Positions 1-45,861 of a DNA stretch of 45,861 nucleotides are shown here, piece after piece. A program made the position numbers and the translations under genes. Below the pieces are notes generated by a model. It worked only from the letters and a program-made list of their open reading frames with translations. It made no database searches and was not told the DNA's origin. Every line of letters begins with the position of its first letter. The stretch's first letter is position 1. This DNA comes from Acidobacteriota bacterium (GTDB lineage: Bacteria > Acidobacteriota > Terriglobia > Terriglobales > Acidobacteriaceae): NCBI GenBank assembly GCA_021781495.1, contig JAJXWS010000019.1, positions 1 through 45,861 on the forward strand, read 5' to 3'.

Positions 1-293
1 CATGATGTCCGCTGCGCGAACGTCATGGATGGGGCACCCGGCGCGTAGGAGGATGATCCCAGGTCTCAAAAGCGAGACCTGGGGCACCCGGTACTTGGTG
101 TGCTGCGGAGTGTGTGAAAAGCAACCGCAGATCTTTCGACTCGCTGCGCTCGCTCAAGATGACAGTGGTTGGGGTGGGGCTGTGGATTTCCACCCATGCC
201 GTCCGCTGCGCGAACGTCATGGATGGGGCACCCGGCACTCAGGCGAGTAGGAGAACGATCCCAGGTCTCAAAAGCGAGACCTGGGGCACCCGG
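1..293. repeat. Two composite copies of a palindromic intergenic repeat
   Basis: Two near-identical composite units lie here. A segment with the core GGGGCACCCGG at 31-41 recurs at 225-235 with identical flanks (7-42 versus 201-236). A second module follows each copy: a perfect 10-bp hairpin, CCCAGGTCTC / GAGACCTGGG, with loop AAAAGC at 58-83 and 260-285, again ending in GGGGCACCCGG (81-91 and 283-293). Between the copies, around 132-163, lies another palindrome-like stretch (TCGACTCGCTGCGCTCGCTC). The same core recurs at 9613-9623 and beside the transposase gene at 10665-11192, which suggests one REP-like family. The second copy overlaps the 3' end of the antiporter gene. Apart from this the first 238 bases hold no gene. 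Confidence 0.85.
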
Positions 294-2101
294 CTGTCGA
301 GCTCTGGCATGGCCGCTTGGAAGGCTGCCTTGGCTCGCATGGTGGAGGTCAAGCGGGCTTGCAAGTCCGTGGAATCCGTGGGCGCTTTCGTCTTTGTGTC
401 AATGTAGGCTGCGATGGCGAGCTCGGTGGCGATGCCGAGGCCGACGAGGGCGGCCTCAGAGAGCTGGAGGCTGGCTTCGATGGTCTCCGGGACGGCGTCA
501 CTGGCGCCGATGGTGTAGAGGTGGCGGGCGTGGTCGGCGTCGCGGGCGCGGGAGATGATGGGCACGTCAGGGCGCAGGGCGCGGATGTGGGCGACGATGC
601 CGTCGATGGCGTCGAGTGAGTTGATGGTGATGATGACGCCGCCTGCCTCCTGCAGTCCGCAGGCTTTGAGGAACTCGGGGTTGGAAGCGTCGCCGTAGTA
701 GACGTCGTGGCCCTCGCGGCGGTCGCGGGCGACGGAGGCTGCGTCATAGTCGGTGGCGATGCAGGGGACGCCGTGGCGGCTGAGGATGGAGCAGACCACC
801 TTGCCGACGCGTCCGTAGCCGACGACGATGGCGGCGCGGGGCTGCACGGCTGGGCGGATGGCGAGGACCGGGTCGATGGGGGATTCCTCGCCGATGCGGA
901 TGGCGATGCGCCGGGCGGCGATGGAGAGCAGCGGCGTGGTGGCCATGGTGGCGGCGGTGACGGCGAGGGAGAAGCCCTCGGCGTGGCGGCTGATGAGGTT
1001 GAGGTCGGCAGCCATGCCGATGAGGACGAAGGCGAACTCGCCGCCGGGGCCGAGGAGGAGTCCGGTTTCAGCAGCGGCGGGCCAGGAGATGCGGAAGAGG
1101 CGGGCGAGCAGGGTGAGGATGAGGGACTTGGCCGCGATGAGTGCGACGACGCAGGCGAGCAGGGCGGCGGGCTCGCGGAGCAGCTCGCGGATGTCGACGT
1201 TCATGCCGACGGTGAAGAAGAAGATGCCGAGGAGGAGTCCTTTGAAGGGCTCGATGCTGGCCTGGATGGCTTTGCGGAACTCGGTTTCCGCGAGGAGCAG
1301 GCCGGCGATGAAGGCTCCGAGGGCCATGGAGAGGCCGGCCTGGTGGGCGACGACGCCGGTACCGACGATGACGAAGAGTACGGCGGCGATGAACAGCTCG
1401 CTGGAGCGGGTGGCGGCGACGAGGCCAAAGAGCGGACGCAGCAGGAATCGGCCGAGGAGGACGATGAGGGCTACGGCCGCGGAGGCCTGCAGGATGGCCC
1501 GGACGAGATCGACGAGGACCAGCACGCCGGAGCTGGAGCTGATGCCGCCGATGGCGAGGAACATGAGCAGGGGGATGACGGCGATGTCCTGGGTGAGGAG
1601 AACGGCGAAGCTGGCGCGGCCGAAGCTGGTGGACATGCGTCCCTGGCGGGAGAGGATCTCAAGGACGATGGCGGTGGAGGAGAGCGAGAGGCTGGCGCCG
1701 AGGACGATGGCGGGGACGAGTCCCTGGCCGAGCAGGAATGCGGCAACGGTGAGGATGGCGGTGGTGAGGAGGACCTGCAGGGTGCCGAGTCCGGCGACAA
1801 GGTGGCCCATGGCGATGAGGCGCTGGAAGGAGAGCTCAAGGCCGATGACGAAGAGCAGGAAGACGATGCCGAGCTCGGCGATTCCGGCGACGTTGGTGGC
1901 GTTGCCGATGGTGAACCAGTAGAGGAAGTGGTGGCGGTAGGTGAAGGAGCCGAGTCCGAGGGGTCCGAGGAGCGCGCCGGCGCCGAGGTAGCCGAGGAGC
2001 GGATTGACGCCGTAGCGGCGGAAGATGGGGATGAGGATGCCGGCGGTGCCAAGCACGACGAGCGCGTCGCTGTAGGCGTTGATGTTGATGTTGGCAACCA
2101 C
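239..2101 (-). CDS. CPA2-family cation/proton antiporter with C-terminal RCK (TrkA-N) domain, KefB-like
   Basis: Inner-membrane monovalent cation/H+ antiporter of 620 residues. The first ~400 residues are a run of hydrophobic helices typical of the Na+/H+ exchanger fold, including a conserved acidic stretch (LGIVFLLFVIGLELSF) and a GPGGEFAFVL motif late in the membrane part. From about residue 420 a Rossmann TrkA-N/RCK domain begins with VVGYGRVGK, which in this family binds nucleotide and gates transport. Whether the ion is K+ or Na+ cannot be read from the sequence. The last ~17 residues, starting RVPQVSLLRPG, are encoded by the repeat at 260-293, so the natural C-terminus has probably been replaced or extended by repeat DNA. 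It is divergent from the FAD/Fe-S gene at 2213, with about 110 bp between them. Confidence 0.9.
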   Translation of the reverse strand: MVANININAYSDALVVLGTAGILIPIFRRYGVNPLLGYLGAGALLGPLGLGSFTYRHHFLYWFTIGNATNVAGIAELGIVFLLFVIGLELSFQRLIAMGHLVAGLGTLQVLLTTAILTVAAFLLGQGLVPAIVLGASLSLSSTAIVLEILSRQGRMSTSFGRASFAVLLTQDIAVIPLLMFLAIGGISSSSGVLVLVDLVRAILQASAAVALIVLLGRFLLRPLFGLVAATRSSELFIAAVLFVIVGTGVVAHQAGLSMALGAFIAGLLLAETEFRKAIQASIEPFKGLLLGIFFFTVGMNVDIRELLREPAALLACVVALIAAKSLILTLLARLFRISWPAAAETGLLLGPGGEFAFVLIGMAADLNLISRHAEGFSLAVTAATMATTPLLSIAARRIAIRIGEESPIDPVLAIRPAVQPRAAIVVGYGRVGKVVCSILSRHGVPCIATDYDAASVARDRREGHDVYYGDASNPEFLKACGLQEAGGVIITINSLDAIDGIVAHIRALRPDVPIISRARDADHARHLYTIGASDAVPETIEASLQLSEAALVGLGIATELAIAAYIDTKTKAPTDSTDLQARLTSTMRAKAAFQAAMPELDSRVPQVSLLRPGIVLLLA

Positions 2102-2200
2102 GGGGCTCGCTCCCGTAAAGCAAGAGTGCGCAGCAAGCTGGCAATTTTAGCAGGAGTTGCGGTGGAGCCGGCATGCGGGGCGAGGGGCGGGGATACGCGC

Positions 2201-2206
2201 TAACAT
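2201..2206 (+). promoter_or_regulatory. Candidate -10 element for the FAD/Fe-S gene
   Basis: TAACAT lies 7 nt before the GTG start at 2213. If it is a true -10, transcription would begin at or next to the start codon, giving a leaderless mRNA. This fits the lack of a clear Shine-Dalgarno site before this GTG. No convincing -35 is visible. Confidence 0.3.
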
Positions 2207-2212
2207 TCCTGC

Positions 2213-5164
2213 GTGAGCACTTTCTCAATTCTTTCCAATTTCTCTCCGCTGGAGCACGAGCGCTTTGCGGCGCATCGGGAGCTGGAGGCACGGCTGAAGG
2301 CGACGCTGCGGGGCGATGTGCTGTTTGATATGGGATCGCGCGCGCTGTATGCGGCGGACTCGTCGAACTACCGGCAGTTGCCGGTGGGCGTGGTGCTGCC
2401 GCGGGATGCGGCGGACGTGGAGGCGGCGCTGGAGGCCTGCCGGGCGACGGGAGCGGCGGTGCTGCCGCGCGGCGCGGGCACCAGCCTGGCGGGGCAGTGC
2501 ACGAATGTGGCGGTGGTGTTCGACTACTCGCGCTACATGAACCGGCTGGAGGGGATGGACGCGGCGGCGAAGCTGGCGCGGGTGGAGCCGGGGATTGTGC
2601 TGGACCGGCTGCGCGACGCGGCGGAGGTGCATCATCTTACGTACGCGCCGGACCCGGCGACGCACTCGCGCTGCACGCTGGGGGGCATGATCGGCAACAA
2701 CAGTTGCGGCGTGCACGGGCTGCTGGGCGGCAAGGTGGCGGACAACGTGGAGTCGCTGGAGATTGTGCTCTACGACGGCACGCGGATGACGGTGGGCCGG
2801 ACGAGCGAGGCGGAGCTGGACCGGCTGATTCGCGGAGGCGGACGCGTGGGGCAGATCTACGCGGGGCTGGCGCGGATTCGCGACCGTTATGCGGAGGCGG
2901 TGCGGCAGCGGTATCCGCGGATTCCGCGGCGGGTCTCCGGCTACAACCTGGATGAACTGCTGCCGGAGAACGGCTTCCACGTGGCGCGGGCGCTGGTGGG
3001 CAGCGAGGGCACGTGCGCGAACGTGGTGCGGGCCACGCTGAACCTGACGGCGAGCCCGCCGTTCCGGGTGCTGACGGTGCTGGGCTTTCCGGACGCGTTT
3101 CAGGCGGCGGATGCGGTTCCGCTGGCGCTGCGGCATGGACCGATCGGGCTGGAGGGGTTCGATTATCTGCTGGTGGAGTTTATGCGGCGCAAGGGGCTGG
3201 CGCTGAAAGACCTGGACGAGTTGCCGCCGGGCGTGGGCTTCCTGCTGGTGGAGATGGGCGCCTGGAGCGCGGAGGAGGCGCAGGCGAAGGCCGAGGAGGT
3301 GGCGCGCGCATCGCAGGGCTGGCCGATGCCGCCGGTGGCGCACATCTGCACGCCGGCGGAGGCGGCGAGCGTGTGGCACGTGCGGGAGTCCGCGCTGGGC
3401 GCGATGGTGTTTGTGCCGGGCGAGCCGGACCGCTGGGAGGGCTGGGAGGACGCGGCGGTTCCGCCGGAGAAGCTGGGCGTGTATCTGCGGCGGATTACGG
3501 CGCTGATGGCGGAGTACGGTTATCGCAGCCCGCTGTACGGGCACTATGGGCAGGGGTGCGTGCATACGCGCATCAACTTTGACTTCACCACAGAGCAGGG
3601 GCTGAAGAACTTTCACGAGTTTCTGGAGCGGGCGGCGGACGTGGTGCTGAGCGTGGGCGGCTCGCTGAGCGGTGAGCATGGCGACGGACAGGCGCGCGGG
3701 GCGCTGCTGCCGAAGATGTTCGGGCCGGAGCTGATGGAGGCCTTCCGGGAGTTCAAGGTGCTGTGGGACCCGGATAACCGGATGAATCCCGGCAAGCTGG
3801 TGGACGCGGTGCGGGTGTATGACCCGGTGGAGAATCTGCGGCACGGCGAGCCGGCCGCGGGGCAGGCGCACCGGGAGTTGGAGACGCACTTTGCGTTCGC
3901 CATCGATGGCGGGTCCATGGAGCGGGCGACGGAGCGGTGCGTGGGCGTGGGCGCATGCCGCAAGACGGTGGGCGGCGTGATGTGTCCGAGCTACCGGGCG
4001 ACGGGGCAGGAGCAGTACTCGACGCGCGGACGGGCGCGGCTGCTGTGGGAGATGCTGGCGGGGGCGCTGCGCGAGGAGGGCTTCCGAAGCGACGCGGTGC
4101 ACGAGGCGCTGGACCTGTGCCTGAGCTGCAAGGCGTGCAAGACGGAGTGTCCGGTGCAGGTGGACATGGCTGCGTACAAGGCGGAGTTTCTGGCGCAGCG
4201 CTACAAGGGGCGGGCGCATCCGCTGCAGCACTACATCTTTGGATTTGCGGACCGGCTGGCGCGGTGGGGATCGCTGGCTCCGGCGCTGACGAATGCGATG
4301 CTGACGGGGCCGGTGACGAGTCCGCTGATCAAGCACATTGCGGGCGTGGCGCAGGAGCGGCAGTTGCCGCGGCTGGCGGCGAAGCCGTGGCAGACGACGC
4401 GGACGGACGCGGGACAGGACGCGGGACAGGACGCGGCGCGTCCGCTGGTGGTGCTGTGGCCGGATACGTGGAACAACTACTACCATCCGCAGACGCTGGC
4501 GGCGGCCGAGAAGGTGCTGATGCATGCGGGCTTCCGCGTGCAGACGCCGAAGGGGCACATCTGCTGCGGGCGTCCGCTGTATGACTTTGGGCTGCTGGAG
4601 GCCGCGAAGAGCTACCTGGCGCGGGTGCTGGAGCGCGTGGGTCCGCAGATTGACGCGGGGCTGCCGTTCCTGTTTCTGGAACCGAGCTGCGCGAGCGTCT
4701 TCAAGGACGAGCTGCTGGAGCTGTTTCCGAACAACGAGCGGGCAAAGCGGCTGAGCGGGCAGGTGTGGCTGCTGGCGGACTGGCTGGAGGCAAAGGCGCC
4801 GGAGTTTGCTCCGCAGGGGCTGGAGGGCGCGCATATCCTGGTGCACGGGCATTGCCACCACAAGGCGGTGTTCGGCGGCCCGGCAAGCGAGATTGCCGTG
4901 CTGCAGCGGGCGGGTGCGCGGGTGGAGGCGATCCAGGCAGGCTGCTGCGGCATGGCGGGCCCGTTCGGGTTTGAGGCGGACAAGTTTGAGGTGTCAAAGA
5001 CGATTGCGCAGGATGGACTGCTGCCCGCGGTGGCGAAGGCGGGGCCGATGACGATTGTGCTGGCGGACGGCTTCAGCTGCCGCGAGCAGATCAGCCAGCT
5101 GGGACACAAAAAGGCGCTGCACTTTGCCGAGGTGCTGGCGCATAGCTGCGGTTGCGGCGGGTGA
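2213..5164 (+). CDS. FAD-linked oxidase fused to a Fe-S / CCG-domain oxidoreductase (D-2-hydroxyacid dehydrogenase type)
   Basis: A 983-residue fusion of the GlcD-like flavin dehydrogenase and the GlcF-like Fe-S subunit, as in YdiJ and respiratory D-lactate or D-2-hydroxyglutarate dehydrogenases. The order is: PCMH-type FAD-binding domain (about 45-270; PRGAGTSLAGQ and GGMIGNNSCG), FAD-oxidase C-terminal domain (about 270-525; SGEHGDGQ), a cysteine motif near 576 (CVGVGACRK...CPSY), a 4Fe-4S motif near 635 (CLSCKACKTECP), and two CCG domains near 781 (ICCGRPL) and 910 (GCCGMAGPFG). Substrate is inferred only to be a D-2-hydroxyacid. A 12-bp tandem repeat at about 4408-4438 encodes DAGQDAGQDA in a linker. 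The start is GTG, reaching the conserved N-terminus; no upstream alternative is better. Confidence 0.9.
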   Translation: MSTFSILSNFSPLEHERFAAHRELEARLKATLRGDVLFDMGSRALYAADSSNYRQLPVGVVLPRDAADVEAALEACRATGAAVLPRGAGTSLAGQCTNVAVVFDYSRYMNRLEGMDAAAKLARVEPGIVLDRLRDAAEVHHLTYAPDPATHSRCTLGGMIGNNSCGVHGLLGGKVADNVESLEIVLYDGTRMTVGRTSEAELDRLIRGGGRVGQIYAGLARIRDRYAEAVRQRYPRIPRRVSGYNLDELLPENGFHVARALVGSEGTCANVVRATLNLTASPPFRVLTVLGFPDAFQAADAVPLALRHGPIGLEGFDYLLVEFMRRKGLALKDLDELPPGVGFLLVEMGAWSAEEAQAKAEEVARASQGWPMPPVAHICTPAEAASVWHVRESALGAMVFVPGEPDRWEGWEDAAVPPEKLGVYLRRITALMAEYGYRSPLYGHYGQGCVHTRINFDFTTEQGLKNFHEFLERAADVVLSVGGSLSGEHGDGQARGALLPKMFGPELMEAFREFKVLWDPDNRMNPGKLVDAVRVYDPVENLRHGEPAAGQAHRELETHFAFAIDGGSMERATERCVGVGACRKTVGGVMCPSYRATGQEQYSTRGRARLLWEMLAGALREEGFRSDAVHEALDLCLSCKACKTECPVQVDMAAYKAEFLAQRYKGRAHPLQHYIFGFADRLARWGSLAPALTNAMLTGPVTSPLIKHIAGVAQERQLPRLAAKPWQTTRTDAGQDAGQDAARPLVVLWPDTWNNYYHPQTLAAAEKVLMHAGFRVQTPKGHICCGRPLYDFGLLEAAKSYLARVLERVGPQIDAGLPFLFLEPSCASVFKDELLELFPNNERAKRLSGQVWLLADWLEAKAPEFAPQGLEGAHILVHGHCHHKAVFGGPASEIAVLQRAGARVEAIQAGCCGMAGPFGFEADKFEVSKTIAQDGLLPAVAKAGPMTIVLADGFSCREQISQLGHKKALHFAEVLAHSCGCGG

Positions 5165-5216
5165 GGGCTGGGTTTGGCGGGCTGCGCTAGGATAGAGATT
5201 CAACCGGGGGGCGCGC

Positions 5217-5513
5217 ATGTTTGTTGTGGTGTGGCAGTTTGAAATTGCGGAGGACAAGGTGACGGCCTTTGAGGCGGCTTACGGGCCGGAGGGCGCGTGG
5301 GCCAAGCTCTTTGGCACGTCGCCGGAGTACCGCGGCACGGAGCTGTTGCGCGATGCGTATATCCCGGGGCTGTATCTGACGATTGACCGATGGGAGAGCG
5401 AGGAGGCGTTTCGCGCCTTCCGCAAGGACCACGACGCGGAGTACGAGGCGGTGGACCGCTCCTGCGACGCGCTGACCAGCCGCGAGACGCGGATTGGCGC
5501 CTACACCGCCTGA
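5217..5513 (+). CDS. Small ABM-like (dimeric alpha-beta barrel) protein
   Basis: A 98-residue protein beginning MFVVVWQFEI. The pattern of a beta strand, a helix around EAAYGPEGAWAKLF, then YLTIDRWESEEAFRAF, resembles the antibiotic-biosynthesis-monooxygenase (ABM) fold used by small heme-degrading or quinone monooxygenases and by non-enzymatic relatives. The phrase 'DRWESEEAFRAF' is typical of these. No catalytic residues can be assigned with confidence. A purine-rich site (CCGGGGGG) precedes the ATG. It follows the FAD/Fe-S gene by 52 bp, so co-transcription is possible, though a TAGGAT hexamer at 5188-5193 could be its own -10. Confidence 0.7.
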   Translation: MFVVVWQFEIAEDKVTAFEAAYGPEGAWAKLFGTSPEYRGTELLRDAYIPGLYLTIDRWESEEAFRAFRKDHDAEYEAVDRSCDALTSRETRIGAYTA

Positions 5514-5573
5514 GTGACTTTGTGCGGCGCGGATGTGACTTTCCGCAAGAGTGCGCCAGGGCGCTGCGCCGCA

Positions 5574-5864
5574 CTATGTGGCCTGCCGGTGCGATGGATG
5601 GCTCGCCGGAAGCGCCCGGGTGGTTCGGCTGAGCTGATGCGCGCGCCAGGCCTGGCTGGAATGTCCTGCCGGGTGCCGATGGACGGAGCCGGTGTGCGGC
5701 CGGACGGCAACCGGCACCGTGCCGACCTGCAGCGGGGAGTCGTGCCGCACCAGCGTGCGGATCTCCTTTGCGGCGGCGTTGCGGATGGCGGTGAGAACCA
5801 GAAGGCCGACAATGGTGGCAAGGATCATGACGGCCAGCCTACGGATGTCATGAAAGAGCTGCAT
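5574..5864 (-). CDS. Small single-span membrane protein, unknown function
   Basis: A 96-residue reading frame starting MQLFHDIRRLAVM, followed by one clear hydrophobic segment (ILATIVGLLVLTAI, about residues 14-27) and a basic, low-complexity tail rich in His, Arg and Ser. The ATG at 5864 is preceded by GGAGAAGTCCT, a good Shine-Dalgarno at normal spacing, which is the main support for the gene. An in-frame ATG further upstream at 5903 lacks such a site. The tail is not recognisably conserved and could be partly fortuitous. It is convergent with the ABM-like gene and divergent from recA. No function is assigned. Confidence 0.5.
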   Translation of the reverse strand: MQLFHDIRRLAVMILATIVGLLVLTAIRNAAAKEIRTLVRHDSPLQVGTVPVAVRPHTGSVHRHPAGHSSQAWRAHQLSRTTRALPASHPSHRQAT

Positions 5865-5979
5865 AGGACTTCTCCGCGTCGTTGAGGGTTGTTGCGGCGC
5901 CACTTCCGGCAGGCCGGGAGGAATTGCAAGGGCTGAGCCGGAGGGGCGAGAATCTTCTCTTTTCTTTCGCTAATTTCCC

Positions 5980-6008
5980 TGTCTTTTGGTGTTCTGTCCT
6001 GCTACAAT
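5980..6008 (+). promoter_or_regulatory. Candidate recA promoter
   Basis: TACAAT at 6003-6008 is a good -10 hexamer; the matching -35 position (TGTCTT, 5980-5985, 17-nt spacer) is poor. This would give an 80-90 nt leader before recA. I looked for a LexA operator here and found none I would defend. Confidence 0.35.
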
Positions 6009-6097
6009 CCGAACGAAATCCAATCTTTGCCGGGCGCGATTTTCAGTCTCTCCATCGAGAGCCGCGCCGGGCGAATCATCCTTAGGAGCATACCCCC

Positions 6098-7174
<1,077 letters not shown>

Positions 7175-7204
7175 CCGGGCGGCACGGAAGCTGGGAAGCT
7201 GGAA

Positions 7205-7250
7205 AAATCCCATGCCTGGCAGGGCGGAACCTGCGCCGGGCATGGGATTT
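7205..7250. terminator. Bidirectional hairpin between recA and the convergent oxidoreductase
   Basis: A perfect 12-bp stem AAATCCCATGCC / GGCATGGGATTT (7205-7216 and 7239-7250) contains a second inner stem GCAGG / CCTGC. A-rich flanks on the left and T-rich flanks on the right fit an intrinsic terminator that can serve both convergent genes. Confidence 0.75.
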
Positions 7251-7268
7251 GTGTTTCAGGCGGCGGGT

Positions 7269-8843
7269 CTACTTTGCTGTTTTTTCCTCGTGGTACTCCA
7301 TCTCAGTGTTGATGGACCAGATGTTGTCCTTGGTGGTGACGCCGTTGACGATGTTTTCGACGGCGGTCATGGCGGTGAGCATGGAGTGGTCCTGGTTGTT
7401 GTATTTGTGCATGCCGTTGCGGCCGACGAGGAAGAGGTTCTGGAAGCGGTCCGTGTAGTTGCGGATGACGTCGAAGCGGTCGTAAGTGCCGAAGTAGGCG
7501 GGGTAGGTCTTGGGGACGCGGACGACGTGGGAGTCCTCGACGTCCTCGGCCTTGAGGATGCCGATCTTGGCGACCTCGCCGATGGCGAAGCGGGCCATCT
7601 CGTCGTCGGGGAGCTTCCAGAGGGAGTCGGTGTCGTTGCAGAAGTATTCGAGGCCGATCCAGACGCGGTCGTCGTTGCCGACGAGCCAGGGGCTCCAGTT
7701 GTTGAAGACCTGCAGGCGGCCGAGGAGGACGTCGGGCTCCTGCACGTAGATCCAGTTGTCCTTGAGCGCGGAGCCGTCGGGCTCGGTGACGGAGAGGCGT
7801 TTGGCGAGCAGGCCCACGGTGATGAAGTCGCGGTACATGAGGCCTTCGCTGACTTCGTGCACGTCGGGCGGCGCGGGCGTGGAGAGCGACCGGATGAGGT
7901 CGCGCACGGGCATGGTGGAGAAGAAGTAGTCGCCGGCGTAGGTGACGCGCTCGCCGTTGTGGTTGGCGCCGCTGACGGCGAGGATGCGGTCGCCATCGAC
8001 CTGGATGTGATCGATGGCAACGCCGAGGTGGATTTCGCCGCCGGCCTGCTGAACGAGGGTGGCGGCGTGCTCCCAGAACTGGCCGGGGCCGAACTTGGGG
8101 TAGAGAAACTTTTCGATCAGTGAGGTCTCGGTCTGCTTTTGCGCGATGTCGGCGGCGCGGCGGGAGGCGAAGGTCTTCTTGAGGAAGTGGACGACGACGC
8201 CCTTGAGCGAAAGGCCCTTGATGCGCTGCGCGCCCCACTCGGCGCTGATCTTATGGCAGGGCACGCCCCAGACCTTTTCTGTATAGGACTTGAAGAAGGT
8301 GAGGTAGAGCTGGCGGCCGAAGCGGTTGATGAGGAAGTCCTCAAGGGAGTGCTCCTGGCGGCGGGGCAGCAGGGTGGCGCGCATGTAGCTGATGCCGGCG
8401 CGGACGGAGCGGAGCAGGCCGAGCTTGCGAAGCGTCTCCGCGGTGAGGCGGATGGGGTAGTCAAAGAAGCGGCGCAGGAAGTAGATGCGGCTTTTGCGCT
8501 GGCGGACGAGCATGACGAGGTCGTCGGTGTGCGGGTCGGGCGCGGCGGTGGCGGCGGGTATGTTTCGCTGTTGCCCCTGATAGCGGAGCTCGCCGTTGCC
8601 GTTGTCGGCCTGAATGGGCATGAGGTCGAGCCACCACTGCATGACACGGTCTGACTTGGAGAAGAAGCGGTGGCCGCCGATGTCCATGCGGTTGCCCTTG
8701 TAGCGCACGGTACGCGAGATGCCGCCGATCTCGTGGCTGGCCTCAAGCAGGATGGGCTTGATGCCGGTGCGGCGCTGCAGTTCGACGGCGGCGGTGAGGC
8801 CGGCGGGGCCTGCTCCGATGATGATGGCGGTGCCTTGCTTCAT
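7269..8843 (-). CDS. FAD-dependent amine-oxidase-like oxidoreductase (COG1232 type)
   Basis: A 524-residue flavoprotein. The N-terminus has the dinucleotide-binding motif [13 protein letters not shown] (GxGxxG at about 10-15), followed by the acidic strand end LLEAS and the second FAD motif GGISRTV, then [19 protein letters not shown]. The last motif is characteristic of the group containing UDP-galactopyranose-mutase-like and protoporphyrinogen-oxidase-like proteins often found in polysaccharide or lipid loci. Near the C-terminus, [20 protein letters not shown] is the usual FAD-closing segment. The substrate cannot be deduced. It starts 169 bp from the divergent coaD gene. The distinctive [14 protein letters not shown] signature is shared by a conserved bacterial family without an agreed name. 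Confidence 0.85.
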
Positions 8844-8965
8844 GGGGATGACGCAAACCTCGTGCCGGTGGCGACCTGGGGAATATCCAAGTTTATCCCG
8901 CGGGCGAGCGGGTTGGCAGGGCGGTATTCGATTGCTAACCGGGCCGGGGTTTGGCGGCTGGGGAA

Positions 8966-8994
8966 TTCAGCGCCTCTGAAAAATGCTTTAGAAT
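8966..8994 (+). promoter_or_regulatory. Candidate coaD promoter
   Basis: TAGAAT at 8989-8994 is a fair -10, with TTCAGC at 8966-8971 as a weak -35 at 17-nt spacing. The predicted transcript start lies about 12 nt before the coaD ATG, leaving a very short leader, consistent with the weak Shine-Dalgarno. Confidence 0.35.
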
Positions 8995-9012
8995 CCGTGT
9001 AGAGTTGCTCTT

Positions 9013-9498
9013 ATGAGCGTAAAAGCCCTTTATCCCGGCACCTTTGACCCGCCGACCAACGGGCACATCGACCTGATTCAGCGCGGGGCCAAGCTGTTTG
9101 AGCACCTGACGGTGGCGGTTCTGATCAATCCCATCAAGAACCCGCTGTTCACGGTGGAGGAGCGGGTGGTGATGCTGGCGGAGGCGACGGCGTCGCTGGG
9201 CAATGTGTCCGTGGCCACGTTTGACGGGCTGATGGTGGACTTTGCGCGGCAACTGGGCGCGACGGCGGTGCTGCGCGGGATACGCGCAATCAGCGACTAC
9301 GAGCACGAGTTCCAGATGGCGCTGATGAATCGGCGGCTGGCTCCGGAGATTGAGACGGTGTTCCTGCAGCCGGCGGGGCGGTACTCGTTTGTGAGCTCGC
9401 GGATGCTGAAGGAAGTGTTCAGCTTTGGTGGGGACGTGAGCGGGCTGGTTCCGCCGAACGTGCTGAAGCGGCTGAAGGGTCGGATGCGGGAGAAGTAG
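9013..9498 (+). CDS. coaD: Phosphopantetheine adenylyltransferase
   Basis: Transfers AMP from ATP to 4'-phosphopantetheine, the fourth step of coenzyme A synthesis, in the cytoplasm. The 161-residue length is normal. It starts with YPGTFDPPTNGH (residues 7-18), which holds the nucleotidyltransferase (T/H)xGH motif. It continues with the conserved LRGIRAISDYEHEFQMALMNR substrate region and ends with the second ATP-binding motif around YSFVSSRMLKEV (the ISSxxV-type signature). It appears to be a single-gene unit, divergent from the flavoprotein. It is followed by ~290 bp of repeat-bearing intergenic DNA. Confidence 0.97.
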   Translation: MSVKALYPGTFDPPTNGHIDLIQRGAKLFEHLTVAVLINPIKNPLFTVEERVVMLAEATASLGNVSVATFDGLMVDFARQLGATAVLRGIRAISDYEHEFQMALMNRRLAPEIETVFLQPAGRYSFVSSRMLKEVFSFGGDVSGLVPPNVLKRLKGRMREK

Positions 9499-9786
9499 GC
9501 CCACGGCGCGCGGGTTCTCTGCGGGGCTGAAGCCCGTACCTTTCCGGAGGACAGGCTGGGCGGGGACTGTGGTTTCCCACCCATGCCGCCCGCTGGAGCG
9601 GACGTCATGGATGGGGCACCCGGCTCCGCTAACCCCGCTCGCAGAGGACAGCTTGCGCGGCGCCAAGCTGCCCTGCCCGGAACTGCCCCCGCCCGGATGG
9701 GTGGGGGATTTAGCTGGTGCTTCGAAGTTCCAGCAGCGCGACCAGAAGCACCCGACGTCGCGGCTTATCTCGTGGAGGAAAGGAAT
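9499..9786. repeat. Intergenic region with REP-like repeat copy and hairpins
   Basis: This stretch has no convincing gene. It holds a short palindrome GGGCTGAAGCCC (9524-9535). A repeat copy at about 9569-9623 is closely related to 182-235 and ends in the same core GGGGCACCCGG (9613-9623). There is also an 8-bp inverted repeat GGTGCTTC / GAAGCACC (9716-9723 and 9745-9752) just before the Shine-Dalgarno of the outer-membrane protein gene. An in-frame extension of that gene from 9583 would translate the repeat and is rejected. Confidence 0.7.
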
Positions 9787-10464
9787 ATGCGCCCTTGTCT
9801 AATGCTTCGTATCTCCATGTCGGTATGTTTCTTTATGACCATCGCCGGTGCGCTGAACGCACAAACGGATGTGGCGCTGAGCGCCTACGGGGCCTTCAGC
9901 AAGACGGCGAGCGGCAACAACGTCAGCCAAAGCCAAGCCACCCAGGCGGGCGTGCTCTTTGAACTGCGCCACATCTCCAACCCATTGGTCGGTTACGAGT
10001 TCGCCTACTCCTATAACCGCGCAAACCAGCAGTACGCAGAGAAGGTGACACCTCCGTGCCCGACGGGTGATGTGAATTGTTTTGTTGTTGGCGCCGCCTC
10101 GGCTGCCGGCAGCGCCCACGAGATTACAGGCGATTGGGTCTTTTCCATGAAGTTCGCCAATCTGCGGCCCTTCGTCCTGGCCGGCGGTGGACTTATGGTG
10201 AACGCGGCCAGCAGCGCTGAGATGTCCGGCTGTTATCTGACGCATCCGCTCTGCGGAGGATTTCCGACACCCGCGAACAGTTCGACGACCGGGGTTTTTG
10301 TCTACGGAGCGGGACTCGACTGGGGCCTGCTGCCGCACCTTGGCCTGCGCCTGCAATATCGCGGCAATGTCTACAAAGCTCCGGATCTAGTCAACGTCGT
10401 CCCGTCGACGAACGCCTTCATGCATACGGCTGAGCCGATGGTCGGGGCGTATTTCCGGTTTTGA
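9787..10464 (+). CDS. Secreted outer-membrane beta-barrel-like protein, unknown function
   Basis: A 225-residue protein with a signal peptide (MRPCLMLRISMSVCFFMTIAG, cleavage probably after ALNA). It then has alternating Gly/aromatic-rich strands and a C-terminal aromatic residue (GAYFRF), as in barrels recognised by the BAM machinery. Segments such as LFELRHISNPLVGYEFAYSY and LGLRLQYRGNVYKAP look like transmembrane strands. There are two Cys pairs in loop-like regions (around CPTGDVNC and CYLTHPLC). The start at 9787 is fixed by GGAGGAAAGGA immediately upstream and by the signal peptide. No enzyme motif is seen. The family resembles small OmpA/OmpW-like barrels common in Acidobacteriota; this is inference. 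Confidence 0.75.
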   Translation: MRPCLMLRISMSVCFFMTIAGALNAQTDVALSAYGAFSKTASGNNVSQSQATQAGVLFELRHISNPLVGYEFAYSYNRANQQYAEKVTPPCPTGDVNCFVVGAASAAGSAHEITGDWVFSMKFANLRPFVLAGGGLMVNAASSAEMSGCYLTHPLCGGFPTPANSSTTGVFVYGAGLDWGLLPHLGLRLQYRGNVYKAPDLVNVVPSTNAFMHTAEPMVGAYFRF

Positions 10465-10470
10465 AATCGC

Positions 10471-10512
10471 CCCGGCGGGTGTGCGGGTTTGTGGATTCTC
10501 GGGCCTGAGAAG
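10471..10512 (+). repeat. 42-bp direct repeat, left copy, flanking the RAYT gene
   Basis: Identical over 42 bp to 11268-11309, in the same orientation. It begins seven bases after the stop of the barrel-protein gene. It includes GGGCCTGAGAAG and lies outside the inverted palindromes that frame the transposase gene. Confidence 0.9.
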
Positions 10513-10560
10513 GCGGGTGGCCCGGGTGCCGGGGGAGTAAAGTGGGTTCCCCCACAAACG

Positions 10561-10598
10561 ATGGCTGCCCCGGGTGCCTCGCATTTGGGCACCCGGGA
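10561..10598 (+). repeat. REP palindrome, left copy
   Basis: Contains a perfect 10-bp hairpin CCCGGGTGCC / GGCACCCGGG (10569-10578 and 10588-10597, 9-nt loop). The whole 38 bp is the inverted counterpart of 11204-11241 with a single mismatch. REP hairpins in inverted order beside a RAYT gene are the usual arrangement of this system. Confidence 0.9.
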
Positions 10599-10664
10599 TA
10601 GCAGAAGCTTTGGCGCTCGGTTCTCTTTCGACATCGGCACCGGCTTGTTCTATGCTTTCCACCA

Positions 10665-11192
10665 ATGCCGCGAGGACTGATCCGTTACGAACACACGGGT
10701 AATTTTCACTTTCTCACCTTCAGTTGCTACCACCGGTTGCAGCATCTGGGTTTGGCAGCGGCGCGCAGTCTATTCGAGGATGCGCTGGAGCGCGTGCGAC
10801 GACGTTACCGCTTCGTGGTGGCCGGCTTTGTTGTGATGCCTGAACACGTGCATTTGCTCGTCGGAGAGCCGCAGAAAGGAGCGGTTTCCGGCGTGGTTCA
10901 CGCACTCAAGCTCTCGGTGGCAATGCGGCGGCGGGAGAGGCCCTTCTGGCAGGCGCGGTACTACGACTTTCTCGTACACAACGATGAGAAGCGCATTGAG
11001 AAGCTCCGCTACATGCACCGCAATCCGGTGGTGCGCGGACTGGTTGCCAGACCGGAGGATTGGCCATGGTCGAGTTTTCGTCATTACGCTACGGGTTGCC
11101 CCGGCGTTGTCCAGATCGAATCGCAGTGGACGGCGATGCAGCGTGGAAATCGGCTGCCGGAATGGTTGCGTTGCCGGGAGAGGACTGGCTGA
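10665..11192 (+). CDS. REP-associated tyrosine transposase (RAYT, Y1 HUH family)
   Basis: A 175-residue protein of the IS200/IS605-related Y1 family that binds and cuts REP hairpins in single-stranded DNA. The HUH metal motif is EHVHLLV (His61 and His63). The catalytic tyrosine region is WQARYYDF (Tyr99/Tyr100), followed by the family signature YMHRNPVVRGL and WPWSSFRHY. It starts RGLIRYEHTGNFHFLTFSCY, a typical RAYT N-terminus. It is full length with no frameshift. Flanking 38-bp palindromes in inverted orientation and 42-bp direct repeats surround it. RAYTs are usually single-copy and domesticated rather than freely mobile; whether this one is active cannot be told. Confidence 0.93.
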   Translation: MPRGLIRYEHTGNFHFLTFSCYHRLQHLGLAAARSLFEDALERVRRRYRFVVAGFVVMPEHVHLLVGEPQKGAVSGVVHALKLSVAMRRRERPFWQARYYDFLVHNDEKRIEKLRYMHRNPVVRGLVARPEDWPWSSFRHYATGCPGVVQIESQWTAMQRGNRLPEWLRCRERTG

Positions 11193-11203
11193 GGTTCGCG
11201 GTC

Positions 11204-11241
11204 TCCCGGGTGCCCAAATGCAAGGCACCCGGGGCAGCCAT
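11204..11241 (+). repeat. REP palindrome, right copy
   Basis: Inverted copy of 10561-10598 with one mismatch, starting 11 bp after the transposase stop codon. It folds into the same hairpin, with stems CCCGGGTGCC and GGCACCCGGG. Confidence 0.9.
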
Positions 11242-11267
11242 GGTCGTGGTAGAACGTACCTGGGCCA

Positions 11268-11328
11268 CCCGGCGGGTGTGCGGGTTTGTGGATTCTCGGG
11301 CCTGAGAAGCAAGAGCTGGGGCACCCGG
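11268..11328 (+). repeat. 42-bp direct repeat, right copy, plus GGGGCACCCGG core
   Basis: Bases 11268-11309 match 10471-10512 exactly. The core GGGGCACCCGG follows at 11318-11328, the same core as at 31, 81, 225, 283 and 9613. This links the repeats near the window's start to the RAYT locus. Confidence 0.88.
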
Positions 11329-11382
11329 CCCCTGCACATCTGATTTGGGATTGGGCGGGAAATCTGTAAAAATAGGGGTACT

Positions 11383-12579
11383 ATGACCGTTTCCTCTGCG
11401 TCGAAGGTGTTTGCCGACCGTATTGGCCGGATTGAGGTTTCTGCAACGATGGCTGTGGCCGCCGAGGCCGCGAAACTGCGCGCCGGTGGCGCGAACCTGG
11501 TGGATTTTGGGGCAGGCGAACCCCACTTCTCGACTCCGCGGCATATCAAGGAAGCGGCGATCCAGGCGATCGAGGCGAACTTCACGCGCTATACCGTGGT
11601 GCCGGGCATTCCGGATGTGCGCAAGGCCATTGTGGACCGGCATGCGGCGGACTTCGGCTCGGACTACGCGGTGGACGAGGCCATCTTTACCACGGGCGGC
11701 AAGCTGGCGCTGTTCAACACCATCCAGGTGCTGGTGGACCACGGCGACGAGGTGATTCTGCCGGTGCCGTACTGGGTGAGCTTCAAGGACATCATCCAGT
11801 ATGCGGGCGGCAAGGTGGTCTTTCTGGAGACCAGCGAGGCGGAGAACTTCCGCATTACGGCCGACGCGATTGAGAAGGCGATTACGCCGCGGACGAAGGC
11901 GATCATTCTGAACTCGCCGTCGAATCCGGCGGGCTCCGTGGTGACGGCGGAGGATCTGGAGCGGATTGTGCACCTGGCGCACGAGCGCGGCATTTATCTG
12001 CTGCTGGACGAGTGCTACGTGTATCTGAACTATGCGGGCAAGCCGGTCTCGGGCGGGTCGTTCACGTGGGCCAAGGAGCACATGGTGGTGCTGGGCTCGC
12101 TGTCAAAGACATACGCGATGACGGGCTGGCGCGCGGGCTTTGCGCTGGCGTCGAAGGCGGTGACGGCAAACCTGAGCAAGCTGCAGTCGCAGTCGACGTC
12201 GAACGCGACGAGCTTTGTGCAGAAGGCGGCGATTGCGGCGCTGGCGGGCTCGCAGGACTGCGTGGCGGAGTTCCGCGCGGAGTTTATTGACCTGCGCGAC
12301 TACATGCTGAAGAAGCTGGCGGAGATTCCGGGCGTGACGTGCACCAAGCCGGAAGGCGCGTTCTATGTGTATCCGAACATCTCGGCGTTCCTGGGCAAGG
12401 GCGGCATCAAGACGGCGACGGAGCTGGCGACGAAGCTGCTGCACGAGGCGCACGTGGTGACGGTGCCGGGCGAGGCCTTCGGCACCAGGGAGCACATCCG
12501 TATCTCGTACCCGGTGACGAAGCAGACGATTGACGAGGGCACGCGCCGGATGGGCGAGTACCTGGCCAGGCTGGGGTAA
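11383..12579 (+). CDS. aspC: Pyridoxal-phosphate aminotransferase class I, aspartate aminotransferase type
   Basis: A 398-residue cytoplasmic transaminase of subgroup I-gamma (AspB/AAT Ib). Visible landmarks are the substrate-contact segment DFGAGEPHFSTP, the PLP phosphate-binding TTGGKLALFN, the SPSNPAGSV Asn-Pro motif, LLDECYVYL (Asp/Tyr that hold the PLP ring), and the Schiff-base lysine K242 in GSLSKTYAMTGWRAGF. The C-terminal Arg that binds the substrate carboxylate lies in EHIRISY. Aspartate is the likely amino donor, but relatives also act on prephenate or aromatic acids, so specificity is inferred. It lies just downstream of the RAYT repeats and ends before a hairpin at 12623-12649. 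The gene symbol is by family likeness. Confidence 0.88.
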   Translation: MTVSSASKVFADRIGRIEVSATMAVAAEAAKLRAGGANLVDFGAGEPHFSTPRHIKEAAIQAIEANFTRYTVVPGIPDVRKAIVDRHAADFGSDYAVDEAIFTTGGKLALFNTIQVLVDHGDEVILPVPYWVSFKDIIQYAGGKVVFLETSEAENFRITADAIEKAITPRTKAIILNSPSNPAGSVVTAEDLERIVHLAHERGIYLLLDECYVYLNYAGKPVSGGSFTWAKEHMVVLGSLSKTYAMTGWRAGFALASKAVTANLSKLQSQSTSNATSFVQKAAIAALAGSQDCVAEFRAEFIDLRDYMLKKLAEIPGVTCTKPEGAFYVYPNISAFLGKGGIKTATELATKLLHEAHVVTVPGEAFGTREHIRISYPVTKQTIDEGTRRMGEYLARLG

Positions 12580-12622
12580 GAGGCCGGGCTCGAGGGATCG
12601 AGTGACTCGGCTGTAGTCCTGG

Positions 12623-12649
12623 GCCGCTGTGGGGCATTCCCGCAGCGGC
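12623..12649 (+). terminator. Candidate terminator after the aspartate aminotransferase gene
   Basis: Stem GCCGCTGTGGG / CCCGCAGCGGC (11 bp with one G-U pair, loop GCATT) followed by a weak T run (CTGCTTTT). It separates the aminotransferase gene from manC. Confidence 0.5.
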
Positions 12650-12747
12650 TCAACTGCTTTTGCGTGCGGCTTTTGCGGCGGTTGCGAATAAATCGCGCGC
12701 GGTGGACTGTGCAAAGCGGGGTGGGCTCGGGTAGGATGGGTTTTTCC

Positions 12748-13866
12748 ATGGCGAACCCAATTGATTTTCGTCCCGTGATTCTTGCCGGCGGCAGCGGAAC
12801 CCGTTTCTGGCCGCGGTCGCGCCGCAAGCATGCCAAGCAGGTGCTGGCGCTGGATGGCGAGCGCTCAATGATTCAGCAGACGGTGGAGCGGCTGAAGGCG
12901 CTGGCCCCGGTGCAGAACACCTGGGTGATTACCAACGAACTGCTGGCCGGGGAGATCGGGGAACAGCTGGAGGGCGTTCCGCCGGCGCACATCATCCAGG
13001 AGCCGGTGGCGCGGAATACGGCGCCGGCGTGCGGGCTGGCGGCGTTTCTGATTGAGCGGGAGAACCCGGACGCGGTGCTGGGGGTGTTTCCGTCAGACCA
13101 CGTGATTGGCGACGAGCCGCGCTTTTTGAAGATGCTGGAGAAGGGCATCCGGCTGGCCGCGGCGGGCGAGAACATGGTGGTGCTGGGCATTGAGCCCACG
13201 CGCGCGGAGACGGGCTACGGCTACATTGAGACGGGCGACCTGACCAGCGACGACGAGGCGCTGCACGTGCGGCGCTTTACAGAGAAGCCGAACCAGAACC
13301 GCGCCGAGGAGTTTCTGGCGGCGGGGAACTACTACTGGAACTCGGGGATGTTCTTGTGGTCGGCGCGGACGCTGGCGAATGCGGTGCGCGAACACCTGCC
13401 GGAGACGGCTCCGCTGCTGGAGGCGATTGCGGCGGCGTTTGGCAAGCCGGAGTTTGACGAGGTGTTCCGGCAGCTGTATTCGAAGTGCGAGAACATCTCA
13501 GTGGACTATGCGGTGCTGGAGCCGCGGTCGGCGAAGGGCGAGCATCTTTCGCGGCTGTATTGCCTGCCGGCGGAGTTTGGGTGGAACGACCTGGGCTCGT
13601 GGGCGTCTCTGTATGAGTATCAGCTGGAGACGCGGCTGCACGGCGACGGCGACGGCAACGTGGCGGAGACGGACGGCCACATGGCAATCGAGGCCACGAA
13701 TAACTACGTCTACAGCCCCAGGAAATTTGTGGCGCTGGTGGGCGTGGAGAACCTGGTGATTGTGGATACCGACGATGCGCTGCTGATTGCGCACCGCGAC
13801 CACTCGCAGGACGTGGGCAAGATTGTGAAGGAGCTGGGGCTGAGCGGGCGCAGCGACCTGATTTGA
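12748..13866 (+). CDS. manC: Mannose-1-phosphate guanylyltransferase
   Basis: Makes GDP-mannose from mannose-1-phosphate and GTP. The 372-residue protein has the nucleotidyltransferase signature VILAGGSGTRFWPRSR (about 10-25) with the downstream K-Q motif (KHAKQVL). It also has FPSDHVI (metal-binding Asp), ETGYGYIETG, FTEKPNQ, and NYYWNSGMFLW, all diagnostic of the short single-domain ManC form without the phosphomannose isomerase half. ATG 12748 is preferred because AGGATGG lies at a good distance; ATG 12736 is a weaker in-frame alternative. It is followed 126 bp later by the phosphomannomutase gene, giving the two successive steps of GDP-mannose synthesis. Confidence 0.93.
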   Translation: MANPIDFRPVILAGGSGTRFWPRSRRKHAKQVLALDGERSMIQQTVERLKALAPVQNTWVITNELLAGEIGEQLEGVPPAHIIQEPVARNTAPACGLAAFLIERENPDAVLGVFPSDHVIGDEPRFLKMLEKGIRLAAAGENMVVLGIEPTRAETGYGYIETGDLTSDDEALHVRRFTEKPNQNRAEEFLAAGNYYWNSGMFLWSARTLANAVREHLPETAPLLEAIAAAFGKPEFDEVFRQLYSKCENISVDYAVLEPRSAKGEHLSRLYCLPAEFGWNDLGSWASLYEYQLETRLHGDGDGNVAETDGHMAIEATNNYVYSPRKFVALVGVENLVIVDTDDALLIAHRDHSQDVGKIVKELGLSGRSDLI

Positions 13867-13992
13867 ATCCACCGAGAGCAAGGCAGCGCCGAGGGCATGC
13901 GTGTGCCGCATTCTGAGCCGACGGAATGACGGGCACGGCGAGCCGCGGGCTGCGTTGTTTACACTCGTTCGGAGGAGAGCGAGAACCCAACG

Positions 13993-15429
13993 ATGCCGCA
14001 TCCTGTGATCAAGTTTGGTACAGACGGCTGGCGAGCCGTGATTGCCGACGACTTTACATTTGCCAATGTGCGCACGGCGGCCGAGGCGATTGCCGCCTAT
14101 GTGCATGCGCGGGAGAATCCGGCGAAGGGGCTGTGCATTGGCTATGACACGCGGTTCGGGTCAAAGGCCTTTGCGCATGCCTGCGCTGAGGTGGTGGCGG
14201 CAACGGGGATTCCTGTGCTGCTGGCCAACGACATTACACCGACACCGGCGCTGAGCTATGGCGTGCGCGAGCATGGCGCGGCGGGCGGCATCATGATTAC
14301 GTCGTCGCACAATCCGGCGCAGTGGAACGGCGTGAAGTACAAGGCGTGGTACGGGGGCTCGGGCAGGCCGTCGATCATCGCAGAGATTGAGGCGCGGCTG
14401 GGCCAGCATGTGAAGCGGCCCGCGCAGGCGGCGGAGATTCGCGAGTTTGATTTTCTGCCCGCGTACCTGAAGGCCATTGAGAGCTTTGCGGACCTGGACC
14501 TGATTGCGAAGTCGGGGCTGAAGTTCTGCGTGGACTCGATGTATGGCGCGGGGCGCACGATTCTGTCGGACATTTTTACGCGGCTGGGCGTGGAGCATGT
14601 GCAGATTCGCGGCCATGTGGACCCGCTGTTTCCGGGGATCAATCCGGAGCCGATTGAGCCGCATATTCGCGCGCTGGGCGAGGCTGTGGTGGCGAACACG
14701 TGCCACGCGGGGCTGTGCACGGATGGCGACGCGGACCGCATTGGCGCGACGGACGAGCACGGAAACTTTGTGGACCCGCACAAGATTTTCAGCGTGCTGC
14801 TGAGCTGGGTGCTGAAACGCAAGGGATGGCCGGGCGCAGTGACGCGGGCCTTCAACACGACCAAGATGCTGGACCGCATCTGCGCGAAGTATGGGCGCGA
14901 ACTGATTGAGCACGGCATCGGCTTCAAGTTTGTGTGCGACTACATGCTGGAGCGCGAGATTCTGATGGGCGGCGAGGAGTCAGGCGGCATTGGCTTCCAG
15001 CGCCACTTGCCGGAGCGCGACGGCCTGCTGAACGCGCTGCTGCTGGCCAACGTGATGGCCGAGGAAGGCAAGACGCTGGGGCAACTGGTGGCCGACCTGC
15101 AGGCCGAGTACGGCGAGCACCAGTATGGACGCATCGATCTGCACATTCCCGACGAGCTGAAGAAGGCGGCGATTACGCGGGCGCTGGCGCTGAAGCCGGG
15201 CGACCCGGCGTTTGCAGGCATGACCGTGCTGCGGCAGGAGACGCTGGACGGAGTGAAGTTCTACCTGGACAACCCGGAGGCGAAGACGAAGCCGAACGCG
15301 GCGGAGACGTGGATCCTGCTGCGGGCGAGCGGGACCGAGCCGCTGCTGCGGATCTATACCGAGTCCACGTCGAACGAAGCCGTGGCGCGGCTGCTGGAGG
15401 CCGGGCGGGCGTTTGCGATGGGGGCATGA
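13993..15429 (+). CDS. Phosphomannomutase / phosphoglucomutase (alpha-D-phosphohexomutase)
   Basis: Interconverts hexose 6- and 1-phosphates. At 478 residues it is full length, with all four domain signatures: the phosphoserine loop TSSHNP (Ser105), the metal-binding DGDADR (Asp244, 246, 248), the sugar-specificity loop GGEESGGIGF, and the phosphate-binding RASGTEPLLRIYTES near the C-terminus. The N-terminus KFGTDGWRAVI is also typical. Glucose versus mannose specificity cannot be settled from the sequence, but adjacency to manC favours supplying mannose-1-phosphate. GGAGAGCGAG just upstream is the Shine-Dalgarno. The stop codon lies inside the terminator hairpin at 15424-15451. Confidence 0.92.
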   Translation: MPHPVIKFGTDGWRAVIADDFTFANVRTAAEAIAAYVHARENPAKGLCIGYDTRFGSKAFAHACAEVVAATGIPVLLANDITPTPALSYGVREHGAAGGIMITSSHNPAQWNGVKYKAWYGGSGRPSIIAEIEARLGQHVKRPAQAAEIREFDFLPAYLKAIESFADLDLIAKSGLKFCVDSMYGAGRTILSDIFTRLGVEHVQIRGHVDPLFPGINPEPIEPHIRALGEAVVANTCHAGLCTDGDADRIGATDEHGNFVDPHKIFSVLLSWVLKRKGWPGAVTRAFNTTKMLDRICAKYGRELIEHGIGFKFVCDYMLEREILMGGEESGGIGFQRHLPERDGLLNALLLANVMAEEGKTLGQLVADLQAEYGEHQYGRIDLHIPDELKKAAITRALALKPGDPAFAGMTVLRQETLDGVKFYLDNPEAKTKPNAAETWILLRASGTEPLLRIYTESTSNEAVARLLEAGRAFAMGA

Positions 15430-15451
15430 GGCAGCGTGCGCTGCCTCATGC
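15424..15451. terminator. Perfect palindromic terminator overlapping the mutase stop codon
   Basis: A 13-bp perfect stem GCATGAGGCAGCG / CGCTGCCTCATGC with only TG between the arms, followed by TTTA. The TGA stop at 15427-15429 lies inside the left arm. It sits between convergent phosphomannomutase and tyrS and can work in both directions. Confidence 0.7.
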
Positions 15452-15452
15452 T

Positions 15453-16694
15453 TTACTGAAGGACCGCAACTTTGGCGCGCTTGCCGAGGCGGACGACGAG
15501 CCTTGCCGGCAGCGAAGCCACTGAGACGGTGTTGCCGGCAGCGGGCTCGCCGTCGAGCTTGACGGCCTTCTCGGCGATCTTGCGGTTGGCCTCGGCGCCG
15601 CTGGCGGCAAGGCCGAGGTGCACGAGCAGTTTGGGCAGGCGCACGGAGTTGGGCTCGGGGCCGGCGACCTCGGCGAGCGCGACGGGGACCTCTTCGAGAT
15701 CCTCGGCGGTCTCTTTCTGCTGGAACATGCGCGCCCAGTTTTCGTCGGCGTGCTGCGCGGCGGCTTGACTGTGGAAGCCTGCAGTGATGGTGCGGGCTAG
15801 GCGCTTCTTGGCCTCCATGGGATGCAGCTTGCCGGCGGCGACGTCGGCTTGCATGGCGGCGATCTCACTCTGCTTGAGGTCGGTGAGGAAGATCCAGTAC
15901 TTCCACATGAGCTCGTCGTTGATGCTCATGAGCTTGCCGTACATTTCTGCGGGCGGCTCGTTGATGCCGATGGCGTTGCCAAGCGACTTGGACATCTTCT
16001 GCACGCCGTCCAGGCCCTCGAGGATGGGCGTCATCAGGACGATCTGGGGCTTCTGGCCGTAGTGGCGCTGGAGCTCGCGGCCGCAGAGGAGGTTGAACTT
16101 CTGGTCAGTGCCGCCGAGCTCAACGTCGCACTCGAGGGCGACGGAGTCATAGCCCTGCATGACGGGGTAGAGCATCTCGTGCAGGCTGATGGGCTGCTCG
16201 GCCTGGAAGCGCTTGTGGAACTCCTCGCGCTCGAGCATCTGCGAGACGGTGAAGTGCGCGGTGAGGCGGATGGTGCCTTCAAAGCCGAGCTTGTCGAGCC
16301 ACTCGGAGTTGTAGCGGACCTCGGTGGCCTTCTCGTCGAGGATTTTGAAGACCTGCTGCTTGTAGGTTTCGGCGTTGGCGTCGACCTGCTCGCGGGTGAG
16401 GGGCTTGCGGGTGATGTTGCGGCCGGTGGGGTCGCCGATGAGCGAGGTGAAGTCGCCGACGAGGAAGATGACGGTGTGGCCGAGCTGCTGGAAGTGGCGC
16501 AGCTTGCGCATGAGCACGGTGTGGCCCAGGTGCAGGTCGGGCGCGGTGGGGTCAAAGCCGGCCTTGACGCGCAGGGGGCGTCCGGTTTTGCGGCTCTCTT
16601 CCAGGCGCTCGCGCAGGTCGCTGACGCGGATAATCTCCGCCGAGCCTTTCTGGAGCAGGTCAAGCTGTTCGTCTACGGGCAGGAACTCTGGCAT
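15453..16694 (-). CDS. tyrS: Tyrosyl-tRNA synthetase
   Basis: Charges tRNA-Tyr. The 413-residue protein belongs to the TyrRS group with HLGH (residues 55-58) as the HIGH signature and KMSKS near residue 237. Between them are [15 protein letters not shown] and the tyrosine-binding/anticodon segments ([31 protein letters not shown]). The last ~65 residues form an S4 RNA-binding domain ([21 protein letters not shown]). The start ATG at 16694 has CTGGAG nearby. The matching tRNA-Tyr gene is in this window at 44717, but not adjacent. It is convergent with the mutase and divergent from the leader and aminotransferase unit. Confidence 0.97.
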
Positions 16695-16760
16695 GTCTTC
16701 TCCAGTATAAAGTTTGCGGGCGAGGCGTTTTCGCAGAGCATGCTGCGCGGGTGGTCAGGC

Positions 16761-16766
16761 TATAAT
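16761..16766 (+). promoter_or_regulatory. Consensus -10 (TATAAT) upstream of a leader mini-ORF
   Basis: TATAAT is an exact consensus -10. Its expected transcript start, 6-7 nt downstream, coincides with the ATG at 16773, implying a leaderless transcript. No good -35 hexamer is present. Confidence 0.5.
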
Positions 16767-16772
16767 GGCGAC

Positions 16773-16862
16773 ATGCAGCGCATGGCCCACCTTACCGCCT
16801 TCGTCGTCCGCCTCTCTGTGCGAGCGTGCGCGGCGGGTGCTGCTGCGGCTTCGGCCGCCTAA
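16773..16862 (+). CDS. Candidate alanine-rich leader peptide (29 aa)
   Basis: A 29-codon frame, MQRMAHLTAF... ending AAAASAA then TAA, with 11 Ala residues, 9 of them among the last 12 codons. It lies directly after an exact TATAAT and upstream of the alanine-type aminotransferase at 16988. Such runs of one amino acid just before a stop are what attenuation leader peptides show. Between it and the aminotransferase are two hairpins: an interrupted one at 16903-16931 (CCAG / CTGG outer, GGCA / TGCC inner) and CTGCTCC / GGAGCAG at 16951-16969. High GC content makes alanine codons common, so the enrichment alone is not proof. No Shine-Dalgarno is present, consistent with leaderless translation. 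Confidence 0.4.
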   Translation: MQRMAHLTAFVVRLSVRACAAGAAAASAA

Positions 16863-16987
16863 TGTCCGTTTCACCTCATCGCTACAATCCAACTTCAGAG
16901 CGCCAGACCCAAGGGCATTAGTGCCTGCTGGTTGCTTAGCCTGTCTGCCTCTGCTCCCAATTGGAGCAGCGTTACACTGGAGTCACC

Positions 16988-18178
16988 ATGGAAGAGTTTT
17001 CTCGGATTCAGCGCCTGCCTCCCTATGTGTTTAACATTACCGGCGAGATGAAGGTGTCTGCGCGCCGGCGCGGAGAGGACATCATCGACTTTGGCATGGG
17101 CAACCCGGACGGGGCCACGCCGAAGCACATTGTGGACAAGATGATTGAGGCGGCGCAGAAGCCCGTCACGCATCGCTACTCGGTGTCGCGCGGGCTGCCG
17201 CGGCTGCGCAAGGCGATCTGCAACTGGTACAAGACGCGCTATGACGTGGACCTGAATCCGGACACGGAGGCGATTGTCACCATCGGGTCCAAGGAGGGCA
17301 TTGCGCACCTGTGCCTGGCGATTCTGGACTCGCGGGACACGGTGCTGGTGCCCAACCCGAGCTATCCGATTCACATCTACGGGCCGGTGATTGCGGGCGC
17401 GCATGTGGTGAGCGTGCCGATTAACGATCGCGAGCAGTTTCTGGCGCAGCTGGAGGACCTGATTCCGCGGATGACGCCACGGCCCAAGGCGCTGATTGTG
17501 AACTTTCCGTCGAATCCGACGACGGAGTGCGTGGATTTGCCGTTCCTGGCGCGGCTGGTGGAACTGGCGCGCGAGTATGGCTTCCACCTGATCCACGACC
17601 TGGCGTATGCGGACATCGCGTTTGACGGCTACAAGCCGCCGAGCGTGCTGCAGGTGCCGGGCGCGAAGGACGTGGCGGTGGAGTTCTTCACGCTGTCAAA
17701 GAGCTACAACATGCCGGGCTGGCGCGTGGGCTTCATGGTGGGCAATCCGGTGCTGGTGAATGCGCTGGCGCGGCTGAAGAGCTACTTTGACTACGGCACG
17801 TTTACGCCGATCCAGGTGGCGTCGATTCTGGCGCTGGAAGGGCCGCAGGAGTGCGTGCACGAGATTTGCGGCATCTACCAGAAGCGCCGCGACGTGCTGG
17901 TGGACGGCCTGAACAAGGCAGGCTGGCCGGTGGCGATGCCCAAGGCGACGATGTTTGTGTGGGCGCAGATTCCGGAGCAGTATCGCAAGCTGGGCTCGCT
18001 GGAGTTCTCAAAGCTGCTGCTGACGGATGCGAAGGTGGCGGTGTCGCCGGGAATTGGGTTTGGCGACTACGGCGACGGGCATGTGCGCTTCTCGCTGATT
18101 GAGAACGAGGAGCGGACACGGCAGGCGCTGCGCGGCATCAAGGCGATGTTTGCAAAGGGCCTGGTTCCTGCGGAATAG
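16988..18178 (+). CDS. alaC: Pyridoxal-phosphate aminotransferase, alanine transaminase (AlaC) type
   Basis: A 396-residue class I aminotransferase. It shows [11 protein letters not shown] near the N-terminus, the PLP region [43 protein letters not shown] and the Schiff-base lysine (K238) in [16 protein letters not shown]. The segments HDLAYADI and [10 protein letters not shown] are shared with E. coli AlaC and with related LL-diaminopimelate-type enzymes, so alanine as product is the best but not the only reading. ATG 16988 is chosen for GGAG just upstream (ACTGGAGTCACC); a TTG at 16961 falls within a hairpin and is rejected. A mini-ORF rich in Ala codons precedes it. Confidence 0.88.
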
Positions 18179-18318
18179 CGGCCTTCCATGCATGGGCGCA
18201 AGATTTTTGACGGGATTGCACCATGCGTGGTGATATCCACAGATAAATCCGTTTTTTGCACTTGCTTCCACAGATTGAACAGGCGCAGAGTCTCTACCAG
18301 TTGGTGAGCCTTTAGGGA

Positions 18319-18901
18319 ATCGGAAACGATGTTTCCAGCCCGGCGGGAGATGTAAGCAACGAGGGAGATCGAAGCGTAGTCCCTTGGCCTTTGCGGAGAT
18401 GGAGCAAGAAGGGGAGAGATGGGAATCGGATGCGGCCCAGCCGCAGAAGAGGACCGGAAGGAACCGGAAGGCAAGATCGACGGCCAGCCGAGAGATGAGA
18501 TTTGAAGGAAGCCGAAGCGAGCACCCGACGCTGGGCCGGAAGATGCAGGATTCGAAGGACGCCGGAGACTGAGTGGACGGGCAACCGAAGACCCGGACAA
18601 AGGCGAAGATCGGAGATTCATCCACGGTCCTGACAGGGCGATGCAAAGTTCAGTGGACGGAGGTGCGGCACAACCGGCCTTTGCGGCAACGAAACGGAAG
18701 AAGGAAAGCGGAAGATCCGATGCGGCTGGGAAGCAGAGGAGAATCCGGTGGAATTCCGAAGAGACATTGACGGCCAGCCGGAAGAGCAGCACGGAAGAAG
18801 ATTGAAGATTCATCGTCAGGCACGACCGTAAGGCGTTGAACCCGACGAACTACGAGGACACCCGGAAAGCGCCAGGGACTGATTCAGGTCTCTGGCGTTT
18901 T
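18319..18901 (+). ncRNA. Candidate large non-coding RNA with a 290-nt internal duplication
   Basis: Bases 18179-18900 contain no believable gene. Two sets of blocks recur at one constant offset of 290: ATCGGA (18319/18609), GGCCTTTGCGG (18386/18676), GATGCGGC (18429/18719) and GACGGCCAGCCG (18479/18769). Sequence between the blocks has diverged strongly, as in structured RNA repeats. The plus strand is roughly 70% purine in the lines counted by eye. Local hairpins include GGAAAC / GTTTCC (18322-18336) and TGCGGC / GCCGCA (18431-18445). It ends in a strong intrinsic terminator at 18866-18901, with strand bias to the plus strand. The 5' end is uncertain; TTGACG at 18207-18212 is a possible -35. 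It does not match what I know of tmRNA, RNase P RNA or 6S RNA. Confidence 0.45.
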
Positions 18902-18904
18902 CGT
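18866..18904 (+). terminator. Intrinsic terminator at the end of the RNA candidate
   Basis: Stem of 14 pairs, AAAGCGCCAGGGAC (18866-18879) with GTCTCTGGCGTTTT (18888-18901), 8-nt loop, T-rich after it. Two pairs are G-U on the plus-strand RNA and would be A-C mismatches on the minus-strand RNA, so the structure favours plus-strand transcription. Confidence 0.75.
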
Positions 18905-18938
18905 TTGTGCGCGCGTTTGCGCGCCGCCACGCGCATGG

Positions 18939-18966
18939 CCTGACCTGCCGGAACGCTCTGTATGAT
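18939..18966 (+). promoter_or_regulatory. Candidate promoter for the membrane-protein gene
   Basis: TATGAT (18961-18966) is a good -10, with CCTGAC/CTGACC around 18939-18945 as an imperfect -35. It lies just after the terminator and before the ATG at 19018. Confidence 0.35.
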
Positions 18967-19017
18967 GGGGTTTCGCGGCGGAGTGGATGCGAGGAGGGGG
19001 TCGGGATTTCTTTGGCC

Positions 19018-21201
19018 ATGATGATGGTGGATGGCGCCAACATAACAGCGGTGCAGATTCGGGAGAGCCTGCTGGGGGTTCTGGGGTTTGTTCCGGCGCT
19101 GGTGTGCACGGGCTACGCGACGGCGTGGCTGACGAATCTGCATGGGTTTCGCGGGCGCTCGCTGGTGGAGCGGGTGTTCTGGAGCGTGCCGCTGTCGCTG
19201 GCGGTGACGACGATTGGCTCGTACCTGGTGGGCAGGTTTGCCGGGTTGAATGCGGTGGTGGCGCTGCTGTGGACGAACGCGGCGGCTTGTGTGGCGCTGC
19301 TGGCGTGGGAGTGGCGCGGGCGCAGGCGACGGGGCGAGCGATGGGTGGTTGGCCTGCGGCCGCTGGGCCCGACGGCGCTGCTGCTGGCGGCGGCGTGGGT
19401 GGCGGTGGCCGTGCTGTCGCTGGTGGACCTGCAGAGCGGCCAGCACCTGTCGATGAACGTGGCGATCTGGGACCAGAGCTATCGGGTGAACTGGACGCAG
19501 ACGGTGTTGCGTACGGGCGTGCCTCCGGCGAACTCGCTGTACTGGTTTGGACATACAGCCACCATGCGCAACTACTACTACTGGTATGTAGTGTGCGCGG
19601 CGGTGGCGAAGATGTGGGGCCTGTCAGTGCGCGCCGTGTTTATTGCGGGCTGTGTGTGGTCAGGATTCGGCCTGGTGGCGCTGTTGGGACTGTTCCTGAA
19701 GCACGTTCTTGATTGTGGAGCGCGGCTGCGCAGGCAGTTGCTGGTTTGTGTGGGACTGTTGACGGTGACTGGGCTGGACCTGGGCGTGAACCTGTGGAAT
19801 GCGATTGTGCTGCATCAGCCTATGCCGGCGGATTTGGAGTGGTGGTCGAAGGACCCGATTGATAGCTGGTACGACTCGCTGCTTTGGGCGCCGCATCATG
19901 TGGCGAGCATGGTGTGTTGCCTGTTCGCGTTTCTGCTGGCATGGAAGTCGACGGGGGCGGAACCACCCAGCCCCGGACTGCGCAGGCAGGCACTGACGGT
20001 GGCGTTGATTGCCGCCGCGCTGGCGAGCGCATTCGGATTGTCGATCTATGTCGCTTTCGGATTCTTTCTGGGGATGCTGGTGTGGGCCTCGTGGCAGGCG
20101 GTGGCAGAGCATGCTCTGCGCAGAGCAGCGGTGATGGCGGCGGGCGGCATGGGCGCTGCGGTCTTGCTTGTACCCTACCTGCTGGAACTGCGCCATGATT
20201 CCGGCGGCACTGCGGGTGGCGGGCTCTTTGGTTTTGCGGTCCGCGAGATGATTCCGGCGGGTGGATTGCTGGCCTGGGGCTGGTTTCCTCGCATTGCGAT
20301 GGCACATCCGGTTGCGGCGCGGAATCTGGCTAACCTGATCCAGCTTGTGCCCGGATATGTGTTTGAGCTAGGCTTCTACTTCTTCGTGCTGTGCATTTTT
20401 CTGATTCCGGCATGGCGGGGAAGACGTGCGCTGACGGAGGCGCAGCGGTCTCTGGTGGTGCTGGCGGTGGCATCGTTCCCATTTCTGTCGCTACTGCGCT
20501 CGCGGGTGCTGGCCTATGACGATTACGGAATTCGCTCTGTACTGATTCTGCAGTGCGTGCTGTTGCTGCTGGCCTCGGAGCTTTTGATGGGGGGAGGAAT
20601 GGCAGACCAGCGGCGGGGAACGACGGTGGAAGTGCCCGGCGTGTCGCCGAGAACGCCGCAGTGGTTGCGAGTGGCCGCTTCTCTGGCGTTGAGCCTGGGC
20701 GTTTTGAGCACCTTTTGCCAGGCGCTGATGCTGCGCTTCGTGCTTCCAGTGGCGGAGGCCAACATGAGCAAGCATCAGGTGCCGCAAGCGCGGGCCATCT
20801 CGCACAATGCGTACATTTCGCACGTTGGCTATGCGCAGATGGATCGCGCAGTTCCAAAGGATGCCGTGGTGCAGTTCAATCCCAAGGTGCCGAATCCGTT
20901 CTGGACCGACGTTGACCTGGTTGGGGTCAATCGTCAGGTGGCAATTGCCGGGGATACGGATGGATGCGGCTCCATGGCAGGCGGGGATCCGAGCGGATGT
21001 GCGGCGATGGCGGCGGCGGTGGATGGGCTCTACAAGGGAGCCACGGCGGAGCAGGCGCGCGCGGTGTGCGGCGAGTACGGGATCGGGTACCTGGTGGCGC
21101 GGGTGTATGACGCGGCGTGGAAGGACGGCGCGGGCTGGGTGTGGACGCTGCGGCCGGTGGTGCAGGACGCGGAGTTTCGCGTGCTGGACTGCGGACGCTA
21201 G
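19018..21201 (+). CDS. Large polytopic membrane protein, possibly GT-C-like
   Basis: A 727-residue protein with about a dozen hydrophobic segments distributed along its length (for example LLGVLGFVPALVCTGYATAW, ALLLAAAWVAVAVLSLV, LLVCVGLLTVTGLDLGVNLW) and a soluble C-terminal part of roughly 170 residues. Periplasmic-looking loops contain WDQSYRVNWTQTVLRTGVPP, FGHTATMRNYYYWYV and YDSLLWAPHHVASMV, a layout reminiscent of GT-C glycosyltransferases or O-antigen-ligase-like proteins; no family could be named. ATG 19018 is used; GGAGGGGG is 17 nt upstream, and TTG 19012 is an alternative. The longer frame from 18907 would begin right next to the terminator and is unlikely. The last codons lie in a 14-bp repeat array. 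Confidence 0.7.
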   Translation: MMMVDGANITAVQIRESLLGVLGFVPALVCTGYATAWLTNLHGFRGRSLVERVFWSVPLSLAVTTIGSYLVGRFAGLNAVVALLWTNAAACVALLAWEWRGRRRRGERWVVGLRPLGPTALLLAAAWVAVAVLSLVDLQSGQHLSMNVAIWDQSYRVNWTQTVLRTGVPPANSLYWFGHTATMRNYYYWYVVCAAVAKMWGLSVRAVFIAGCVWSGFGLVALLGLFLKHVLDCGARLRRQLLVCVGLLTVTGLDLGVNLWNAIVLHQPMPADLEWWSKDPIDSWYDSLLWAPHHVASMVCCLFAFLLAWKSTGAEPPSPGLRRQALTVALIAAALASAFGLSIYVAFGFFLGMLVWASWQAVAEHALRRAAVMAAGGMGAAVLLVPYLLELRHDSGGTAGGGLFGFAVREMIPAGGLLAWGWFPRIAMAHPVAARNLANLIQLVPGYVFELGFYFFVLCIFLIPAWRGRRALTEAQRSLVVLAVASFPFLSLLRSRVLAYDDYGIRSVLILQCVLLLLASELLMGGGMADQRRGTTVEVPGVSPRTPQWLRVAASLALSLGVLSTFCQALMLRFVLPVAEANMSKHQVPQARAISHNAYISHVGYAQMDRAVPKDAVVQFNPKVPNPFWTDVDLVGVNRQVAIAGDTDGCGSMAGGDPSGCAAMAAAVDGLYKGATAEQARAVCGEYGIGYLVARVYDAAWKDGAGWVWTLRPVVQDAEFRVLDCGR

Positions 21202-21225
21202 ACTGCGGACGTTAGACTGCGGACG
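21184..21225 (+). repeat. 14-bp tandem repeat, three units, spanning a stop codon
   Basis: Three successive 14-bp units ending GACTGCGGACG (21184-21197, 21198-21211, 21212-21225). The first encodes the last residues of the membrane protein (LDCGR) and the TAG stop falls in the second. Unit one differs at two or three positions. Confidence 0.9.
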
Positions 21226-21248
21226 CGGATGCGGCAGTGCCGCGGGCT

Positions 21249-21680
21249 CTAGTACGCCAGCACGGCGGCAACAAGCAGCACGGTGGCGACGACGAGGATG
21301 GCGAGGTTCATGTCGAACTCGACGACGCCGCTGCGGGCGCGGATGCGGGCGATGGGCATGCCGTTGGGGTCGCGGAGCGTTCCGCTGTAGAGGCCGCGCG
21401 CGAAGAAGGCCGCAAAGAAGCCGATCATGGGAAGAGCGGTGAGAACCGCGACGAGATAGAAGCGCTGGTCGAGGGTGGGCCCGGGCCACCACAGGAGTGC
21501 GACTTCCACGGCGGCGGCGAGGGTTTGGGTGAGCGTTTGCGAGACGACGTGAAACCGCGCGTGACCAGGCCACAGCGGGTTGGTGGCATGGGTGCGGTTG
21601 AGGTCGATGAAGAGCGGGGCGATGCCCTGGCCCGCCGCGAGGGCGGTGAGCAGGATGCGGGCTGGAATCACGGCAGGCAC
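21249..21680 (-). CDS. Four-helix integral membrane protein, DUF6640-like, unknown function
   Basis: A 143-residue hydrophobic protein with about four transmembrane segments: ILLTALAAGQGIAPLFIDLN, VVSQTLTQTLAAAVEVALLWW, FYLVAVLTALPMIGFFAAFF, and a C-terminal MNLAILVVATVLLVAAVLAY. Between them are conserved-looking polar stretches NRTHATNPLWPGHARFH and the loop RDPNGMPIARIR. The HATNPLWPGHARFHVV pattern is typical of a small family of unknown function found in many bacteria. The start is uncertain: GTG 21680 begins just before the first helix, with no good Shine-Dalgarno. It ends close to, and convergent with, the large membrane-protein gene. Confidence 0.65.
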   Translation of the reverse strand: MPAVIPARILLTALAAGQGIAPLFIDLNRTHATNPLWPGHARFHVVSQTLTQTLAAAVEVALLWWPGPTLDQRFYLVAVLTALPMIGFFAAFFARGLYSGTLRDPNGMPIARIRARSGVVEFDMNLAILVVATVLLVAAVLAY

Positions 21681-21808
21681 TAAGGGCAGTCTACGTTGAC
21701 GCCACGGGCCGTGTGGAGTGCATTGTGAGGGCGGTCGTGTAGCTTGAGCGGGGCCGCGGTTTCGGCGCTGCGATGAGGGCCGGAACCGCGTACGGTGTTT
21801 GCCTGCGC

Positions 21809-23485
21809 TTAGTGGACGGCAACGTCGCCGGCGGGTTTGCCGGGGCGGCTCTTGCTGAGCAGGAAGGCCAGGACGATGAGCCCGATGGACATCCACGACA
21901 GCTCCATGTAGACGTCCTGGTAGCCCTGCATCTGGGCCTGCATGTTGAGCTGGTTGTAGATGGAGGCCAGCGCCATGCCGGAACCGTTGCCGCCGCCGAA
22001 GTGTCCGCTGAAGAAGCCGGTGAGCATCTGCTTCTGCTGCTCAAAGGCGATGGAGCTGGACTGCATAGAGTTTTGCAGGTGGGCCTGGTGCCACATGGCG
22101 CGGCTGGTGACCTGCGCATTGGTGATGGCGATAAGGATGCTTCCGCCAAGGTTGCGGACGAAGTTGATGAGTCCGGCGACCTGGTTGCTCTCCTCCTTGG
22201 GCATGCCGACGTAGGCGGCGTTGGTGATGGAGATGAAGCAGAAGGGCAGCGGGAGCATCTGGATGACGCGCAGCCAGGAGGCCTGCGCGAAGGTCATCTG
22301 CAGGTTGGTGACGTCTGCCGCGTAGCGGAAGGTGAGCACCAGCAGGGTGAATCCGATGAGGGTGAGGGTGCGCGCGGAGAACTTGCCGGTGGCGTATCCG
22401 GCGAAGGGCATGACGAAGACGAGCGTGATGCCGCCGGCGGTGAGGGCCAGGCCCGCGGTGGTGGCGTTGTAGCCCAGCAGCTCCTGCATGAACTGCGGCT
22501 GCAGGACGGTGTTGGCGTTAAGCACGCCGCCGACCAGCATCATGAGGAAGCAGCAGATGGCGAAGTTGCGGAAGCGAAAGAGCTTGAGGTTGATGAGCGG
22601 GTCCTTCTGCCGCCACTCCCACAGGACGAGGGCCACGAGGCCACCGATGAAGAGGAAGGCGAAGAAGCGAATGAAGCCGGAGGAGAACCAGTCGTTCTCC
22701 TCGCCCTTGTCGAGCATGATCTGAAGGCCGCCCATGGAGATGGTGAGGAAGGCGAGCCCGAGGTAGTCCATGTTGCGCAGCCGGGAGGGGTCGGCCTTGA
22801 TCCACGGCGGATCTTCGATGAGCCGGCTGACGAGGATGTAGGCAAGGATGCCGACGGGGATGTTGATGAAGAAGATCCAGCGCCAGGAGAAGTTGTCGGT
22901 AATCCAGCCGCCGAGGGTGGGCCCGATGGACGGGGCAAGGACAGCGACGAGTCCGTAGAGGGCGAAGGCCTGGCCTCGCTTGTGGGGCTCAAAGCTGTCG
23001 GCCATGATGGCCTGGGCCATGGGCTGCATGCCGCCGCCGCCCGCGCCCTGAATCACGCGGAAGACGATGAGCAGGGGCAGCGATGGAGCTATGCCGCAGA
23101 GGAAGCTGGCGATGGTGAAGATGGTGATGCAGAAGACAAAGAAGTTGCGGCGGCCCATCAGGCTGCTGGCCCAGCCGCCGAGGGGGAGCACGATGGCGTT
23201 AGAGACGAGGTAGCTGGTGAGCACCCAGGTGCCCTGATCGGTGCTGGCGGCAAGGCTGCCGGCGATGTGCGGCAGGGCGACGTTGGCGATGGAGGTATCG
23301 AGCACCTCCATGAAGGCCGCCAGAGCGACGGTCATGGCGATGAGCCAGGGATTGACCCGGGGCTTCCAGTGCGCGTGAAGGTCAGGACTGGGGTTGACCA
23401 CAGTCTTCTCCGGCGCGCTGGTGGGGGCCGCTGAGGGGGTTGGCTTGCTCGACAAAAACGGCTCCTTTGCCTTCGTTTCAGGCAC
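21809..23485 (-). CDS. MFS drug-efflux permease, DHA2 (EmrB/QacA) family
   Basis: A 558-residue transporter with the 14-helix DHA2 pattern. After a polar N-terminal ~40 residues come the family's motif in helix 1 (AFMEVLDTSIANVALPHIAGSL), LTSYLVSNAIVLPLGGW, GRRNFFVF in the loop between helices 2 and 3, and motif C-like LYGLVAVLAPSIGPTLGGWI followed by WRWIFFINIPVG. These strongly match EmrB. It would export lipophilic compounds by proton antiport, usually with an EmrA-type adaptor and an outer-membrane channel; neither is next to it here, so partners must be elsewhere. CGTTTCAGG / AAAGGAGCC on the coding strand precede or surround the start. Substrate unknown. Confidence 0.92.
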   Translation of the reverse strand: MPETKAKEPFLSSKPTPSAAPTSAPEKTVVNPSPDLHAHWKPRVNPWLIAMTVALAAFMEVLDTSIANVALPHIAGSLAASTDQGTWVLTSYLVSNAIVLPLGGWASSLMGRRNFFVFCITIFTIASFLCGIAPSLPLLIVFRVIQGAGGGGMQPMAQAIMADSFEPHKRGQAFALYGLVAVLAPSIGPTLGGWITDNFSWRWIFFINIPVGILAYILVSRLIEDPPWIKADPSRLRNMDYLGLAFLTISMGGLQIMLDKGEENDWFSSGFIRFFAFLFIGGLVALVLWEWRQKDPLINLKLFRFRNFAICCFLMMLVGGVLNANTVLQPQFMQELLGYNATTAGLALTAGGITLVFVMPFAGYATGKFSARTLTLIGFTLLVLTFRYAADVTNLQMTFAQASWLRVIQMLPLPFCFISITNAAYVGMPKEESNQVAGLINFVRNLGGSILIAITNAQVTSRAMWHQAHLQNSMQSSSIAFEQQKQMLTGFFSGHFGGGNGSGMALASIYNQLNMQAQMQGYQDVYMELSWMSIGLIVLAFLLSKSRPGKPAGDVAVH

Positions 23486-23606
23486 TTAGATTGAGGAAAC
23501 GAGGCTGTCTGACGATGCTCCTGCCGGGCGATTGGCCGGCGGAGGGCTCAGCAGCAGTTGGAAACTGGCGTACCTAGCAATAGATGACGGAGGCAGGCGC
23601 AGGGGT

Positions 23607-24902
23607 TCATGGATTGATGGGGATGGGGGTATCCGGGGGCAGGCTGTGCGGCGAAGGGCGCCAGCCCACGAGCGCAATGGCCAGCGCGACGGCCTGCATG
23701 GCCACGATGAAGGCTACGCAGGCGGGCCACTTGCCCAGAGACCAGAAGAAGCCGGGAACGACGCCGGCCGCGGTTCCGCCCAGGTAGTAGCAGGTGAGGT
23801 AGAGGCCGGCTGCGGTGACGCGGGCCTCCGGCGGCGAGGCGACGCGAAGGTGGCTTTGCGAGGCGGTTTGGGCGATAAAGACGCCGCTGGAGACGAGGGC
23901 CAGCCCGAGAAGGACGACGGGGAGCGAGGGCACCAGGGTGAGCAGCACTCCGGCGATGGAGCAGAGGATGGCTCCGCTGATGCCGGCGCGCAGGCCGACG
24001 CGGGTGATGATGTAGCCGGCGGCGGGGGTGACGACCAATCCGACGAGGTAGACAAAAAAGAGATAGCTGAGCGCCGAGGTGGAGAGGCTGAAGGGCGGGG
24101 CGGCGAGGTGGAAGGTGATCCACGTGAAGACGCCAACCAGGGAGAAGAGCACGTTGAAGCCGACGGCGAAGGTGGCCACCAGGCGACGGCGGCGGAAGAG
24201 CGCCTGCACCTGGTAGGGGAAGGCGGGCAGCCGGCTGGCGGAGCGCGCGGCGGCAGGGCGGGGACGTCCGCGGGGCAGCCACGCGGCGACGGCGAGCGCT
24301 CCGGCGAGGGCGGCGACGCCGAGCACGAGAAAGCTGACGCGCCAGCTGAACCACTCCGCCAGCAGACCGGCGGAGAGGCGGCCCATGAAGCCGCCAAGGG
24401 CGGTGCCGCTGACGTAGAAGCTCATGATGAGGGCGACGCGATTGGGCGGCCACTCCTCGCCGATGTAGGTGATGAGGACGGCGATGACGCCGGGGATGGT
24501 GACGCCCTGCAGAAATCGCCAGAAGACGAGTTGGGGCAGCGAGGTGGCCGTGGCCGCCAGCAGCGTGGGCAGCGAGATGCCCAGGAGCGAGGCGACGATG
24601 ACGCGCTTGCGCGGCAGGCGCTCGGTGAGGGCTCCGAAGATGGGCGCGGAGAGGGCGACGCCGAGAGTGGCGGCCGAGACGGTGAGGCCGATGGCGGTTT
24701 TGGAGACGTGGAAGAGCCCGGAGAGCATGGGCAGCAGCGGCTGGGTGCAGTAGAGCTCCAGGAAGGCGCAGACGCCGCAGAGGGCGACGGCAGCGGCAGC
24801 CCAGTGGCTGGGGGTTGGACGGGCAGGTTGGAGCGGGGTGTCCAAGCAACAGGATACCGGATGGGCCGCGAGGCGGCGGCGTGCGCCCGGTCCGCCTCGC
24901 AT
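23607..24902 (-). CDS. MFS transporter, YnfM-like
   Basis: A 431-residue 12-helix major facilitator. The first helix motif FLELYCTQPLLPMLSGLF and the following SKTAIGLTVSAATLGVALSAPIFGALTERLPRKRV (motif A type: G-x-L-x-x-R-x-x-R-K) match the YnfM/arabinose-efflux type of the DHA1 family. Further landmarks are FWRFLQGVTIPGVIAVLITYIGEEW and the second-half GLALVSSGVFIAQTASQSHL. The start at 24902 gives about 30 non-conserved residues before the first helix; a downstream TTG near 24845 is a possible alternative. It runs in the same direction as the EmrB-type gene, 121 bp before its start. Substrate unknown. Confidence 0.88.
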   Translation of the reverse strand: MRGGPGARRRLAAHPVSCCLDTPLQPARPTPSHWAAAAVALCGVCAFLELYCTQPLLPMLSGLFHVSKTAIGLTVSAATLGVALSAPIFGALTERLPRKRVIVASLLGISLPTLLAATATSLPQLVFWRFLQGVTIPGVIAVLITYIGEEWPPNRVALIMSFYVSGTALGGFMGRLSAGLLAEWFSWRVSFLVLGVAALAGALAVAAWLPRGRPRPAAARSASRLPAFPYQVQALFRRRRLVATFAVGFNVLFSLVGVFTWITFHLAAPPFSLSTSALSYLFFVYLVGLVVTPAAGYIITRVGLRAGISGAILCSIAGVLLTLVPSLPVVLLGLALVSSGVFIAQTASQSHLRVASPPEARVTAAGLYLTCYYLGGTAAGVVPGFFWSLGKWPACVAFIVAMQAVALAIALVGWRPSPHSLPPDTPIPINP

Positions 24903-24910
24903 GGCGCAGG

Positions 24911-25636
24911 TCAGCCCTGCATGAATGTGGCGAACTTGATCCAGAACGGCGTTTGCCCAAGCGGGATTCTGCCTATGGTTTCAACCGCCAGTATCAGGAA
25001 GCAGATGAGTGAGACGCGATGCACCTTCTTGAGCGTGACGAGGTCGTAGGCCACGACCATGGCTGGAAGGACAAGGAAGATGAGGGACATCGCCAGCGGG
25101 CCCATGGGGGTGATGGTGTAGGGGAATCGTCCCACGGCCGCGCTGAGCAGCATGATGGTGGCAAAGAGGATGAGCCGCTTGTGTTCCACGGGGCGGCGCC
25201 GCGCGGCATACGCCCAGGCTATGAGCACGGCGAAGACGGCGATGGCCGTCATGGGCACTACGTAGAAGACCTTGGCGTCCAGACCCGACCCGGGAGGCGA
25301 CATGCCGCGGCGGAGCGCGTCAGTGGCGGCGAGGATTCCGACGACGAGCATGACGGATGCCAGTCCGAATCCCCACAGGCCGAGGCGGCGATGCACCTGC
25401 ACCTTGCGCGCGCTGACGAGCGCAGTCTGCACGATGAGCGTGAGCAGCCAGAGGGTGAAGACGATGGCGTGGATGTGGATGATCCGGCTGGGCAGCGGGG
25501 CGTGAATCATGCCCGCGGCGTAGTAGGTCTTGGCGAAGCCGAGCCAGGTGACGAGGAGAACGACAGCGCACATGAGGGGGAAGAAGATGCGGTCAGGATG
25601 GACAGGCCGCCGGAGTGTGAGAGCGGAGGTGGTCAC
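24911..25636 (-). CDS. Multi-span membrane protein of unknown function
   Basis: A 241-residue protein of about seven transmembrane helices. It contains His-rich conserved positions at helix ends: HIHAIVFTLWLLTLIVQTALV, VHRRLGLWGF, and EHKRLILFATIMLLSAAVGRFP. This pattern recurs in uncharacterised bacterial proteins; paired His and Arg near the membrane surface suggest a possible heme or metal site, but that is speculation. The GTG start at 25636 is set by GAGGAGAACCT just upstream, a strong Shine-Dalgarno. It ends 9 bp upstream of the YnfM-like gene start, on the same strand, so it probably lies first in a unit with the two MFS transporters. Confidence 0.75.
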   Translation of the reverse strand: MTTSALTLRRPVHPDRIFFPLMCAVVLLVTWLGFAKTYYAAGMIHAPLPSRIIHIHAIVFTLWLLTLIVQTALVSARKVQVHRRLGLWGFGLASVMLVVGILAATDALRRGMSPPGSGLDAKVFYVVPMTAIAVFAVLIAWAYAARRRPVEHKRLILFATIMLLSAAVGRFPYTITPMGPLAMSLIFLVLPAMVVAYDLVTLKKVHRVSLICFLILAVETIGRIPLGQTPFWIKFATFMQG

Positions 25637-25936
25637 AGGTTCTCCTCGGGGGCGGGATGGCGCGATCACGGCGCATATCCCGGGGTTGTCTTGCTGGGTC
25701 CCAGGCATGAGGACCGGCACGAATGGTTGCAGGCTGCGCGGGAACGGGTGCGCGCCTGGCAGTTGAATCGGGTTTTCGCATCGCTGGCCGGTAACAAGGA
25801 ACAGTACGGCTGTGGGGGCAACCGGGGAAGCTGCATTGGCCAGATGGTTGATGACCATGATGACGGGAGGGCGGTGCGGGGTCAAGGAGATTTTGACGGG
25901 CCCGGACCGTGCCGGACGATATAACCTAGGCCAGAG
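25637..25936. other. 300-bp divergent intergenic region
   Basis: No gene is seen between the divergent membrane-protein gene and the MFS gene at 25937. TTGACG at 25893-25898 and TATAAC at 25920-25925 resemble promoter hexamers, but the 21-nt spacing is too long for a standard promoter; TATAAC alone may be a -10 for the downstream gene, with a very short leader. No operator palindrome stood out. Confidence 0.5.
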
Positions 25937-27256
25937 ATGGACTCTTCTTCCCCAAGGCCGCCAAGGCGCGGCATGGAGGCGTTTGCCTCCCAGGATTTCA
26001 GGCGGTATCAACTGGCGCGCGCTGCGGTGATTCTGGGCGCGGAGGCGCAGGCGGTGGCGGTGGCGTGGCAGGTCTACTCCATGACGCACCGCGCGCTGGA
26101 CCTGGGCTATACGGGGCTGGCGCTGTTTTTGCCGGGACTGCTGTTTCTGCTGCCCTCGGGGCATGTGGCGGACCGCTTCGACCGCCGCCAGGTCATCCTG
26201 GTGTGCTACTCGCTGCAGGTGTTCTGCACGCTGGGGCTGCTGGCGCTGGCGCGGACGGGCGGGCACTCCGTGCTGCCGATTTACGCGGTGCTGTTTCTGG
26301 TTGGCACGGGCAGGGCATTTTCCGGGCCGGCCAGCTCGGCGCTGATTCCGCACCTGGTGCCGGAGAAGCACTTTGTGAACGCGGTGACCTGGGGCGGAGC
26401 GATCTTCCAGTTTGCGAACATCTCAGGGCCGGCGCTGGGCGGGCTGCTATTTACGCTGCCGCTGGTGCACTTTCTGCCGGGTACGCGGATGGAGGGTCCG
26501 GGGATTGTGTATCTGTTCACGCTGACCACGCTGGTGTGGTTTCTGGCGCTGGTGGGCAGCCTGCGGGTGCGGCCGGGGCGCATGGAGCACCGCGGCACGT
26601 CTCTGCGCGTGCTGCTGGCGGGGTTCCGCTACGTGTGGGGACTGCCGCTGCTGCTGGGCGCCTTCTCGCTGGACCTGTTTGTGATGCTGCTGGGCGGGGC
26701 GGTGGCGCTGATGCCGATCTTTGCCAGCGAGGTGTTACACACGGGGCCGCGTGGACTGGGCATGCTGCGGGCGGCTCCGGCGCTGGGCGCGCTGAGCATG
26801 TCGCTGCTGATGGCGCGCTTCCCGATCAGCCGCAGGGCGGGCAAGCGGATGTTTCTGTGCGTGAGCATCTTTGGCGTGGTGACGGTGATCTTTGGGCTGT
26901 CGCACAGCCTGTGGCTGAGCCTGGCAGCGTTGGCGGCGGGCGGTGCGGCCGACACAATCAGCGTGATTATTCGCGGATCGCTGCTGCAACTGGCCACTCC
27001 GCCGGAGATGCGTGGACGGGTGAGCGCGGTGAACTCGCTGTTCATTGGCGCGTCAAACGAGCTGGGCGAGTTTGAGAGCGGCGTGACGGCGCAGTGGTGG
27101 GGCGCGGTGCGGGCGACGGTGTTTGGCGGGGTGGGCGCGCTGGTGGTGGCGGCGGTGTGGGCCGGGCTCTTCCCGGACCTGCGCAACGTGGACGAACTGA
27201 CCAGTGAGACGCTGCGGCCACGGCCCGCCGGGGCAATGCAGGCGGCGGAGGGCTGA
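25937..27256 (+). CDS. MFS transporter, EntS/MFS_3 type
   Basis: A 439-residue permease of the MFS_3 (enterobactin-exporter-like) group. The N-terminal AFASQDFRRYQLARAAVILGAEAQAVAVAWQVY is the hallmark first helix of this group (F..FR...A...S..G..M..VA..W.VY), followed by GYTGLALFLPGLLFLLPSGHVADRFDRRQVI (motif A with DR-DRR) and FSGPASSALIPHLVPEKHFVNAVTW. Known members export siderophores, macrolides or related molecules. It is convergent with the ThyX-like gene and divergent from the preceding membrane-protein gene. No siderophore genes are present in this window, so the substrate is unknown. Confidence 0.9.
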   Translation: MDSSSPRPPRRGMEAFASQDFRRYQLARAAVILGAEAQAVAVAWQVYSMTHRALDLGYTGLALFLPGLLFLLPSGHVADRFDRRQVILVCYSLQVFCTLGLLALARTGGHSVLPIYAVLFLVGTGRAFSGPASSALIPHLVPEKHFVNAVTWGGAIFQFANISGPALGGLLFTLPLVHFLPGTRMEGPGIVYLFTLTTLVWFLALVGSLRVRPGRMEHRGTSLRVLLAGFRYVWGLPLLLGAFSLDLFVMLLGGAVALMPIFASEVLHTGPRGLGMLRAAPALGALSMSLLMARFPISRRAGKRMFLCVSIFGVVTVIFGLSHSLWLSLAALAAGGAADTISVIIRGSLLQLATPPEMRGRVSAVNSLFIGASNELGEFESGVTAQWWGAVRATVFGGVGALVVAAVWAGLFPDLRNVDELTSETLRPRPAGAMQAAEG

Positions 27257-27289
27257 GACCGGCCGCGCCGACTGCGCGCTGGAGGCAGC

Positions 27290-28864
27290 CTACCGCTGCA
27301 GCAGGTCGATGGGCTGGGTGAAGTCCGTGACGCGAATGTGCCTGGCCAGCGAGGGATGCTGTCGGGCGACGGCCTGATACATCTCCCATGCGACACGGCG
27401 ATAGCTGAAGTGGCCAGCCGGGGCGGAGCGCAGCTCGCTGATGTACTGGGCCTCGGCAAAGTCCATCTTGAAGAGGCAGCGGATGCGCGTGGCCAGCGGC
27501 AGCAGATAGAGCGCGGACTGGGCGGCCTCTGGCGCGGGACCGGCGGCGATGCGGGTGCTGGCGTCGTGCGCTGCCCGGACGGCGGCCTGATAGTCGGCCA
27601 CGATGCCCGCTTCGGCAAGGCCGGCGGCGTCGCCGTCGTGGGGCGTCTCAAAGCCGTGCAGCGCGGTGAAGCTTTGCAGAATCTGCGTGGAGCGGCGGTG
27701 GCGGTGCATGTCGCGGAAGCCGCCGATGTCCATGAGGATGTCGAAGCGGAGCGCGGCTCCGGCGTGGAAGGCGCGCAGCAGCTCGTCGTGGCGGCCGCGG
27801 TGGCGCAGGCCGAGCTCGATGATCTCGTTGACGCGTGCTTCGGGCAGCTCGGCGACGATGTCGCGAATCTGGCGATAGGGGTGGTGGCTGGCAGAGTAAA
27901 GCAGCGTGGCGGCCAGCTCCACCTCAAGGGATTCCGTGCGCTCAACCAGGTCCACGACCGGCGCCTGCGCAATGGGCAGGCTGCCGTAGAGTTCGGCGGC
28001 GGCCTGGGCGAGGTCGGCCTGGGTCTGCATCTGGTAGGGGTTGGACTCGGCGTATTTGACGAGGGTGGGCGCGGTGCGCACCTCGCGGGTGAGCAGGTTG
28101 GCGGCCTCGGCGGCAAGCTCGGGGTCGGCGGCCAGCCGGGCGACGAAGGCGGCAGCGGCCTGCGCGTTGACGTTCCATGCGGGGCCGGTGGCGGCTTCGC
28201 GCAGCTTCTGGCCCAGGTCGCGGACCTCGGCGACGGGATGCGAGAGCAGGCGGGAGACCTGCGTCTCCAGGGTGCGGGCGTTGACGATCTGGCCGAGCGA
28301 GGTATTGGTGGCCAGCGGCAGCAGGTAGCGGGCAACGTCGAAGGCCCGGGCGCGGAGGGTGCGCTCGTAGGCCTCGGGCTTCATGGCCTCAGGGCGTGCG
28401 ATGCGCTGGCGGAGGGCCTCCAGCACGGAGCCGGTGGTGCGCTGGTAGGCGGCGAAGAGGTCCTCGACGGTCTGGGTGTAGAGCGCGGCGGAGGCGGCGT
28501 CGGAGCCGAAGTCGGGCAGGTACCAGCCGGACTTGAGGAAGTTCTGGTAGCGGGTGGAGCGCTCCTGCCCGTCCCAGCGCTGCTCGTCTACAAGGACAAT
28601 GGCGGCCAGCAGGCTGAGGCGCTCGACGGCGAAGGCGATGTGCGCGAGGTCGGCAATGGAGCGGTGACCGTATTGAAAATAAAAGGTGTTGAGGAACTGC
28701 TCGGCGCGCTGGGCGCTGATTTCAGTGAGGGACTCGCGCATGGAAAGCGCGGAGCGCGAGTACTTGGCCATGGCATAAGCCAGCACCTCGGGGTCAGCCC
28801 CGTGGACGGCAAAGACTTCGGTCTGATTACGAGCGCCGGTTTGCGGAAAAGATTCACTGGACAT
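27290..28864 (-). CDS. Two-domain ThyX-like flavoprotein (FAD-dependent thymidylate synthase family)
   Basis: A 524-residue protein with two tandem ThyX-like halves. Half one has HRSIADLAHIAFAVERLSLLAAIVLV then EQRWDGQERSTRYQNF, matching the ThyX segments for FAD binding and the S-x-RY motif, but with the RHR signature replaced by EQR. Half two has ALRFDILMDIGGFRDMHRHRRSTQ, with an RHRRS that resembles the ThyX RHRxxS motif. Classic ThyX is about 220-250 residues, so this is a double-length relative whose dTMP-synthase activity cannot be assumed. ATG 28864 is chosen because the sequence upstream, including ATG 28894, falls in a degenerate REP-like copy. It is divergent from the YqjF gene. Confidence 0.75.
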   Translation of the reverse strand: MSSESFPQTGARNQTEVFAVHGADPEVLAYAMAKYSRSALSMRESLTEISAQRAEQFLNTFYFQYGHRSIADLAHIAFAVERLSLLAAIVLVDEQRWDGQERSTRYQNFLKSGWYLPDFGSDAASAALYTQTVEDLFAAYQRTTGSVLEALRQRIARPEAMKPEAYERTLRARAFDVARYLLPLATNTSLGQIVNARTLETQVSRLLSHPVAEVRDLGQKLREAATGPAWNVNAQAAAAFVARLAADPELAAEAANLLTREVRTAPTLVKYAESNPYQMQTQADLAQAAAELYGSLPIAQAPVVDLVERTESLEVELAATLLYSASHHPYRQIRDIVAELPEARVNEIIELGLRHRGRHDELLRAFHAGAALRFDILMDIGGFRDMHRHRRSTQILQSFTALHGFETPHDGDAAGLAEAGIVADYQAAVRAAHDASTRIAAGPAPEAAQSALYLLPLATRIRCLFKMDFAEAQYISELRSAPAGHFSYRRVAWEMYQAVARQHPSLARHIRVTDFTQPIDLLQR

Positions 28865-28890
28865 GGAAGAGGACTCGCGAACAGAATACG

Positions 28891-28914
28891 GCATTGGGGC
28901 ACCGGGATAGCAGG
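28891..28914 (-). repeat. Degenerate REP-like fragment upstream of the ThyX-like gene
   Basis: The plus-strand bases GCATTGGGGCACCGGGATAG and the next four match the right half of the palindrome at 10581-10604 at nearly every position, including the following ATAGCAG. A one-base deletion and one substitution mark it as decayed. It lies in the divergent promoter region of the ThyX-like and YqjF genes. Confidence 0.6.
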
Positions 28915-28967
28915 GAAACCCCGGACGCGAATATCGCGTCTCAAGAGCAGGCAGGAGAAGCCGGTCC

Positions 28968-29777
28968 ATGCGGGAGATTAAGGTGCGTACGTCGCAGCGG
29001 CCCCGGCCATTACCCTCAGGACGCTGGGTGATGACTCAGCGGTGGAACGACCTGCTTTTTGCGCATTGGCCGGTTCCGGCCCAACAGGTGGCGGCCCTGT
29101 TGCCCAAGGGGCTGCGGGTGGATACCTACCAGGGGTCGGCATGGCTGGGAGTGGTGCCGTTCTGGATGGACCGCATCAAGATCCGCGGCCTGCCTCCCGT
29201 TCCGGGGGCACTGAGCTTTCCGGAACTGAATCTGCGGACGTATGTGCGGGAGATGCGGACGGATGCGCAGGGGGTCTACTTCTTCTCATTGGACGTGGGC
29301 AACCTGCTGGCGGCGACGGTGGCGCGCACCTTCTACCACCTGCCCTACTACTGGGCGGAGATGCAGATCAAGCAGCGCTCGGAGCGGGAGTTTGCTTTTT
29401 ACAGCCGCAGGCGGCTGGTGCATGAGCCGGTCATCTTCAAGGCGCGCTATCGTGGGCTGGGCCCCACGCGCAAGCTGGCGGAGAGCCGTCAGGGGTCGCT
29501 GGAGTACTTTTTGACGGAGCGGTACTGCCTTTTTACCGAGACCCGCAGCGGACAACTGATGCGCGCGAATGTGCACCACGTGCCGTGGCCGCTGGAGGAT
29601 GCCGAGGCGGAGATTGAGCGCAACGATCTGGCCGCAGCCATCGGGATTCGCCTGCCGAATGAGGAGCCGGTTCTGCACTACTCGCGCCGGCTGGCGGTGT
29701 ATGTGTGGCCCGCGGAGCTGGTAAGGCCGGCGCTGGCGGCGCGGCGCGCTCCGGTGGCGGTTGCTCCTTCCAGCTGA
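28968..29777 (+). CDS. DUF2071 / YqjF-family protein
   Basis: A 269-residue protein of the YqjF family (DUF2071, acetoacetate-decarboxylase-like fold). The typical start MTQRWNDLLFAHWPVPAQQVAALLPKGLRVDTYQGSAWLGVVPF is very well conserved here, as are LPPVPGALSFPELNLRTYV and GVYFFSLDVGNLLAATVARTFYHLPYYWAEM. The function of this family is unknown; B. subtilis YqjF responds to some nitroaromatics. The ATG is preceded by CAGGAGAAG, a good Shine-Dalgarno. The stop codon lies in a 14-bp tandem duplication (29768-29795). Confidence 0.9.
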   Translation: MREIKVRTSQRPRPLPSGRWVMTQRWNDLLFAHWPVPAQQVAALLPKGLRVDTYQGSAWLGVVPFWMDRIKIRGLPPVPGALSFPELNLRTYVREMRTDAQGVYFFSLDVGNLLAATVARTFYHLPYYWAEMQIKQRSEREFAFYSRRRLVHEPVIFKARYRGLGPTRKLAESRQGSLEYFLTERYCLFTETRSGQLMRANVHHVPWPLEDAEAEIERNDLAAAIGIRLPNEEPVLHYSRRLAVYVWPAELVRPALAARRAPVAVAPSS

Positions 29778-29795
29778 TTTCTTCCAGCTGATTTC
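29768..29795 (+). repeat. 14-bp tandem duplication at a stop codon
   Basis: Two exact copies of TTCCAGCTGATTTC side by side. The TGA of the YqjF-family gene lies in the first copy. Confidence 0.95.
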
Positions 29796-29858
29796 GACAA
29801 GATTCATCGCAGTGCGGCTGCCGGAAGCAGGCGGTCGTGCGTCTTTTTTTGAAGCCCC

Positions 29859-29864
29859 TATAAT
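29859..29864 (+). promoter_or_regulatory. Candidate -10 (TATAAT) of fabG
   Basis: Exact consensus TATAAT, 50 bp before the fabG ATG. The -35 position (around 29836-29841) is poor; a T7 run precedes the -10. Confidence 0.5.
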
Positions 29865-29914
29865 GAGTTTCGGAAAGAGGCGGGCTTCTGCGCCCGCGAG
29901 GTCGAGAGAACGCT

Positions 29915-30664
29915 ATGGCTGGATTGCAGGGCAGGATTGCGCTGGTAACGGGCGCTTCACAGGGGATTGGCCGGGCATGCGCGCTGGAGCTGGCGAAGGC
30001 CGGGGCCGTGGTGGCGCTGGCGGCTCGGAACGAGAGCAAGCTGGCCGATGTGGCGGCGGAGATTGCCGCGGCGGGCGGACAGGCGGCAGCCTTTGCGCTG
30101 GACGTGGCAAGCGAGGAGTCCATCAAGGCCGGCGCCAAGGCCGTGATCGAGCGCTTTGGCAAGGTGGAAGTGCTGGTGAACAACGCCGGCATTACCCGCG
30201 ACGGCCTGATGATGCGCATGAAGCGCGCCGACTGGGACGACGTGCTGAGCACGAACCTGACGGGGAGCTTTCTGCTGACGCAGGCGCTGCTGCCGCCGAT
30301 GCTGAAGAACCGCTGGGGCCGGATCATCAACATCACCAGCGTGGTGGGGCGGACGGGCCAGGCCGGGCAGGTGAACTATGCCGCGTCGAAGGCCGGCATG
30401 ATCGGGCTGACGCGCTCGCTGGCGCGCGAGGTGGCATCGCGCGGCATCACGGTGAATGCCGTGGCGCCGGGCTACATTGAGACGCCGATGACGGCGGTGC
30501 TGGACGACAAGCAGCGCCAGGCGATGATGGCGACCATTCCGCTGGGGCGGCCGGGCACGGACACGGATATTGCGCAGTCGGTGGCTTTTCTGGCCTCTGA
30601 CGCGGCGGCATACATCACCGGGCACGTGCTGGACGTGAACGGCGGCATGTTCATGGGCGCATAA
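29915..30664 (+). CDS. fabG: 3-oxoacyl-[acyl-carrier-protein] reductase
   Basis: An NADPH-dependent short-chain dehydrogenase of 249 residues, the first reduction step in each cycle of fatty-acid elongation. It has the cofactor loop TGASQGIG (12-19), the NNAG motif (VLVNNAGITRDGLMMRMK, characteristic of FabG), and the catalytic triad Ser142 (NITSVVG), Tyr155 and Lys159 (YAASKAG). Late segments VAPGYIETPMT and GHVLDVNGGMFM complete the pattern. The match is close to canonical FabG rather than a generic SDR. It stands alone, not in the usual fabD-fabG-acpP cluster, though a candidate -10 at 29859 suggests its own promoter. Confidence 0.94.
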   Translation: MAGLQGRIALVTGASQGIGRACALELAKAGAVVALAARNESKLADVAAEIAAAGGQAAAFALDVASEESIKAGAKAVIERFGKVEVLVNNAGITRDGLMMRMKRADWDDVLSTNLTGSFLLTQALLPPMLKNRWGRIINITSVVGRTGQAGQVNYAASKAGMIGLTRSLAREVASRGITVNAVAPGYIETPMTAVLDDKQRQAMMATIPLGRPGTDTDIAQSVAFLASDAAAYITGHVLDVNGGMFMGA

Positions 30665-30667
30665 AAA

Positions 30668-30687
30668 CGGGGACTGTGACGCCCCCG
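30668..30687 (-). terminator. Candidate terminator shared by fabG and the DUF5666 gene
   Basis: CGGGG (30668-30672) pairs with CCCCG (30683-30687). On the minus strand a run of five T follows directly, favouring termination of the DUF5666 gene; it also sits just after the fabG stop. The stem is only 5 bp, so confidence is modest. Confidence 0.4.
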
Positions 30688-30721
30688 CTTCTTCCTTTCG
30701 AGCAACAGGACAAGCCGCGGG

Positions 30722-31453
30722 CTACTGCGGCGGCGTATCGCGCTGCGGCAGCATGGGGGTTCCGCGGGGACGCGGGATGACCATGACGGCCACGGAGGTG
30801 GCGGTGAAGGTGCCGTCCTTGAGCGTACCCTGCGCATGCACCATGTCGCCTATCTGGATGTCCGCGAGGGTGATGGGCTCGCGGCGGCGGTGGATGGTGG
30901 TGTTCTGGTCGGCCACGAAGCTGTGGTCGGCGTTGTCGGGCCCGCCGTGCACGGTGACCTTGACGCCGTCGATGGCGGTGACGCGGCCTATCAGCCAGGT
31001 TTTGCCGTAGCTGGCTTCCATCTCGCGCGCCTGCTGCACGCGCTGGGGATCGAGCTTGACGATGAAGACGGCGCCGACGGATTTGGCGGCCGTGTCGAGC
31101 TCGCCGTTGACGGCGATGACGTCGCCGACCTCGATCTCACTGGGCTTGAGCATCAGCGGACCCGGCGGCTGCGGCGCGTCCGCAGGCTGCCCGGGAGCCG
31201 CGCCGCGAATCCGCTGCTTGAGGATGCGGGTGTTCACGCTGAAGTGGACGGTGTAGGTGTCGCCCGCGTCCGTGCGGATGAGGTAGTGGTCCGCGGCCAC
31301 GGCGGTGACGGTGCCCATGGTGCCGGTGGCCACGATGGGCATACCCATGCCGCCGCGAGGGCCGGGGCCGGGTATCTGCTGGGCTGCATCCTGCGTGTAG
31401 GCAGCGCTTAGCGTTAAGCCAAGGAATAGTGCGGAGACGAGGCGAAGTTTCAT
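30722..31453 (-). CDS. Secreted DUF5666-type protein
   Basis: A 243-residue exported protein. It has a signal peptide (MKLRLVSALFLGLTLSAAYTQ) and then two beta-rich modules of the DUF5666 style: GTVTAVAADHYLIRTDAGDTYTVH with EIEVGDVIAVNGELD, and IGRVTAIDGVKVTVHGGPDN with DIQIGDMVHAQGTL. These short, OB-like repeats ('a value / the medium / G.L.') are common and unstudied in Acidobacteriota. The start at 31453 has GGGAGGAGC as Shine-Dalgarno. Pro-rich linkers (PGPGPRGGM, PQPPGPL) separate the parts. It is convergent with fabG. Function unknown; a cell-envelope or extracellular role is inferred from export. Confidence 0.8.
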   Translation of the reverse strand: MKLRLVSALFLGLTLSAAYTQDAAQQIPGPGPRGGMGMPIVATGTMGTVTAVAADHYLIRTDAGDTYTVHFSVNTRILKQRIRGAAPGQPADAPQPPGPLMLKPSEIEVGDVIAVNGELDTAAKSVGAVFIVKLDPQRVQQAREMEASYGKTWLIGRVTAIDGVKVTVHGGPDNADHSFVADQNTTIHRRREPITLADIQIGDMVHAQGTLKDGTFTATSVAVMVIPRPRGTPMLPQRDTPPQ

Positions 31454-31550
31454 GCGTGCTCCTCCCAGGGAGCGGCGTTGCGGTTCTGCCTGCTTAGACG
31501 CAGAAGCCGGCCCGCAGGACGACAGGGCCGGGCGGATTGGGCGACGGGGG

Positions 31551-32372
31551 TCAGGGCTTGGTTTGCCCGGCGAGCATCTGCTCGAAGGCGGGGACGCCGC
31601 GCAGGGCGGAGAACTCCTCGTCGGCGACGATCTTTTTCGGCGTGGTGTAGCCCTCATTGAGGGCTTTGCGCAGATAGTCAATGGCGCACTCGGTCATGCC
31701 GGCGCGCAGGCAGCCCTTGGCCATGTAGAAGTTCATGGCGCCGCGTTGCTCCACGGAGCCCGCGTTTTCCACCCGGAGATGGGAACTCTGCTGGAATATC
31801 TCGGGGTCGAGCGCAAGCGCCTTCTTGTACTGCTCCCAGCCCTTCTCGTATTTGTGCTGGGTGATGAGGTTGGTGCCGAGATTCTTGAGTACGATAGCGG
31901 CCTTGGGGTCGAGCTTGAGCGACTTGCGATACATCTTTTCCGCGGCCCTCAGCTCGTGGGCGGAGTCGTAGATGGTGCCGAGGTTGTTGTAGACGCGCGG
32001 ATCCCTGGGGTCGAGCTTGAGGGACTGCCGGTAGCAGTGGATGGCCTCGGCCTCGTTGAACATCATCTGGTAGGCGATGCCCATCTTGTTCCAGACGTGG
32101 GCGGAGTTTTTGGGGGCCTGTTTGTAGGCCTGGATGGCAGCCTGGTAGCGCTTGCGGGCAAGGTAGGAGTCGCCTATGTCCTCGGGGGTGGGATGGAAGT
32201 TGGGCTGGGCCTGAGCAGGTGTCACGGGGGGATGTTCAACCCGGGCGGCAGGCGGCACAGTGGGGGTTTCCGGCGTGGGAGCCTGCTGGGCGGGGAGCCC
32301 GGATGGAACGGAGAAGAGGGCTGCGGAAATCAGGAACACCGGCAGCCGCGGACGTATCGCGTGCCTGCACAT
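31551..32372 (-). CDS. Exported tetratricopeptide-repeat protein
   Basis: A 273-residue protein with a signal peptide (cleavage probably after the Ala in GLPAQQ) and a Pro-rich linker, then TPR helices from about residue 70 onward. Repeats read roughly DIGDSYLARKRYQAAIQAYK, VWNKMGIAYQMMFNEAEAIHCY, VYNNLGTIYDSAHELRAAEKMY and VLKNLGTNLITQHKYEKGWE, each ending in SLKLDP or ALALDP. TPRs are protein-binding scaffolds; no partner can be named. The ATG at 32372 has GGGGAGGGACT as Shine-Dalgarno. It is divergent from egtB with a perfect palindrome in the shared leader region. Confidence 0.87.
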   Translation of the reverse strand: MCRHAIRPRLPVFLISAALFSVPSGLPAQQAPTPETPTVPPAARVEHPPVTPAQAQPNFHPTPEDIGDSYLARKRYQAAIQAYKQAPKNSAHVWNKMGIAYQMMFNEAEAIHCYRQSLKLDPRDPRVYNNLGTIYDSAHELRAAEKMYRKSLKLDPKAAIVLKNLGTNLITQHKYEKGWEQYKKALALDPEIFQQSSHLRVENAGSVEQRGAMNFYMAKGCLRAGMTECAIDYLRKALNEGYTTPKKIVADEEFSALRGVPAFEQMLAGQTKP

Positions 32373-32408
32373 AGTCCCTCCCCGAGGAACAAATCGGGGC
32401 GACGAACG

Positions 32409-32430
32409 AATCACATCGTCCGATGTGATT
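32409..32430. promoter_or_regulatory. Perfect 22-bp palindrome, possible operator
   Basis: AATCACATCG, two bases, CGATGTGATT. It is a flawless inverted repeat between two divergent genes (TPR protein and egtB), 37 bp before the TPR start. The form suits a dimeric repressor binding site. It is not a CRP site because the half-site order is reversed relative to TGTGA-N6-TCACA. There is no second copy or regulator gene in the window. Confidence 0.55.
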
Positions 32431-32559
32431 AGACCACCAATCGGGCGCGGGTGGGCAGGTGCGGGCAGATTTTTCTGTGCGGTAAGGCCGGCCGGGGGCA
32501 CGGGTGCCGCGGGGTGGTTTCGGGTACACTCATCCCGATGCGAAAGGGGCTGCGTGAGG

Positions 32560-33819
32560 ATGGCGGCAATAGAGAGAAGGCAGGCGTGGGTTACGGAGCG
32601 GTTCCGGGCCACGCGCGGCAGGACGCTGGAACTGTGTAAACCGCTGACGCCGGAGGACATGATGGTGCAGTCGTCGGCGGAGGCCTCGCCGGCAAAGTGG
32701 CACCTGGCCCATACCACGTGGTTCTTTGAGTCGTTTGTGCTGCGGGAGTTTCTGCCGGGTTATCGCGTGTTTCATCCGGAGTTTGAGTGGTTGTTCAACA
32801 GCTACTACCGGAGCTTTGCGGCATTTCCTGAGAAGCGGCTGCGGGCGTCGTTTTCGCGGCCGGGGCTGGACGAGGTGCTGCGCTATCGGGAGCATGTGGA
32901 CGCCGCGATGGAGCAGTTGTTGGCGCGATTGCTGGAGCGCGACCCGGCCCCGGAGGCGCTGGCGCGGCTGGAGCTGGGCGTGAACCACGAGGAGCAGCAC
33001 CAGGAGCTGCTGCTGACCGACATCCTGCATGCGTTTTTCAGCAATCCGCTGCGGCCGGCGTATGCGGCGGAACCTCTGGTAGCGGCGTCGGCGCAGGCGG
33101 CCCAGCCCATGCGTTTTGTGGAGTTTGCAGGTGGGCTGTGTGAGGCGGGATTCGCCGGGGAGGGATTCTGCTACGACAATGAACTGCCTCGGCACAAGGT
33201 GTGGCTGGAGCCGTTTGCGCTGGCTGACCGGCTGGTGACGAACGGCGAGTACGCGGAGTTCATGGCCGACGGCGGCTACCGGCGCGCCGAGCTGTGGCTG
33301 AGCGCCGGGTGGGACACGGTGCAGCGCGAGGGTTGGCGCGCGCCGCTCTACTGGACGGGCGAAGAGGGCGCCTGGAAGCTGTTCACGCTGCGCGGGATGC
33401 AGCCGCTGGAGGCGATGGCGGCGGCTCCGGTGTGCCACGTGAGCCAGTTTGAGGCCGATGCCTACGCCCGCTGGGCGGGCAGGCGGCTGCCCACCGAGTG
33501 GGAATGGGAGACGGCCACGGCGGGGCGGGCGGTTGCGGGCAATCTGCTGGACAGCGGCAGGCTGGTGCCGGCAACAGGCCAGGGACAATGGTTTGGCGAC
33601 TGCTGGGAGTGGACGGCGAGCGCGTACCTGGGCTATCCGGGGTTCAAGCCGCTGGCGGGGTCGCTGGGCGAGTATAACGGCAAGTTTATGAGCGGGCAGA
33701 TGGTGCTGCGGGGCGGCTCCTGCGTAACGCCGCTGGCGCACCTGCGGGCCAGCTATCGGAACTTCTTTGTGCCGGAGACGCGCTGGCAGTTTTCCGGCAT
33801 CCGGCTGGCGGCGCTGTAG
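32560..33819 (+). CDS. egtB: Ergothioneine biosynthesis sulfoxide synthase EgtB
   Basis: A mononuclear iron enzyme that joins hercynine to a thiol donor, gamma-glutamylcysteine or cysteine, with O2. The 419-residue protein has the N-terminal DinB-like helical domain with iron-binding histidines in KWHLAHTTWFFE (near residue 48) and NHEEQHQELLLTDILHAF (near 145), then a C-terminal FGE-sulfatase/C-type-lectin fold (RRLPTEWEWE, WFGDCWEWTASAYLGYPGF, VLRGGSC, LRASYRNFF). ATG 32560 is used; GTG 32554, six bases earlier, has a slightly better Shine-Dalgarno (GAAAGGGG). It is followed by egtD at 60 bp. No egtA, egtC or egtE is nearby, so the donor and lyase are unidentified. Confidence 0.9.
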   Translation: MAAIERRQAWVTERFRATRGRTLELCKPLTPEDMMVQSSAEASPAKWHLAHTTWFFESFVLREFLPGYRVFHPEFEWLFNSYYRSFAAFPEKRLRASFSRPGLDEVLRYREHVDAAMEQLLARLLERDPAPEALARLELGVNHEEQHQELLLTDILHAFFSNPLRPAYAAEPLVAASAQAAQPMRFVEFAGGLCEAGFAGEGFCYDNELPRHKVWLEPFALADRLVTNGEYAEFMADGGYRRAELWLSAGWDTVQREGWRAPLYWTGEEGAWKLFTLRGMQPLEAMAAAPVCHVSQFEADAYARWAGRRLPTEWEWETATAGRAVAGNLLDSGRLVPATGQGQWFGDCWEWTASAYLGYPGFKPLAGSLGEYNGKFMSGQMVLRGGSCVTPLAHLRASYRNFFVPETRWQFSGIRLAAL

Positions 33820-33878
33820 CGGACGCGGAACGGCGAGATGAGCACCGTGGGATGGGTGTGGAGCATCGAATCGAACGC

Positions 33879-34859
33879 ATGACAACTATTGCGACATCAG
33901 GCGCCGGGGAGCAGGCGGCGGAGCAGGTGGCACGGGCGGCGCGCGAGGGGCTGCTGTCTCGACCGAAACGACTGCCGCCGTGGCTCTTTTACGATGAGGC
34001 TGGCTCGCGGCTGTTTGAGCGGATCACGGAGCTGCCGGAGTACTACCTGACACGGACCGAGCGGGGGATTCTGCGGCAGTTTGCCGGGGAGATTGTGGCC
34101 CGGGCGGCGGATGGCGCGCGGCTGAGGATTGTGGAGCTGGGCGCGGGCTCGGCGGACAAGACGCGCCTGCTGCTGGCGGCTGCGGTGGCGCGGCAGGGAA
34201 CGGTGGTGTACGAGCCTGTGGACGTGTCGGCCAGTGCGCTGCAGGCGGCGCGGGAGCGGATTGAGCGCGAGCTGCCGGGGGTGTCGGTGGCTCCGCGGGT
34301 GGCGGACTACATGCACGGGCTGGCGCTGGAGCCGGAGCAGGCGGGCGAGCGGCGGCTGGTGCTGTATATCGGGTCGAGCATCGGGAATTTTGACCCGGAG
34401 GATGCGGCGCGGTTGCTGGCCGGGGTGCGCGCGGGACTGGCGGCGGGGGATGCGCTGCTGCTGGGCGTGGACCTGGTGAAGGATGAGTCCGCGCTGCTGG
34501 TTGCCTATGACGATGCGGCGGGGGTGACGGCGGCCTTCAATCGTAATCTGCTGGCGCGGCTGAACCGCGAGCTGGGCGCTGACTTTGACGTGGACAGCTT
34601 TGCGCATCGCGCGGTGTGGAACGAGGCCGAGCGCCGGATTGAGATGCACCTGGAGAGCCGGGCCGCGCAGGCGGTGCGGCTGGAGGCGCTTGGGTTGCAG
34701 GTGGAGTTCGCGCGGGGCGAGCGCATCCACACGGAGAATAGCTACAAGTACCGGCCGGGCGAGGCGGAGACGATGCTGCAAGCGGCGGGGTTTGCCACGG
34801 CAGGCAGCTGGACGGACGAGCGCGGCTGGTTTGAGGTGTGCCTGGGACGGGTGGACTAG
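33879..34859 (+). CDS. egtD: L-histidine N-alpha-methyltransferase EgtD
   Basis: Trimethylates histidine to hercynine using three S-adenosylmethionine molecules, the first step of ergothioneine synthesis. The 326-residue length is normal. The conserved N-terminal block REGLLSRPKRLPPWLFYDEAG and LFERITELPEYYLTRTERGIL is followed by the SAM-binding ELGAGSADKTRLLL and the later VLYIGSSIGNFDPEDA. ATG 33879 gives about 20 residues before the conserved block, as in mycobacterial EgtD; ATG 33852 would add 9 more. It follows egtB, completing the minimal pair. It faces the GH27 gene with a hairpin at 34911-34937 between. Confidence 0.92.
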   Translation: MTTIATSGAGEQAAEQVARAAREGLLSRPKRLPPWLFYDEAGSRLFERITELPEYYLTRTERGILRQFAGEIVARAADGARLRIVELGAGSADKTRLLLAAAVARQGTVVYEPVDVSASALQAARERIERELPGVSVAPRVADYMHGLALEPEQAGERRLVLYIGSSIGNFDPEDAARLLAGVRAGLAAGDALLLGVDLVKDESALLVAYDDAAGVTAAFNRNLLARLNRELGADFDVDSFAHRAVWNEAERRIEMHLESRAAQAVRLEALGLQVEFARGERIHTENSYKYRPGEAETMLQAAGFATAGSWTDERGWFEVCLGRVD

Positions 34860-34910
34860 GCGCGAACGGCCCTGAGAGATCGAGCGCACAAAAAGCGGTG
34901 TGCATTCCTT

Positions 34911-34937
34911 CCCCGGCGCGTTGGGTCTGCGCCGGGG
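34911..34937. terminator. Hairpin between convergent egtD and the GH27 gene
   Basis: CCCCGGCGC / GCGCCGGGG, 9 perfect pairs, extended by a few more with one wobble. There is no T tract on the plus side, while TTTTT lies ~16 nt past it on the minus side. Probably a bidirectional barrier, but not a classical terminator. Confidence 0.45.
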
Positions 34938-34957
34938 AGGAACGCGGCTGAGGCCGG

Positions 34958-36166
34958 TTACTTCTTCGGGTTGGCGATGCGGACGAGCAGAATGTCGTGG
35001 CTGGGCAGCTCAATGGGCATGTTCTCGGTGAGCTGTACATCCTTGCCGGTCCACAGGTTCGTGCCCTGCTGCGCGCCGTGCAGGCCGAGCGCCGCCAGGT
35101 TCAGGTGGAAGGGGTGGGTGGCGACGCGATCGCTGCCGGCGTTGAGGACGGCGACGGCCATGGCGCCGCCGGAGAGCGGACGGGTCCAGACTTCGACCTC
35201 GCCATCGGCGTACACGCGGCTGGCCTGCCTGCCCAGCTTGTCCTGATCGATGGCGATGACATCGCGGTTGGTGAGGATAGCCTTGATCTCCGGCTTCATG
35301 TGGGGCAGGTCATTGCCGGCGAGCAGCGGCGCGGCGAGCATGGCCCACATGGAGAAGTGCGAGCGGTTCTCCGCCATGGTCAGCTTGCCGTTGCCCACTT
35401 CCAGCATGTCGGGGTCGTTCCAGTGGCCGGGGCCGGCATATTTTTCCAGCCCGGCCTGCTGCTCCAGGAGGGTGTAAATGCGGTCCCAGTGAGCGTTGAT
35501 GTCGCCGGTGGTGCGCCACAGGTTACCGCCGAGGGCGGGCGCCCACTCCCACGGAGAGTCCCAACCGTACTGGCAGAGCGAGTAGACGATGGGGCGGCCA
35601 GTGGACTGGAGGGCCTTGCCCATCTTTTCGTAGGCGGCGTGCATCAGGCGCATCTGCTGGGCTTCGTCATGCGGCGCCTGCTTCTGCATCACGTCCGGGA
35701 TGAAGCTGCACAGGTCGTACTTGAGGTAGTCGATGCCCCACGAGGCATAGAGCTGGGCGTCCTGCAACTCGTGGTCGAGCGAGGCCGGATAGCCGGCGCA
35801 GGTCTTGGTGCCGGGGCCGGAGTAGATGCCGAGCTTGAGGCCCTTGGAGTGGACGTAGTCAGCGAGGGCCTTCATGTCAGGAAATTTGGAGTTGGTGTGG
35901 AGCACGCCGCTGGCGTCGCGTTCGCCCTCCCAGGTGTCGTCGATGTTGATGTAGATGTAGCCGGCATCGCGCATGCCGCTGGCGACGATCTCGTCTGCGG
36001 CGTCGCGGATGTCCTTGTCGGTCACCTTGCCGGCGAAGTAGTTCCAGCTGTTCCAGCCCATCGGCGGAGTAGCGGCGGTGGTTTGTGCCTGTGCGGACGG
36101 TGCTGGGGCTGCGGCCAGCATGGACAGAGCGAGAGCGGCCAAAGGCAATGCGGCAAGAGTACGCAT
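34958..36166 (-). CDS. Secreted GH27 alpha-galactosidase
   Basis: A 402-residue exported glycoside hydrolase. After a signal peptide (ALALSMLAAAPAPSAQA) comes the GH27 opening TPPMGWNSWNYFAG, then YINIDDTWEG, KFPDMKALADYVHSKGLKLGIYS and the catalytic nucleophile Asp151 in YLKYDLC. The acid/base Asp222 lies in WRTTGDINAHW, the family position seen in human alpha-galactosidase A. The later GHWNDPDMLEVGNGKL and NDLPHMKPEIKAILTNRDVIAIDQD are equally typical. It releases terminal alpha-galactose (or alpha-N-acetylgalactosamine) from plant or microbial glycans in the periplasm or outside. AGGAGGACT sets the ATG at 36166. Confidence 0.93.
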   Translation of the reverse strand: MRTLAALPLAALALSMLAAAPAPSAQAQTTAATPPMGWNSWNYFAGKVTDKDIRDAADEIVASGMRDAGYIYINIDDTWEGERDASGVLHTNSKFPDMKALADYVHSKGLKLGIYSGPGTKTCAGYPASLDHELQDAQLYASWGIDYLKYDLCSFIPDVMQKQAPHDEAQQMRLMHAAYEKMGKALQSTGRPIVYSLCQYGWDSPWEWAPALGGNLWRTTGDINAHWDRIYTLLEQQAGLEKYAGPGHWNDPDMLEVGNGKLTMAENRSHFSMWAMLAAPLLAGNDLPHMKPEIKAILTNRDVIAIDQDKLGRQASRVYADGEVEVWTRPLSGGAMAVAVLNAGSDRVATHPFHLNLAALGLHGAQQGTNLWTGKDVQLTENMPIELPSHDILLVRIANPKK

Positions 36167-36252
36167 TGGGAGTCCTCCTGAAAACATTTTCAAGCTGCAG
36201 TGGAATACTAAGCCCGAAACCGCAGACTCGGCAACGCCCGTGTTGCCGGCAG

Positions 36253-36840
36253 CTATGCACTCGCCGAGGTGACGAGCAACCCGGTCTGCAGGTCGAGCGC
36301 AAAGGGCACCTCTTTGTCCGTAAGAAGCTGCCAGCCAAGACCATGCAGGATGCCGCCCATGACGGCGGTGACCGTAACGCCTTCGTCCGAGAGCCGGGGC
36401 GACTGCCACGCCTCCCCGCCGGAGCCCCAGGCAAGAATGTTGCGATGGCCGACGAAGAGCAGCAGTTGCTGCGCGGGTGCGGGAAGAACCTGCAGCACGG
36501 GCCGATAGGGAAGCATGGTGAAGCGCTCGGGCGTGGCGGTGTTCAGGATGTACGCGTAGCCGCCGCAGACAGCGCAGAGCTCGTCCGGGTTGGGCGCGGA
36601 CCAGAGGCCGGTGGGCACGGCGGGATCGCGAAAGCCAAGGGCGCAGGTGGCCAGAAAGGGTTGCCCGGCAGGCTCGCCGGGCGGCTGCGGGCGGACCAGC
36701 ACCTCCAGCGCTCCCCGCTCCACCTCTTCCGCCTGGGCGGGATAAACGAAGTGGCGGGCGGGCAGGATGGCAGGCCTCGCCGGCAGAACCTGTGCCTGCC
36801 AGTGATGGGGAAAGCTGAGGTCGAGGCAGGGGCCGTGCAA
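36253..36840 (-). CDS. Conserved hypothetical protein downstream of gltX
   Basis: A 195-residue protein of no recognised family. It contains a Cys-x-x-Cys (ELCAVCGGYAYILN), the stretch YRPVLQVLPAPAQQLLLFVGHRNILAWG and a C-terminal LSDEGVTVTAVMGGILHGLGWQLLTDKEVPFALDL. These blocks look like a real globular protein with alternating strands. The start is uncertain: TTG 36840 is the first possible codon after the gltX stop, five bases away, so translation is likely coupled to gltX. No membrane segment or signal peptide. The CxxC could bind metal or form a disulfide, but nothing more can be said. Confidence 0.65.
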   Translation of the reverse strand: MHGPCLDLSFPHHWQAQVLPARPAILPARHFVYPAQAEEVERGALEVLVRPQPPGEPAGQPFLATCALGFRDPAVPTGLWSAPNPDELCAVCGGYAYILNTATPERFTMLPYRPVLQVLPAPAQQLLLFVGHRNILAWGSGGEAWQSPRLSDEGVTVTAVMGGILHGLGWQLLTDKEVPFALDLQTGLLVTSASA

Positions 36841-36844
36841 ACGC

Positions 36845-38368
36845 TTAGACCCCCACGAAACGCTCAATCCGGGTGCGCACGGTGGGAATGCCCAGATCCA
36901 GGTCCGCGCCCTCTTCGATGAGCGGCAGCAGCTTGTCAAACTCCGGCCCGGAGTGCGAGCCGGTGATGGCAATGCGCACGGGGTGATAGAGGTCCTTGCC
37001 CTTGATGCCGGTTGCGTCCTTGATCTCGCTCATCCAGCTCTTGAAGGTCTCAGGCGTGACGTGACCGCTGTGCGCGCGGACCCGGTTTGCCAGTTCCGTG
37101 AGCACCATGCGGGAGGCGTCCGTGTCCAGGATGGCGGCGTTCTCCAGGCTGGTGCGGGCCAGTTCGGGATCGAAGCCGAAGAGGAAGAGACTCTTGGCGG
37201 GGAGCTGGTCCAGATGATCGACCGACGGCGCAAAGAGACCAACCATCTGCACGAACCAGACGAGCACGGCGTCTGAGACGTCGCTCTTCTCCGGCAGCAG
37301 ACCGCCGAAGTACTCCCACGAGAGCGCGGCCAGGCGGCCGGCGGAGATCTGCTTGAGGTAGTGGCGGTTGAGCCAGTTCAGCTTGTCAAAGTCGAAGACG
37401 GCGGGCGAGGGCGTGACGCGCTCCAGCGAGAAGGCGCGGGTGAGCTCGTCGAGCGTGAAGGTCTCGGTTTTGCCGTCTTCTGCGCCCCAGCCCAGCAGGG
37501 CCAGGTAGTTGATGAGCGCCTCGGGCAGGTACCCCATCTCGCGGAAGCTGGCGATGGAGGTGGCGCCATGCCGCTTGGAGAGCCGCTCGCGGTCTTTGCC
37601 CAGGATGGTGGAGAGATGCGCGAACTTGGGCAGCTTCCAGCCGAAGGCGTTGAAGATGGCGACCTGCTTGGGCGTGTTGGAGATGTGGTCGTCTCCGCGG
37701 ATCACGTGCGTGATGTCCATCAGCGCATCGTCCACGGCGACCACATAGTTGTAGACGGGCATGCCGGGCTCGCCGTAGCGGCCGGAGCGCACAAGGATGG
37801 GGTCGCTTACAGCCTCGGGCGCGAACTCGACGTAGCCACGCACCAGGTCGTAGAAGCGCAGGGGCTCCTCGCCGATCTTCAGCCGGATGGCGAAGGGTTT
37901 GCCGCTGGCAAGGTTCTTCTTGACGGCGCGGGCGCTCAGGTCGCGGCAGCGGCCGGAGTAGACCTGCGGGCGATGTTCGGCCTGGGCCTTGGCGCGCTCG
38001 TCCTCCAACTCCTCCGTGGTGCAGAAGCAGCGATACGCCTTCTCCTCGGTAAGGAGCTTTTCGGCGTACTGGTAGTAGGTATCAAGGCGTTCGGACTGGC
38101 GATAGGGGCCGTTGGGACCCTTCTCCGGCCGGCCCGCGCCTTCCGGGCCTTCGTCCCAGTCGAGTCCAAGCCAGCGCAGGTCTTCAATCAGCTGCGCCTC
38201 ATAGCGCTCTTCGGAGCGCTCCACGTCTGTGTCTTCAATGCGGAGGATGAAATTGCCCTGTGACCGGCGTGCAAAGAGCCAGTTGTAGAGAGCCGTCCGC
38301 GCGTTCCCAACGTGCAAAAGACCCGTTGGGGAGGGAGCAAAGCGCACACGAATCTTCTCGGTGGTCAT
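36845..38368 (-). CDS. gltX: Glutamyl-tRNA synthetase
   Basis: Attaches glutamate to tRNA-Glu (and possibly tRNA-Gln if GatCAB is used). At 507 residues it is full length. VRFAPSPTGLLHVGNARTAL carries the HIGH signature as HVGN (19-22), and RLSKRHG near residue 261 is the KMSKS-type loop. The catalytic core also shows FILRIEDTD, YRQSERLD and VVAVDDALMDITHVIRGDDHISNTPKQ. The C-terminal half is the anticodon-binding helical part. ATG 38368 has AGGAG (CAGGAGTAGTT) upstream; a longer start at 38419 is unlikely. It is followed directly by the small hypothetical gene at 36253. Confidence 0.96.
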   Translation of the reverse strand: MTTEKIRVRFAPSPTGLLHVGNARTALYNWLFARRSQGNFILRIEDTDVERSEERYEAQLIEDLRWLGLDWDEGPEGAGRPEKGPNGPYRQSERLDTYYQYAEKLLTEEKAYRCFCTTEELEDERAKAQAEHRPQVYSGRCRDLSARAVKKNLASGKPFAIRLKIGEEPLRFYDLVRGYVEFAPEAVSDPILVRSGRYGEPGMPVYNYVVAVDDALMDITHVIRGDDHISNTPKQVAIFNAFGWKLPKFAHLSTILGKDRERLSKRHGATSIASFREMGYLPEALINYLALLGWGAEDGKTETFTLDELTRAFSLERVTPSPAVFDFDKLNWLNRHYLKQISAGRLAALSWEYFGGLLPEKSDVSDAVLVWFVQMVGLFAPSVDHLDQLPAKSLFLFGFDPELARTSLENAAILDTDASRMVLTELANRVRAHSGHVTPETFKSWMSEIKDATGIKGKDLYHPVRIAITGSHSGPEFDKLLPLIEEGADLDLGIPTVRTRIERFVGV

Positions 38369-38456
38369 AACTACTCCTGATGATAGCCCGTAACGGTCCA
38401 AGTGCAGCAGATTCTGCAAGAAATTCGCATCTCCGGACTGGGATCATGCGGCGGGA

Positions 38457-39500
38457 TCAGGCGAAATGCTGCCAGCCATGCGGGACGAGCGGGCGGGGTC
38501 CCTGCGCGGTGAGCAGAGTGATGGGCGGGCGGCCGGGTACTGCAGCAACGATGCGCCCGATGCGGGTGACTGCGACGCCGGCGATGGAGCGCGGCAGGCG
38601 GGCGCGGGCCGCGGCAGTAAAGAGCAGTTCGTAGTCCTCGCCGCCGTGCAAGGCCTGGTCGAGCGTGGCCGCGGGATGCATAGGCAGGGCCGCGGCGTCG
38701 ACCTCGGCGGCGACGTGGGACTCCTCGCAGAGGTGCGCGAGGTCGGTGGAGAGGCCGTCGCTGATGTCGAGCGCGGCGGTGGCGCGGGCGCGGCGTTGCA
38801 GCCACAGGCCCTGGGCGATGCGCGGCTGCGGCTGCAGATGAGGCTGGAGCACGGCACGCAGCCGGGCCGGGATGGCCGGCGGCGCGGATGCGGCTTTGGA
38901 GCGGCCTGCCAGCTGGCCAAGGCGCTCAAGCCCGGCAGCGGCTCCGCCCAGGCTGCCGGTGACGTAGAGCAGGTCTCCGGGCCGGGCACCGGAACGGAGC
39001 AGGGCGCGACCGCGCGGAACGGCGCCGATGAGGACGATGTCGGCGATGGCGATGGGGGACTCGGCGAAGTCGCCGCCCGCCAGGGGGGTGTGATGGGCAT
39101 GCGCCAGGGCGAACAGGCCGTCGTAAAAGCGGTCAACCCAGGCGCGGCGGCGGCCAAGGGTTACGGTGAGCTCGCGGGGCAGGCCAAGGGAGAGAAACGC
39201 GGCGACAGGCCGGGCGCCCATGGCGGCCAGGTCGCTGAGCCCGCGCGCCAGTGCGCGATGGCCGATAGACTCGGGCTGGTGCCAGTCCAGGCGAAAGTGG
39301 CGGCCTTCGATGGAGAAGTCGGTGGTGACGGCCAGCTCTTCGCCGGGGCGCGGACGCAGCAGGGCGCAGTCGTCCCCGATGCCCAGCCGCAGGCCGCCGC
39401 CGAGGGTGGCAGCGGCCCGGCTGCGAATGCGGCGCAGCAGCGCCAGCTCGCCGGGAGTGCCGGAATGCGGGTTTTCGCCCTTCTTTGTGTGCATTCTCAT
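38457..39500 (-). CDS. thiL: Thiamine-monophosphate kinase
   Basis: Phosphorylates thiamine phosphate to thiamine diphosphate with ATP. The 347-residue protein has the ThiL/PurM-fold signatures: LRLGIGDDCALLRPRPGEELAVTTDFSIEGRHF with the metal-binding GDD and TD, then GHRALARGLSDLAAMGARPVAAFLSLGLP and LAGGDFAESP. The late segments ALDISDGLSTDLAHLCEES (ISDG, magnesium site) and GGEDYELLFTAA are equally typical. The start is probably ATG 39500 (ATG 39494 also possible); no clear Shine-Dalgarno. No other thiamine gene is nearby. I looked for a TPP riboswitch upstream and saw none. It is 88 bp upstream of gltX and on the same strand. Confidence 0.93.
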   Translation of the reverse strand: MRMHTKKGENPHSGTPGELALLRRIRSRAAATLGGGLRLGIGDDCALLRPRPGEELAVTTDFSIEGRHFRLDWHQPESIGHRALARGLSDLAAMGARPVAAFLSLGLPRELTVTLGRRRAWVDRFYDGLFALAHAHHTPLAGGDFAESPIAIADIVLIGAVPRGRALLRSGARPGDLLYVTGSLGGAAAGLERLGQLAGRSKAASAPPAIPARLRAVLQPHLQPQPRIAQGLWLQRRARATAALDISDGLSTDLAHLCEESHVAAEVDAAALPMHPAATLDQALHGGEDYELLFTAAARARLPRSIAGVAVTRIGRIVAAVPGRPPITLLTAQGPRPLVPHGWQHFA

Positions 39501-39619
39501 CAAGGATAGGACAAACGGCTGTCTGCGGGGCTTGCATGCAAGGAATATCGCATTTTTCTACCGATTCATGAATTCCTTTTCGTTGACCCGCTCCGGATGC
39601 GTTTGTTAGCCTAAACGAA

Positions 39620-39746
39620 CGCTAGTGGAATGGTGCTCCCAGGGAGCCGCACGAGAATCTCGGGCCCACTTCGGCCTCATGCAGTCGCTTTACTTCGGTA
39701 CGCGGCGAGTTACAGCCTTCTCGGTTGTGAGAATCAAGGAAGGATC
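39620..39746 (+). other. Structured-looking leader of the M23 peptidase gene
   Basis: About 125 nt before the start codon contain a CTCCC / GGGAG stem (39636-39648), a CGAGAATCTCG palindrome (39651-39661) and a purine-rich Shine-Dalgarno (AAGGAAGGA). TTGACC at 39583-39588 may be a -35, with a weak -10. No known riboswitch class is recognised. Confidence 0.3.
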
Positions 39747-40721
39747 ATGCTGCGGAAACGCTACTACATACTTTTTGTATCCAGAGACGAAGACGGGCGA
39801 GTACGCAAAATTCCTTTGCCTCTGCACTATGTGTACGGCTTTGTGGCCGCGGCGGTGGTGGGTGCGTTCACCATCGTGGGACTGGCCGGATCGTACACGC
39901 GCATGTTGCTCAAAACAGAGAGCTTTAACCAGGTGCGGCAGGAGCGCGAGACGCTGCGCGAGAACTACAAGCACATGGCGCAGATTGCGCATGACCGCGA
40001 CGTGCAGGTGGCGTCGCTGGGCGCTCTGGCCAGTGAGGTGACGGCGCTCTACGGGCTCCGGCAGAACCGGCTGACGGCGGCCAAGTCCGCTGCGGCAGGC
40101 GCGGCCTCGGCACCCACGCCGCAGTCGCTGGCGCTCACCGACAACGTGAATCAGCAGACTGTGAAGATGTCGATTGACCAGTTCTACGCGCTGCGGGCGC
40201 AGGCCATGTCCGGCCGTGTTTCCCGCGCGCTGGAGGGCGGCCTGACGCCGAGCTTTGCGGGCGACTGGACCCAGTTGGCCGATGCTCCGGCGCTGTGGCC
40301 GATTGAGGGCCGCGTAACCTCCAGCTTTGGCGAGCGCGAAGATCCGCTGAACGGCGAGGGCGCGTTCCACCCGGGCATCGATATCTCCGCTCCCTTTGGA
40401 ACGCCGGTTCGCGCCGCTGCCGATGGCGACGTGACCGGAGCGCAGATGGGCTCCGGCTATGGCCGCGAGGTGGTGCTGGACCATGGCCACGATGTGCGCA
40501 CGGTGTATGCCCATCTTTCCGCGGTGGCCGTGCTGCCGGGCCAGCATGTAACCTGCGGGCAGGTGATTGGCTACGTGGGCGAGACGGGCCGCGCTACCGG
40601 TCCGCACCTTCACTACGAGGTGCGCGTGCACAACGTGCCGGTCAATCCGCACAAGTACCTGCGCAACACCTACGAGCAGGCCGCGCTGGACGGAACCACG
40701 ACGACCACCACCAAGAATTGA
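39747..40721 (+). CDS. Membrane-anchored M23 (LytM-type) peptidase
   Basis: A 324-residue protein. The N-terminus RKRYYILFVSRDEDGRVRKIPLPLHYVYG is cytoplasmic; a single helix follows (FVAAAVVGAFTIVGLAGSY), then a coiled-coil-like region around residues 60-100 and a C-terminal M23 domain. The zinc-site motifs are FHPGIDISAPFGTPV (His and Asp, near 208) and GPHLHYEVR (near 288). M23 enzymes cut peptidoglycan cross-bridges or act as activators of amidases. 'FVSRDEDGRVRKIPLPLHY' is the usual N-terminus of this acidobacterial group. The start at 39747 has AAGGAAGGA. Terminated at 40745-40770. Confidence 0.9.
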   Translation: MLRKRYYILFVSRDEDGRVRKIPLPLHYVYGFVAAAVVGAFTIVGLAGSYTRMLLKTESFNQVRQERETLRENYKHMAQIAHDRDVQVASLGALASEVTALYGLRQNRLTAAKSAAAGAASAPTPQSLALTDNVNQQTVKMSIDQFYALRAQAMSGRVSRALEGGLTPSFAGDWTQLADAPALWPIEGRVTSSFGEREDPLNGEGAFHPGIDISAPFGTPVRAAADGDVTGAQMGSGYGREVVLDHGHDVRTVYAHLSAVAVLPGQHVTCGQVIGYVGETGRATGPHLHYEVRVHNVPVNPHKYLRNTYEQAALDGTTTTTTKN

Positions 40722-40744
40722 CGCCGGCGCGCATGCGCCATGCG

Positions 40745-40777
40745 GACGGCTCCCCCAGGCGGGAGCCGTCTTTGTTT
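40745..40777 (+). terminator. Intrinsic terminator after the M23 peptidase gene
   Basis: A perfect 10-bp stem GACGGCTCCC / GGGAGCCGTC with loop CCAGGC, then TTTGTTT. Classical form. Confidence 0.8.
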
Positions 40778-40877
40778 GCGCGCAATATCTCTGAAATTTC
40801 CGGCGGGCGTGACGGATCTTCCGCAGTGCTGATATCGTTCCCGTGTTCGATTTTTAGCATTTTCGGAGGGAATCTCT

Positions 40878-42017
40878 ATGTTGCGCCGTCTTTTCGTTTG
40901 CTTTGTCTGTCTTGCCTGCGCTCTGCCGTTGCTGGCGCAGGATCGATCGCACGATCTGCAGATCGCCTTTGCCCGCGCACAGCATTTGCGGCATGGCATC
41001 AACGCATCGCAATGGTTTGCACAGTCGCCCCAGGATTACTCTGCTGCGCGCACCAGCCGCTACACGGACGCGTCGGATATTGCACTCATGGCGCGCCTGG
41101 GCTTTGACAACGTTCGCCTGAGCATTGATCCCGCGCCGCTGGAGCAGGGTGCGCGCGGCGCAGACGGCATGAATCAGGAGTTTCTGGCTCGCGTGGATGC
41201 CGCCGTGGACGACATGCTTGCCCAGGGGCTTGCGGTGCAGATTGATCTGCACCCGGAAAGCAGCTACAAGCAGCAGGTGCGCGACAACAACACGGCCGTG
41301 GACCGCTACGTAATGCTGTGGCGCCACCTGGCCGCGCACTACGCCTCGCGCAACCCTGACCTGATTTTCTTTGAGGTGATGAACGAGCCCGAGGTGCGCG
41401 ATCCCTACCGGTGGGAGGGCATCCAGGACCGCGTGGTGGCAGCCGTGCGCCAGGCGGCTCCGCACAACACCATTATCGCCACCGGCCCCAACTACTCCGA
41501 CATTGTGGATCTGCTGGCCATGCATCCGCTGGACGACGGCAACGTGATCTACAACTTCCACTTCTACGATCCGCACACCTTTACCCATCAGGGTGCGAGC
41601 TGGGGCCTGCCCTGGTGGAGCTATACCCACGGCATTCCGTATCCCGCATCGGAGTCGTCCATGGCCGCCATTCTGCCGCAGGTGCCCGATGCCGCCAGCC
41701 GCTTTGATCTGGAGAACTACTGGCTCGACCACTGGGACGGCCACCGCATCCGTATGCTGATCGACGAGGCAGCCGCGTGGGCCGGCGAAAACCACGTTCC
41801 GCTCATCTGCAACGAGTTTGGCGTCTTTCGCGAGCACGCGGATCCGCAGTCGCGCGTGAACTGGCTGCACGACGTGCGTACGGCGCTGGAGGCAGACCAC
41901 ATCGGTTGGGCCATGTGGGACTATCGCGGCGGTTTTGGCGTGGTGCAGAAGCAGGACGGCCAGCCGGCCAAGGCGGACCCGGCCGTGGTGCAGGCTCTGG
42001 GATTGCAGGAGAAGTAA
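40878..42017 (+). CDS. Secreted GH5-family glycanase (endoglucanase-like)
   Basis: A 379-residue exported hydrolase. The signal peptide is MLRRLFVCFVCLACALPLLAQ. The TIM-barrel GH5 features are HGINASQWF, MARLGFDNVRLSI (RLS strand 2), VQIDLHPES, the acid/base Glu170 in FFEVMNEP, YNFHFYDPHTFTHQG, and the nucleophile Glu313 in LICNEFGVF, then HIGWAMWDYRGGFGVV. The last motif (W...Y.GGFG) is usual for cellulase-like GH5 subfamilies. Endo-beta-1,4-glucanase is the probable activity, but mannanase or glucosidase cannot be excluded. CGGAGGGAAT sets the start at 40878. Confidence 0.92.
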   Translation: MLRRLFVCFVCLACALPLLAQDRSHDLQIAFARAQHLRHGINASQWFAQSPQDYSAARTSRYTDASDIALMARLGFDNVRLSIDPAPLEQGARGADGMNQEFLARVDAAVDDMLAQGLAVQIDLHPESSYKQQVRDNNTAVDRYVMLWRHLAAHYASRNPDLIFFEVMNEPEVRDPYRWEGIQDRVVAAVRQAAPHNTIIATGPNYSDIVDLLAMHPLDDGNVIYNFHFYDPHTFTHQGASWGLPWWSYTHGIPYPASESSMAAILPQVPDAASRFDLENYWLDHWDGHRIRMLIDEAAAWAGENHVPLICNEFGVFREHADPQSRVNWLHDVRTALEADHIGWAMWDYRGGFGVVQKQDGQPAKADPAVVQALGLQEK

Positions 42018-42038
42018 GCTACGCGGCGGAAAGCAGAC

Positions 42039-42056
42039 GCGGGGTTTCGACCCCGC
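42039..42056. terminator. Hairpin with a UUCG tetraloop after the GH5 gene
   Basis: GCGGGGT, TTCG, ACCCCGC: a 7-bp stem capped by a very stable tetraloop. There is no T run, so it may slow or protect 3' ends rather than terminate. It lies between convergent genes. Confidence 0.45.
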
Positions 42057-42168
42057 CGAGCCGCTCCGCCTGAAGCTCCCTGGGCATTTGTGATGTTTGG
42101 CTCAAAGGAAGCTTCGGCGGGCTGCTCTTGCAGCAGTGTGGAGGTAGTGCTCTTGGGAAGCGCGTTAC

Positions 42169-43182
42169 TTATTTGGATGCATCCGGTCCAGAATGGTTTC
42201 CTGAATCGGCAGAAGAATTTTCGTCGGCGGTGAACAGCGCGGGCGTCACGGTGGCGGTTACGACCACGCGGTCGCGCTTCTGGGTCACCTCGGCGGTCCG
42301 CAGCAGTTCCTTGAGCGCGTTGTTGGGGGGATTGGCGGCGAGCGGCGCGGTAAATCCGCGGGCCATGGTGACAAGAGTGGCCAGAGAGGCGGCCTGGCTG
42401 GCGGCCGTCTGGTCGTCCGGAGCAATCTCCTCCACCTTGAGCCGCAGAGCGCCGGCCAGGTGCAGGGTGGGCGTTACGCTGGCCACGATGGTGGAGCCGG
42501 ACTCAAGCGGCAGGGTGAAGCCGAAGATGCTGATGGCGCCGCGCTCGGAGAAGGGCAGGCCGATCTGGCCCACGCCCCAGGCCAGCGCCAGCAGCGGAAC
42601 ATCGTGGTAATGGCGCGACAGCAGCGTGGAGCCGGCAAAGGGCAGCGCGGCGGCGCGATGGCGATCGATGATGGAGTGGATCTGCTCCGGCGTGGGCGTG
42701 TTGGAGACGGCCACCATGTCATAGCCAATCTGTGCCACGCGCACGGTGCGGTCTTCCGAGGGGATGTTGTAGATGGTCTTGCCGGCGTAGTTTTCGCGCG
42801 AGGTGGCGTGAGCCTCCAGCCAGGAGTTCAGGCGCTTGCCGGTCAGCTTGCCCACCAGCACCAGCGAATAGGCCACGGGGCCGTTGGGGCCGTTGGGGTC
42901 GGGCATGCGATGCAGCGCAATGGCGGCCTGGTCCAGGTCGCGCTCCCAGTCAATTCCGGTGGCGTCCACAAACTGCTGGTACTCCGGCACGCGCTGCGGC
43001 GGCTTCAGGCCCTTGTGGAAAAAGCCGCGGATGGGCTTGAGGTTGATGTAGATGATGCCGTCGGACTCGGGCAGCAGCCGCGCCGCCTCCGGCGGAGCCT
43101 TGGAGCGCAGGAAGATGGCCACGGCCAGCAACAGCAGGACCGCGGCCACAATCATGAGCGTTCTGCGCGTACGTCGGTGCAT
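42169..43182 (-). CDS. Membrane-anchored hypothetical protein
   Basis: A 337-residue protein with one N-terminal anchor (RTLMIVAAVLLLLAVAIFLRS, about residues 8-28) and a large extracytoplasmic part. It opens with LLPESDGIIYINLKPIRGFF, a pattern common in uncharacterised acidobacterial proteins. It then continues as a mixed alpha/beta domain with no catalytic motif that I recognise. It has two repeating-looking strands: GPVAYSLVLVGKL and KTIYNIPSEDRTVRVAQIGYDMVAVSNTPTPEQIHSIID. The protein ends in a Ser/Asp-rich tail. It is convergent with the GH5 gene. Function unknown. The ATG at 43182 is preceded on its strand by a weak purine site. Confidence 0.7.
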   Translation of the reverse strand: MHRRTRRTLMIVAAVLLLLAVAIFLRSKAPPEAARLLPESDGIIYINLKPIRGFFHKGLKPPQRVPEYQQFVDATGIDWERDLDQAAIALHRMPDPNGPNGPVAYSLVLVGKLTGKRLNSWLEAHATSRENYAGKTIYNIPSEDRTVRVAQIGYDMVAVSNTPTPEQIHSIIDRHRAAALPFAGSTLLSRHYHDVPLLALAWGVGQIGLPFSERGAISIFGFTLPLESGSTIVASVTPTLHLAGALRLKVEEIAPDDQTAASQAASLATLVTMARGFTAPLAANPPNNALKELLRTAEVTQKRDRVVVTATVTPALFTADENSSADSGNHSGPDASK

Positions 43183-43248
43183 GAAAGCCGTCAGGATTAA
43201 GCTATCACCTTCGGCTTGTCCGGGATACGAGGCGACTTGCTGACGGAA

Positions 43249-44115
43249 TTACTGCGATTGAGCGGGTAGTTGTTCCATTTCCGCGTTAAGGTGCACGCTT
43301 CCACCGGTGACGTTCAGCTTGCGACTCCAGTCAGAGTAGCCTTTCTTCTTCACTGTAACTTCATGGCTGCCGGGTGCGACTGTCACGGTTGAGGGTGTAT
43401 TACCGACAAAGCCGCCGTCTACCTCAATGTCTGCACCGGTAGGCGTGGAATCAATGATCAGGTTGGCCTGAGCTGTCGGTGCAGGGGCCTGAGCCGGTGC
43501 GGCGGGTGCTGGTGCCTTGACTCCGAAGCGTGTCATGTCGAGGTGCATATCGCCTTCGACAAAGGCCGTGATTTCGGTGCCTTGTGGAATCGTGATGTCC
43601 TTGCCGTGTATGAACAGAAACAGTGGCGCTGCGGGAAAGAAGACGATAGAGGTTGCCACGATAGCACCAGTCATGGCTCCAACATGGCCACCGCCCTTGG
43701 TGTCCTTTACCGCGCGAAGGGCAACCTTCTCTTGGTCCGCGAGGCGGGCATAGCTGATGTTGACGTTCAGTTTGCCTGCGCGCCCCATGCTTTTCTTGTG
43801 CTCCGCTTCAGTCACTGTGCCGATGGCAATGGCACCCTTTGGGAGCACTACGACATCGTCCACTTTTATTTCTTCAACTACTTCAAATGGAATTTCCTGG
43901 CCGACCTTTGCATCGGCAGAAGAGATGGTCTGGCTAAGACGGAGTTTGACTGGCGTACCGTCTAGCAGGGTATGCGGTGGTGGCGGTTGGGATGAGTTAT
44001 CGTGTGCTGGGGCTTGCGGTGTAGGTGAGGAGTTTGTGCCGGTAGGAGTTTGTTGAGCAATGAGCGCACTGGCTAATCCAAGGATCAGGGCAGCCTGGGC
44101 TGCTTTTCGAAACAT
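43249..44115 (-). CDS. Exported PEGA-domain protein
   Basis: A 288-residue protein with a signal peptide (AAQAALILGLASALIAQ), a Pro/Ser/Gln-rich linker, and a beta-rich middle domain. That domain has LLDGTPVKLRLSQTISSADAKVG and VEEIKVDDVVVLPKGAIAIGTVTEAEHKK, a pattern shared with conserved acidobacterial exported proteins. The C-terminal ~70 residues are a PEGA domain (IIDSTPTGADIEVDGGFVGNTPSTVTVAPGSHEVTVKKKGY), a surface or sugar-binding-like module. There is also an internal hydrophobic segment around AIVATSIVFFPAAPLFLFIHG. The ATG at 44115 has GAGGAAAG as Shine-Dalgarno. Binding or envelope role is inferred. Confidence 0.83.
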   Translation of the reverse strand: MFRKAAQAALILGLASALIAQQTPTGTNSSPTPQAPAHDNSSQPPPPHTLLDGTPVKLRLSQTISSADAKVGQEIPFEVVEEIKVDDVVVLPKGAIAIGTVTEAEHKKSMGRAGKLNVNISYARLADQEKVALRAVKDTKGGGHVGAMTGAIVATSIVFFPAAPLFLFIHGKDITIPQGTEITAFVEGDMHLDMTRFGVKAPAPAAPAQAPAPTAQANLIIDSTPTGADIEVDGGFVGNTPSTVTVAPGSHEVTVKKKGYSDWSRKLNVTGGSVHLNAEMEQLPAQSQ

Positions 44116-44168
44116 TTGATCTTTCCTCTTTTCCAAGGCATTTTGAAACATGAAATGTGCGTTACCGC

Positions 44169-44197
44169 ATCCTCTGCTTAAACGCCAGATTGGTCAA
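44169..44197 (-). promoter_or_regulatory. Candidate promoter of the PEGA-protein gene
   Basis: On the minus strand TTGACC (44192-44197) is a good -35, with GAGGAT (44169-44174) as a partial -10 at 17-nt spacing, about 50 nt before the ATG. Confidence 0.35.
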
Positions 44198-44458
44198 GTC
44201 TGCAGTTAACTTACCGGGATAATATGTCTTGAGTTACCGCGCTGTTTTGAGCGTGAATCAGGCAGGCGCCGAGGGTGTAAACGGGCTTTGCGACGTCCGC
44301 TTCCGTGTGCTTGTGGAGGAGTGCCGGAGGTATCTGAAAGCCGGTTTGCTCCGGCGGCGGTCGTGTGCTAACCTTAGGTTCTGTGCCGTGGTATGCGCGG
44401 AGCGTTCGTGTGCCCCCGTATACTTCGGTTCTCCGGGTTGTTTAGCCGGGTGGTTTGG
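44198..44458. other. Intergenic region upstream of the tRNA cluster
   Basis: No gene with supporting signals is seen in this stretch between the PEGA gene and tRNA-Thr. TATACT at 44419-44424 is a plausible -10 for the tRNA transcript. A short reading frame from 44229 lacks a ribosome site and is not called. Confidence 0.5.
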
Positions 44459-44534
44459 GCTGGCGTAGCTCAGCTGGTAGAGCATCTGATTTGTAATCAG
44501 AGGGTCGGGGGTTCAAATCCCTTCGCCAGCTCCA
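44459..44534 (+). tRNA. tRNA-Thr (anticodon TGT)
   Basis: A complete cloverleaf: acceptor arms GCTGGCG / CGCCAGC, D-arm TAGCTCAGCTGGTAGAGC, anticodon loop TTTGTAA with TGT, T-arm GGGGGTTCAAATCCC, and encoded CCA. Reads ACA codons. Confidence 0.97.
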
Positions 44535-44716
44535 CTTGGGAAGCAAGACGGGGGCTGAAAACGGCAGCAAGTTTGGACCGGCGTCGAGCGGTTTAGGGGC
44601 GTCGGGCCTGTCCTCCGCGGTGATCCCACTGAGGTGCATGCTCCGACAGGCCGGAGAAACTCCGGTCGGGGCTTGATGCGCTGAAAGGGCTCAAAGCGGA
44701 AGGATAGGCAAACCGG
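44535..44716 (+). other. Spacer between tRNA-Thr and tRNA-Tyr with nested hairpins
   Basis: About 180 nt without a gene. CCTGTC (44609-44614) can pair with GACAGG (44645-44650), followed by a CCGGAG / CTCCGG hairpin (44651-44665, loop AAA). Spacers in tRNA operons are usually processing signals; no known RNA is recognised. Confidence 0.35.
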
Positions 44717-44804
44717 GCACAGGTGGCCGAGTGGTTAATGGCAGCAGACTGTAAATCTGCCGCTCTTTGGAGCTACGGAGGTTCGAATCCTCCCCTGTGC
44801 ACCA
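44717..44804 (+). tRNA. tRNA-Tyr (anticodon GTA)
   Basis: A class II tRNA of 88 nt: acceptor arms GCACAGG / CCTGTGC, anticodon loop CTGTAAA with GTA, a long variable arm, T-arm GGAGGTTCGAATCCTCC, and encoded CCA. Partner of the tyrS at 15453. Confidence 0.97.
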
Positions 44805-44821
44805 CGAATTGAGGGGCTGGA

Positions 44822-45073
44822 ATGCGCGGTGGATTGCAGCCGGGAACGCGATCGGGTTCCGATCTGGACCGGCGGTATCCGGTGGCACTGGCGCTGTACG
44901 GCGTGTTGATGGTGCTGGTCTGGTTTACGGTAGGCGAGGGCACAGTGGTGGTCCTCGGCAGGCCGGTGGAGTTGCGGTTGATCCCGATTCTGATCATCGG
45001 CAGCTTTGCTTTACGCACCGTGTTGGCCCACCAGGCGAATCGGATTCGCCATGGCGGGAGCGAAGGGCGGTAG
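44822..45073 (+). CDS. Small two-helix membrane protein inside the tRNA cluster
   Basis: An 83-residue protein with two hydrophobic stretches: PVALALYGVLMVLVWFTVGEG and LRLIPILIIGSFALRTVLAH. A charged N-terminus (GTRSGSDLDRRY) and a basic tail (HQANRIRHGGSEGR) surround them. The ATG is preceded by GAGGGGCTGG, a fair Shine-Dalgarno. It sits 18 bp after tRNA-Tyr and 32 bp before tRNA-Thr, so it would be co-transcribed with the tRNAs. I do not recognise the family. The clear helix pattern and the ribosome site argue that it is real. Confidence 0.6.
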   Translation: MRGGLQPGTRSGSDLDRRYPVALALYGVLMVLVWFTVGEGTVVVLGRPVELRLIPILIIGSFALRTVLAHQANRIRHGGSEGR

Positions 45074-45104
45074 TTCGATAGGCGCCCGGTAGTTTGCAGG
45101 TAGG

Positions 45105-45180
<76 letters not shown>

Positions 45181-45216
45181 GATTTTTGGCTGGCAGATCG
45201 CTGGCGGCTGGTTCGG

Positions 45217-45291
45217 GCGGGAGTAACTCAGTGGTAGAGTCACAGCCTTCCAAGCTGTTGGTCGCGGGTTCGATCCCCGTCTCCCGCTCCA
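45217..45291 (+). tRNA. tRNA-Gly (anticodon TCC)
   Basis: Acceptor arms GCGGGAG / CTCCCGC, anticodon stem ACAGC / GCTGT with TCC in the loop, T-arm GCGGGTTCGATCCCCGT, encoded CCA. Reads GGA and GGG. Confidence 0.97.
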
Positions 45292-45344
45292 GAAAATGGT
45301 TGTAAACGGAAGGGCCCGCAGGGTCCGGAGGCAACGCAGAGGCT

Positions 45345-45656
45345 ATGAAGTTCGAGCAGGCGCCAATCGAGGTCCGGGACGCGAATGGGTATGCGCAGCT
45401 GCATGCGCTGATCGACGCGGCGTTCGACGCGAGCGACGTTGAGGTCTTCCTCGATCGCGCTACCCGCTTCAAGCTGCGCGTGCGCGACTTTGAGGGCGTG
45501 GTGCAGCGCGGCCTGCTGGGCAAGGAAGCCGCTGGGCTGTATGCGTCGCTGCCGGTTTCCGACAAGGCCCTGACGCGCGAGCGCTATCTGCGGCAGGTGG
45601 AAGCCGTGCCCCAGGAGCTGCGGCAGAGATATTTCAAGGCGTACGCCTACTATTGA
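45345..45656 (+). CDS. Small conserved-looking protein between tRNA-Gly and tuf
   Basis: A 103-residue soluble, helical protein: YAQLHALIDAAFDASDVEVFLDRATRFKLRVRDFEGVVQRGLLG then a helical LTRERYLRQVEAVPQELRQRYFKAYAYY. The ATG has AGAGGC just upstream. It lies in the same direction as the tRNAs and 78 bp before tuf, so it is probably in the same transcript. No domain is recognised and no function is assigned. Clean coding character and sensible composition argue that it is genuine. Confidence 0.7.
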   Translation: MKFEQAPIEVRDANGYAQLHALIDAAFDASDVEVFLDRATRFKLRVRDFEGVVQRGLLGKEAAGLYASLPVSDKALTRERYLRQVEAVPQELRQRYFKAYAYY

Positions 45657-45734
45657 GGCCGGCGCCCGCAGGGTTTTTGCTTCGGGTTAGCCCGGAGCCA
45701 GTGAATACAGTCCAACGGAAGGGAATGAAGTTGC

Positions 45735-45861
45735 ATGGCGAAGGAAAAGTTTGACCGTTCGAAGCCGCACGTGAACGTGGGGACGATCGGGCACATTGAT
45801 CACGGCAAGACGACGTTGACGGCGGCGATCACGAAGGTGTTGTCGAAGCACAATCCGAAGA
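45735..45861 (+). CDS. tuf: Elongation factor Tu, N-terminal fragment (runs off the window)
   Basis: The first ~42 codons of EF-Tu: [20 protein letters not shown] followed by the P-loop [16 protein letters not shown]. The gene continues past the window's end, so only the start of the GTPase domain is seen. The position after tRNA-Thr and tRNA-Gly matches the common tRNA-tuf-secE-nusG arrangement. EF-Tu delivers aminoacyl-tRNA to the ribosome. AAGGGAATGAAG upstream serves as Shine-Dalgarno. Confidence 0.97.

Follow-up and report, generated by a model that had tools for sequence, protein, structure and literature searches.

We identified a candidate gene for a large structured RNA on the plus strand of a 45,861-nt stretch of acidobacterial DNA (the whole of which we call the window). 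Searches with blastn, a model of the 5' block (R1) and consensus folds placed the gene at 18298-18905, corresponding to an RNA of about 605 nt. We are confident that the locus represents a real, conserved RNA family, and we hold it as practically certain that the body of the RNA consists of a variable number of degenerate ~49-nt tandem modules. Taken as a whole, our sequence analyses give an even chance that this is an independently transcribed, trans-acting structured RNA gene that would found a new family in the Acidobacteriaceae and serve as a multivalent platform. The first-pass annotation had proposed a large plus-strand RNA that was structured, undescribed, ended by its own terminator and made of two related domains. 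The first part of this description stands, now joined by conservation and covariation among relatives. The two domains do not, because the 290-nt repeat on which they were based is instead the sixth multiple of the ~49-nt tandem module.

Boundaries, promoter region and distribution

Four exact blocks (6, 11, 8 and 12 nt) had been reported to recur at an offset of 290 nt, and we recovered them precisely as claimed. Counting exact runs of at least 6 nt on the plus strand of 18319-18904, we observed ATCGGA at 18319, GGCCTTTGCGG (11 nt) at 18386-18396 and 18676-18686, GATGCGGC (8 nt) at 18429-18436 and 18719-18726, and GACGGCCAGCCG (12 nt) at 18479-18490 and 18769-18780. Self-identity was 46% at lag 290, 30% at lag 289 and 28% at lag 291. 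The summed exact-run length at lag 290 was 37, a value reached in 0 of 200 dinucleotide shuffles at any lag from 20 to 400 (maximum 33, mean 15). The plus strand of this interval was also purine-rich (65%), in agreement with the earlier description.

The intrinsic terminator at the end of the RNA proved to be real (CGCCAGAGGC..GTCTCTGGCGTTTTC, 18865-18902, plus strand). Its stem, in which 18865-18880 pairs with 18887-18902, has 16 pairs with three G-U pairs, not the 14 pairs with two wobbles first reported. A simple consensus terminator scanner did not include it in its list. Across relatives the terminator was kept in sequence and not in form alone (CGCCAGAGGC-loop-GTCTCTGGCGTTTTC), and one pattern recognised it in 49 of 69 long elements. 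Its pairing was kept in 139 of 144 cells of an alignment of nine forms of the window's group (A4). Element bounds of 18319-18904 were too narrow; with the promoter region the element covers 18216-18905, and the RNA would start near 18298.

In alignments of relatives, a strongly conserved promoter region spanned 18216-18291 of the window, with the layout TGCACYA-N4-TRGTGAWATCCACAGA, about 10 variable bases, TTTTGCACTTGCWTYCACAGATTGAAC and then a -10-like YANNNT. On the plus strand of the window it comprises an upstream dyad, TGCACCA..TGGTG (18217-18232), and two conserved boxes, ATCCACAGA (18235-18243) and TTTGCACTTGCTTCCACAGATTGAA (18255-18279). The second box contains a -35-like TTGCTT (18262-18267), followed after an 18-nt spacer by the -10-like hexamer CAGAGT (18286-18291), read from the alignments. 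In naming these hexamers we assumed promoter consensus features. The dyad letters TGCAC and GTGA were invariant in all 25 aligned sequences, and its inner letters varied on both sides (CACTAG..TAGTG in L026, CACCGTG..ACGGTG in L017). Because TATCCACA resembles a DnaA box, we also considered a replication locus. The motif TTWTNCACA was absent from 6 to 8.5 kb around dnaA in four genomes, and the GC skew sampled in G002 was noisy.

Among viral contigs, the promoter pattern matched a single one (L264, IMG/VR, 12949-13006), which scored 45 bits against the 5'-block profile and carried a perfect dyad, TGCACCAAGCGTGGTGCA. There the promoter region stands before a different sequence and not the RNA. 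This promoter, and the regulator that reads it, may thus also control other genes. A looser pattern matched three more viral contigs (two of them identical) at 17-19 bits to the same profile with no module, and we took these as chance. A weaker promoter copy, ATCCACARA..GATTTTTGTATTTGCATT, was observed at L104 and L105 (G088:C716 near 4143-4199; G060:C1 near 3389636). Downstream of it lies an apparent small RNA of ~110 nt that has a terminator; in both genomes the tmRNA gene is roughly 1.2-1.4 kb away. We found no Rfam match for this small RNA.

Using 18179-18910 as a blastn query, we detected the element in 24 of 35 other genomes of the same genus and in 0 of 24 outside it. A comparison with relatives had been proposed as a check, and within the genus it showed the element to be conserved and covarying. 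G000 had one full-length place, and its 30 further matches were all at most 47 bp with E of 0.05 or worse. With R1, a sequence-only model built from 25 sequences, we obtained matches (E of 0.01 or lower) in 66 of 80 genomes of the genus, and in 35 of the 42 good ones. The count of 66 includes one genome whose sole match is a short form (G010) and some partial matches at contig edges (G067, G095). One match was found in 56 of the 66 genomes and two in 10; the second matches L103, L104 and L105 were weak and are not the RNA. The RNA is not required throughout the genus, since 7 of the 42 good genomes lacked an R1 match. Seven genomes without a match had no module or 5' block within 1.5 kb of their aminotransferase gene.

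We also searched wider, overlapping samples with stricter filters, under which weak matches were lost. R1 matched 11 of 299 class genomes, 15 of 250 family genomes (3 of 79 genera) and 6 of 396 phylum genomes (2 of 210 genera). Matches occurred in three other genera of the family, namely g22 (G175, G513), g19 (G330) and g30 (G478). One assembly from another family also matched (G243; 85% complete, 660 contigs) and may be contaminated. In named genomes the promoter pattern matched 24 stretches, counted on the promoter alone and not on the full RNA one by one. Every record was titled Acidobacteria or a lower acidobacterial taxon, including Terracidiphilus sp. and Occallatibacter savannae AB23. 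From inferred start to recognised terminator, long RNAs spanned 276 (L073) to 1154 nt (L060), with a median of about 800. One genome held two long-RNA copies in tandem with about 160 bp between them (L009 and L075; G034:C66 15017-16581), and two genomes each held two ~400-nt copies about 3.4 kb apart (L095 and L096; G014:C103, G097:C67).

The first-pass annotation had also suggested an Rfam search, and the element matched no family. Over the whole window, Rfam 15 returned four tRNAs, each outside the element. In the element region at E up to 10, the best score was 17.3 bits against a cut-off of 53.7, and Rfam returned nothing over the long forms in L032, L073, L074, L080 and L096. Neither Rfam 15 nor the titles and abstract openings of the open-access papers among the matches listed described such an element.

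The upstream neighbour in the window is a class I/II aminotransferase gene (PF00155; 16961-18178, plus strand). The RNA could thus be a cis-acting part of a neighbour, either the 3' UTR of the aminotransferase or the leader of a downstream gene. Eight elements, at seven loci, had the aminotransferase within 2.5 kb on their upstream side (76 elements, 67 of them with at least 1300 nt of upstream sequence covered), and in G008 it lay about 1.4 kb upstream. A position downstream of alaC, which had been put forward as the site to compare, is no general rule, as these are eight of 76 elements and the RNA occupies other sites in other genomes. In G002 and G060 more than 1 Mb (in coordinates) separates the aminotransferase from the RNA, in G009 the two are on different contigs, and elsewhere the flanking genes differed between genomes, which makes a cis role unlikely. 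The RNA moreover has its own promoter region and terminator, and we regard a cis-acting element as highly improbable. We rejected a phage or plasmid origin: a plasmid search gave no match to the RNA, and the sole match in a phage search, 31 bp long (E 5e-3), came from one phage represented by two records. The few flanking proteins examined with Pfam included no phage family.

Tandem modules and their predicted fold

Across 29 representative long forms, we observed 387 exact 6-mer repeats at lag 49, compared to 27.5 in shuffles (z 48), with further peaks at lags 98, 147, 195, 244 and 294. With a period of ~48.5 nt, the 290-nt lag of the window corresponds to six periods. The strongest lags in the window by itself were 289-291, 241-243, 96-98, 48, 171-172 and 191-193, among which 171-172 is not a multiple of the period. 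Tandem Repeats Finder reported periods of 49 and 148 in L032, and a repeat search of L025, L032 and L081 gave the same repeat steps.

With an iterated module profile we retained 326 modules, distributed over 60 of 69 elements; successive modules most often began 49 (120 times), 48 (63) or 50 nt (53) apart. The profile found at most 16 modules in one element; from length we estimated up to about 20. The window's copy is among the more diverged, with just 3 modules seen by the profile and just 4 GNRA hairpins of at least 3 pairs. The most conserved internal module of the window is GATTCATC-hairpin-GATGCAAAGTTC (18615-18651, plus strand), with the 12-nt core GAYGCAARGYTC. This core was present in 44 of 69 long elements, absent from 25, and found 0 times on the minus strand. 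Measured from the assumed RNA start, its distance was 156-164, 195-207, 246-252, 298-300 or 343-346 nt in 43 of the 44, with one outlier at 278 nt. These distances follow module steps, as expected if whole modules are gained or lost.

A hairpin of the form CGGg-GNRA-cCCG was prominent in 212 modules from 55 elements (second register), with G at 91% and the final A at 98% in the loop. Its inner pair was GC in 110 cases, CG in 42, UG in 31 and UA in 5 (n = 209), with GU at 32 and AC at 0. Counting 4-bp hairpins with a GNRA loop over 48 elements gave 349 for the plus strand and 3 for the minus strand, compared to 38.3 in shuffles. In a second hairpin the outer CAUC/GAUG pairs were mostly retained; its register is uncertain because the five inner pairs were poorly supported (GU 128, AC 116). 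These analyses show most of the recognisable modules as a predicted GNRA-loop hairpin plus CAUC/GAUG pairing around a less certain second hairpin.

Even module spacing and near-invariant GNRA loops would also suit a self-assembling RNA particle, in which GNRA hairpins dock into neighbouring helices and the array, or several copies of it, forms an RNA-only body. Such a particle would have a precedent in the RNA-only complexes described in PMC12286853. Module number, however, varies widely among relatives (long RNAs of 276 to 1154 nt), unlike a fixed stoichiometry, and there was no Rfam match to ROOL, GOLLD or OLE. We therefore consider a particle unlikely, though worth keeping in view.

Folded alone, the sequence was only slightly more stable than its shuffles, whether the plus (z -2.2) or the minus strand (z -2.3) was taken, so the lone sequence could not decide. 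Consensus folds were computed on A4 and on an alignment of 10 long forms of about 850-920 nt (A3). The A3 consensus reached -259 kcal/mol, whereas its reverse complement gave -176 and 20 column shuffles averaged -148 (sd 5.6); the corresponding values for A4 were -106, -71 and -48 (sd 4.3). We counted 224 pairs in A3, 37 of them changed on both sides, and 112 in A4, 24 of them changed on both sides, with GU versus AC at 286 versus 19 and 117 versus 25; these counts favour the fold because the folds were predicted on those very alignments, in which many sequences are close relatives.

Both folds contain a predicted 5'/3' helix that closes the RNA, with its 5' strand at 18303-18315 (plus strand) pairing with 18850-18862. 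Its sequence differed by group (GGUG/CACC in A4, UGAU/AUCA in A3), and it also pairs GUAG-like with CUAC-like bases. In A4, 87 of 90 cells were paired, with 0 pairs changed on both sides. The 5' block contains an inverted repeat visible in the sequence, GGAAAC/GTTTCC (18322-18336, plus strand), whose bases were paired with other partners in the A4 consensus fold.

In seven pairs of relatives, substitutions fell on all three codon positions (the most uneven counts being 15/27/24 and 21/15/24), and of the 25 indels, 24 had lengths not divisible by three. The lack of a codon pattern and the frame-breaking indels argue against a coding gene, which we rejected on either strand. Long open frames on the minus strand are probably due to low T content. 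Together, covariation, the excess of GU over AC and single-base indels support a predicted folded, non-coding plus-strand RNA.

The alternative offered earlier was a decayed tandem element next to a terminator; we considered it as a tandem DNA repeat or a mobile element that does not function as RNA. The tandem origin is indeed clear, and the context varies among genomes. The structure, however, is under selection: it is specific to the plus strand and covaries, and the promoter region and terminator are conserved at both edges. A mobile repeat also fits poorly with a single match in 56 of 66 matching genus genomes and one full-length place in G000. We consider decay without RNA function very unlikely.

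A short sister form and its link to tRNA

R1 also found four short elements (L080, L100, L101 and L102), about 200 nt long from block start to terminator. Their promoter core (TTTTTGCACTTGC..CACAG and variants) and their terminator resemble those of the long forms. Their minus strand scored 49-55 bits as tRNA (RF00005), and their reverse complement was 71-78% identical to tRNA-Arg(cct) of G000. ARAGORN called them Ser(gct), Thr(cgt), an unassigned ccga and Ala(cgc). The tRNA fold lies opposite to the strand with the promoter and terminator, and the anticodons disagree among members; we rejected a tRNA gene on these two grounds. No tRNA was found in the long forms scanned (L001, L009, L073, L074 and L096).

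A short-form model built from the four short elements (R2), for which only matches above 100 bits were counted as short forms, detected full-length short forms in 5 of 80 genus genomes. A diverged short form was found in another genus (G442, 58 bits), and intermediate matches were those of G009 (66 bits), G539 (59) and G442. At lower scores R2 matched every genome, the listed matches at about 30-45 bits. Since six R2 loci of about 30-45 bits or stronger each hold an ARAGORN tRNA, we read the lower matches as antisense strands of tRNAs. Four genomes carry both short and long forms (G017, G071, G072 and G096), the long form of G017 adjoining an assembly gap.

Models of the ends built from long forms only detected five of six short forms each, at 4.5 to 18.7 bits (5') and 10.6 to 15.1 bits (3'). 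With the 5' model, L080 scored weakly (4.5 bits) and L163 was not reported; with the 3' model, L102 was not reported. The best control scores (5' and 3') were 3.4 and 1.8 bits among 200 short-form shuffles, 2.1 and 5.3 among 200 tRNA shuffles, and 3.0 and 3.2 among 28 ordinary antisense tRNAs. Ordinary antisense tRNAs are thus near background, and the link to tRNA rests on the short forms. By direct reading, the long-form 3' ends GATCCATTGAGCTA (L014) and TATCCAATTGAACTGCGAG (L073) resemble the short-form TATCCAATTGAGCTACGGGG.

These data suggest that both ends of the long form are homologous to the short antisense-tRNA form, and an antisense-tRNA ancestry is likely. In the window, the putative homologous stretches on the plus strand are the 5' block (18298-18347), matching the 5' end of the short form, and the 3' block (18822-18862), matching its 3' end (antisense D arm and acceptor). 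The 3' block contains CTAC (18850-18853) and CACC (18859-18862). Because the long form would hardly have given rise to a complete tRNA-like fold, we infer that the long form grew from an ancestral short form.

If the ends retain their antisense character, the RNA could be a regulator that binds tRNAs through them. The identity of the short-form reverse complement to tRNA-Arg(cct) (71-78%) is consistent with this. Two short forms gave duplex energies of -100 and -97 kcal/mol with the tRNAs of G000, used in place of those of the short forms' own genomes, compared to -64 and -62 (sd 5.2) for shuffles. The long-form ends of the window, however, did no better than shuffles when paired with 28 tRNAs of its own genome (-45.2 versus -45.3, sd 3.7; -39.3 versus -37.5, sd 2.6), and the long-form ends pair with each other in the consensus folds. 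We rejected tRNA capture by the long form, which showed no excess complementarity over shuffles, and antisense regulation of tRNAs is improbable overall.

At five loci (L100, L101, L102, L080 and L147), ARAGORN placed a tRNA-Ser, tRNA-Thr, tRNA-Ala or unassigned tRNA opposite a promoter-like region and terminator; short-form loci may be mis-annotated as tRNA genes in public genomes. G009 also carries an orphan tRNA-like gene (L148 1514-1588, called Ser, cga), whose T-arm region GATGAAGGTCCGAGTCCTTCCGGGG is common to the short forms and which lacks the short-form promoter.

Proposed function and comparison with known systems

We propose that a short antisense-tRNA RNA gene was duplicated and that the middle of the RNA was then lengthened by repeated tandem duplication of a ~49-nt unit. 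Judging from its sequence, the locus would be transcribed as an independent unit. With its many similar hairpins, a single RNA would bind multiple molecules of one partner (probably an RNA-binding protein that is not CsrA), and a regulator acting at the conserved upstream boxes would adjust the dose of the RNA. Our most tentative step is to regard the RNA as a sponge or scaffold with many binding sites, a multivalent platform. A variable module number would fit a binding array better than a fixed particle. We judge the multivalent platform the most likely of the explanations, at somewhat less than an even chance, and the RNA-only particle the next, at a clearly lower probability. Similarly tentative is the broader suggestion of a new RNA class, which would have arisen from a transcribed tRNA reverse complement and grown by duplication of ~49-nt hairpin modules to about 1.15 kb, yielding tunable multivalent scaffolds under a dedicated regulatory promoter that is itself conserved.

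One specific form of protein capture would be a CsrA sponge like CsrB or RsmZ. The element is a purine-rich hairpin array, and GGA triplets were somewhat enriched (800 versus 712, sd 16). ANGGA, counted irrespective of loop placement, was not enriched (148 versus 183 in shuffles, sd 9.5), and none of the 36 genomes of the genus that we searched for CsrA (PF02599) gave a hit, whereas controls were positive. We rejected the sponge on the absence of CsrA from these 36 genomes and the lack of ANGGA enrichment, and find it barely conceivable. A ribosome (Shine-Dalgarno) decoy was also rejected, with GGAGG at 71 versus 82 and AGGAG at 39 versus 75 in shuffles.

This family may let one trace how a large non-coding RNA is born and grows, as the short form and long forms with varied modules exist in living relatives. 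Natural variation in module number allows a test of function against valency, and the extreme modularity makes the RNA a good experimental target.

Among RNAs described from Acidobacteria, Table 1 of PMC2864571 gives the motifs Acido-1 and Acido-Lenti-1 with Rfam accessions. Both motifs of that table are in Rfam, whereas the element matches no Rfam family. The likeness to tRNA (RF00005) is limited to the minus strand of the short form, with the promoter-like region and terminator on the other strand.

The families ROOL, GOLLD and OLE, all included in Rfam, are large structured bacterial RNAs, like the element. ROOL and GOLLD often lie near tRNA islands, and GOLLD linkers sometimes hold tRNAs, according to PMC12286853. 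The element differs from all three families in its tandem modules, in being antisense and not sense to tRNA, and in having no Rfam match.

CsrB/CsrC and RsmX/Y/Z act in trans as CsrA-sequestering hairpin arrays with variable unit numbers. Compared to these RNAs, the element is longer, has regular 49-nt modules, shows no enrichment of ANGGA and belongs to a genus without CsrA in the genomes searched. It resembles them as a predicted hairpin array that may capture protein multivalently.
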